This document shows positions 1 to 40,767 of a stretch of DNA of 40,767 bases, in pieces. The notes under the pieces were generated by a model. It saw only the letters and a list, made by a program, of their open reading frames with translations. It searched no databases and was not told the origin of the DNA. The number at the start of each line of letters is the position of its first letter. Positions within the stretch are counted from its first letter, which is position 1. Location of the stretch: NCBI GenBank assembly GCA_013141015.1, contig JABFRT010000063.1:1-40767 (forward strand), written 5' to 3'. The position numbers and the translations under genes were made by a program. The stretch comes from Hyphomicrobium sp. (GTDB lineage Bacteria > Pseudomonadota > Alphaproteobacteria > Rhizobiales > Hyphomicrobiaceae).

Positions 1-23
1 CCGCGTCACACGAAACCCAACAA

Positions 24-56
24 AAACGCCAGCCTCGCGAGGCTGGCGTTTTATTT
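24..56. terminator. Bidirectional intrinsic terminator
   Basis: A perfect palindrome at 24-51 (AAACGCCAGC arm, 14 bases per arm) forms a very stable GC-rich hairpin. It is flanked by A-rich sequence on the left and T-rich sequence on the right, so it can stop transcription on both strands. It lies just beyond the 3' end of the minus-strand gapR remnant and would end that transcript. Confidence 0.85.
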
Positions 57-60
57 TCAG

Positions 61-385
61 TGCGTCGATGGCCGGGCTTACTCGCCGCTTCGCCGCCATC
101 ATCGCGTCGGCAAACGCTTCGCTTGCTGGCGTTGTTATCGAGCATGCCGAGCGCATGCATGTAAACTTCGAGCACGGTTTCTTCTTCCTGCCGCTCTTCC
201 TGGCTCTTCTTGCGCAGCCGCACGATCTGGCGCAGCACCTTGACGTCAAAGCCGACGGCGCTTGGCTGAGATACTTGTCGCGGATGTCGCTGGCGAGCTG
301 CTTTTTCTTCTTCCAGCCGTTCGATCTGTTCGACCAACTGGCGCAACTGCTTCTGCGCGGAAGCCTGAAGCGTGCTCGCCGATAA
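61..385 (-). pseudogene. gapR: GapR (DUF2312) nucleoid protein, frame-disrupted remnant
   Basis: GapR is a small alphaproteobacterial nucleoid-associated protein that binds overtwisted DNA. Reading the minus strand, the N-terminal part (LRQLVEQIERLEEEK) and the core (GFDVKVLRQIVRLRKK, then QEERQEEETVLEVYMHALGM) are unmistakable. The stretch between them, which should read like DIRDKYLSQA, is only visible in another frame: one indel in the A-rich run near 300-315 and a compensating one near 258-262 throw about 15 residues out of frame. A third indel near 118-128 shifts the C-terminal tail (EAFADAMMAAKRRVSPAID). No ATG is seen in frame upstream, and the main frame runs to the window edge without the expected stop. 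Either it is a decaying extra copy or this edge of the sequence is of poor quality. The family call is firm; its status is uncertain. Confidence 0.75.
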
Positions 386-869
386 CTCCTTAGATGGCCT
401 GATGTTCTGGTTCGACGCTAACGGCGTCGCTGGGATGGCAACAAGCCGCGTAAGCGCAATCCCCAGGGATTGGCTGGGATAAGTTGAATGTACCGCTTGA
501 CGTGGCTCAGCCGCGACAGCCATATGTTTTACAATCTTAAGCCCGCTGTGTCCTGGCAGGTCACTGCACACCCGAATGCCCAAAGCGATCACGCCTTGCG
601 CTCGATCAAGCCGGGACGCGGCGCAAGGCCGCGCCTGCACAATCATAATTGCTGCCATGCAATAACTGCTCTTTTGCATCCATATCAGAGCGTTACATGA
701 AGGCATGTAGCGTTCGCACAGGCCGCAAACGGACTGCAAGACGCGCGATGTACCGTTCGCCGCTTTCACCCAGCATTCCGCGGGTTTCAATATCAACCCG
801 CCCATTACGAAGGACCATCCCCGCCATCCATTCAACAGTCGACCTCGTCACCCGCACCGCTTCCGCTTT
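386..869. other. Region without a recognisable gene
   Basis: About 480 bases between the divergent gapR and GNAT remnants. Short open frames here show no family resemblance and no good ribosome-binding site. A small inverted repeat (CAATCCC / GGGATTG) sits at about 458-473. The region presumably held the promoters of both neighbours and the lost N-terminal part of the GNAT gene. Confidence 0.5.
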
Positions 870-876
870 GCCAGCG

Positions 877-1329
877 CGCCCGGCGGCTGAAACCGATGAC
901 GCAGCGCTCAAAGATTTCTTCGGCCCGTGCCAAGGACGATCTGCGCTTCCCGCTTCCTCAGCGCAATCAGAGGGTGTCCGACAAGCAGATCTCCGACATG
1001 ACCCCGTCGATCACCGCCAGACCGAAGACTTCCTGGTGTTCGCCAGCGATACCCAGCAGATGATCGCCAACGCCATGCTGGCCGCCGACAAGACCATGAC
1101 CACAGCCGAAGTGGCGCTGACCGTGCACAGCGACTTCAAGGGCAAGGGCATTGAATCGGCGCTGCTCGATTACGTCTCCAAGGCTGCCAAGGCGCGCGGC
1201 ATCAAGAAGCTGCAGGCCATCGAGTCGCGCGAAAACCACTGCATGATCGAACTTGAACGCGACATGGGCTTCATCTCCAAGGGCATCGACAACGACCCGA
1301 TGCTGGTGATGCTCGAAGCCACGCTTTAA
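877..1329 (+). pseudogene. GNAT acetyltransferase, 5' part frame-disrupted
   Basis: The last ~105 codons (about 1015-1329) encode a clean C-terminal half of a GNAT N-acetyltransferase: a beta-strand ending in TAEVALTVHSDFKGKGIESALL, which is the acetyl-CoA binding motif A (V-x-x-x-x-K/R-G-x-G), then a helix and the final strand with FISKGIDNDPMLVMLE. Upstream, family-like pieces are spread over different frames: RPA..TDDAALKDFF in frame near 877-921, ARAKDDLRF in another frame near 924-950, and VSDKQISDM in that frame near 979-1005. At least three indels lie between 920 and 1010. The continuous frame can be extended back to 649, but that N-terminus is not family-like. The substrate cannot be told. 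A strong terminator follows. Confidence 0.65.
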
Positions 1330-1355
1330 GTTTCACGATCTGTTAAAATTCGAAG

Positions 1356-1389
1356 CGCGCGGCGATCACTCAATCGCCGCGCGTTTTTT
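1356..1389 (+). terminator. Intrinsic terminator after the GNAT gene
   Basis: An 11-bp GC-rich stem (CGCGCGGCGAT with its complement) with a 6-base loop, followed directly by six T. It is placed 27 bases after the GNAT stop codon and is a textbook Rho-independent terminator for the plus strand. Confidence 0.9.
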
Positions 1390-1591
1390 GTTCGATGCGG
1401 CTTGGCTGGCCGCTGCGAAAAATCTTCGCCGATTTATTGCAGATTACGCGATCTGCCCCAGACAACAAAAAAGGCCGCTGGGGCTATTCACCACCAACCG
1501 CCTATATTTCCGATCATACAAAGATCCTATCACACCAGCGTTGCGCTGGCCAGAAATTTGTATGGTTAGCGGCAAGTATCATTCCTGAACG

Positions 1592-1605
1592 AACGAACGT
1601 TCGTT
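1592..1605. promoter_or_regulatory. Perfect 14-bp palindrome, TetR-operator-like
   Basis: AACGAACGTTCGTT is its own reverse complement, and further GAAC units on the left extend the pattern. Palindromes of this form are common operators of TetR/AcrR-family repressors, but no TetR gene is in the window and no gene starts right next to it. It lies 37 bases beyond the 3' end of the minus-strand RTX fragment, so a role as a weak 3' hairpin is also possible. Confidence 0.35.
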
Positions 1606-1641
1606 TTGTTTGCCTGGTTCGTCATCGGTGGGACCGGCAAA

Positions 1642-1992
1642 TTACACGAGCAGCGCGCCGTCGTGTTGCAGGCTGGTGGCGCTAACGCCATGCACGCCGT
1701 CGAGCGTCACGACCTCGGTAAATTGCCCGCCGATTTTTGCAAAGACATGGCTTCCCCGAGCGTCGTCAGTGACTTTGACCAGCGTGTTGACCGGCTGCTT
1801 ATGTTCAGCACCACGGAACATGCCGCGCAAATCAAGCACGTCTGAAGCCGAGAAATCTGAAATCCGGTCGACGCCAAGGTGCTTGCCGCCAGCAATGATA
1901 TCTTTTGCATACCACTGGTAGGTATCGGCGCCAGTGCCACCTTTGAAGATGTCAGCACCTTGCAGTCCACGGAAGTGGTCGTTCTTAAGCAC
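1642..1992 (-). pseudogene. RTX protein C-terminal part with type I secretion signal (split off)
   Basis: This 116-codon frame begins with GTG at 1992 and continues the RTX protein that stops at 1985. It opens with a last repeat unit (FRGLQGADIFKGGTGADTY), then shows the usual C-terminal module of RTX exoproteins: VDRISDFSASDVLDLRGMF, a beta-rich stretch (HVFAKIGGQFTEVVTLDGV) and a short hydrophobic end. In this family the last ~60 residues are the uncleaved signal for type I (ABC/MFP/TolC-like) export. Removing one base near 1989 would join it to the upstream frame. As the sequence stands, it would need its own initiation inside the previous gene, for which no convincing ribosome-binding site is seen. 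Confidence 0.7.
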
Positions 1993-3142
1993 CGCCCTCT
2001 ACGGTATCGGCATTCTTGCTTCCGGTGAACCGGTCAGCAAAACCGCTGCCAATAAATTTCTCGATGCTCGTGATCGTGTCGAGACCTTCGCCCGAGACTG
2101 TGTGAGCCTTGGCATCAATCGTAACACCGGCAGCACTCTCGCCATAGTTCAGCGTATCAAACCCGCCGCCGCCATTGATCAGATCATTGCCCAGGCCACC
2201 GAAAAACATGTCGTTACCAGCAAGGCCGAGCAACTGGTCATTGCCAATGCCACCGCGCAGGGTTTCGACAAGCGCACCACCGGAAATGACATCGTTGCCA
2301 GCACCACCGTCGTAGACGTTGTGGCCAGGCATCCCGGCAGGGTTAGAGGCATTCAAGATCGACTTGTGATAGACCGCCGTGATTTTGTCGTCGCCGGATC
2401 CGCCATTGACCGTCAACCCACGGCCGTCCACCGAAACGCTGTCGTTGCCGGCACCCATATCGATAAAGTTGTACGAGCCGCTGTAGTTCACCGTGTCGTT
2501 TCCAGCACCTGCGGAAAGCCGGGAATAGAACATTAAGTTGGAAAACGTGTCGTCTCCGTCTCCTCCGTCAAGAACGGAACGGACACTGAAGGCCGCAAAT
2601 ATATCGTTGCCAGCGCCGCCAGAAATTGTGCTGTTTTCTGCGCGTCCGCTAAACGAATCGTTGCCGTCACCTCCTGAGATCGTGAGCTTCTGCCCAATAA
2701 CGCGGACAATATCGTTGCCGGCTCCCATCTCAACGGTCGAGTTGGCAAATATTGCACTAAGACGATCGTTACCGGCACCTGCAAATATTTTGCCGTCGCC
2801 CAAACCCGATACAGTGATGTAGTCGTTTCCATCGCCCGCATTGATCGTGACATGGAAACGCGATGGAATAACCTGCCCGTCAACATAGTCCGACAATGCA
2901 TCACTGCTTATAAAGTCGTCCCCGCCGCCGCCGTTTAGCGTGTTGAAGCTCCCACGTGCAGATATGCTGTCTTTTCCGTCGCCGCCTGTCACGATATTCC
3001 CTGCACCGCCAATGTCCATCCCATGAGGATTATTGTCGGTCATACGGATGATATTGTTGTTGCCTTGAAGATAAAGGTTCTCAACCTGGCCGTCGAACGT
3101 AATGTTGTCGCCAACAATGCCCTTGTAAAAAATTCGTGCCAT
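1985..3142 (-). CDS. RTX-repeat calcium-binding protein, truncated by frameshift
   Basis: A 385-residue protein made almost wholly of nonapeptide RTX repeats (GGxGxDxUx type): early degenerate units (GGAGNIVTGGDGKDSIS), many of the form GAGNDxxx, and canonical units near the end (GGAGNDVISGG, GNDQLLGLAGNDMFFGG, GNDLINGGGGFDTL). Each pair of turns forms a calcium-binding parallel beta roll that folds outside the cell. There is no N-terminal signal peptide, as expected for type I secretion. No catalytic domain is visible, so it is likely a structural or surface-layer-like exoprotein. The frame stops in the repeats, just before the domain carrying the secretion signal (1642-1992). No dedicated ABC exporter is in the window. 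Glycine, asparagine and aspartate are the main residues. Confidence 0.85.
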   Translation of the reverse strand: MARIFYKGIVGDNITFDGQVENLYLQGNNNIIRMTDNNPHGMDIGGAGNIVTGGDGKDSISARGSFNTLNGGGGDDFISSDALSDYVDGQVIPSRFHVTINAGDGNDYITVSGLGDGKIFAGAGNDRLSAIFANSTVEMGAGNDIVRVIGQKLTISGGDGNDSFSGRAENSTISGGAGNDIFAAFSVRSVLDGGDGDDTFSNLMFYSRLSAGAGNDTVNYSGSYNFIDMGAGNDSVSVDGRGLTVNGGSGDDKITAVYHKSILNASNPAGMPGHNVYDGGAGNDVISGGALVETLRGGIGNDQLLGLAGNDMFFGGLGNDLINGGGGFDTLNYGESAAGVTIDAKAHTVSGEGLDTITSIEKFIGSGFADRFTGSKNADTVEGGA

Positions 3143-3450
3143 TTTGATGCTCTATCCAACGCGAACGATTGGCCCCAATGCCGTCAGCACAGGCCCCACG
3201 AAAGATATGCCGTAAGCAAACTATTTTACCGCAAAGATGCAGCCTGCAATTTGAATAAAATTGTTTCAATTCCGCCTTTAGGGATTGCTGTTTGGCAGAC
3301 TGCCCGCGCCGCGTATTCAACCGCCGTCAGTCTGGCGTCTGCGAAGCAGATCGTCGCGAAGCGGCGACAGGCCGGAACCCAGACAAATTTCAGCGCGATG
3401 GACAGCGAATTTGCGCACGCCCGAACGGGCCTTCGTTTGGATATCCCACC
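3143..3450. other. Intergenic region upstream of the RTX gene
   Basis: About 300 bases with no supportable gene. The part at about 3200-3275 is AT-rich compared with its surroundings, and read on the minus strand it is the natural place for the RTX promoter. I see no clear operator. Confidence 0.4.
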
Positions 3451-3756
3451 TCACGGCTTCGGCCTATTCATCTCGAACGCCGCGAGCTTTTCAGCACTGG
3501 CTTCTTTTTGATGTTTGGCAACCCACTCCGCGTAGGGTTCGCCATAGACGATCTCGCGCGCCTCATCTTTCGTGAGCGTGAGGCCTTTGTCTGAAGCCGC
3601 ATCAATTATCCAATTGGCCAGGCAGTTGCGGCAGAAGCCGGCCAGGTTCATCAGGTCGATGTTCTGCACGCCGGTGCGCCCGCGTAAATGATCGCGCAGC
3701 CGGCGATAAGCTGCGGCTTCCAGTTCCAACGTGGTCTGAGGATCGAATGTTTTCAT
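3451..3756 (-). CDS. DUF1244 family protein
   Basis: A 101-residue protein of unknown function found widely in proteobacteria. The family core is plain: LRDHLRGRTGVQNIDLMN, then LAGFCRNCLANW with its paired cysteines, and KDEAREIVYGEPYAEW. The cysteines and the acidic/His-rich helix suggest metal or cofactor contact, but no function is established. The ATG at 3756 is chosen because AGGAGG lies 6 bases upstream; the frame can be extended nine codons further, without a comparable signal. It stands alone between the RTX gene and the divergent glycerate kinase. Confidence 0.85.
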   Translation of the reverse strand: MKTFDPQTTLELEAAAYRRLRDHLRGRTGVQNIDLMNLAGFCRNCLANWIIDAASDKGLTLTKDEAREIVYGEPYAEWVAKHQKEASAEKLAAFEMNRPKP

Positions 3757-3936
3757 GTGCCGCCTCCTATGGGCAGGATGCACCCTGCCCGATTGAGTAG
3801 AGTTAGATAGGCATTGCGCGCGATGATCGCAAACGCCGCGCTTTCTGGAGCGTGCCGAGCCTTGACGCGCGCCATACGATTGCGCAAACCAACAGCCTAA
3901 TCATAAAGTCGTAGAATAACGGGTTGGGGAAGCGAC

Positions 3937-5235
3937 ATGCCGGACGGAACCGCAAACAGCAGCGCACGGGCAACACTGATGGCGCTGTATGAAGCCGCCT
4001 ACACCACCGCCCATCCGTCCACCTGTTTGCCGCCATACCTGCCGCCTGTGCCAGCCAACGGCCGGATCATCATCATTGGCGGCGGCAAGGGGTCTGCCGC
4101 GATGGCGGTCGCGACCGAGCAGCATTACATCGCTCAAGGCCACGGCGATAAAATCAGCGGCATGATCTCAACGCGCCACGGCTTTGGCTTGCCGACGCAA
4201 ATCATCAAGATCCTCGAAGCCGGCCATCCGGTGCCCGACGCCAACTCCATAGAAGGCGCCAAGCAAGCCATCGCGCTTGCCAAAAGCGCTGGCCCCAACG
4301 ACCTGGTGCTCTGCCTGCTGTCGGGCGGGGCGTCCGCGATCTGGTCGGCACCCGTTGACGGCGTGACGTTCGAAGCCAAACAGCAATTGACCAAACAGCT
4401 GCTGCGTTCCGGCGCGCCGATTTCCGAAATGAATTGCGTGCGCAAGCATCTCTCGCAAATCAAAGGCGGCAAGCTCGCGGCGGCGGTCTATCCCGCGCGG
4501 CTGCTGACGGTCTCGATTTCCGACGTTCCAGGTGATCACCCCGATGAGATCGGCTCCGGCCCGACCGTTGCCGACCGCTCAACGCTCGCAGACGCGCGTG
4601 CGGTGCTGGCCCGCTGGAACATCACGCCGTCGCCGGAAATTGCGGCAGCCCTCAACAACCCAGCCAACGAGACGCTGAAGGCCGGCGACGCGAAACTGTC
4701 GTCGTCCGATTATAAAATCGTTGCGGCTCCCAAAGCCTCGATCGAAGCTGCTGCAAAAATCGCGCGCTCACGAGGCTACCGCGTCGATATCCTCGGCGAT
4801 TCACTTGAAGGCGAAGCCCGCGAGGTCGCGAAATTCCATGCCGCCATGGCGCTCGACGCCAAACGGCGCGGGGAGAAAGTCGCCATCATGTCAGGCGGGG
4901 AATTGACCGTCACCGTCAAAGGCAACGGTTCGGGCGGACCCAACCAGGAATACGCGCTTGGCCTTGCCATCGCGCTTGACGGTACGCCGGGCATCATTGG
5001 CCTTGCAGGTGATACCGATGGCATCGACGGCGGCGGCGGAAACGCTGGCGATCCGGCCGGCGCCCTGGTTTTCCCCGACACACTACAACGCGCTCTTGCG
5101 CAAAATCTCAATGCCGCCAAGTTCCTGGAGAACAACGATTCGACTGGATACTTCCGTCCCATCGGCGATCTGATCCTGTGCGGCCCGACCCAGACCAACG
5201 TCAACGATTTCCGCGTTGTTCTTGTCGATCCGTAA
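3937..5235 (+). CDS. ttuD: Glycerate 2-kinase (MOFRL family)
   Basis: It phosphorylates D-glycerate to 2-phosphoglycerate, feeding glyoxylate/serine-cycle or tartrate carbon into lower glycolysis. The name hydroxypyruvate reductase is often attached to this family in error. The protein has 432 residues, the usual length. The N-terminal DUF4147 domain shows the glycine-rich GGGKGSAAMA (about residues 48-57), LSGGASAIW, and DHPDEIGSGPTVAD. The C-terminal MOFRL domain shows SGGELTVTVKGNGSGGPNQE and GLAGDTDGIDGGGGNAGDPAGA. GGGGAAG-like bases precede the ATG. It lies upstream of DUF1036-pyk on the same strand; pyruvate kinase works two steps below its product, so the three may form a functional unit. 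Confidence 0.9.
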   Translation: MPDGTANSSARATLMALYEAAYTTAHPSTCLPPYLPPVPANGRIIIIGGGKGSAAMAVATEQHYIAQGHGDKISGMISTRHGFGLPTQIIKILEAGHPVPDANSIEGAKQAIALAKSAGPNDLVLCLLSGGASAIWSAPVDGVTFEAKQQLTKQLLRSGAPISEMNCVRKHLSQIKGGKLAAAVYPARLLTVSISDVPGDHPDEIGSGPTVADRSTLADARAVLARWNITPSPEIAAALNNPANETLKAGDAKLSSSDYKIVAAPKASIEAAAKIARSRGYRVDILGDSLEGEAREVAKFHAAMALDAKRRGEKVAIMSGGELTVTVKGNGSGGPNQEYALGLAIALDGTPGIIGLAGDTDGIDGGGGNAGDPAGALVFPDTLQRALAQNLNAAKFLENNDSTGYFRPIGDLILCGPTQTNVNDFRVVLVDP

Positions 5236-5309
5236 GGCTAGAGATCGTTGACGCGGCGCGGGGGGATGTTTCCGGTTCGCCAAAATACGATTTCTTGGAG
5301 ACTGCAAGC

Positions 5310-5759
5310 GTGAAATTCCGGCGCGCGTCTGGTGCCTGCCCGAGGGCGGCGGCCACCATGGTTTTGATATGTGTTGGCGCTGGCAGCGCTCATGCCGACC
5401 TGAAACTGTGCAATTCAACCGCCGGCCGCGTCGGCGTCGCCATCGGCTACCAGGATAACACCGGGTGGGCCACCGAGGGCTGGTGGAACATCGCTTCCCA
5501 GACCTGCGAAACCCTGCTTAAAGGCGTTCTGCCCAGCCGCTTCATCTATGTCCACGCCGTCGATTATGACCGGGGCGGCGAATGGGGCGGCAAAAACGAG
5601 ATGTGCACCGCCGACAAGTCGTTTGCCATCCGGGGGGTTCAGGATTGCGCCAAACGCGGCTATAAGCGCACGGGCTTTTTTGAAGTGGACACTGGCGAGG
5701 CGAAGGAATGGACCATCCGCCTCACCGATCCTGAGGGTCAAGGAAAACAAGAAAAATGA
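5310..5759 (+). CDS. Secreted DUF1036 protein
   Basis: A 149-residue exported protein of unknown function. The GTG at 5310 is chosen because TTGGAG lies 8 bases before it and because it gives a proper signal peptide: basic start (MKFRRASG), hydrophobic core and the cleavage motif AHA before DLKLCN (about residue 29). The mature part carries the DUF1036 features: LKLCNSTAGRVGVAIGY, GWATEGWWNI, and several conserved cysteines (in LKLCN, SQTCETL, NEMCTAD, VQDCAKR) that probably form disulfides in the periplasm. Its stop codon overlaps the pyk start as ATGA. A DUF1036 gene just before pyruvate kinase is a recurrent arrangement in alphaproteobacteria, but the reason is unknown. Confidence 0.85.
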   Translation: MKFRRASGACPRAAATMVLICVGAGSAHADLKLCNSTAGRVGVAIGYQDNTGWATEGWWNIASQTCETLLKGVLPSRFIYVHAVDYDRGGEWGGKNEMCTADKSFAIRGVQDCAKRGYKRTGFFEVDTGEAKEWTIRLTDPEGQGKQEK

Positions 5760-7201
5760 GACGTAACCGGCGGGTCAAGATTGTCGCGACGCTTGGACCC
5801 GCGTCTGCCGCTCCCGAAATGGTCGAGCGCCTGTTTCTCGCCGGCGTCGATGTTTTCCGCATCAACATGAGCCACTCGTCCCACGACGGGTCAAAAACGC
5901 TTTACAACACAGTGCGCGCCTGCGCTGCCCGCCACCGCCACCCGATTGGCATTCTCGCCGACTTGCAGGGCCCGAAGTTCCGCATCGGCGAATTCCAGGC
6001 CGGGCGCGTGCAGGTGCCGTCCAAATCGATTTTCAAATTCGACCGGGCTGAAGTTCTGGGCGACGCAAGCCGCGTGTTCCTGCCGCACAGCCAAATTTTC
6101 GACGCCATTCAACCGGGCCACAACCTCGTTCTCGACGACGGCAAGTTGCGCATGCGGGTGATTGAAAAATCCGATGTGCAGATCGTCACCGAAGTCATCA
6201 CCGGCGGCATGCTCGCCAGCCGCAAGGGCATCTCGATGCCCGACACTCTTCTTGCCATTTCGCCGCTGACCGAGAAGGACCGCGCCGATCTTGCGCACGC
6301 CTTGAAGCTCGGCGTTGATTGGGTGGCGTTGTCGTTCGTGCAGCGCGCTGAAGACCTGCACGAAATCCGCAAGCTGATCGGCGACAAGGCCAACATCATC
6401 TCGAAGATCGAGAAGCCGTCCGCCGTTACCGATCTGGAAGACATCATCGCCGCGTCTGACGGCATCATGGTGGCGCGCGGCGATCTTGGCGTTGAGCTGC
6501 CGGTTGAAAAAGTTCCGGGCATTCAAAAGCGCATCACGCGTATGGCGCGCGCCGCCGGCAAGCCGGTGATCGTCGCTACGCAAATGCTTGAGAGCATGAT
6601 CACCTCGCCGATGCCGACACGGGCCGAAGTGTCCGACGTCGCGACCGCCGTGTTCGACGGCGCGGACGCAATCATGTTGTCGGCGGAAAGCGCGGTCGGC
6701 CAATACCCGACCGAAGCCATCCAGATGATGGACAAGATCGCCATCGAGGTCGAACACGATCCCGTCTATGAAGCGATTTTGTACGCGACGCAAACAGAGC
6801 CGCAGCCAACCGGTGCCGATGCTATTGCCGCCGCCGCCAGCGCCATAGCTGACACCGTCAAGCTCGGCGCAATTGTCTGCTACACGGCAACGGGGTCAAC
6901 CGTGCTGCGCGTGACGCGCGAACGCCCAGGCATTCCAGTCATCGGCTTAACGCCGGTTGAATCGACCGCGCGCCGCTTGTCACTTGTGTGGGGCGTGCAA
7001 TCGATCCTGACGGGCGATCCCGAAAACCTGTCGCACATGGTCCGCAAGGCCTGCCGCATCGCGTTCGAGGAAGGCCTCGTCAAACCGCGCGACGGCATTC
7101 TGATCACGGCTGGCGTACCGCTTGGTTCCCCCGGCGCCACCAACATGATCCGCATCGCCTTCGTCGATGAATCCGGCGCGCCGATTGCGGAGGATGTTTG
7201 A
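5756..7201 (+). CDS. pyk: Pyruvate kinase
   Basis: It makes pyruvate and ATP from phosphoenolpyruvate and ADP, the last step of glycolysis, in the cytoplasm. The protein has 481 residues. Family motifs in order: VKIVATLGPAS at the start, the substrate-binding INMSHSSHD, LADLQGPKFRIG, the catalytic lysine in SKIEKPSAV, the metal-binding MVARGDLGVELP, and TQMLESMITSPMPTRAEVSD followed by DAIMLSAESAVGQYP. The C-terminal effector domain ends with GVPLGSPGATNMIRIAFV. The start overlaps the DUF1036 stop by four bases, so the two are translationally coupled. Confidence 0.97.
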   Translation: MRRNRRVKIVATLGPASAAPEMVERLFLAGVDVFRINMSHSSHDGSKTLYNTVRACAARHRHPIGILADLQGPKFRIGEFQAGRVQVPSKSIFKFDRAEVLGDASRVFLPHSQIFDAIQPGHNLVLDDGKLRMRVIEKSDVQIVTEVITGGMLASRKGISMPDTLLAISPLTEKDRADLAHALKLGVDWVALSFVQRAEDLHEIRKLIGDKANIISKIEKPSAVTDLEDIIAASDGIMVARGDLGVELPVEKVPGIQKRITRMARAAGKPVIVATQMLESMITSPMPTRAEVSDVATAVFDGADAIMLSAESAVGQYPTEAIQMMDKIAIEVEHDPVYEAILYATQTEPQPTGADAIAAAASAIADTVKLGAIVCYTATGSTVLRVTRERPGIPVIGLTPVESTARRLSLVWGVQSILTGDPENLSHMVRKACRIAFEEGLVKPRDGILITAGVPLGSPGATNMIRIAFVDESGAPIAEDV

Positions 7202-7225
7202 GGCCCTGCTTTAACCTCCGCTATC

Positions 7226-7248
7226 ATACTAGGCCTTGTGCCTAGTAT
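7226..7248. repeat. Hairpin-forming inverted repeat after pyk
   Basis: A perfect 9-bp inverted repeat (ATACTAGGC / GCCTAGTAT) with a 5-base loop, 25 bases after the pyk stop. There is no T-run behind it, so it is not a classic terminator. It may protect the pyk mRNA end or be an operator for the following small gene. Confidence 0.5.
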
Positions 7249-7286
7249 CCATCGCTCAACAAACTCCAGCGCCAGCAGCTGAATGT

Positions 7287-7331
7287 ATCCCAGGCATCCC
7301 AGCCTTCGCCGGGGCAGGTATGGCCTGGGAT
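7287..7331. repeat. REP-like palindromic element
   Basis: Arms ATCCCAGGC (7287-7295) and GCCTGGGAT (7323-7331) enclose a core with CCTTCGCCGGGG. The pattern, a proofread-type palindrome around a CTTCGCC core, is that of the short dispersed REP-like repeats common between genes in alphaproteobacteria. A partial similar core (CTCGCGAAGGCGGGGAGG) is at about 26218-26237. Confidence 0.5.
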
Positions 7332-7412
7332 GACACGATCAACGGAACCATCTCGCCTCACGCGCGTTTCCTCAGCAGTGCGATAACAATCGTATCTCAA
7401 AGGAGAACTCTC

Positions 7413-7715
7413 GTGAAAATGCCTCTTCTCGCGCTCGCCGCGGGCCTTGCTATGCTGTCTTCTTTTCCGGCGGCATCGGTTTCGCCAGTTGAAGCGCGCA
7501 CCGCTGAACGTGCCACCATGAACCGCCTCGATCCGCAGCGCATCACCAGCCGCCGCGTGCAACGCAACGACTATGCCGGGCGGCGCTACAATTGGCGTGC
7601 AGGTGAAAATCGCCGCTATCGCCAGTATGGTGGGTGGAACCGCTACAACAGCCGTCCGAACCGTTGGCGAAACCGTGGTTGCGTTTCGGTCGGGCCGATT
7701 TGGTTCTGCCCATAA
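7413..7715 (+). CDS. Small basic secreted protein, Arg/Tyr/Asn-rich
   Basis: I do not recognise a named family. The frame encodes 100 residues from GTG at 7413, which has AGGAG at 7401-7405; an in-frame ATG at 7419 is an alternative. A Sec signal peptide is clear: a hydrophobic stretch MPLLALAAGLAMLSSFPAAS and a probable cut near VEA-RT (residue ~30). The mature ~70 residues are strongly basic and aromatic, with repeated RRY/NRY units (AGRRYNWRAG, ENRRYRQYGG, WNRYNSRPNRWRNR), and end with a cysteine pair (GCVSVGPIWFCP). A cell-wall or periplasmic binding role is possible but unproven. A terminator follows closely, so it is probably transcribed alone. Confidence 0.7.
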   Translation: MKMPLLALAAGLAMLSSFPAASVSPVEARTAERATMNRLDPQRITSRRVQRNDYAGRRYNWRAGENRRYRQYGGWNRYNSRPNRWRNRGCVSVGPIWFCP

Positions 7716-7740
7716 GCCGTTAGACACAGGCCACAAACAC

Positions 7741-7771
7741 AAAAGGCACCTCGCAGGAGGTGCCTTTTTTT
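7741..7771. terminator. Bidirectional terminator between convergent genes
   Basis: An 11-bp stem (AAAGGCACCTC with its complement) and a 4-base loop, followed by a T-run on the plus strand and preceded by A residues, so it serves both the small secreted-protein gene (ends 7715) and the TPR gene (ends 7791, opposite strand). Confidence 0.9.
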
Positions 7772-7790
7772 GCTCTTTTGCCCAGCCGGT

Positions 7791-8636
7791 TTAAATCCCC
7801 CGGCCCTCGAGCTCCTTTTTCAACTCTTCATAGGCTTCCACGCCCCCCTCGATGTTGGGGTGGACGAGCAGCAATTTTTCATACGCCGCGAGCGCTGCCT
7901 TCTTCTCACCCAGCAACACCAAAATCTTTGCCATGCCGTCGAGTGCGCGGAAGTGGTTTGGCTCAAGCGCCAGCGCGCGCCGCAAATCTCCGAGTGCCGC
8001 ATTATAGTTCTGCATGCGGTAGTGCAGATACGCGCGGTGGCTCCAGGCTTCCGCGTAGTCGGGCGCCAGATCAACGGCCGCATCCGCCAGCGGCAAGCCG
8101 CGCTCGCTCTCGTTCTTCATTGAAAAGCTCTCAGCGCGATCAATCAGCAGATTGACAGTGTCACCGCCTGTGAGCCGCCACAGCTTTTCAATGGCTGCGC
8201 CAATATCGCCGCCCTTTCGCTTGTCGCCTTCGGTCGCGAGGTGCGCATAAAGCGATTCAAGCGTCTTTGGCACTTCGCCGGGTGATTTGGGAAACGGCAG
8301 GCCCATCATGCCGGGCTCGCCCTTCTGGGCACGCGTGCCGGGCATCGGCGCGGCGGCCGGCGGCATCTCGGTTTTCGGGGAAGCCTTGGGTTCGGCTTCG
8401 GGCTTTGCCTCTGGCTCGAACAAATCGCGCGGCAGCGAATGTTTGGGGCCCGGCGCCCGCTCTGGTCTGATATCGACCTGGGCCTTGGCGGAAGTCGTAA
8501 CGCCCACTTGCAAGGTAATGGGCAGCACAGCCAGCATTGCCCATGCTACTGAGCGGCCCGCTAAACGGCCCGCTAAACGGCCAGTCACCGAAGCGGCTTC
8601 AAAAGTGCGGCGGGGATTTTGGATATACAGCATCAT
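7791..8636 (-). CDS. Exported TPR-repeat protein
   Basis: A 281-residue protein with tetratricopeptide repeats, likely a periplasmic scaffold for protein contacts. I start it at the ATG at 8636 (a TTG twelve codons upstream also keeps the frame; a second ATG follows directly). The N-terminus has basic residues, a hydrophobic segment (VAWAMLAVLPITLQVGV) and a cut-like TSAKAQ. Then comes a proline/glutamate-rich linker (PEAKPEAEPKASPKTE) and, from about residue 150, three TPR units, for example the one with YAEAWSHRAYLHYRMQNYNAALGDLRRAL and the next with ALEPNHFRALDGMAKILVLLGEKKAALAAY. A short DNA repeat gives the peptide GRLAGRLAGR near the start. No enzyme motif is seen. Confidence 0.8.
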   Translation of the reverse strand: MMLYIQNPRRTFEAASVTGRLAGRLAGRSVAWAMLAVLPITLQVGVTTSAKAQVDIRPERAPGPKHSLPRDLFEPEAKPEAEPKASPKTEMPPAAAPMPGTRAQKGEPGMMGLPFPKSPGEVPKTLESLYAHLATEGDKRKGGDIGAAIEKLWRLTGGDTVNLLIDRAESFSMKNESERGLPLADAAVDLAPDYAEAWSHRAYLHYRMQNYNAALGDLRRALALEPNHFRALDGMAKILVLLGEKKAALAAYEKLLLVHPNIEGGVEAYEELKKELEGRGI

Positions 8637-8752
8637 GCCCCGGACCGTATCCGAGGCGGAAAAACGCGTCAAAGCGCGTTTTGTGAAATCATCGTAAGAA
8701 TGGAGGTGCGTTCGCTCAATGGCTCGCTCGTCAACCGCTCAAAACCGACGAC

Positions 8753-8878
8753 TTAGCCCTGGCGGGCCTTGAAACGGCGATGCGTCTTGTTGATCACGTA
8801 AACGCGGCCCTTACGGCGCACAACGCGATTGTCGCGATGACGCGAACGCAACGACTTCAGGGAGTTTCTAACTTTCAT
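8753..8878 (-). CDS. rpmJ: 50S ribosomal protein bL36
   Basis: A 41-residue protein matching the alphaproteobacterial bL36: [20 protein letters not shown], then [21 protein letters not shown]. It lacks the four zinc ligands (C-x2-C, C-x-H type) of the zinc-binding form, so it is the zinc-independent type, which keeps ribosomes working when zinc is short. It lies alone, away from the spc operon, as usual in this class. Confidence 0.97.
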
Positions 8879-8897
8879 CACGACACCGGTTAATAGA

Positions 8898-8972
8898 TGG
8901 TGGGCACTACAGGGATCGAACCTGTGACCCCTACCATGTCAAGGTAGTGCTCTACCGCTGAGCTAAGTGCCC
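8898..8972 (-). tRNA. tRNA-Val (anticodon GAC)
   Basis: Read on the minus strand it folds as a normal cloverleaf: acceptor stem GGGCACT/AGTGCCC, D-arm with AGCTCAGCGGTAGAGC, anticodon stem CTACC/GGTAG with loop TTGACAT (anticodon GAC), T-arm with GGTTCGATCC. Discriminator A and an encoded CCA end are present. Length 75. Confidence 0.97.
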
Positions 8973-9034
8973 TAAAGGCCGAGACCGTGACGGTCGCAGC
9001 CCCAATAGGAAGGTTGGCTTCTAGAGGCTTCGAC

Positions 9035-9058
9035 GGGGCTTGGTCAAGCCCAAGCCCC
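9035..9058. repeat. Perfect hairpin between cpdR and tRNA-Val
   Basis: A 9-bp inverted repeat (GGGGCTTGG / CCAAGCCCC) with a 6-base loop. It lies about 85 bases beyond the cpdR stop and upstream of tRNA-Val on the same strand. With no T-run it is at best a weak terminator or mRNA 3' end stabiliser. Confidence 0.5.
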
Positions 9059-9143
9059 AAGAAAAGATCGGCAATTCTCCGGCTGCCTTGCCGTTCCCGG
9101 TGCGGTTCCCCGTCGCAAGCCCGCCGGGGCCAGGTTTTGCGGC

Positions 9144-9530
9144 TCAGGCGGCCAGCAAACGGTCGACTTCACGAACAAGGTCTTTGAGGTGGAAAGGCTT
9201 CGATAACACGCGCGAATCTTTCGGTGGCGCGTTGTCGCTGTTCAGCACGACGGCGGCAAAACCGGTGATGAACATGATTTTCAAGTCTGGGTCGATTTCG
9301 CTGGCACGCCGGGCCAACTCAATACCGTCCATCTTCGGCATGACGATATCGGTCAAGAGCAACGTGAATGGCTCATGCTTCAACCGTTCATAGGCGTCTT
9401 CGCCGTTTTCGAAGGCAACTACATCGTAGTTGGCCTTCTGCAGCGCCTTAACGAGGAACCCCCGCATCGAGTCATCGTCTTCCGCAAGCAGAATTCGATG
9501 CAAAGGCACGCTTGATGGTTTCGCGGTCAT
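9144..9530 (-). CDS. cpdR: Cell-cycle response regulator CpdR
   Basis: A stand-alone receiver domain (128 residues). In Caulobacter, unphosphorylated CpdR goes to the cell pole and primes the ClpXP protease for cell-cycle substrates; the CckA-ChpT relay switches it off by phosphorylation. Visible here: acidic pocket ED at 17-20, phospho-acceptor Asp61 in LLLTDIVMPKMDG, the Thr/Lys switch residues in FITGFA and LSKPFHL, and a C-terminal Ala-Ala. The two last alanines are known in Caulobacter to let ClpXP degrade CpdR itself. The frame can be extended 49 codons upstream, but that part is not family-like, and ATG at 9530 fits the family length. Confidence 0.93.
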   Translation of the reverse strand: MTAKPSSVPLHRILLAEDDDSMRGFLVKALQKANYDVVAFENGEDAYERLKHEPFTLLLTDIVMPKMDGIELARRASEIDPDLKIMFITGFAAVVLNSDNAPPKDSRVLSKPFHLKDLVREVDRLLAA

Positions 9531-9889
9531 GAACTCTCGCCCGTAAAAAAACTGTAGCTCTATCGATACCTGATTTTCGTTCTCAGGGAAACTTGACGCA
9601 ACTTTGGTAAATGGACCATGAAGGTGTGGATAGCTTGGCGGAACGGGTGAAACAATTCGCAGATCACCGCGCTCCACGCGCTGAGACTATGCAATAGTCA
9701 AGCCCAACACGTTGCAACGCGCAAGATCCGCAATTCCTCCAAGTGACCTTGTGATGTATGGACGGCATTGAGGCGTTGAATGCAAGCCACGGCGGCATGC
9801 GGCGCATTTTCTGCCGCACACCAGATTTACAAGTTACCACCCGGCCCGATAGCGACTTGGCCACACCCCGGCCCAAACCTGGATCCTCG

Positions 9890-10789
9890 ATGACGAAAAC
9901 CGATCCGGACGCAGTTCCCAACGCCTTCTTCCCCTCGTTCGAGGTGCTGCGCCCGGCTGAGCAAACGGCGCCTTTCGTTTTTTCGTCGCCGCATTCTGGC
10001 CGGATCTATCCGCCCGAATTCCTGGCCCTGTCGCGGCTTGATCCGCAAACGCTGCGCAAATCCGAAGATTGCTATGTCGACCGGCTGTTCAGCCCCGTAG
10101 CCTCGCTTGGTGCGCCGGTGCTTTCCGCACGCTTTCCGCGCGCCTATCTCGATTTGAACCGCGAACCTTATGAACTTGACCCGCAGCTGTTCGACGAACC
10201 CCTGCCCGAGCACGCCAATACCCAGTCAATTCGCGTGGCCGGCGGGCTCGGCACCGTTGCCCGCATCGTTGCGGACGGGGAAGAAATCTACCGCCAGCCG
10301 CTCAGTCTGCGCGCGGCGCTCGCCCGCATCGATCAGCTCTATTTTCCATTCCATGCGCAATTGGCCCGCCTGATCGAAGAAACGGCCCAGCGCTTCGGGT
10401 ATGCGATTTTGATCGATTGCCATTCTATGCCGTCATCGGCCATGTCGACGGCCGGTGCCCAGCGCCCTGATTTTGTAATTGGCGACCGTTTCGGCGCCTC
10501 GGCTGATCCGCGCCTGTCACAGCTGGTGCGCGATGCGCTGCATGACCTTGGTTATGATGTGCAGATGAACCGGCCATATGCAGGCGGGTACATTACCGAG
10601 CATCACGGACGCCCCGCGTTTGGCGTTCACGCGCTGCAAATTGAAATCAACCGCGGACTTTATCTGAACGAGGCAACGCTGCAGGAAAGCGCCGGTTTTG
10701 CCAGCTTGCGCGCCGATCTGACCGCGCTTGCGGTGGCGATGTTCAAAACCGTTCCAGCCCTGTTTGAGTTGCGCGCCGCAGCGGAATAA
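9890..10789 (+). CDS. N-formylglutamate amidohydrolase
   Basis: A zinc hydrolase of the FGase family that releases formate from N-formyl-L-glutamate, the last step of one histidine degradation route; the true substrate may differ, since no hut genes are nearby. The protein has 299 residues from ATG 9890; the longer frame to 9758 is not family-like. Motifs: FVFSSPHSGRIYP near the start, RAYLDLNREPYELD, LIDCHSMPSS, DFVIGDRFG, and NRPYAGGYITEHHGRP, which hold the expected His/Glu/Asp metal ligands. It is divergent from cpdR and upstream of the sRNA-hisN region. An amidohydrolase-sRNA-phosphatase arrangement recurs in rhizobia. Confidence 0.9.
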   Translation: MTKTDPDAVPNAFFPSFEVLRPAEQTAPFVFSSPHSGRIYPPEFLALSRLDPQTLRKSEDCYVDRLFSPVASLGAPVLSARFPRAYLDLNREPYELDPQLFDEPLPEHANTQSIRVAGGLGTVARIVADGEEIYRQPLSLRAALARIDQLYFPFHAQLARLIEETAQRFGYAILIDCHSMPSSAMSTAGAQRPDFVIGDRFGASADPRLSQLVRDALHDLGYDVQMNRPYAGGYITEHHGRPAFGVHALQIEINRGLYLNEATLQESAGFASLRADLTALAVAMFKTVPALFELRAAAE

Positions 10790-10815
10790 CGCACGCGGGG
10801 CTGCAATTTTTGGCG

Positions 10816-10907
10816 AAAAAAAAGGCCGTCCGGAAACCGAACGGCCCAAGTCTAGGGAGGAAACGCCCAAGGAGGGCACGACGCGAGCAAGCTCGCCATG
10901 TCGCAAT
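10816..10907 (-). ncRNA. suhB / alpha-r8 (MmgR-type) small RNA, copy 1
   Basis: Read on the minus strand: a GCGAGC/GCTCGC hairpin, a GCCC/GGGC hairpin, then an unpaired stretch with the family hallmark TTTCCTCCCT (forward 10854-10863) and CTAGACTT, then a terminator hairpin (GGCCGTTCGG / CCGGACGGCC with one G-U pair) and eight T (10816-10823). This is the layout of the alphaproteobacterial suhB Rfam family (alpha-r8; MmgR in Sinorhizobium), a trans-acting sRNA with an anti-Shine-Dalgarno segment. MmgR limits polyhydroxybutyrate accumulation. The 5' end (~10907) is estimated from a GATAAT-like -10 at about 10914-10919; length is about 85-92. Confidence 0.85.
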
Positions 10908-11047
10908 GCACAAATTATCGATGCAGTGCAGCGCACACAATTGCGAATTTTGCAGAGCTGAGGGGCTGGAAACGCGGATCGGTTTCCCAATGCGTCATGG
11001 CGCACGAAAGCTTCAACGGTAACAATGCGTTGAAGGGGTGCGCCCAT

Positions 11048-11139
11048 AAAGAAAGGCCGTCCGGCGAGGCGAACGGCCCAAGTCTAGGGAGGAAACGCCC
11101 AAGAATGGGCAACGATTGCACCGTGCGTGAGTCTGCAAC
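11048..11139 (-). ncRNA. suhB / alpha-r8 (MmgR-type) small RNA, copy 2
   Basis: A second copy 230 bases upstream of the first, on the same strand. The 3' part is nearly identical: GCCC..GGGC hairpin, the unpaired TTTCCTCCCT (forward 11086-11095), AGACTT, terminator stem GGCCGTTCG / CGGACGGCC and a T-rich tail with one C (11048-11054). The 5' part and promoter region differ from copy 1 almost completely, including the first hairpin, so the two copies probably respond to different signals while sharing a target-binding segment. The 5' end is an estimate. It is divergent from hisN. Confidence 0.82.
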
Positions 11140-11338
11140 CGTGATCTAAACGATGAGCTGCTTCGCACACATGCGCAATCATAACGAGCATTGCACACAG
11201 GCATTAACAAATAGATGTATCGTCCGTGCAACAACTTCCGTTACTTTAAATCACTTGAGTTAACCCCTTTTGGGGGCAAGTAACGCCAAGTTTTCGCCCG
11301 CCAGCCGTTGCAACAAACTGAAATGATGAGGACAACCG

Positions 11339-12163
11339 GTGACTGAACGGAGCGGGACCAGCAATGTCCCAAGCGGCTTCCACAGCCTGCTGAAATGTGC
11401 CCACGACCTGGCTGACCTGTCGGGGCCGGTGACCCTCAAACACTTCCGTAAGCCGGTCGCCGTCGACAACAAGGACGGCAAAGGCGGTTTTGACCCTGTC
11501 ACTGTCGCCGACCGGGGTGCTGAGCGAATCATCGTCAAAGAATTAAAGCGGCGGTTTGCCGATCATGGCGTGATCGGTGAAGAATACGGCACCTACAAAG
11601 GCACCAGCCGCTACAATTGGGTGCTCGACCCAATAGATGGCACGCGCTCGTTCATTATCGGCAGCCCGATTTGGGGCACGCTGATCGGCCTGCTGGACGG
11701 CGAGACGCCGCTGCTCGGGCTGATGGATCAGCCCTACACCGGCGAACGCTTCTGGTCGGAGCAGAAAGCAGCCTTTTCCAGCAATCGCTTTGGCAAAAAG
11801 ACCAAACTCAAAACCCGCGCCTGCGCTGAACTCAAGCACGCGATCCTGACGACTACTCACCCCGACCTGTTCGCGGCTGGCGCGCAGCAAGCGGTGCTTG
11901 CATCCCTCAAAAGCCGCGTGCGCATGGCGCGCTATGGCACCGATTGCTACGGCTACTGTATGCTCGCGTCGGGCTTCATTGATCTGGTGGTTGAGCCGGA
12001 CCTGAAAATCTATGACATCGCCCCGCTGATCCCGATTATCGAGAAGGCCGGCGGCGTGGTGACAACATGGGACGGCAAACCGGCAAGCCGCGGCGGCGAC
12101 ATCATCGCGGCCGGCGACGCTCGCATCCACGCGGCAGTCCTGAAGCTGATCGCGAAGGCGTAG
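11339..12163 (+). CDS. hisN: Histidinol-phosphatase, inositol monophosphatase family (HisN type)
   Basis: A magnesium-dependent phosphatase of the IMPase fold that in actinobacteria and rhizobia removes phosphate from L-histidinol phosphate. The 274-residue protein shows metal-ligand motifs GVIGEEYG (Glu, about residues 77-84), VLDPIDGTRSF (about 98-108) and the C-terminal KIYDIAPLIPIIEKAGG with its Asp. DPVTVADRGAE is also typical. The SuhB and inositol monophosphatase names are alternatives in this superfamily; overall length and motif spacing fit HisN. The start is GTG with GAGGA about 6-7 bases upstream. The two sRNAs lie divergently upstream. Confidence 0.85.
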   Translation: MTERSGTSNVPSGFHSLLKCAHDLADLSGPVTLKHFRKPVAVDNKDGKGGFDPVTVADRGAERIIVKELKRRFADHGVIGEEYGTYKGTSRYNWVLDPIDGTRSFIIGSPIWGTLIGLLDGETPLLGLMDQPYTGERFWSEQKAAFSSNRFGKKTKLKTRACAELKHAILTTTHPDLFAAGAQQAVLASLKSRVRMARYGTDCYGYCMLASGFIDLVVEPDLKIYDIAPLIPIIEKAGGVVTTWDGKPASRGGDIIAAGDARIHAAVLKLIAKA

Positions 12164-12174
12164 AGCAGAAACGG

Positions 12175-12585
12175 ATGGCACTAAATAAACCACCGGTGGC
12201 GGCCACAAGCTATCTAAACGTGGATTTGGAGCTTAGATCCGCGTCGGGACTGAACGCCTTGATCGATGCGCTGGCACCGGTGGCATTCGTGCTCCATCAT
12301 GAGCCTCAGCAATGGGCGTCGCTTGAGCTTCGTGTTGAGACAGACACACCCGAACAATCCATTCAGAATTTCTGCAGCGCCATTGAGTCGTTTCATACTG
12401 ACTCGCGCAAACTGTGGGACCAATGCGAAAAGCGATGCTTCGATATAGGCGTCCAGTCAGGATTAACGCCGTATTCAAAGCGATTTCTGTTCAGCGCTGA
12501 AACAATCTCTAGACTCAGTGTCTTGAACGCTGAAGTAGTCTTGACCGTCTATGCTGCCGAAACCGTTGCAAGCACGACAGGCTGA
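12175..12585 (+). CDS. Hypothetical protein, weakly DUF4279-like
   Basis: A 136-residue cytoplasmic-looking protein beginning 11 bases after hisN. ATG 12175 is preceded by a weak ACGG only. The C-terminal part (CFDIGVQSGLTPYSKRF, then FSAETISRLSVLNAEVVLTVYA) resembles DUF4279 proteins in its order of elements, a guess from memory only. No signal peptide, membrane segment or catalytic motif. Base composition is lower in GC than its neighbours, which suggests a later arrival. Confidence 0.55.
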   Translation: MALNKPPVAATSYLNVDLELRSASGLNALIDALAPVAFVLHHEPQQWASLELRVETDTPEQSIQNFCSAIESFHTDSRKLWDQCEKRCFDIGVQSGLTPYSKRFLFSAETISRLSVLNAEVVLTVYAAETVASTTG

Positions 12586-12627
12586 GCAACCCAAGGCGCC
12601 AGTACCATTTGGTTGAGCGGCAGCAGC

Positions 12628-12777
12628 GGACCACCTTCTCCCTTGGGGAGAAGGTGGTCCGAAGGACCGGTTGAGGGGCTGGCCTCTGCACCATTGTTGC
12701 GGGCTAAGCCACCTCACCTGTCCCGCATACTTTGGCGCTACCGCGCCGGGCGGGACATCCTCTCCCAAAGGGAGAGG
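12628..12777. repeat. Bipartite palindromic repeat element
   Basis: The left end is a perfect 15-bp inverted repeat with a 3-base loop (GGACCACCTTCTCCC, 12628-12660). The right end is a shorter perfect palindrome (CCTCTCCC-AAA-GGGAGAGG, 12759-12777). Between them lies another pair (TCCCGC near 12721 and GGCGGGA near 12749). CCTTCTCCC/GGGAGAAGG palindromes of this kind are dispersed intergenic repeats in many proteobacteria. It also separates two convergent genes and may end both transcripts. Confidence 0.65.
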
Positions 12778-12828
12778 AAAGTATGAGCCGGGTCGGTTAG
12801 ATCGCAACCTGCTCTAGCTCGTGTTCGC

Positions 12829-13791
12829 CTAAGCCGCAGCCGGAATATCAACACCCATGTAAGCGTCAAACGCAGCCCAGAAGCGCTGGCGGATGGCGTC
12901 GTTTTCCTGCAGAATTTCGTGGCGCGAGCCGGGCATCGCGATCAATCCTCCGATCTTCAAATCAACCGCGAAATCCTCAATCGCGCGCGGCGAAACGACC
13001 TGATCGGCACCGGCCGCAAACAGCAGCATCGGCACCGCCACATACTTCGGATAGTCGGGTTTTTGCAGCATCGCGCAACTGCGCAGCGCCGAGCGCAGCC
13101 AGCCAATCGTCGGCGAGCCGAGACCAAGCTCAGGTGCCTGTTCCAAAATCGCTTTGTTGCGCGACCAGCGCACGACGTCTGAGGTCAGCACATTGCCTTC
13201 AAATTCGAGCGTTTCTTCCGGCTCGTTGCTGCCGCCTTTGACGTAGGCTGTGGCTAACCCCAACAATCCGGCACCTTCCGCATATGTGCGCGTCAGGCCA
13301 ACGCTATTGCGCAGCGCCGCCTCGTGAATGGCGATCATCGGCGATGTCAGAATCATGCGGGCAAACGGACTGTTTTCCGCTTGCGCACCGCGCAGCAGAA
13401 CATTGCCGCCAAGCGAATGGCCAAGCGCCACATAGGGCTTTGGGCACGACGGCATAACCACTTCGCTCATGAACAGCGCCAGATCGCGATCATATTCGGT
13501 GAAGGCAACCACGTGTCCCTTGCGGGGGTTGGACAGGCGGCGCTCAGATCCACCTTGGCCGCGCCAGTCCATAATCGCGACCGTGTAGCCCCGGCGCCTC
13601 AAATCGGCGACGACTTCGAAGTATTTCTCGATGTATTCGCCACGCCCGGTGAACACGCACACCGTGCCACGCGCCGGCCCGCGCGTCGGCTCCCACAGGG
13701 CCGCGCGCAACTTGGTGCCATCATAGCCATCAAACACCAGCGATTTGGCGCCGCTCGGCACTGGATTTATGGCGAGTGCAATCAAGCTCAT
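12829..13791 (-). CDS. pldB: Alpha/beta hydrolase, lysophospholipase L2-like
   Basis: A serine hydrolase of the Hydrolase_4 (PldB) group that probably cleaves lysophospholipids or monoacylglycerols. The 320-residue protein shows FTGRGEYIEKY (oxyanion region; HGxxEHSGRY in relatives), MDWRGQGGSERR, and the nucleophile elbow GHSLGG with Ser126. A late Asp (in AAGADQVV) and His (in MPGSRHEIL) complete the triad. No signal peptide is seen. Transcribed alone, toward the repeat element. Confidence 0.87.
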   Translation of the reverse strand: MSLIALAINPVPSGAKSLVFDGYDGTKLRAALWEPTRGPARGTVCVFTGRGEYIEKYFEVVADLRRRGYTVAIMDWRGQGGSERRLSNPRKGHVVAFTEYDRDLALFMSEVVMPSCPKPYVALGHSLGGNVLLRGAQAENSPFARMILTSPMIAIHEAALRNSVGLTRTYAEGAGLLGLATAYVKGGSNEPEETLEFEGNVLTSDVVRWSRNKAILEQAPELGLGSPTIGWLRSALRSCAMLQKPDYPKYVAVPMLLFAAGADQVVSPRAIEDFAVDLKIGGLIAMPGSRHEILQENDAIRQRFWAAFDAYMGVDIPAAA

Positions 13792-13892
13792 CTGTCATCA
13801 CCTGCGCTGATACCCGTCATGACTACCGCAAAAGCCGCCATGCCGCCCCCTTGAAACCGGTTTTGCCGGTCCTACCTATCCTGATGCGTCCG

Positions 13893-13977
13893 CCATTTAC
13901 TGGGGACGCGAACCACAACCGTCTGGCCCATCACGGGCAGGCACTCTCATGTCGCTTCTTTCCATGGAGGATATGCT
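13893..13977 (+). promoter_or_regulatory. Probable ROSE-type RNA thermometer
   Basis: The leader of the Hsp20 gene can fold so that the Shine-Dalgarno sequence GGAGGA (13966-13971) pairs with TCTTTC (13957-13962) around a 3-base loop, with two G-U pairs that make it heat-labile. A TCGCTT motif stands just before, like the conserved UYGCU of ROSE elements, and a GCCC/GGGC hairpin lies upstream (13926-13938). Small-heat-shock genes of Hyphomicrobiales typically carry this element. I have not computed the full fold. Confidence 0.55.
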
Positions 13978-14457
13978 ATGCGACCGACCGACTTTACCCC
14001 GTTTTACCGTTCCGCAATCGGTTTTGACCGCCTTTTCCAGATGTTGGATCAGGCCTCCGGTTTCGACACCGAAAACACCTACCCGCCCTATAACATCGAG
14101 CGCACCGGCGACAATGCATATCGCATTACGCTGGCGGTTGCGGGTTTCAACAGCGACGAGTTGAAGGTTGAGATCAAGGAACAGACCTTGACCGTCTCCG
14201 GCAGCAAGGGTGCGGAAGCCAAGGATAAGACCTTCCTGCATCGCGGCATCGCCGCCCGTTCGTTCGAACGCCGCTTCCAGCTGGCCGACCACGTCGATGT
14301 GACCGGTGCCGATATCCAAATCGGCCTGCTCCATGTCGATCTGGTCCGCAACATTCCGGAACGCATGAAGCCGCGCTCAATTGCGATCGGCGCGAGCGGC
14401 ACAGGCGCCAAGCAAATTGAAGCTCAGATCGCGGGTACTACGGCCGCAGCGGCTTAA
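13978..14457 (+). CDS. Small heat-shock protein Hsp20 (IbpA-like)
   Basis: An ATP-independent holdase that keeps heat-denatured proteins soluble for DnaK/ClpB. The 159-residue protein has the class A small-Hsp N-terminus (RSAIGFDRLFQMLDQA), the alpha-crystallin domain from about residue 35 (YPPYNIERTGDNAYRITLAVAGF, then LKVEIKEQTLTVSG), and FLHRGIAARSFERRFQLADHV. A tail of Ala/Gly follows. The usual A-x-L near the end of the domain reads GLLHVDL. GGAGG is 7 bases before ATG and probably masked at low temperature (see 13893-13977). A strong terminator follows. Confidence 0.93.
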   Translation: MRPTDFTPFYRSAIGFDRLFQMLDQASGFDTENTYPPYNIERTGDNAYRITLAVAGFNSDELKVEIKEQTLTVSGSKGAEAKDKTFLHRGIAARSFERRFQLADHVDVTGADIQIGLLHVDLVRNIPERMKPRSIAIGASGTGAKQIEAQIAGTTAAAA

Positions 14458-14498
14458 GCCCGGCGAACGCCTGAAGCGTAGCTTTGAAAACTGACGCG

Positions 14499-14534
14499 CA
14501 GGCGGCGGCCCACTCGGCCGCCGCCTGTTTTTTT
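14499..14534 (+). terminator. Intrinsic terminator after hsp20
   Basis: A 12-bp GC-rich stem (CAGGCGGCGGCC with its complement) with a 5-base loop, then seven T. Confidence 0.92.
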
Positions 14535-15042
14535 ATCACACAGCCTCACCACTGGCAGTCCGCGCAATAAAATTGCTGCGCACCTGCGACATGCTTGCAA
14601 TAACTTACCGTGACTGAAGCTTGTTCTTCCCGCTTGTGCCGCATCTTGAAATCTGTAGAATTCTCAGATAGGTCAATATTACTGTCCTTTGTCGCGCCGG
14701 TATCGTCGTCCGGATTGGGCTCGAAGGATTTGCGGGTTAGACAAGGGCTGGCTGGACTGTTGCGGGTGATCGTTTCGCCAGCGCTGGCCGCCAGTACGGG
14801 AGAGCGGCGGTGCGTGTTCGAAACTTAGAACTGAACTGGACGAGCGTGGCCGCTTGCGCAACATTTGGCGCGCGAAAACGCATGCGCGCATCGAACGCGC
14901 GCCGGGCAAAATACTAAATCATGGCACTATGGCGCTTTTGAACACCCGGGACACCGCATCCGCGATTGTCCCCGCGCCACCAACGACACCATCTCATTAG
15001 ATATGCGCTATTGGCCAGCGTGTGGCCTCGAGGTTTAAGAGA
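14535..15042. other. Leader/promoter region of gltB
   Basis: About 500 bases without a supportable gene; the short frame at 14610-14828 has no family likeness or good start signal. A sigma70-like pair TTGAAA - 17 bases - TAGGTC lies around 14646-14674. The remainder may be a long 5' leader of gltB. Confidence 0.4.
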
Positions 15043-19593
<4,551 letters not shown>

Positions 19594-19795
19594 TCTCGCG
19601 TCACGCCCACTATACGAACTCCAAGACCGCGCAGAAAATCCTCAAGGACTTTGGTGCCTACCTGCCGAAGTTCAAGAAGGTCATGCCGACCGAGTATCGC
19701 CGTGCGCTGGCTGACTTGGCGAAGGCACGGGGAGAGCCAAAACCCCTGCACCCCGCGTAACGAGGCAAACGATCGGATCTGAAGACAGAGATGAA

Positions 19796-20131
19796 TTGAT
19801 TGAGTGGTTGAAGGCAAACGGGCCCCGCGAGTGGCACTGCGTTGCCACGAGTTGGAATTGGGATATGTACCACGAGCCGCTGCACTGGATACTTGACCAG
19901 CCTAATTGCGACCGCGGCACAGCCGTTACGTTACTGTGGCTTGCCGACCCTACCTGGTACCTTCAATGGTCTTCTCGTGAGGAAGTCATGATTGCGCAAC
20001 CTTACAACATCGAAGGTTTCGATATGGTCACGAAGATAGTAAAGAACTGGGAGCGCGGATTTATCAGGGATGCCAATCTTTTCAGACGAACGACGATCCT
20101 GCAGATGGTTTTTTCGTACTGGCAGGCGTAA
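19796..20131 (+). CDS. DUF4274-like hypothetical protein
   Basis: A 111-residue soluble protein read from TTG 19796; the frame is open back to 19757 but has no ATG, and GAGAT bases lie close before the TTG. Its core, EWHCVATSWNWD, WILDQPNCDRGTAVTLLWLADP, looks like DUF4274 proteins (W-x-NWD ... I-x-x-x-x-CD-x-GTA ... FW). Such proteins occur as small accessory genes, some near toxin systems, without a proven role. The stretch is clearly lower in GC than gltB and gltD and lies 35 bases after the restored gltB stop, so it looks inserted. Family call moderate, function unknown. Confidence 0.55.
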   Translation: MIEWLKANGPREWHCVATSWNWDMYHEPLHWILDQPNCDRGTAVTLLWLADPTWYLQWSSREEVMIAQPYNIEGFDMVTKIVKNWERGFIRDANLFRRTTILQMVFSYWQA

Positions 20132-20307
20132 ACCTCAGTTTCGACGACAGTCCACAACTGCGTACAATCAAGAAATACAATGTGCGAAAGAGGTCGGGTG
20201 TTTCATAGTCATTGCCGGGGACAAGCGTCTTTTTTAGCTAGGTACGACCGTCACCGGGAAGAAGTGAGTTAAGCGCGAACCGATGGCCCTTCTGGAACAC
20301 AAACATC

Positions 20308-20532
20308 ATGGCACATGAACGCATCACCGCCGACCCGAAGGTCATGATGGGCAAGCCCGTCATCAAGGGGACGCGCATAACCGTCGAACTTGTGCTGCGG
20401 CTGCGGAGCAAGAAGCACAGCGTTGCAGAAATCCTGGATGGCTACCCGAACTTGACGGAGGACGATATTTACGCGGCTGAAGCCTACGCTGCCGACTATC
20501 TGGCCAGCGAACGCATCCTAGCGGCGGAGTAA
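20308..20532 (+). CDS. DUF433 antitoxin
   Basis: A 74-residue protein of the DUF433 family, the antitoxin partner of DUF5615 PIN-like toxins. The family signature is complete: ITADPKVMMGKPVIKGTRIT, VELVLRLRSKKHSVAEIL, YPNLTEDDIYAAEAYAADYL. The N-terminal half is a small winged/HTH-like DNA-binding fold that represses its own operon. Its stop is 6 bases before the toxin start, so the pair is one operon. It stands between gltB and gltD. Confidence 0.92.
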   Translation: MAHERITADPKVMMGKPVIKGTRITVELVLRLRSKKHSVAEILDGYPNLTEDDIYAAEAYAADYLASERILAAE

Positions 20533-20538
20533 AATCCG

Positions 20539-20913
20539 TTGCGATTTCTTGTTGACGAATGCCTTTCCAAACACTTCGTCACGTATCTTCGGAACGCTGG
20601 CCACGATGTCATTTGGGTGCAGGAGGTTTGTCCAGCCGCTGACGATCACAGTGTTCTCGCTCTTGCGACGGCTGAGGGTAGAATTGTCGTCAGCCAAGAT
20701 TGGGACTTCGGAGAATTGGTTTTCAGGTTCGCACTGCCGGCCAAGGGAGTTGTTATTGTTCCGGTTCAAGCATTCGAAGATACGCTCGATGGAATTGCAG
20801 CTCACGCTACCAGCGTCATCCGGCATCTGGGCGAGAGTTGCATAGGGACACTAACGGTTATCGAACCGCACAAGACACGCCAACGGCGGCTTGACCGCGG
20901 TGAACTAGAATAG
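20539..20913 (+). CDS. DUF5615 PIN-like toxin
   Basis: A 124-residue PIN-like protein, probable ribonuclease toxin of the DUF433/DUF5615 pair. It starts with TTG at 20539; GGAG at 20526-20529, inside the antitoxin end, is its ribosome-binding site. Acidic residues of the PIN-like centre are visible: [11 protein letters not shown] (Asp/Glu at 5-6), [10 protein letters not shown] (Asp pair about 35-36) and SQDWDFGEL (Asp about 54-56). VVIVPVQAF and [17 protein letters not shown] complete the domain. No inactivating change is seen. The TTG start would keep toxin synthesis below that of the antitoxin. Confidence 0.9.
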
Positions 20914-20929
20914 AGTTGAAGGACACGTT

Positions 20930-22369
20930 ATGGGCAAGCCGACAGGATTTCTGGAACTCGACCGCGAAGACCGCAAGTATAAGCCGGTCGAAGAGCGCTT
21001 GAAGCACTACAAGGAATTTGTGGTGCCGCTGGCCGAGGGCGAGGTCAAAAAGCAGGCGTCGCGGTGCATGGATTGCGGTATTCCGTATTGCCACAACGGC
21101 TGCCCGGTCAACAATCAGATCCCCGATTGGAACGACCTCGTTTATCACAACGACTGGAGACAAGCGTCCGACAACCTGCACTCGACCAACAACTTCCCGG
21201 AAGTGACGGGCCGCATTTGCCCGGCACCCTGCGAAGCCGCGTGCACGCTCAACATCGACGACAAGCCGGTGACGATTAAAACCATCGAGTACTCGATTGC
21301 TGAACGCGCTTGGTCTGAAGGCTGGATTCAACCACAGCCGCCGGAAAAGAAGTCCGGCAAGAAGGTCGCGATCATCGGCTCGGGACCGGCAGGCTTAGCC
21401 GCTGCCCAGCAGCTGGCGCGCGTCGGCCACGATGTCCATGTTTATGAAAAGGCCCAGCGCCCAGGCGGCTTGCTTGTCTACGGCATCCCCGATTTCAAAA
21501 TGGAAAAAGACATCATCGCGCGCCGCGTCAAACAGATGGAAGCCGAAGGCGTGACCTTCCATTGCGGCGTCCATGTCGGCCAGGATTTGTCGGCGAAGTA
21601 TCTGGAATCGAAACACGACGCCGTGCTGCTGGCGATCGGGTCTGAACATCCGTTCGACTTCTTCGCGAAAGCACCCGGCCGCGAGCTCGACGGCATCCAC
21701 TACGCCATGGATTTCCTGCCCCAGCAGAACAAGCGCGTTGCTGGCGAAGCCCAGGCGCCCAAAACGCATGAACTGTCGGCCACCGGCAAGCACGTCATCG
21801 TGATCGGCGGCGGCGATACCGGCAGCGACTGCATCGGCACCTCGTTCCGTCAGGGTGCGAAAAGCGTGACGCAGCTTGAAATCATGCCGATGCCGCCGGA
21901 GAAGGAAAACAAGGCGCTCTCCTGGCCGCACTGGCCGATGAAGCTGCGCGTGTCGTCGTCTCAGGCCGAAGGCGCCAAGACCGAGTATTCGATTTCGACC
22001 ACTGGCTTCACGGGCGAAGGTGGCAAGGTCAAGCAGCTTCACTACACGCGCGTCAATTCAAACATGCAGCCGATCAAGGGCACGGAAGGTACGCTCGACG
22101 CCGACCTCGTGCTGTTCGCGATGGGCTTTGCAGGTCCGATTGAAAGCGACGTCGTCAAGGAACTGGCGCTTCCCGTCGTTGCGCGCGGCCGCTTCAAGGG
22201 CCTTGATGCAACCGATAAGGACTACAAGCTCTCGGCCTCGCCGAAGCTGTTCTGCGCCGGCGACATTCGCCGCGGGCAAAGCCTCGTCGTGTGGGCGATC
22301 CGCGAAGGCCGCCAGGCCGCGCACGCGATCGATACGTTCCTGATGGGCAAATCCACGCTGCCGCGGTGA
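20930..22369 (+). CDS. gltD: Glutamate synthase small subunit
   Basis: The 479-residue flavoprotein takes electrons from NADPH through FAD and Fe-S clusters to GltB. N-terminal cysteines for 4Fe-4S clusters: [20 protein letters not shown] (about residues 46-65) and [18 protein letters not shown] site: [16 protein letters not shown] (about 149). NADPH site: [22 protein letters not shown]-terminal [18 protein letters not shown] binds FAD. AAGGA lies 6 bases before ATG. Normally right behind gltB; here 1.17 kb with three other genes separates them, so it may depend on read-through or on a promoter within the insert. Confidence 0.97.
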
Positions 22370-22878
22370 CGAGCGAAAACATCAAACGCGGGCTGGGGCC
22401 TTTGACATGCCCCAATGCCCGCGTTTTGATTCTAGGCTCTCTGCCGGGCGACTATTCCATCCGCCAGCAGCAGTACTACGCCCATCCGCAAAATCAGTTT
22501 TGGCGCATGCTGGCGGCGGTGTACGATGAGCCGCCGTGCATGACCTACGATGATAAGCGCGCACTGCTAACCCGGCATCGCATCGCGGTATGGGATGTTC
22601 TGGCCAGCGCCGAGCGTCCCGGCAGTCTCGATACAGCCATCCGCAATGGCGAGCCGAATGACATTCTCACTCTACTCGACGCGCAGCCCGATGTTCGCCG
22701 CATCGTCTGCAACGGCCAGAAGGCGCACGGGCTATTTCAGCGCCACTTCGGCCAAAAGTTGAATAATCTTTCACGCCCAATCTCCATCGCCTGTCTCCCC
22801 TCCACCAGCCCCGCCGCAACGCGCGCATTTGGCGAAAAGTTCGAAGAGTGGCGGGCGTTCTTGGACAATGGGCCGTGA
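22366..22878 (+). CDS. Hypoxanthine/uracil-DNA glycosylase family 6
   Basis: A 170-residue DNA repair enzyme of the uracil-DNA glycosylase superfamily, DNA-deoxyinosine glycosylase type, which removes deaminated bases. GTG 22366 overlaps the gltD stop (GTGA), giving translational coupling. Motif 1 region: [26 protein letters not shown], with the conserved Asn before [17 protein letters not shown]; and the C-terminal [11 protein letters not shown] motif 2 loop. Reason for pairing with gltD is not evident; convergent with the next gene 20 bases on. Confidence 0.85.
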
Positions 22879-22897
22879 ACAATAGGCAGTCTCGCCG

Positions 22898-23296
22898 TTA
22901 CTTCTTCACAGTGCGCTGCCAATCGCCATTCACGCGCTCGAACATCACTGGGAAAAGGTTGGTCCTTGTCACTTCGCCAACTTTGCTTTGGCCTGTGACG
23001 AACAAAACCATGCCAAAAACGTATCTAAAATCGTTATCTAACTTAGAACGCAAACGCTCATCAAAGATTTTTTGAGCTATCCCAACCAACTCAGTCTCCG
23101 GGACGGGATTTCGAACAGCGATGACCGCTTGCATTCCGTAGCGATTTTTTCTTTCGCCGCGGACATCGGTCTCTGCAATTGCAATCTCGGCTACGCGCCT
23201 GACTGAGTAGGGACCAAGCACAGTGTCTCTAAATACATACCCGGCGACGGCTAACGCAATCGCCAGCAGGACCGCGTAACTCCACCAATCCTTCAC
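22898..23296 (-). CDS. Membrane-anchored hypothetical protein
   Basis: A 132-residue protein with one N-terminal membrane segment (about residues 6-23, YAVLLAIALAVAGYVF) and a ~105-residue outer part (GPYSVRRVAEIAIAETDVRG...). No family recognised. The outer part alternates strands and helices and ends basic (QRTVKK). Its GC content is below that of its neighbours. Possibly an accessory gene of the same inserted kind as 12175-12585. Confidence 0.65.
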   Translation of the reverse strand: MKDWWSYAVLLAIALAVAGYVFRDTVLGPYSVRRVAEIAIAETDVRGERKNRYGMQAVIAVRNPVPETELVGIAQKIFDERLRSKLDNDFRYVFGMVLFVTGQSKVGEVTRTNLFPVMFERVNGDWQRTVKK

Positions 23297-23332
23297 GGTA
23301 TTGCCCCTATTGGATAGTGCACAGAAGCACCC

Positions 23333-24730
23333 TCACCCCTTCGGCGCGGCCGCCGGTTGACCTGCGGGAACAGCGCCCGGCGCTTGGCTCGACGCATCGC
23401 CCTTGGCGGGCCAGGAGACGTCATCGGCCCGGCCGGGTTTCGGTGTCAGGCGCTCACCTTTGACCAGCAAACGGAAATATGGCGCCTGCGTCGGCGATAG
23501 TTTGCCCTTCGACTGTTTGCTGTTTGGCGCAATCGACGTCATCAGCGTCAACCCGCCCGCGATCTGATCGATCAGCAAATCGCCAGCCTGGCCACCACTT
23601 TCGCGGCGCGCCATCAAAGCAACAACAGACGCCGGAATGGCGGGCCGCACGATATCAACGCTTGTTGATTCTTCCTTGCCGCCAGCGCCCACGATTTTGA
23701 GCGTGATCTTGCCGTTGTCGGCCTTCTGGTCGCCCGACGCATCCGCTGTCGCTGATGCAGCGGCCGAAAGCCCATCTGTCTTTGCGGCCTTGACCAAGGG
23801 CGTCGCCGCACTTTGCCCGGTCATCGCAGCGTCCGCTGCAGGAGACGACGGCGCGGGCGTCTTCACCGCGTTATCAGGATTGATTTTGACCTGTTCGGCT
23901 TCCGCGCCAAGCAGCGGCACATTGCGGTTGCTTTTCGCTTGATTGAGATCGCGGCGTAGATCCTTTTCAACGAAGTGCGCGAGCTTGCGGTTTCCAGCTT
24001 CCGTGAAGTGAATGCCATCGGGCTCACGCAACACGCGGATCTTGCCCGCGAGATCCGGGCCATAGGCTGAGTATGCACCCGATTCATCAGCGAAGCCGCC
24101 CGCCGCGTCGATGTACTTGAAGCCATTTAGGTAGGCGCGCTCGCGGATCGCCTCGTTCATCACTTGTGCCTGCTCGTTGGCGTCGATGCGTGACAGGTTC
24201 GGCAGCCCAACCCAGTAGACGCCGGCGTTGCGGCGCTTGACCGCCTTCATCAAGCGGTCGAGACGTTGCGTATATTCCGCCACCCAGTCTGGGCTGGCAA
24301 TCGGCACGCGGCGTCCAGCTTCATTCTTGAATGATACGCGGTCATCTTCGCCCATCATGACGACGGCGATGTTTAACGGGTCGCGCGCGATAGCATCTTC
24401 GAAGGCTTTGGCCTTGACCTCGAAGTCCGGCGCCATGATGCCGGAGAATTCACTGACCTTGCGTTGAATGTTAAGCCGCGTGTCTGTGCCCATCGCTTCA
24501 ACGAGGCCGGTCAGGATGCCGTCTGCAAACGTGTCGCCGATGATGCGCACATGATAGACGTCACCTTCCGGGAACGGCGTCAAATAGCTCGCCGCCGTAT
24601 CATCCTCAACCGCGGCGGCTGGCGTCGTGAACACCACGCTGGCTGCCGCAAGGCCCACAACCACACCCGCAACCGCGAAGACAGATGCAGCAGAAAACGC
24701 GCGAAGCTTGCTGGTGGCCGATGACATCAT
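23333..24730 (-). CDS. DUF459 SGNH-hydrolase-like exported protein with altered active-site blocks
   Basis: A 465-residue periplasmic protein. Signal peptide: about residues 10-40, ending AAA-VEDD. The SGNH domain (about 55-270) is of DUF459 type, related to acyl-esterases acting on envelope glycans. Block I reads RIIGDTFADG, with Thr where the catalytic Ser of GDS is expected; block III reads MMGEDDR, with Glu-Asp in place of the usual GxND; block V keeps DGIHFTEAGN (Asp, His). Thus activity is doubtful or changed. A long Ala/Lys/Asp-rich C-terminal region (about 275-465) has no known domain. It lies just after the lytic transglycosylase on the same strand (106 bases). Confidence 0.8.
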   Translation of the reverse strand: MMSSATSKLRAFSAASVFAVAGVVVGLAAASVVFTTPAAAVEDDTAASYLTPFPEGDVYHVRIIGDTFADGILTGLVEAMGTDTRLNIQRKVSEFSGIMAPDFEVKAKAFEDAIARDPLNIAVVMMGEDDRVSFKNEAGRRVPIASPDWVAEYTQRLDRLMKAVKRRNAGVYWVGLPNLSRIDANEQAQVMNEAIRERAYLNGFKYIDAAGGFADESGAYSAYGPDLAGKIRVLREPDGIHFTEAGNRKLAHFVEKDLRRDLNQAKSNRNVPLLGAEAEQVKINPDNAVKTPAPSSPAADAAMTGQSAATPLVKAAKTDGLSAAASATADASGDQKADNGKITLKIVGAGGKEESTSVDIVRPAIPASVVALMARRESGGQAGDLLIDQIAGGLTLMTSIAPNSKQSKGKLSPTQAPYFRLLVKGERLTPKPGRADDVSWPAKGDASSQAPGAVPAGQPAAAPKG

Positions 24731-24836
24731 GGGCTTTTGACTTCATGCCTCCCGGCAAATCACAGTGCAAATCTGGCCGAATTCTAGACGGTTCACCGGC
24801 CCGTTCCAAATGCCAAATGCCGGTTGTGATCAGCTC

Positions 24837-26105
24837 TTACCGGCCGGCCTGCGCATCGGCATGAGCCAACACGCCATCGGACGGCCAGCAATCGATCCGC
24901 AACCCCTTGGCTTTTTGATAGAGGCCTATTTGCTTGCGCGTATTGGAGCCGATCTTTCCGTCGGTTTTGTCCATCGGATAGCCGAGCGCCTTGAGCCGAG
25001 CTTGCAGATCATGGACGGTCCGCGTTTTCGGCTGCTCAAAGGCCTTCCACGGCGTCGCAAAATCACCGCCGCCGCGAATCCGGTCGGCTAAGTGTCCGAC
25101 GAACAGCGCATAAAGATCAGACGTGTTGTAGAGGCGGATGACTTTGAAGTTTTCAGGTGCCAGGAACGCCGGGCCATAAGCCCCCGCCGGCATCATCAGG
25201 TAAGCGACTTGGGCAAGCTCCGCGGCGCTGAACGCCTTCTTCTTGGCGGGCTGATATCCAAGCCGCAACCATTCCGAAATCGGCCGCGCGTCGGGGGGGC
25301 CTTCCAGCGAGCAATCTGTTTTGCCATTCAAGACCTCATAGCCCCACGCTTCGCCGCGCACCCAACCCTTGCCCTGCAATTGGCGGGCAGCGGATGCCAG
25401 CGCATCTGGGATCGAGCGCCAGATATCGGTCTTGCCGTCACCGTCGCCGTCGGCTGCGTGCTTGAAATACTCGGTCGGCATGAATTGCGTCAGGCCGACA
25501 GCGCCCGCCCATGACGATTTCATGTCGGAGCGTGGAACGCCGGCTTGCAGCATCTTGATGGCTGCGATCAACTCCTGACGGAACATATCCTTGCGGCGGC
25601 CTTTGTAGCTGAGCGTCGCCAGTACGCGGATCGCATCATGCGGCAGCGTGTAAGAACCATACGCCGTCTCACGTCCCCAGATCGCCACCAGAATGTAAGG
25701 ATCTACACCGCTTGTCTTTTCTATACGGCTCAAGGCCACCGCGTGCTGTTTGAAAAACGTGCGGCCTTGGGCGGCGAGTTTTTCCATGTACGGCTTTGAC
25801 AGATAGTCGGCGGCGGTCTTGGTGAACTCGGCTTGGCCTGCGTTATCGACCTTCGGCTTGTCGTCCAACTGCAAATCGGGGAGCTTGTAGTCGGGCTCAA
25901 GTCCGGCAATAGCTGCGTCGAATGTCTTGCGCGACACGCCCTCGGCCTGCACGTCCGGCCACACGCCTTGCAGGAACGCGTTAAAGCCCTCATCCGCGCG
26001 CGCGGATCCGCTTGAATGCAGCAGCAGGAGCCCGGCCATCAGACCGGCGCCGGTCAACGTGCGCGCGAAAGCCGGTAGACGATTGAAGAATGAGGTGGTG
26101 GACAA
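24837..26105 (-). CDS. Membrane-associated lytic murein transglycosylase B-type
   Basis: It cuts peptidoglycan between MurNAc and GlcNAc, leaving anhydro-MurNAc. I start at TTG 26105, which has GGAG 7 bases upstream and gives a clean signal peptide (STTSFFNRLPAFARTL, hydrophobic core, cut at ARA-DEG). The frame can be extended to 26207, but that part runs through a terminator hairpin. The 422-residue protein has an SLT_2 domain with the catalytic Glu in GRETAYGSY and GAVGLTQFMPTEY, plus a calcium-like DGDGDGKTDIW loop. The C-terminal peptidoglycan-binding domain shows LKALGYPMDKTDGKIGSNTR. It shares its strand with the DUF459 gene. Confidence 0.9.
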   Translation of the reverse strand: MSTTSFFNRLPAFARTLTGAGLMAGLLLLHSSGSARADEGFNAFLQGVWPDVQAEGVSRKTFDAAIAGLEPDYKLPDLQLDDKPKVDNAGQAEFTKTAADYLSKPYMEKLAAQGRTFFKQHAVALSRIEKTSGVDPYILVAIWGRETAYGSYTLPHDAIRVLATLSYKGRRKDMFRQELIAAIKMLQAGVPRSDMKSSWAGAVGLTQFMPTEYFKHAADGDGDGKTDIWRSIPDALASAARQLQGKGWVRGEAWGYEVLNGKTDCSLEGPPDARPISEWLRLGYQPAKKKAFSAAELAQVAYLMMPAGAYGPAFLAPENFKVIRLYNTSDLYALFVGHLADRIRGGGDFATPWKAFEQPKTRTVHDLQARLKALGYPMDKTDGKIGSNTRKQIGLYQKAKGLRIDCWPSDGVLAHADAQAGR

Positions 26106-26121
26106 GTGTCGCTCCAAAGCC

Positions 26122-26158
26122 AAAAAGCCTGCCGCGGGATGTCTCCCACAACAGGCTT
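26122..26158 (-). terminator. Terminator between galE and the transglycosylase
   Basis: On the minus strand AAGCCTG (26158-26152) and CAGGCTT (26131-26125) pair, with an inner GGGA/TCCC pair, and five T follow. It would end the galE transcript and supports the downstream TTG start of the transglycosylase. Confidence 0.7.
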
Positions 26159-26271
26159 TCACCATGCGGCTATTCGGGGCTTTTTTGCGGCTGTTGAGTG
26201 CTTCCATAAAAGGCCTGTCCTCGCGAAGGCGGGGAGGGCAACCGGTTTTCCCAAAAGAAGCCTGGCAGACC

Positions 26272-27264
26272 CTAAGAGGCAGCTTTCAACTGATCGACGC
26301 GCTTTTCCCAAGCCAACGCCTGAGTGACGATTTTGTCTAAGTCGTCGTGCTCCGGGATCCAGCCAAGTTCGCCGCGGATTTTGGCCGACGCGGCGACGAT
26401 AGCCGCCGGATCGCCAGGGCGGCGCGGCGACATTTTGACCTTGAAATCAACGCCTGACGCGCGCTTCACGGCGGCGATGACTTCGTGCACTGAGAAGCCC
26501 TTCGAGTAGCCGCAATTATAGATGTTCGATTTGCCGCCCTTACGCAGATGGGCGAGCGCTGCCATGTGCGCCCGTGCCAGATCCTTGACGTGGATGTAGT
26601 CGCGCACGCAGGTGCCGTCGTGGGTCGGATAATCTGTTCCGAACACTTCCATTTGCATGCGTTTGCCGAGCGCCGTCTCGCACGCGACCTTGATCAAGTG
26701 CGTGGCTTTCGGCGTCGACTGGCCGGAGCGGCCCTTGGGGTCGGCGCCCGCCACGTTGAAATAGCGCAGAGCCACGAAGCGGAAATCATGGGCGTTGGCA
26801 GTGTCTGTCAGCATGATTTCGGTCATCAGCTTCGACGACCCGTAGGGTGACATCGGCGCCGGCGTCGCGGTTTCGGTAACCGGATTTTCCTGCGGGTTGC
26901 CGTAGACGGCAGCGGTAGATGAGAAAATGAAATTCTTGACGCCCGTTTCAACCGCGCACTGAATGAGACCGCGCGATTTGACGGTGTTGTTGAGATAATA
27001 ACCGAGCGGATCGGCGACCGATTCCGGCACAACAATCGAGCCCGCAAAATGGATGATTGCCTTGACACCGTTCGCCTTGATGACCGCTTTTACGAGTTCG
27101 GTATCTTCAATATCGCCGACGACGAGAGTTGCACCCGGCGCAACCGCCCAGCGGAACCCGGTTGACAGATTATCGATAACGACGGCCTTTTCGCCGGCAT
27201 CCAAAAGTTCAAGTACCATATGGCTGCCGATATATCCGGCGCCGCCTGTGACGAGTACGGTCAT
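26272..27264 (-). CDS. galE: UDP-glucose 4-epimerase
   Basis: It interconverts UDP-glucose and UDP-galactose for polysaccharide and LPS synthesis. The 330-residue SDR protein has the NAD site VTGGAGYIGSHM (residues 4-15), GDIED, the catalytic Ser in FSSTAAVYG, and Tyr/Lys in YGSSK (Y-x3-K). LRYFNVAGADPKGRSG and YIHVKDLARAH are typical. It is divergent from galU, whose product is its substrate. Confidence 0.95.
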   Translation of the reverse strand: MTVLVTGGAGYIGSHMVLELLDAGEKAVVIDNLSTGFRWAVAPGATLVVGDIEDTELVKAVIKANGVKAIIHFAGSIVVPESVADPLGYYLNNTVKSRGLIQCAVETGVKNFIFSSTAAVYGNPQENPVTETATPAPMSPYGSSKLMTEIMLTDTANAHDFRFVALRYFNVAGADPKGRSGQSTPKATHLIKVACETALGKRMQMEVFGTDYPTHDGTCVRDYIHVKDLARAHMAALAHLRKGGKSNIYNCGYSKGFSVHEVIAAVKRASGVDFKVKMSPRRPGDPAAIVAASAKIRGELGWIPEHDDLDKIVTQALAWEKRVDQLKAAS

Positions 27265-27447
27265 TGTTGCAACTTTGCTCCGAGTTCTATAGGCACGCTT
27301 GGCTTACCGCAGCCGGACCACACGCCGTTCGTTATTCCGGCACAATGCGGCATTAACCGCCGGGTGGGCATGGGAATGCAAGATGTACACCCCGCCCGCC
27401 TACCACAACAAAGTTTAAGGCCCATTTAGACGTGCCCGGAGAGTTGC
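27265..27447. promoter_or_regulatory. Divergent galE-galU intergenic region
   Basis: 183 bases that must hold promoters for both genes. GGAGAG (27438-27443) is the galU ribosome-binding site. A stretch around 27334-27372 has imperfect CCGGC/GCCGG pairs. I cannot place -35/-10 boxes with confidence. Confidence 0.4.
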
Positions 27448-28332
27448 ATGACCCGCCCTGTGAAGCCAATCCGCAAAGCTGTATTTCCGGTCGCCGGCCT
27501 CGGCACGCGGTTCCTGCCGGCCACCAAGGCCATGCCCAAAGAAATGCTGACCGTCGTCGACCGCCCGGTGATCCAGCACGTGGTTGATGAAGCCCGCTCG
27601 GCTGGCATCGAACATTTCATTTTTGTGACCGGCCGCAACAAGGGCGTGATCGAAGACCACTTCGATAGCCAATACGAACTTGAGCGCACGCTCGCCGACC
27701 GCGGCAAAAAATCCGAGCTTGCCAATCTGATTAACGATCTGCCGGGCGCTGGACAAACAAGCTTCACCCGCCAGCAGGCGCCGCTCGGCCTTGGCCATGC
27801 GGTCTGGTGTGCGCGCGATATTGTCGGTGACGAACCCTTTGCATTGCTTTTGCCGGACATGCTGCATCACGCCAAGTCGCCGTGTCTGGCGGACATGATG
27901 AAAGCCTACAGCGAACACGGCGGAAATCTGGTCGCGGTCGCACCCGTGCCGGAAGACCAGACCCATCAGTACGGCATTGTCGGCGTCAAGGACGCTAAAG
28001 CCAAAGTCTCGCCGATTACCAAAATGGTCGAGAAGCCGGCCCGCGGTTCGGCGCCGTCGAACCTGCACATCACCGGACGCTATATTCTGCAGCCTGAAAT
28101 CTTCGGGCTTCTTGCAAACCAAGAGCGCGGCGCAGGCGGCGAAATCCAGCTGACGGACTCCATGATCCAGCTGATGGACGATGCGCGCCAGCCATTCCAC
28201 GCGGTCCGCTTTGACGGCACCATTTACGATTGCGGCTCGAAGATCGGCTTCCTGACCGCCAACGTCGCCTATGCGCTGGCTCGCGACGGGCTTGGCACGG
28301 AACTGCGCACCGAACTCAAGAAGTTGCTCTGA
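27448..28332 (+). CDS. galU: UTP-glucose-1-phosphate uridylyltransferase
   Basis: It makes UDP-glucose from UTP and glucose 1-phosphate for exopolysaccharide, capsule and LPS. The 294-residue protein has [20 protein letters not shown] (nucleotide-binding signature, residues ~10-29), [29 protein letters not shown], and [11 protein letters not shown]-like [16 protein letters not shown] 5 bases before ATG. Ends 11 bases before the convergent BBP2 gene. Confidence 0.96.
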
Positions 28333-28343
28333 CGGGTCTGGTG

Positions 28344-29996
28344 CTAACGGCGGATACGCAGTCCGAGGTGCACTTCATCGGACTCGTAGTCGCTTGCAGA
28401 GCCAACGGCATCAAAGCTCGCATGCGCGTAGCGCCCATACAAAATGGCATCGCGGTTGAGGAAATATTCAAGCCCCAACGTTGAGCGCAATTCCCCCTCG
28501 TTAATTGTACCGTCTTCTGAATTCTGCGTCGAATAGGTGAGACCCGCCGATGCGATTAAGTATTTGCGCACGCTGTGGCGCACCTCAATACCGGCCGAGC
28601 GCGCGAACGATCCCCCCACTCCGGCAGTCGTCGTTTCGCTGACATCCGACCGAGCGGTCAGCAGCACCGAGGTCAACTCGGCCGGCCGCCATGTTGCGTT
28701 GGCGTCGAATATCAGCCCGTCTATCGCGCTCAAACGTTCATCATCTGGCGCTTGCACACCATATCCTAAGCTGACCTCACCGCGCAAAATTTGGCCCGTA
28801 TTGCCAAACGAAAGACCGGCCCGGTAGCGCGCACCATCCGACGAGCGGTTGATCAAATCGGTCGCGGCGGCCGTGTCGTAGTTGCGCTGATTGATCGCCA
28901 CTTCGCTGAACACCGACAACGTCGGCTTCAATTCCCAGGTGGCGCGCACAGCTTGTTCGGTTTGTGTGTAGCCGCGATCATCGTTGCTCGTTATCGCGCC
29001 GAGGTTCTGCGTGTCGCCGTAGGCAAAGTCGCTGACGCCGCCGCGCAACTGCATGGACAAGCGGTTGAATCGATGATTAAGGGATATCTCCGCCCTCTCT
29101 ATCGTCTGCTTGGCGCGCGTGCCGACTGAACTTGCGTCGAGTGCCGAGCGGCTCTCCGGCGTCTGTTCGTGGCTCAGCACCGCCTGCAGGTTGGTGCGCC
29201 GCGCAATATCAAGCCGGCCGCGCGTTTCAACCAGATAGCTCTTGTCGTTTTCGGTGTCGTATTCGCTGAAATAGCTGAAGCCGCCGGTTGCGCGGAATTC
29301 AAGCGCGTGGCGCGACCAGTTCGAGACAAGCCGCGTTGATGGTTTCAAATCAAACGCCTTATCGGACAGCGATTTTGGCGCGCGAAACACGTTGGAATAC
29401 CAAGATCCGCCGATCTCCAATTCCGGAAACATCACGAACGTGCCGATCTTAATGCCAACCGGATCATACGGCTCTCGCCGGAACAACCGCGTCGTCGCCC
29501 GGTTGTCGCGAACCGGATCGATGTCTTCGATCTGAAACAGCAGCGGGTCGTGCCCTGCTGGTGGATTTTCAAAGATTGCCACGTCTTCCGGCGGGCGGGT
29601 GTCGACGGTTGACGGATCAGTGCCGTCTTCAGGCGGCAATGGCTCGCCCACATCAACAATGCCGTCACGCAGCTGCGTGGGGCCATCGTCAGCGGTCAAA
29701 TCGCCATCCTGAACAACGGGCCGCTGGCCCGCACGCGGCACGGGATCCATGCCATCCTGTTCGGGCTGCACTTCGCCGGGGTCGTCTTGCGGAATGGGCG
29801 GCGGAATGCCGGGCGCGGCATAGGCGTCATCTAAATTCTGGTCAGTGCCGCGGACGCGATTGAAACCCGAGGGAGCGCTGCCCGAATCAATTGTCGCGCG
29901 CGGCCGGTCTTGCGCATGCGCAGATGCTCCCAGCGCGCCAAGAAGCAGCGCCACCGATAGTCCAACCGTAAACCAAGCTATGCGCCGGTCGCCCAT
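28344..29996 (-). CDS. Outer-membrane beta-barrel protein (BBP2_2-like)
   Basis: A 550-residue outer-membrane protein from ATG 29996; the frame extends twenty codons further without signal. The signal peptide is MGDRRIAWFTVGLSVALLLG with a cut at AHA-QDR. A ~130-residue Pro/Asp-rich linker (IPPPIPQDDPGEVQPEQDG) leads to the barrel (from about 175), seen as alternating amphipathic strands and turn motifs, ending with an aromatic/basic strand (HLGLRIRR). The group is the putative beta-barrel porin 2 family, often beside polysaccharide genes in Hyphomicrobiales. Here it lies between galU and the KpsF gene, so a role in surface polysaccharide export or anchoring is plausible but not shown. Confidence 0.75.
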   Translation of the reverse strand: MGDRRIAWFTVGLSVALLLGALGASAHAQDRPRATIDSGSAPSGFNRVRGTDQNLDDAYAAPGIPPPIPQDDPGEVQPEQDGMDPVPRAGQRPVVQDGDLTADDGPTQLRDGIVDVGEPLPPEDGTDPSTVDTRPPEDVAIFENPPAGHDPLLFQIEDIDPVRDNRATTRLFRREPYDPVGIKIGTFVMFPELEIGGSWYSNVFRAPKSLSDKAFDLKPSTRLVSNWSRHALEFRATGGFSYFSEYDTENDKSYLVETRGRLDIARRTNLQAVLSHEQTPESRSALDASSVGTRAKQTIERAEISLNHRFNRLSMQLRGGVSDFAYGDTQNLGAITSNDDRGYTQTEQAVRATWELKPTLSVFSEVAINQRNYDTAAATDLINRSSDGARYRAGLSFGNTGQILRGEVSLGYGVQAPDDERLSAIDGLIFDANATWRPAELTSVLLTARSDVSETTTAGVGGSFARSAGIEVRHSVRKYLIASAGLTYSTQNSEDGTINEGELRSTLGLEYFLNRDAILYGRYAHASFDAVGSASDYESDEVHLGLRIRR

Positions 29997-30200
29997 CTCT
30001 GCGGCGTCCTCATGACATAAGACCACACGAACGCATACAGAAAGACCGCTCGACATTAGGAAGCCTTAGTTAATTCCGGCTTAAGCGGTGGGGAAGCTGC
30101 GATGCCGGTGGCAGCCCTGCGCCGTTCTTGCTACACAGCAGAACCTATTTCCGGCGACGCGCCTTAGAATTTCGCGCACCTACTTCCGGCTGAGAGCTGA

Positions 30201-31268
30201 ATGAGCACACCAAAAGCCAAACCCCGGCCAATTGAGGCGTCGCCTGCGGCGCCGGATAGCAAAGGAGCGGCCAAATCCCCGGCCAAGACCGGCAAGAAGC
30301 TGGTGGCTGCCGCGGTTGTCTCGGCCGTGCGCACCTTGACGCTTGAGAGCGACGGCTTGGCGCAACTGGCAGACGGTCTCAAGGGCCCACTCGCCGCACC
30401 GTTCGCGGATGCGGTCCAGCGCCTGCACAACGTCAGCGGCCGCGTGATCGTCACCGGCATCGGCAAAAGCGGCCATGTCGGCCAGAAGATCGCCGCGACC
30501 TTCGCGTCAACCGGCACGCCGGCGTTTTTCGTGCATCCCAGTGAGGCCTCTCACGGCGACCTCGGAATGGTCACGCGCAACGACCTGATCCTAGCTTTGT
30601 CGTGGTCCGGCGAAACCGTTGAATTGAAGCCGATCATCACCTATTCGCGGCGCTTTGCCGTGCCGCTGGTCGCGATCACCTCACGCGCCGATTCAGCCCT
30701 CGGCCAGAATTCCGACGTTGTCTTGCTGTTGCCCCGCGCCAAGGAGGCATGCCCGCACGGTCTAGCGCCCACCACATCGACTACCATGCAGTTGGCGCTC
30801 GGCGATGCTTTGGCGATTGCGCTTCTTGAGGCGCGCGGGTTCACGGCGCACGACTTCAAGATTTTCCACCCCGGCGGGTCGCTGGGCGCCAATCTCAAAT
30901 ATGTGTCCGACGTGATGCACAAAGGCGACCGGCTGCCGCTTGCATTACGCGGCGTGACGATGTCGGAAGCACTCGTGACGATGACGGAGAAAAGCCTCGG
31001 CTGTCTCGGCATTGTCGATGGCGGCGGACGCTTGCTTGGCGTGATCACCGATGGAGACTTGCGCCGCCATATGGGCGCAGGCCTGCTGCAAGCCACCGTC
31101 GATCAAATCATGACGCTAAAGCCGAAGACGATTTCACCGGCTATGCTCGCGTCCGCCGCACTTGAATTGATCAATTCGTCACGCATTACCGCGCTGTTCG
31201 TGGTCGATAAGGGCAAACCCGTCGGCGTCATTCACGTCCATGACCTGTTGCGGCTTGGCGTGGCCTAA
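30201..31268 (+). CDS. kdsD: Arabinose-5-phosphate isomerase (KpsF/GutQ family)
   Basis: It turns ribulose 5-phosphate into arabinose 5-phosphate, the first step to Kdo for lipid A-core and capsule. The 355-residue protein has an N-terminal tail of ~35 Ala/Lys residues, a SIS domain (ITGIGKSGHVGQKIA-type motif VTGIGKSGHVGQK, VHPSEASHGDLGM, LSWSGETVEL) and two CBS domains (about residues 235-355; MHKGDRLPL, GVITDGDLRR, FVVDKGKPVGVIHVHDLLR). The catalytic His is probably that of EASHGD or HDLL. GAGAG stands before the ATG. Confidence 0.93.
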   Translation: MSTPKAKPRPIEASPAAPDSKGAAKSPAKTGKKLVAAAVVSAVRTLTLESDGLAQLADGLKGPLAAPFADAVQRLHNVSGRVIVTGIGKSGHVGQKIAATFASTGTPAFFVHPSEASHGDLGMVTRNDLILALSWSGETVELKPIITYSRRFAVPLVAITSRADSALGQNSDVVLLLPRAKEACPHGLAPTTSTTMQLALGDALAIALLEARGFTAHDFKIFHPGGSLGANLKYVSDVMHKGDRLPLALRGVTMSEALVTMTEKSLGCLGIVDGGGRLLGVITDGDLRRHMGAGLLQATVDQIMTLKPKTISPAMLASAALELINSSRITALFVVDKGKPVGVIHVHDLLRLGVA

Positions 31269-31276
31269 CGCGCCAA

Positions 31277-31738
31277 TTACTCTGCATCGGCGTTTGTCAC
31301 CACCAGCACCGTGCCGTTGACACCGGTCACTTCGACCTTATCGCCCTTGTGCGCGTCTTCGCCTTCCGCTGCCCAGATCGTATCGCCGACGCGGACCTTG
31401 CCGCGGCCATTACGGATCGCTTCTTCAACAACCACCTGGCGGCCAATATATTGCGCGCCGCGCACATTGAGCTGCGGCTCATCGGTTTTGGCATTGGTGC
31501 CGTAGCCTGACCGGCGCATCAGAAACACCGTGATAACCGACAGTACCGAGAACACGATGAACTGCACTTGCCAGGCCATTGGCGCGGCCAGCGCAACAGC
31601 GCCGGTCATTGCGGCCGCAACGCCGAACCACAGGAAGTGAACGCCGGGCACGATGGTCTCAAGCACGAACAGCACCACCGCTGCTGCAAACCACAGCGAG
31701 GGGCCGTACTGAGTGACGAAGTCGGTGAGCATCTGCAT
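31277..31738 (-). CDS. NfeD family membrane protein
   Basis: A 153-residue short NfeD (SPFH partner). Two to three membrane helices (about residues 14-32 LWFAAAVVLFVLETIVPG, 36-52, 57-74) precede a soluble OB-fold domain (about 90-150; YIGRQVVVEEAIRNGRGKVRVGDTIWAAEGED, KGDKVEVTGVNGTVLVV). NfeD proteins work with the SPFH protein encoded just upstream, organising membrane microdomains. GGGAA lies before the ATG. Convergent with kdsD, only 8 bases apart. Confidence 0.92.
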   Translation of the reverse strand: MQMLTDFVTQYGPSLWFAAAVVLFVLETIVPGVHFLWFGVAAAMTGAVALAAPMAWQVQFIVFSVLSVITVFLMRRSGYGTNAKTDEPQLNVRGAQYIGRQVVVEEAIRNGRGKVRVGDTIWAAEGEDAHKGDKVEVTGVNGTVLVVTNADAE

Positions 31739-31791
31739 CGGCGTTCCCTATAGTCCCCGTGTTGTTGTGCGTGATGTTTCAGCCCGCCCGC

Positions 31792-32790
31792 TTACGCCGG
31801 TGGCACACTGCCGGGACGGACCGGCGCACGCGGAGACACTGCCTTCGGCGCGCCAGCACTTCCCGAGCCGCCGAATGTTTCAGCGGCGATCTGCGCCAAT
31901 CCGCCGAGCGAACCAATGATCGAGGAGGCTTCCAATGGCATCATGATCAGTTTGGTGTTGGGTGCACTGGCAAGGCCTTCCAGCGCTTTGACGTAGTTAT
32001 TGGCCACGAAATAATTGATCGCCTGCACGCTGCCGGCTGCAATTGCGTCGCTGACCATTTGTGTGGCTTTGGCTTCGGCTTGCGCTGCACGTTCGCGCGC
32101 TTCAGCGTCGAGGAATGCCGCATCCTTACGGCCCTCCGCCTCAAGCACGCGCGCCTGCTTTTCGCCTTCCGCCTTCAAAATAGCGGCCTGGCGCAACCCT
32201 TCCGATTCCAAAATCTGGGCGCGCTTCTCACGCTCGGCCTTCATCTGGCGGGCCATACTGTCGACGAGATCGCGCGGCGGCGCGATATCTTTGATCTCGA
32301 TGCGCGTCACCTTCACGCCCCAAGCCTCAGTTGCCGCATCGACGACGTGCAGCAGCTTGGCGTTAATCTGGTCGCGGTTCGACAGCAGCTCGTCGAGATC
32401 CATTGATCCCATAACGGTGCGCACGTTGGTCATCGTCAGATTCATGATCGACGATTCGAGCGCATCGACTTCATAGGCCGCCTTGGCGGCATTCAGGATC
32501 TGATAGAACGCCACGCCATCGACGCGGACCATGGCGTTGTCGCGGGTGATGACGTCCTGGCTCGGGATGTCCATCACCTGCTCTTTCATATTGATCTGAT
32601 GTGTGACGCGCTCTACGACCGGCACAAGAATGTGCAGGCCCGGCGTCAGCGTTTTGGTGTAACGGCCGAAATTCTCGACGGTGTAATTGAAGCCCTGCGG
32701 CACGATTTTGACGAGCGACCAGACAACCCATACCGCAAACGCCAAAAGCGCGAGAACAAAAATGCCTAATCCGCCCAATTCCGGAACCAT
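31792..32790 (-). CDS. qmcA: SPFH/band 7 protein (QmcA, paraslipin-like)
   Basis: A 332-residue membrane-anchored SPFH protein that forms large rings in the inner membrane and, in E. coli, associates with FtsH/HflKC-like proteolysis. Start: ATG 32790 with GGGAGA 8 bases before; the frame continues to 32877 without signal. One N-terminal membrane helix (IFVLALLAFAVWVVWSLV), the SPFH domain (FGRYTKTLTPGLHILVPVVE, then VMDIPSQDVITRDNAMVRVDG, MGSMDLDELLSNRDQIN), an Ala/Glu-rich coiled coil (about 185-265), and a hydrophobic Gly/Ala-rich end. Its ribosome-binding site can be masked by an upstream sequence. Confidence 0.92.
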   Translation of the reverse strand: MVPELGGLGIFVLALLAFAVWVVWSLVKIVPQGFNYTVENFGRYTKTLTPGLHILVPVVERVTHQINMKEQVMDIPSQDVITRDNAMVRVDGVAFYQILNAAKAAYEVDALESSIMNLTMTNVRTVMGSMDLDELLSNRDQINAKLLHVVDAATEAWGVKVTRIEIKDIAPPRDLVDSMARQMKAEREKRAQILESEGLRQAAILKAEGEKQARVLEAEGRKDAAFLDAEARERAAQAEAKATQMVSDAIAAGSVQAINYFVANNYVKALEGLASAPNTKLIMMPLEASSIIGSLGGLAQIAAETFGGSGSAGAPKAVSPRAPVRPGSVPPA

Positions 32791-32794
32791 GATC

Positions 32795-32876
32795 TGGTCT
32801 CCCACCTTCAAAAATCCGAGCCGCGTAATTCTCATCCCTATGTAGGAACGAATCACGGCGCCATAAGGGGAGACCA
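32795..32876 (-). promoter_or_regulatory. Long-range inverted repeat covering the qmcA ribosome-binding site
   Basis: On the minus strand TGGTCTCCC (32876-32868) and GGGAGACCA (32803-32795) are perfect complements, 64 bases apart. The second copy includes the qmcA Shine-Dalgarno GGGAGA. A GATAAT-like -10 at about 32906-32901 would start a transcript that holds both arms. If they pair, qmcA translation is off. No known riboswitch family is recognised. Confidence 0.5.
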
Positions 32877-32961
32877 CAGGAATTGGGTAAATAAGCCGTT
32901 ATTATCCGGCATTTGGCGGCACAATTTGGCAAATAACAGCCATTGCGCCGCCGATACAGCG

Positions 32962-34023
32962 CTATATCCAGCCCATCAATTCGCGCCGCGCAATCGCTTC
33001 AATCACGTCTATTCCCTCAGCGCTGTCATTCAGCGCCGGCAGATATGCGAATTTCTCTCCGCCATTATTCTCAAAAATGTGGCGGTTTTCGCCATCCAGT
33101 TCTTCCAGTGTCTCCAGGCAGTCGGCCGAAAATCCGGGCGCCACCAAGGCCAGCCGCTTGACGCCCTCCTTGGCGAGGCGCTCGACCGTCATGTCGGTAT
33201 ATGGCTGTAGCCACGGATCATTGCCGAAACGCGACTGAAACGTCGTCAGCCAGCGCTCCGGCGGAATTGCCAATTTCTCGCGCAATAACCGCGAAGTTTT
33301 CTGGCATTGGCAATGATAGGGATCACCCTTCTGCAAATACTTCTCCGGCATACCGTGGAATGTGGCGATTATTTTTTCCGGCTCGAAATCGAGCTTCGCC
33401 AAACTCGCGGTCATCGAGCGCGCAAGAGCGTCGATATAGACCGGATCGTCGTGATAGCTGGGTGCAACACGGACCGCCGGTTGCCAGCGCATTTTCATCA
33501 ACGCGCGGAACGCCTGATCGCAGGCTGTGCCGCTGGTCGCAGCTGCGTAATGCGGATACATCGGCACCAGCAATATCCTATCGCAGCCTTGCTCTTGGAG
33601 CGCATGGATGCGGCTTTCAGTCGTCGGGTTGGCATAGCGCATCGCCCAATCGACAACGACTTTTGAATTGCCCTTGAGGCGTTCAAACAGCTGTTCAGCT
33701 TGGTTGCGCGTTATCGTTTTCAGCGGGCCTTCGTCGCGCTCGTTGTTCCAGATCGTGGCGTAGTCCCGGCCCTTCTTCGACGGCCTGACCGTCAAAATGA
33801 TCAGATTGAGGATCGGCCACCACTTCCACTTCGGCTCTTCGATCACGCGTTCGTCTGACAGGAATTCCTTCAAGTACCGGCGCATCGGCCAATAGGTCGT
33901 ACCATCGGGCGTGCCGAGGTTGAGCAACAGCACGCCGACGCGGCCATGCGGGGCAGCGGGATGGCCCGCTGGCCAGGCACTGCGGTCCGCTTCAAAGCGC
34001 GCGTCTTTCGAAAGATCTGTCAT
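32962..34023 (-). CDS. hemH: Ferrochelatase
   Basis: It inserts iron into protoporphyrin IX to make haem. The protein has 353 residues from ATG 34023 (GTG 34038 and ATG 34035 are also in frame). Motifs: GVLLLNLGTPDGT, FLSDERVIE, LLVPMYPHYAAATSGTA, the catalytic His in TFHGMPEKYLQKGDPYHCQC, TTFQSRFGNDPWLQPY, and the Glu-containing APGFSADCLETLEEL. No extra cysteine tail for a 2Fe-2S cluster is seen. Confidence 0.96.
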   Translation of the reverse strand: MTDLSKDARFEADRSAWPAGHPAAPHGRVGVLLLNLGTPDGTTYWPMRRYLKEFLSDERVIEEPKWKWWPILNLIILTVRPSKKGRDYATIWNNERDEGPLKTITRNQAEQLFERLKGNSKVVVDWAMRYANPTTESRIHALQEQGCDRILLVPMYPHYAAATSGTACDQAFRALMKMRWQPAVRVAPSYHDDPVYIDALARSMTASLAKLDFEPEKIIATFHGMPEKYLQKGDPYHCQCQKTSRLLREKLAIPPERWLTTFQSRFGNDPWLQPYTDMTVERLAKEGVKRLALVAPGFSADCLETLEELDGENRHIFENNGGEKFAYLPALNDSAEGIDVIEAIARRELMGWI

Positions 34024-34064
34024 GCGTTGTCTCATCACCTCGATTGCGATGCGACAATAGCGGA

Positions 34065-35081
34065 TCAGGTCTGGTTCTGCGACCGGACTTTAGCGGGCGG
34101 TTTCGCCGCAACAGGTTGTGGTGATCCGGTTGCGATCACCGGCCCAGTGGGCCCTGCAGCCGGCAAACTTGCGGAAAGCACGGCGGCGGCCTTTGCTGCC
34201 CGGGCGATTTTCCGGCCCTGCGTCCAGTATGTGCTGATGCGTGCAGCGAACGCGGCCGGCTTTTCCGCGTACAACCGGCCGGCGGCGGCCAGCGCGCCAC
34301 CGCGGAGTTGCATCTGCCGCCGCGCGCACAGTTCGCGGATCGGTTGTGCGTCGCTTTCGCTAAGGTTGGCGCATGCCTGACTGAGAAGCGCGAGATCGTG
34401 GTCGTCTCCCAATAACTCCGACAGTTCGCGCGCTGCGCTGATGCGGGCTGCAAATTCTTCCGGCCAACACCGCGATAGCAGCCCCATGTGCCGCCAATGC
34501 GCTTGCACGTGCTTGCGCAATTCATGCACGGTGTCGTCCGTCGGGTTGCCTATTGCGGTCTTTAGCGCCGCGCGGCCTCCACGATAGGTCTTCTCAACGC
34601 CGTCGATAATTTTTGTGTAACCGCGGCCAGAAATCCGCGCGGTGGCCAAACGCCGGCCTTCCTTGCTCAATGCCATGCGTATCGCGCGCACTGCATCAGC
34701 GTCCAACGCCTCGGCGTGATTGGCCGCTCGTGACTCAATATGGGCCCGAAGCGGCGCGAGACACGCGGCAGCCTCGCTGCCGAAATGCACATTGAGTTTG
34801 GCAATCGTCTCAAGACTGACGTCTAAATCGCGCTGCGAAGATAACAGCCGGGCAATATCGCGAAGTGCCAAATTATGCTTGCGTGCGATACCTTTGCCGA
34901 GTGCGGGCGCTGCGCAACGGACCAGCGCGCGCAGCCGCTTCAGCGCCTTCCGGCTATTGTGGACGCTCGACGGCGCCACCGCGTCCGCCGTCAACTCCTG
35001 GAGCGCTCGCGCCACCTGCTCCCCCGCAATCCGGCGAAAGCCCTTGGCAACCTTTTCGCTGTGCTTGAATCGATAGGGCAT
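34065..35081 (-). CDS. CHAD domain protein
   Basis: CHAD (conserved histidine alpha-helical domain) proteins bind inorganic polyphosphate through positively charged helices. The 338-residue protein has two matching halves with the His/Arg/Lys repeat: SVHNSRKALKRLRALVR (about 40-56) and TVHELRKHVQAHWRHMGLL (about 200-218). HNLALRDIARLLSSQRDLD and LGDDHDLALLSQACANL are further helix pairs. The C-terminal ~40 residues are Ala/Pro-rich. ATG 35081 (MPYRFKHSE) is chosen on family N-terminus; the longer frame to 35120 is not family-like. No CYTH domain or polyphosphate kinase is next to it. Confidence 0.87.
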   Translation of the reverse strand: MPYRFKHSEKVAKGFRRIAGEQVARALQELTADAVAPSSVHNSRKALKRLRALVRCAAPALGKGIARKHNLALRDIARLLSSQRDLDVSLETIAKLNVHFGSEAAACLAPLRAHIESRAANHAEALDADAVRAIRMALSKEGRRLATARISGRGYTKIIDGVEKTYRGGRAALKTAIGNPTDDTVHELRKHVQAHWRHMGLLSRCWPEEFAARISAARELSELLGDDHDLALLSQACANLSESDAQPIRELCARRQMQLRGGALAAAGRLYAEKPAAFAARISTYWTQGRKIARAAKAAAVLSASLPAAGPTGPVIATGSPQPVAAKPPAKVRSQNQT

Positions 35082-35195
35082 CGTCGTGAGATAATCGTCC
35101 TGAAGGGCAGCGCTGGCCAATGATTGCGCCGCGTGGAACCGGCATCAGGGAAACCATAGCCGTCTGTCACAATCGATAGCGCGGACAGCACATGG

Positions 35196-35834
35196 TTAAC
35201 GCTTGGCCAACGACATGCCCTTCGACCACGCCACCCAGGCAGCGACCCTCGCGTCCGGGTTCTCGCCCGTCATAAAATCGGTGATTACGGCGATGCTATC
35301 GGCGCCCGCTTCCAGCACACCCGGCGCGCGGCCAAGCGTCATGCCGCCAATCGCAACCAGCGGAATTGGTCCGATCTGATCCTTCCACTGCCGGACGCGC
35401 GCTAATCCCTGCGGCGCCCACGGCATGGCTTTGAGCTTAGTCTCATAAACCGGGCCGAGCGCGATGTAATCCGGCTGCACAGCCAACGCGGTTGCAAGTT
35501 CGGCTTCGTCGTGCGTCGAGACGCCGAATTTCAAGCCAGCCGCTTTAATGTGCGAAACATCGGCAACGGCTAAATCCTCCTGGCCGAGATGGACAAAATC
35601 AGCGCCTGCCTCAATCGCTTCGCGCCAATAATCATTGACGATCAACTGCACATCAAAACGCCGCGCGATTTCGAGCGACGCCAGGATTTCCGCGCGGATA
35701 TCTGCAGCACGTATATCCTTAGCGCGTAGTTGCACCGTGCGGATGCCCAGTGGCGCCAAACGCGCCAGCCATGTGCTGTCAGGAACAATCGGATAAAATG
35801 TATCGAGCAGAGCTTTCCGCACCATGCGTTTCAC
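35196..35834 (-). CDS. thiE: Thiamine-phosphate synthase
   Basis: It joins the HMP-pyrophosphate and thiazole phosphate units to thiamine phosphate. The 212-residue TIM barrel shows [63 protein letters not shown] and [27 protein letters not shown] replaces the usual NDR-x-DLA of other thiE. The start overlaps the thiG stop (ATGA). Confidence 0.9.
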
Positions 35835-36646
35835 TCGAGATCGAAGAACGGCGTGCCGGCCACCGGCGTCGACGGTACGGCCATATCGCGTGGCGGCATC
35901 AAGCCCGCTTCAAACCCAAGGCGGCCAGCCGAAATCGCTTCAGAAAATGCTTGCGCCATGCGCACCGGATCGCCAGCCTTAGCAACCGCCGTGTTCAACA
36001 AAACCGCATCAAAGCCGAGCTCCATAGCTTCTGCTGCGTGCGACGGCGCACCGATACCGGCGTCCACAATCAGCGAAACACCGGGGAAGTAGGCGCGCAG
36101 ACTCTCCAGCGCGCGGCGGTTTGAAATGCCCTGCCCGGTGCCAATCGGCGCGCCCCACGGCATGATAACTTTGCAGCCCGCGCGCTGCAGCCGCTCCGCA
36201 ACCGAAAGATCTTCCGTCGTGTAGGGAAAAACCTTGAACCCTTCGCGGCACAAAACGCCGGCTGCTTCAACAAGCCCGAACACATCGGGCTGCAAGGTAT
36301 CGTCGTTGCCGATAACCTCGAGTTTGATCCAATCGGTATTGAATACTTCGCGCGCCATTTCAGCGGTTGTGATCGCTTCGCGCGCGGAGCGGCATCCGGC
36401 CGTATTGGGCAACACGTTGACGCCGAGGTCTTGCACGAGATCAAAAAAACGCTGGCCCGATCCCCCGCCGGCTGTTTCGCGGCGTAACGACACGGTGACC
36501 ACTGCCGCACCAGAGGATCTCACCGCCGCGCCGAGGATTGCGGGCGACGGATATCCGGCCGTGCCAAGCAACATCCGCGACGGCACAACCGTGCCATAAA
36601 GATCGAGGCCCGATTGGCGCTGCAAAGTCTTTTCGTGCGGGTTCAT
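35831..36646 (-). CDS. thiG: Thiazole synthase
   Basis: It makes thiazole phosphate carboxylate from deoxyxylulose 5-phosphate, dehydroglycine and ThiS-thiocarboxylate. The protein has 271 residues from ATG 36646 (MNPHEKTL), 34 bases after thiS. Motifs: [25 protein letters not shown], Schiff-base Lys in [48 protein letters not shown], and [16 protein letters not shown]. Confidence 0.95.
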
Positions 36647-36680
36647 TTTGTAATCTTCAACCAGCTTCAGCCGCGGCCCA

Positions 36681-36905
36681 TCAGCCGCCTTGACGCGGGG
36701 AGACAATCTCCACCCGGTCACCCGGCTGCAGCAGTGTGGTAGCACGCCGGCTCGCCGCAACAAAATGGCCGTTCACCGCAGTCGCGACCTTCACGGCCGA
36801 CAGGCTTTGGCTGTCAACGAGGGCCTGAAGTGTGCCCGGTGGGGCCTGCAACGGGCGGCCGTTTACGACAATCTCGATTGTCTCTCTTTGCGGGCGACCG
36901 CTCAT
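36681..36905 (-). CDS. thiS: Sulfur carrier protein ThiS
   Basis: A 74-residue ubiquitin-like protein that carries the thiazole sulfur as a C-terminal thiocarboxylate. It has [11 protein letters not shown] near the start, VNGHFV in the middle and the essential C-terminal Gly-Gly in [10 protein letters not shown]. First gene of thiS-thiG-thiE. No TPP riboswitch motif is seen in its leader. Confidence 0.93.
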
Positions 36906-37079
36906 TTTCCGGCGTTCCTCCAGGAACCGAGATATAGGGCCGCGCTGCCCAATTGTAAGAACCCTAAGTCTTTTTTTACAGCGCGTACGCCTAATAGGCT
37001 GTCATGCCCCGTATTCGTCTCATTCTCTCAATTTCTTAAGTCGCAATTCCTTGGGCCGGGCCAATAGCAGGATATTTAC

Positions 37080-40000
37080 ATGTTCGCCACGCTGATGACC
37101 GCCCGCCGCTTCGCCGCGCTGTTCTGGTGCCAGTTCTTAACAGCCCTCAACGACAACCTGCTGAAAAACGCCCTCGCCATGCTTGTGGTGTATAAGCTCG
37201 CCATGGCCAACGGCCCGGTCATCGGCACGCTTGCGGGCGCCGCGCTGATCGTGCCGTTCTTTCTGTTCTCAGCACTCGCCGGGCAATTGGCCGACAAATA
37301 CGACAAAGCCTATGTCGCCGAACGCTTGAAGCTGCTGGAAATCCCGGTTGCGATCATCGCGGCCATCGGCTTTGTCGTGCCGAGCATCCCACTGCTGTTC
37401 ATTGCCTTGCTGCTGTTTGGCACCATCAGCGCATTTTTCGGACCGATCAAATACGGCTTGCTACCCGCTCACCTGACAACCGCCGAGCTGCCAGCCGGCA
37501 ACGCGCTTGTTGAGGGTGCAACGTTCCTCGCCATTCTGCTCGGGACCATCGGCGGCAACTTCGCCGCCTCCAGCGATGCCCATCTGCAAATGGTGGCCCT
37601 CAGCATTGTCGCGTTTGGCGTGATGAGCTGGGTTGCCGCGCGCGCTATCCCGTCCACCGGCGCATCCGCCCCTGATCTCGTGATCGACCGCAACATCGTC
37701 AGCTCAACGCGCACGCTGTTGTCCGAGCTCAAAACCGATAAACGGATATGGCAGGGCGCATTGATCACGTCGTGGTTCTGGCTGGTCGGCGCGAGTGTGC
37801 TGGCGCTGCTGCAGAACCTCATTCCTAAGGTGCTCAACGGTTCGCCGCAAGTTTATACGCTGGCGCTTTTCACGTTTGCTGTTGCCGTCGCCATCGGCTC
37901 GGTTGCTGCCGCAAAAGCCAGCAAACAGCGGCCAAACTTGGCACTCGTGCCGATTGGCGCACTCCTGATGGGCCTCTTTACGCTCGATCTTGCCTGGTTG
38001 ACCGCCACACTCACGCCCGCCCCGCAACCTCTTCAGCCAGGTGACGTGCTGTCATCGTTCACCGGTCTGCGGATGCTTGCCGATCTGGCCGGCATCGCCT
38101 TTGCGGGCGGCCTCTTTATCGTACCGTCGTTCGCTGCCGTGCAAGCCTGGTCGCCCAAAGATCATCAGGCCCGCGTGATCGCCGGATGCAACGTCATATC
38201 CGCAGCCTTCATGACGGTTGCAGCACTTGTCATCGCCGGCCTGCAGTATCAAGCTGTGCCGCTGGCGTGGATTTTCGCCGGTCTCGGCGTTGCCAATCTC
38301 GTCGCAGTTGTTCTCATCCTGCGCGCCTGGGGCGTCGCGGGCGTCAAAGACGTCGCCGCGTTTTTGTTCTCAACCTTTTTCGATCTCGAAGTGAAGGGGC
38401 TCGAACATCTGCCCAGGGAAGGCGACCGCGCCATCATCGCGCCGAACCACGTCAGCCTGCTCGACGCCGCCTTGATGCACGCGCTGCTGCCGTCGCACGC
38501 CGCATACGCAATCGATACCGGCATGGCCAACACCTGGTGGGTCAAACCATTTTTGAAACTCGCCAAAGCCTATCCGATTGACCCGACCAAACCGCTCGGC
38601 ACGCGCCACTTGATCCAGGCCGTCAAAGACGGCACCTCGCTCGTCATCTTCCCGGAAGGGCGGCTCACCGTCACCGGCGGCTTGATGAAAGTCTACGACG
38701 GCACCGCGATGATCGCCGACAAGGCCGACGCTAAAATCATACCCGTCCGCATCGACGGCTTGGAACGCTCGAAGTTTGGCTATCTGAGTTCGGCGCAAAC
38801 CACGAAGGCCTGGTTCCCGAAAACCACCGTCACCATTCAGCCGCCCGTCGCACTCCACGTTGATCCAGCGCTCAAAGGCAAAAACCGCCGCCAAGCCGCT
38901 GGCGCTGCCCTGCAAGACGTGATGACCGACAGCGCCGTGCTGACCACGCCGATTGATCAATCGCTGTTTGAAGCCCTCGTGCTTGCCAAGAAGACGCGCG
39001 ACACCGGCCGCCCCGCGGTAGAAGATCCGCTCGGCGGAAAGCTCTCCTACAAAAAACTGATCATTGGCGCGCAAGTGCTTGGCGCAAAAATCGCACCTCT
39101 TGCCCCGCAGGGCGCAAGCGTCGGCGTGATGTTGCCGAACTCAGCCGGCGTCGCGGTGACGTTTTTCGCGTTGCAATCGATTGGCCGCGTCGCCGCCATG
39201 TTGAACTTTACAGCGGGCCCGAGCAACGTCGCTGCTGCGTGCAAAGCAGCCAAGGTCGATGTCGTGTTGACGTCGCGCGTGTTCGTCGAAAAAGGCCATC
39301 TTGAGCCGATCATTGCCGCACTCGAGCCGCTCGCCAAAATCGTCTACCTCGAGGACGTGCGCACCACAATCACATTCGCGGACAAAGTCAAAGGTCTGTT
39401 CCAAGGCGGCAAACCGCAAATCAAAACCGATCCGAACGCGCCCGCCGCCATCCTGTTCACATCCGGCTCGGAAGGCACGCCCAAGGGCGTCGTGCTGTCC
39501 CACCGCAACCTGCTCGCCAACTGCGCGCAAGCGTTGACGCGCGTGTCGTGCAACGGCTCCGACAAGGTCTTCAACGCGCTGCCCGTGTTCCACTCGTTCG
39601 GACTGACAGCCGGTCTTCTAATGCCGCTGGTTGGCGGCATTCCGGTTTATCTGTACCCGACACCGCTGCACTACCGCATCATTCCGGAACTCGTGTACGG
39701 CTCGAACTCGACAATTCTATTCGGCACCGACACGTTCCTCGCCGGATACGCGCGCGCTGCCCACCCTTACGACTTCGCGCGCGTCCGCCTTGTCCTCGCT
39801 GGCGCTGAAGCCGTCAAGGAGCGCACGCGCCAGATGTACATGGAGCGCTTCGGCGTGCGCATCCTCGAAGGCTACGGTGTCACCGAGACCGCGCCCGTTC
39901 TTGCCATCAACACACCGCTTGCCAACAAGTCCGGCACTGTCGGGCGCTTGTCGCCGCTGATGGAGCATCGCATCGATCCCGTGCCCGGCATCGAAAAAGG

Positions 40001-40481
40001 CGGCCGCCTGTTCGTGCGCGGACCCAACGTGATGCTCGGCTACTATCGCGCCGAAAATCCAGGCGTGCTTGAGCCGCCGGTCGACGGCTGGCACGACACC
40101 GGCGACATCGTCGAAATCGACCCGCAGGGATTCATCTCCATCAAGGGCCGCGCCAAACGCTTCGCGAAAATCGCCGGCGAAATGGTCTCGCTCTCGGCTG
40201 TCGAAGCGCTATCGGCTGAACTCTGGCCGCAGCTGATCACGGTTGTCGTGTCACTGCCGGACGCCCGCAAAGGTGAGCGCCTCGCGCTACTGACGACGGA
40301 TGCCACCTGCACGCGCGAGGCTTTCAGCCAGTTCGCCAAACGCAAAGGCGCAACCGAGTTGATGGTGCCCGCCGACATTATGGTGGTCGATAAAATCCCG
40401 CTGCTTGGCTCCGGCAAACCCGACTACGTCGCGGCGCTCACCGTTGCCAAAGAACGGGCGGCGGCGAAGAGCGTGGCATGA
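37080..40481 (+). CDS. aas: MFS / PlsC / acyl-ACP synthetase fusion (Aas with LplT-like domain)
   Basis: A 1133-residue inner-membrane protein that flips lysophospholipids inward and re-acylates them. Residues 1-~415: major-facilitator domain with about 12 helices (FWCQFLTALNDNLLKNAL start), LplT-like. About 430-620: PlsC acyltransferase with NHVSLLD (His457, Asp462) and FPEGRLTVTGG. About 640-1133: AMP-binding acyl-ACP synthetase with LFTSGSEGTPKG (about 794-805), GYGVTETAP and WHDTGDIVEI. In E. coli LplT and Aas are separate. AGGA lies 7-8 bases before ATG. Confidence 0.95.
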   Translation: MFATLMTARRFAALFWCQFLTALNDNLLKNALAMLVVYKLAMANGPVIGTLAGAALIVPFFLFSALAGQLADKYDKAYVAERLKLLEIPVAIIAAIGFVVPSIPLLFIALLLFGTISAFFGPIKYGLLPAHLTTAELPAGNALVEGATFLAILLGTIGGNFAASSDAHLQMVALSIVAFGVMSWVAARAIPSTGASAPDLVIDRNIVSSTRTLLSELKTDKRIWQGALITSWFWLVGASVLALLQNLIPKVLNGSPQVYTLALFTFAVAVAIGSVAAAKASKQRPNLALVPIGALLMGLFTLDLAWLTATLTPAPQPLQPGDVLSSFTGLRMLADLAGIAFAGGLFIVPSFAAVQAWSPKDHQARVIAGCNVISAAFMTVAALVIAGLQYQAVPLAWIFAGLGVANLVAVVLILRAWGVAGVKDVAAFLFSTFFDLEVKGLEHLPREGDRAIIAPNHVSLLDAALMHALLPSHAAYAIDTGMANTWWVKPFLKLAKAYPIDPTKPLGTRHLIQAVKDGTSLVIFPEGRLTVTGGLMKVYDGTAMIADKADAKIIPVRIDGLERSKFGYLSSAQTTKAWFPKTTVTIQPPVALHVDPALKGKNRRQAAGAALQDVMTDSAVLTTPIDQSLFEALVLAKKTRDTGRPAVEDPLGGKLSYKKLIIGAQVLGAKIAPLAPQGASVGVMLPNSAGVAVTFFALQSIGRVAAMLNFTAGPSNVAAACKAAKVDVVLTSRVFVEKGHLEPIIAALEPLAKIVYLEDVRTTITFADKVKGLFQGGKPQIKTDPNAPAAILFTSGSEGTPKGVVLSHRNLLANCAQALTRVSCNGSDKVFNALPVFHSFGLTAGLLMPLVGGIPVYLYPTPLHYRIIPELVYGSNSTILFGTDTFLAGYARAAHPYDFARVRLVLAGAEAVKERTRQMYMERFGVRILEGYGVTETAPVLAINTPLANKSGTVGRLSPLMEHRIDPVPGIEKGGRLFVRGPNVMLGYYRAENPGVLEPPVDGWHDTGDIVEIDPQGFISIKGRAKRFAKIAGEMVSLSAVEALSAELWPQLITVVVSLPDARKGERLALLTTDATCTREAFSQFAKRKGATELMVPADIMVVDKIPLLGSGKPDYVAALTVAKERAAAKSVA

Positions 40482-40523
40482 GCGTACACGGGAACTATCG
40501 GCACGACCATCGAGAGGCCAAAT

Positions 40524-40767
40524 ATGCCGCGAAAATTCTACCTACAGATGTTTGCATTTTGGGCTGGCATGGCAGTCTTGCTGTCGTTCATTTGGTTCGG
40601 CGATTATTGGTACGAGGGACGCAGCACGATCGCGAGTGGCAGAGCAACGTTGGCCACTCTCGTCTCGCCGGAAATCGTTTATCGCACTGATGGCCGTCGT
40701 ACTTGGCGGTACTATAAGGTCGCGGCGGTGAGGGCGGGCGATAGTGTTGGCACACGGTCGACCTTGG
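40524..40767 (+). CDS. Membrane-anchored protein, 5' part only
   Basis: From ATG 40524 (GAGAGG at 40512-40517) the frame stays open to the window end: MPRKFYLQMFAFWAGMAVLL, a membrane helix, then FGDYWYEGRSTIASGRATL and LVSPEIVYRTDGRRTWRYY. At least 81 residues; the rest lies outside. One membrane segment near the N-terminus and a beta-rich outer part. Not recognised. It starts 42 bases after aas and may be co-transcribed. Confidence 0.6.
   Translation, partial: MPRKFYLQMFAFWAGMAVLLSFIWFGDYWYEGRSTIASGRATLATLVSPEIVYRTDGRRTWRYYKVAAVRAGDSVGTRSTL

What the first reader, a model, noticed from the sequence alone, without database searches (positions are those of the whole stretch)
10816..11139. 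Tandem suhB/alpha-r8 small RNAs with shared seed and different promoters
Two copies on the minus strand share the TTTCCTCCCT seed, adjoining hairpin and terminator but differ almost fully in 5' hairpin and promoter. Tandem copies beside the hisN/suhB-type gene suggest a duplicated sRNA with split regulation: the same targets (ribosome-binding sites) under two signals.
Basis: partly seen in the sequence, partly recalled or inferred. Interest (0 to 1): 0.72.

Follow-up and report, generated by a model that had tools for sequence, protein, structure and literature searches.

The report
Ancient split pair of MmgR sRNAs
Next to a histidine-synthesis gene this Hyphomicrobium carries two copies of a known small regulatory RNA that share the part that pairs with messenger RNAs but have different control regions, and only one keeps the kind of DNA site through which a related bacterium ties this RNA to its carbon-storage level.

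Summary
Both minus-strand elements match Rfam RF00519 (suhB/MmgR/alpha-r8): 73.5 and 59.2 bits, cut-off 41. They lie between an N-formylglutamate amidohydrolase gene and hisN in Hyphomicrobium. The family is known; so are multiple copies with unrelated promoters. Comparison adds three things. (1) The pair is old: 22 of 22 genus genomes have exactly two seeds here; hisN-side copies (H) of the genus and of 28 of 32 multi-copy family loci group together, apart from the amidohydrolase-side copies (N) and single copies of other families. (2) The published PhaR/AniA operator core TGCRNYGCA lies upstream of N in 21 of 22 genomes, as in S. meliloti mmgR, and of H in 0 of 22; H has its own conserved element. 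(3) 'Same targets' is only partly supported: a second anti-Shine-Dalgarno loop, UCCUU, is present in N (22 of 22) and not in H (0 of 22). Best reading: an ancestral duplication in which N stayed the PHB-coupled MmgR orthologue while H was uncoupled and lost one pairing loop. Transcription, PhaR binding and targets are inferred, not shown.

The parts
10816..10905 (-). N copy: predicted alpha-r8 transcript (amidohydrolase side), about 90 nt; 5' end inferred
   Evidence: RF00519 hit 10809-10884, 73.5 bits; fold z -3.91
10854..10863 (-). N copy seed TTTCCTCCCT (anti-Shine-Dalgarno 10-mer)
   Evidence: unpaired 0.77-1.0
10865..10877 (-). N copy hairpin GCCC-TCCTT-GGGC with second anti-Shine-Dalgarno loop
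   Evidence: 22 of 22 genus N copies
10878..10904 (-). N copy class-specific 5' hairpin
   Evidence: covariation over the genus
10823..10847 (-). N copy terminator stem-loop followed by T run
   Evidence: T5+ in 22 of 22
10922..10935 (-). Two overlapping PhaR/AniA cores (TGCGCTGCA, TGCACTGCA) in the inferred N promoter
   Evidence: pattern TGCRNYGCA, 21 of 22 genus N copies; consensus
10912..10940 (-). Inferred N promoter: -35 TTGTGT, 17 nt, -10 TAATTT
   Evidence: by register with relatives; not found by the generic scan
10938..10954 (-). Second conserved N element TGC-N7-GCA-A-TTG, factor unknown
   Evidence: 22 of 22 genus N (pattern chosen after inspection)
11048..11143 (-). H copy: predicted alpha-r8 transcript (hisN side), about 96 nt; 5' end inferred
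   Evidence: RF00519 hit 11040-11117, 59.2 bits; fold z -3.42
11086..11095 (-). H copy seed TTTCCTCCCT
   Evidence: unpaired 0.95-1.0
11097..11110 (-). H copy hairpin GCCC-ATTCTT-GGGC, without the UCCUU loop
   Evidence: CU loop 0 of 22 genus H copies
11113..11141 (-). H copy class-specific 5' hairpin
   Evidence: covariation over the genus
11054..11079 (-). H copy terminator stem-loop with interrupted T run (TTTCTTTA)
   Evidence: T5+ in 1 of 22 genus H copies
11150..11178 (-). Inferred H promoter: -35 TTGCGC, 17 nt, -10 CATCGT; contains CGAA-N6-CAT (11153-11165)
   Evidence: 18 of 22 genus H, 22 of 32 family first copies, 0 in the other groups (pattern chosen after inspection)
9758..10789 (+). 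N-formylglutamate amidohydrolase (FGase) gene, usual neighbour of alpha-r8
   Evidence: PF05013, 265 bits; below the cut-off of the hutG equivalog model
11339..12163 (+). hisN-type histidinol-phosphatase gene
   Evidence: TIGR02067, 303.3 bits, cut-off 275.15

Best explanation
Two separately transcribed alpha-r8 (MmgR-type) trans-acting sRNAs that arose by tandem duplication near the base of the family Hyphomicrobiaceae. Both present the open 10-nt UUUCCUCCCU seed to ribosome-binding sites, presumably with Hfq. The amidohydrolase-side copy (N) is the orthologue of S. meliloti mmgR and keeps its promoter layout with a PhaR/AniA box between -35 and -10; free PhaR should repress it, and PHB granules that titrate PhaR should release it. 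The hisN-side copy (H) has a different conserved upstream element without that box and has lost the second anti-Shine-Dalgarno loop; it should run independently of PHB status and act on an overlapping but not identical set of mRNAs. Shown: family membership by covariance model, age and conservation of the two classes, class-specific 5' hairpins, partition of box and loop. Inferred: transcription, 5' ends, PhaR binding, Hfq dependence, targets.
For: Two RF00519 hits above cut-off. Exactly two seeds in the interval in 22 of 22 genus genomes. H grouping: 22 genus H and 28 of 32 family first copies on one side of a branch, 98/91; N, 32 family second copies, 16 of 17 single copies and 1 first copy on one side of another, 92/93. 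TGCRNYGCA 130-40 nt before the seed: N 21 of 22, H 0 of 22, family second 26 of 32, family first 3 of 32, single copies 46 of 67 (45 of 66 distinct); shuffled expectation under 0.4 per group. PhaR binds the S. meliloti mmgR promoter at such a box (PMC12542648, passages). The own genome encodes PhaR, Hfq and a phasin, and the core lies upstream of its phaR and phasin frames. CU loop: N 22 of 22, H 0 of 22, family second 32 of 32, first 4 of 32, single 54 of 66 distinct. H-specific CGAA-N6-CAT 18 of 22 and 22 of 32, 0 in the other five groups. 30 (H) and 40 (N) consecutive positions around the seed invariant in 22 of 22.
Against: No transcript data. The generic sigma-70 scan finds no promoter for either copy. 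With looser cores the H side is not empty: YGCRNYGCR in 4 of 22 H and 7 of 32 family first copies, TGCNNNGCA in 3 of 22 and 5 of 32. CGAA-N6-CAT and the second N element were chosen after seeing the sequences. Counts are of related species, so not independent. The tree bootstrap had not settled, 71 of 132 inner branches are open, several branches are long, the root is midpoint only, genus N is not one group (4 changes), and 4 of 32 family first copies are not with H. For N, one slid control reaches the same number of double changes (3 pairs, 5 cells). Third copies are mixed: CU loop 6 of 10, PhaR core 6 of 10.
Confidence: 0.7

Rival explanations
1. Redundant dosage pair: two copies with the same targets and effectively the same role; the flanking differences are drift without functional meaning.
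For: Identical seed and shared core in both copies; sibling sRNAs that act redundantly exist, e.g. OmrA/OmrB, as told in PMC12559287 (section 12).
Against: Upstream regions are conserved within each class (H-H 0.686, N-N 0.710) and not between them (0.518); the PhaR core and the UCCUU loop are partitioned; both 5' hairpins covary.
Confidence: 0.2
2. Only N is a working regulator; H is a decaying copy or a cis element of hisN.
For: H has the lower score (59.2 against 73.5 bits), an interrupted T run (T5+ in 1 of 22) and lacks the ancestral box and loop.
Against: 30 invariant positions around the H seed in 22 of 22 genomes, a covarying H hairpin (98.1% of cells paired, 4 of 8 pairs with double changes), its own conserved upstream element; the element lies on the strand opposite to hisN, as noted for the motif in 2005 (PMC1273637, passages).
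Confidence: 0.05
3. One of the two acts mainly as a sponge or decoy, or is itself sponged by a CrfA-like RNA, so the pair tunes an RNA-RNA circuit rather than two mRNA regulons.
For: In Caulobacter the sponge CrfA pairs with the shared 10-mer of four alpha-R8 siblings (PMC12559287, section 7).
Against: The two copies have the same, not complementary, seed. The only exact complement of the 10-mer in this genome outside the two genes is at G000:C28:68785-68794, inside overlapping open frames. Imperfect complements were not screened for sponges, so this is weak.
Confidence: 0.05

Closest known systems
MmgR (alpha-r8, RF00519) of Sinorhizobium meliloti
   Same: Same covariance family, same seed, neighbouring FGase gene in relatives, PhaR box in the promoter region (PMC12542648 passages; Sinorhizobium loci)
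   Different: Single alpha-R8 copy in S. meliloti (PMC12559287); here two, one without the box and without the UCCUU loop
SisA-D, four alpha-R8 siblings of Caulobacter crescentus
   Same: Siblings with shared 10-mer and unrelated promoters; SisA beside FGase (PMC12559287, section 7)
   Different: The other three Caulobacter copies lie at separate places; here a tandem pair conserved over a family, with the PhaR core kept by one class
AbcR1/AbcR2 (alpha-r15)
   Same: Tandem sRNAs with CU-rich anti-Shine-Dalgarno motifs in one intergenic region (PMC7143759, passages)
   Different: Another sRNA family and another locus (beside lsrB)
OmrA/OmrB
   Same: Tandem sibling sRNAs with a shared pairing region (told in PMC12559287, section 12)
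   Different: Co-regulated and redundant there; here the upstream regions are divergent

Membership tests
alpha-r8 / RF00519 (suhB, MmgR) | Covariance model match above the gathering score | tested here: met
   73.5 and 59.2 bits against 41
alpha-r8 / RF00519 (suhB, MmgR) | Unpaired 10-mer UUUCCUCCCU downstream of a weak hairpin | tested here: met
   Both copies
alpha-r8 / RF00519 (suhB, MmgR) | Rho-independent terminator | tested here: met
   Stem-loop in both; T run interrupted in H, so met less well there
alpha-r8 / RF00519 (suhB, MmgR) | One copy adjacent to an FGase gene | tested here: met
   FGase at 9758-10789, PF05013
alpha-r8 / RF00519 (suhB, MmgR) | Hfq-bound transcript that represses mRNAs | not testable with these tools
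   An hfq gene is present; binding, transcript and targets need experiments
PhaR/AniA-repressed promoter (N copy) | Operator core TGCRNYGCA in the promoter region | tested here: met
   Two overlapping cores at 10922-10935; 21 of 22 genus N copies
PhaR/AniA-repressed promoter (N copy) | PhaR binding and response to PHB | not testable with these tools
   Needs EMSA and reporter assays; a phaR gene is present
PhaR/AniA-repressed promoter (H copy) | Operator core TGCRNYGCA in the promoter region | tested here: not met
   0 of 22 genus H copies, 3 of 32 family first copies; looser core in 4 of 22 and 7 of 32

The most novel reading that the evidence does not exclude
Hyphomicrobiaceae carry a second, distinct class of alpha-r8 sRNA (H): an old paralogue freed from the PHB sensor PhaR and stripped of one anti-Shine-Dalgarno loop, with its own regulon, so that one storage-linked sRNA function has been split at one locus into a PHB-gated and a PHB-independent arm.
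Probability: 0.4. Interest if true: 0.6.

Novelty: new variant of a known kind. Interest (0 to 1): 0.45.

Why it matters
If true, it is a natural pair in which the seed is held constant while operator and auxiliary loop differ, kept through the diversification of a bacterial family. That makes two open questions directly testable: why bacteria retain sibling sRNAs, and what the second anti-Shine-Dalgarno loop of MmgR contributes. It also proposes which signal drives one of the two copies in Hyphomicrobium.

Tried and rejected
Third genomic hit (G000:C69, 36.1 bits), first suspected to be a third alpha-r8 copy: rejected, it is RF02356 BjrC1505 (54.6 bits, cut-off 50). Sponge search by exact complement of the 10-mer: one further site in the genome, inside overlapping open frames. 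Targets: the genome has 70 sites within one mismatch of the complement (reversed-pattern control 36), the two sRNA genes included; of 28 others examined, 8 lie 2-14 nt before a start codon of a frame of 70 aa or more. A PQQ alcohol dehydrogenase looked attractive (GGGAGAA just before the ATG in the own gene and in 4 of 4 close orthologues), but its pairing energy (-19.0) is beaten by 2 of 30 window gene starts, so it stays a lead. The phasin start was only looked at by eye; its pairing was not computed. Concerted evolution of terminators: within-genome H-N similarity hardly above permuted (85 of 2000 as high in the genus, 137 of 2000 for family first-second), stronger only for second versus third copies (2 of 2000). 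The T-run filter wrongly dropped many H copies; its counts were replaced.

Rows left out of counts: the family set is 34 fetched loci of the 50 same-family genomes; L136 (G040) had no recognisable flanking gene and was not counted; one seed-like site inside a gene (L126) was dropped. Of the 80 named loci, 62 have one seed in the interval (59 of them exact), 6 none within one mismatch (L063, L084, L085, L086, L088, L095), 8 several (2 of these the same DNA as family loci), 4 belong to the genus set. The single-copy set of 67 is these 62 plus 5 order-level loci; L012, an order-level locus with two copies, is in no set. The tree used 17 single-copy loci as examples, one of them (L028) of the same family. 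The genus is that of the genome tool; 5 of the 8 multi-copy named loci bear Hyphomicrobium in their titles and are not in the genus set.

Full report
WHAT IS THERE. cmscan of the whole window gives two RF00519 (suhB, now MmgR) matches, both on the minus strand: 10809-10884 (73.5 bits) and 11040-11117 (59.2 bits), gathering score 41. They lie between an N-formylglutamate amidohydrolase gene (9758-10789 +, PF05013) and a hisN-type gene (11339-12163 +, TIGR02067 above cut-off). I call the hisN-side copy H and the amidohydrolase-side copy N. Record titles of the nearest amidohydrolase loci place the window in Hyphomicrobium. The own genome, 97.6% complete, has no further match above cut-off; its weak third match is another known sRNA, BjrC1505.

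ANATOMY. Each copy has a class-specific 5' hairpin, a GCCC/GGGC hairpin, the open 10-mer UUUCCUCCCU and a terminator stem-loop. The predicted transcripts (5' ends inferred) fold with z -3.91 (N) and -3.42 (H); seed positions are unpaired at 0.77-1.0 and 0.95-1.0. A run of five or more T follows in 22 of 22 genus N copies and 1 of 22 H copies, so H may terminate less well and some read-through from H into N is possible (inference). Over the 22 genus genomes (20 distinct rows) the H 5' hairpin has 98.1% of cells paired, 4 of 8 pairs with double changes and a covariation score reached by 0 of 500 shuffles; the number of such pairs alone is reached by 25 of 500. The N 5' hairpin has 95.7% paired and 3 of 12 such pairs, the score reached by 1 of 500; a slid control gives as many double changes. 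Runs of 30 (H) and 40 (N) positions around the seed are invariant in 22 of 22.

AGE. 22 of 22 genus genomes have exactly two exact seeds in this interval. In the same family outside the genus, 34 loci were examined, of 50 genomes searched: 22 have two copies, 10 three, 2 one. Of 80 named loci, 62 have one seed in the interval, 6 none, 8 several, 4 are of the genus. On a tree of 135 copies, 22 genus H and 28 of 32 family first copies lie on one side of a branch (98/91); 22 N, 32 family second, 16 of 17 single copies and one first copy (G052) lie on one side of another (92/93). Three first copies (G036, G061, G044), all 10 third copies and one same-family single copy (L028) lie outside both. The same three first copies also keep a CU loop, as does G043, which groups with H. 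The tree is short of signal: bootstrap not settled, 71 of 132 inner branches open, long branches, midpoint root. The simplest reading is one duplication near the base of the family, with H the derived paralogue and N the orthologue of the single-copy MmgR genes; extra third copies came by further duplications.

PROMOTERS. Mean similarity of the regions -130..-16 is 0.518 between H and N of one genome (0.467 with H shuffled), 0.686 among H and 0.710 among N across the genus. The PhaR/AniA consensus was taken from papers, before counting: TGCRNYGCASMA, deduced with footprints, in Bradyrhizobium (PMC6201568, passages), and a palindrome with core YGCRNYGCR in S. meliloti, where PhaR shifts the mmgR promoter and changes in the palindromes abolish the shifts (PMC12542648, passages). 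In the stretch 130 to 40 nt before the seed, TGCRNYGCA occurs in 21 of 22 N, 26 of 32 family second, 6 of 10 third, 2 of 2 only copies and 46 of 67 single-copy loci (45 of 66 distinct), but in 0 of 22 H and 3 of 32 family first copies; shuffled expectation is under 0.4 in every group. The looser YGCRNYGCR is found in 22 of 22 N and 32 of 32 second copies, and also in 4 of 22 H and 7 of 32 first copies, so the contrast is strong but not absolute. H has instead CGAA-N6-CAT after a TTG in 18 of 22 and 22 of 32, and 0 in the other five groups; N has a second element, TGC-N(5-7)-GCA-N-TTG, in 22 of 22 and 20 of 32, and 0 in the other five. These two patterns were chosen after looking at the sequences and their factors are unknown. 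The own genome encodes PhaR, Hfq and a phasin, and the core occurs at -111 and -108 of the longest frames of phaR and the phasin (the phaR start codon is uncertain). A generic sigma-70 scan reports no promoter for either copy, so the -35/-10 assignments rest on register with relatives.

PAIRING SURFACES. The seed is shared, so many targets should be shared. But the hairpin before the seed carries UCCUU, complementary to AAGGA, in 22 of 22 N copies, and a CU-rich loop in 32 of 32 family second copies and 54 of 66 distinct single-copy loci; H has it in 0 of 22, family first copies in 4 of 32 and third copies in 6 of 10. A review tells of an anti-SD motif in the first loop of MmgR, predicted to take part in targeting (PMC7143759, passages). 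The claim of identical targets is therefore weakened.

MECHANISM. By analogy with SisA and MmgR, both RNAs should repress translation by covering ribosome-binding sites, helped by Hfq (inferred). For N, free PhaR should repress and PHB accumulation should release transcription, as for S. meliloti mmgR (inferred from operator and synteny). For H no signal can be named.

KNOWN AND NEW. The suhB motif was recognised in 2005 as a likely sRNA on the strand opposite to suhB, with several copies in many genomes (PMC1273637, passages). Caulobacter SisA-D are alpha-R8 siblings with unrelated promoters and a sponge; that paper cites a phylogenetic study for copies adjacent to each other (PMC12559287, passages, section 7 and part 1 of section 12). 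I saw no description of the H/N classes, of the partition of the PhaR box or of the loop loss in the listings. The cited phylogenetic study did not come up in these searches, and the 2017 mmgR paper is not held, so priority is not established. Verdict: real, well conserved, a new variant of a known kind.

Noticed in passing
L003:1424-1575 (G000:C69): BjrC1505-type sRNA (RF02356, 54.6 bits, cut-off 50) upstream of a DUF1465 gene; the same sRNA core beside a DUF1465 gene in 12 of 14 fetched genus loci as well, and above the RF02356 cut-off in 5 of 5 loci scanned. It also weakly matches RF00519 (28-36 bits), sharing a CCTCCCT stretch.
   Followed up: yes
L194 (G020:C1:476239-476311 -): One genus genome, G020, has a third, dispersed alpha-r8 copy above cut-off (46.4 bits), not at the hisN locus and without the DUF1465 neighbour.
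   Followed up: partly
L154:1513-2577 (G000:C2): The genome carries an acsF gene (Mg-protoporphyrin IX monomethyl ester cyclase, TIGR02029 499 bits, cut-off 192.5), hinting at bacteriochlorophyll synthesis; its start is preceded by GGGAGGAAAC, complementary to the alpha-r8 seed.
   Followed up: partly
L162, L180-L183: A PQQ-dependent alcohol dehydrogenase gene (TIGR03075) has GGGAGAA just before its ATG in the own genome and in 4 of 4 close orthologues (81-87% identity): a candidate alpha-r8 target, not beyond control genes by pairing energy.
   Followed up: partly
L004, L129, L142 (family loci with three copies): Second and third copies of one genome can share near-identical terminator halves while their 5' halves differ, which suggests recent duplication or conversion of the 3' module (2 of 2000 permutations as high over 10 loci).
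   Followed up: partly
window 9144-9677 (-): CpdR-type cell-cycle response regulator (NF046022, 191.3 bits, cut-off 180) near the sRNA locus.
   Followed up: no
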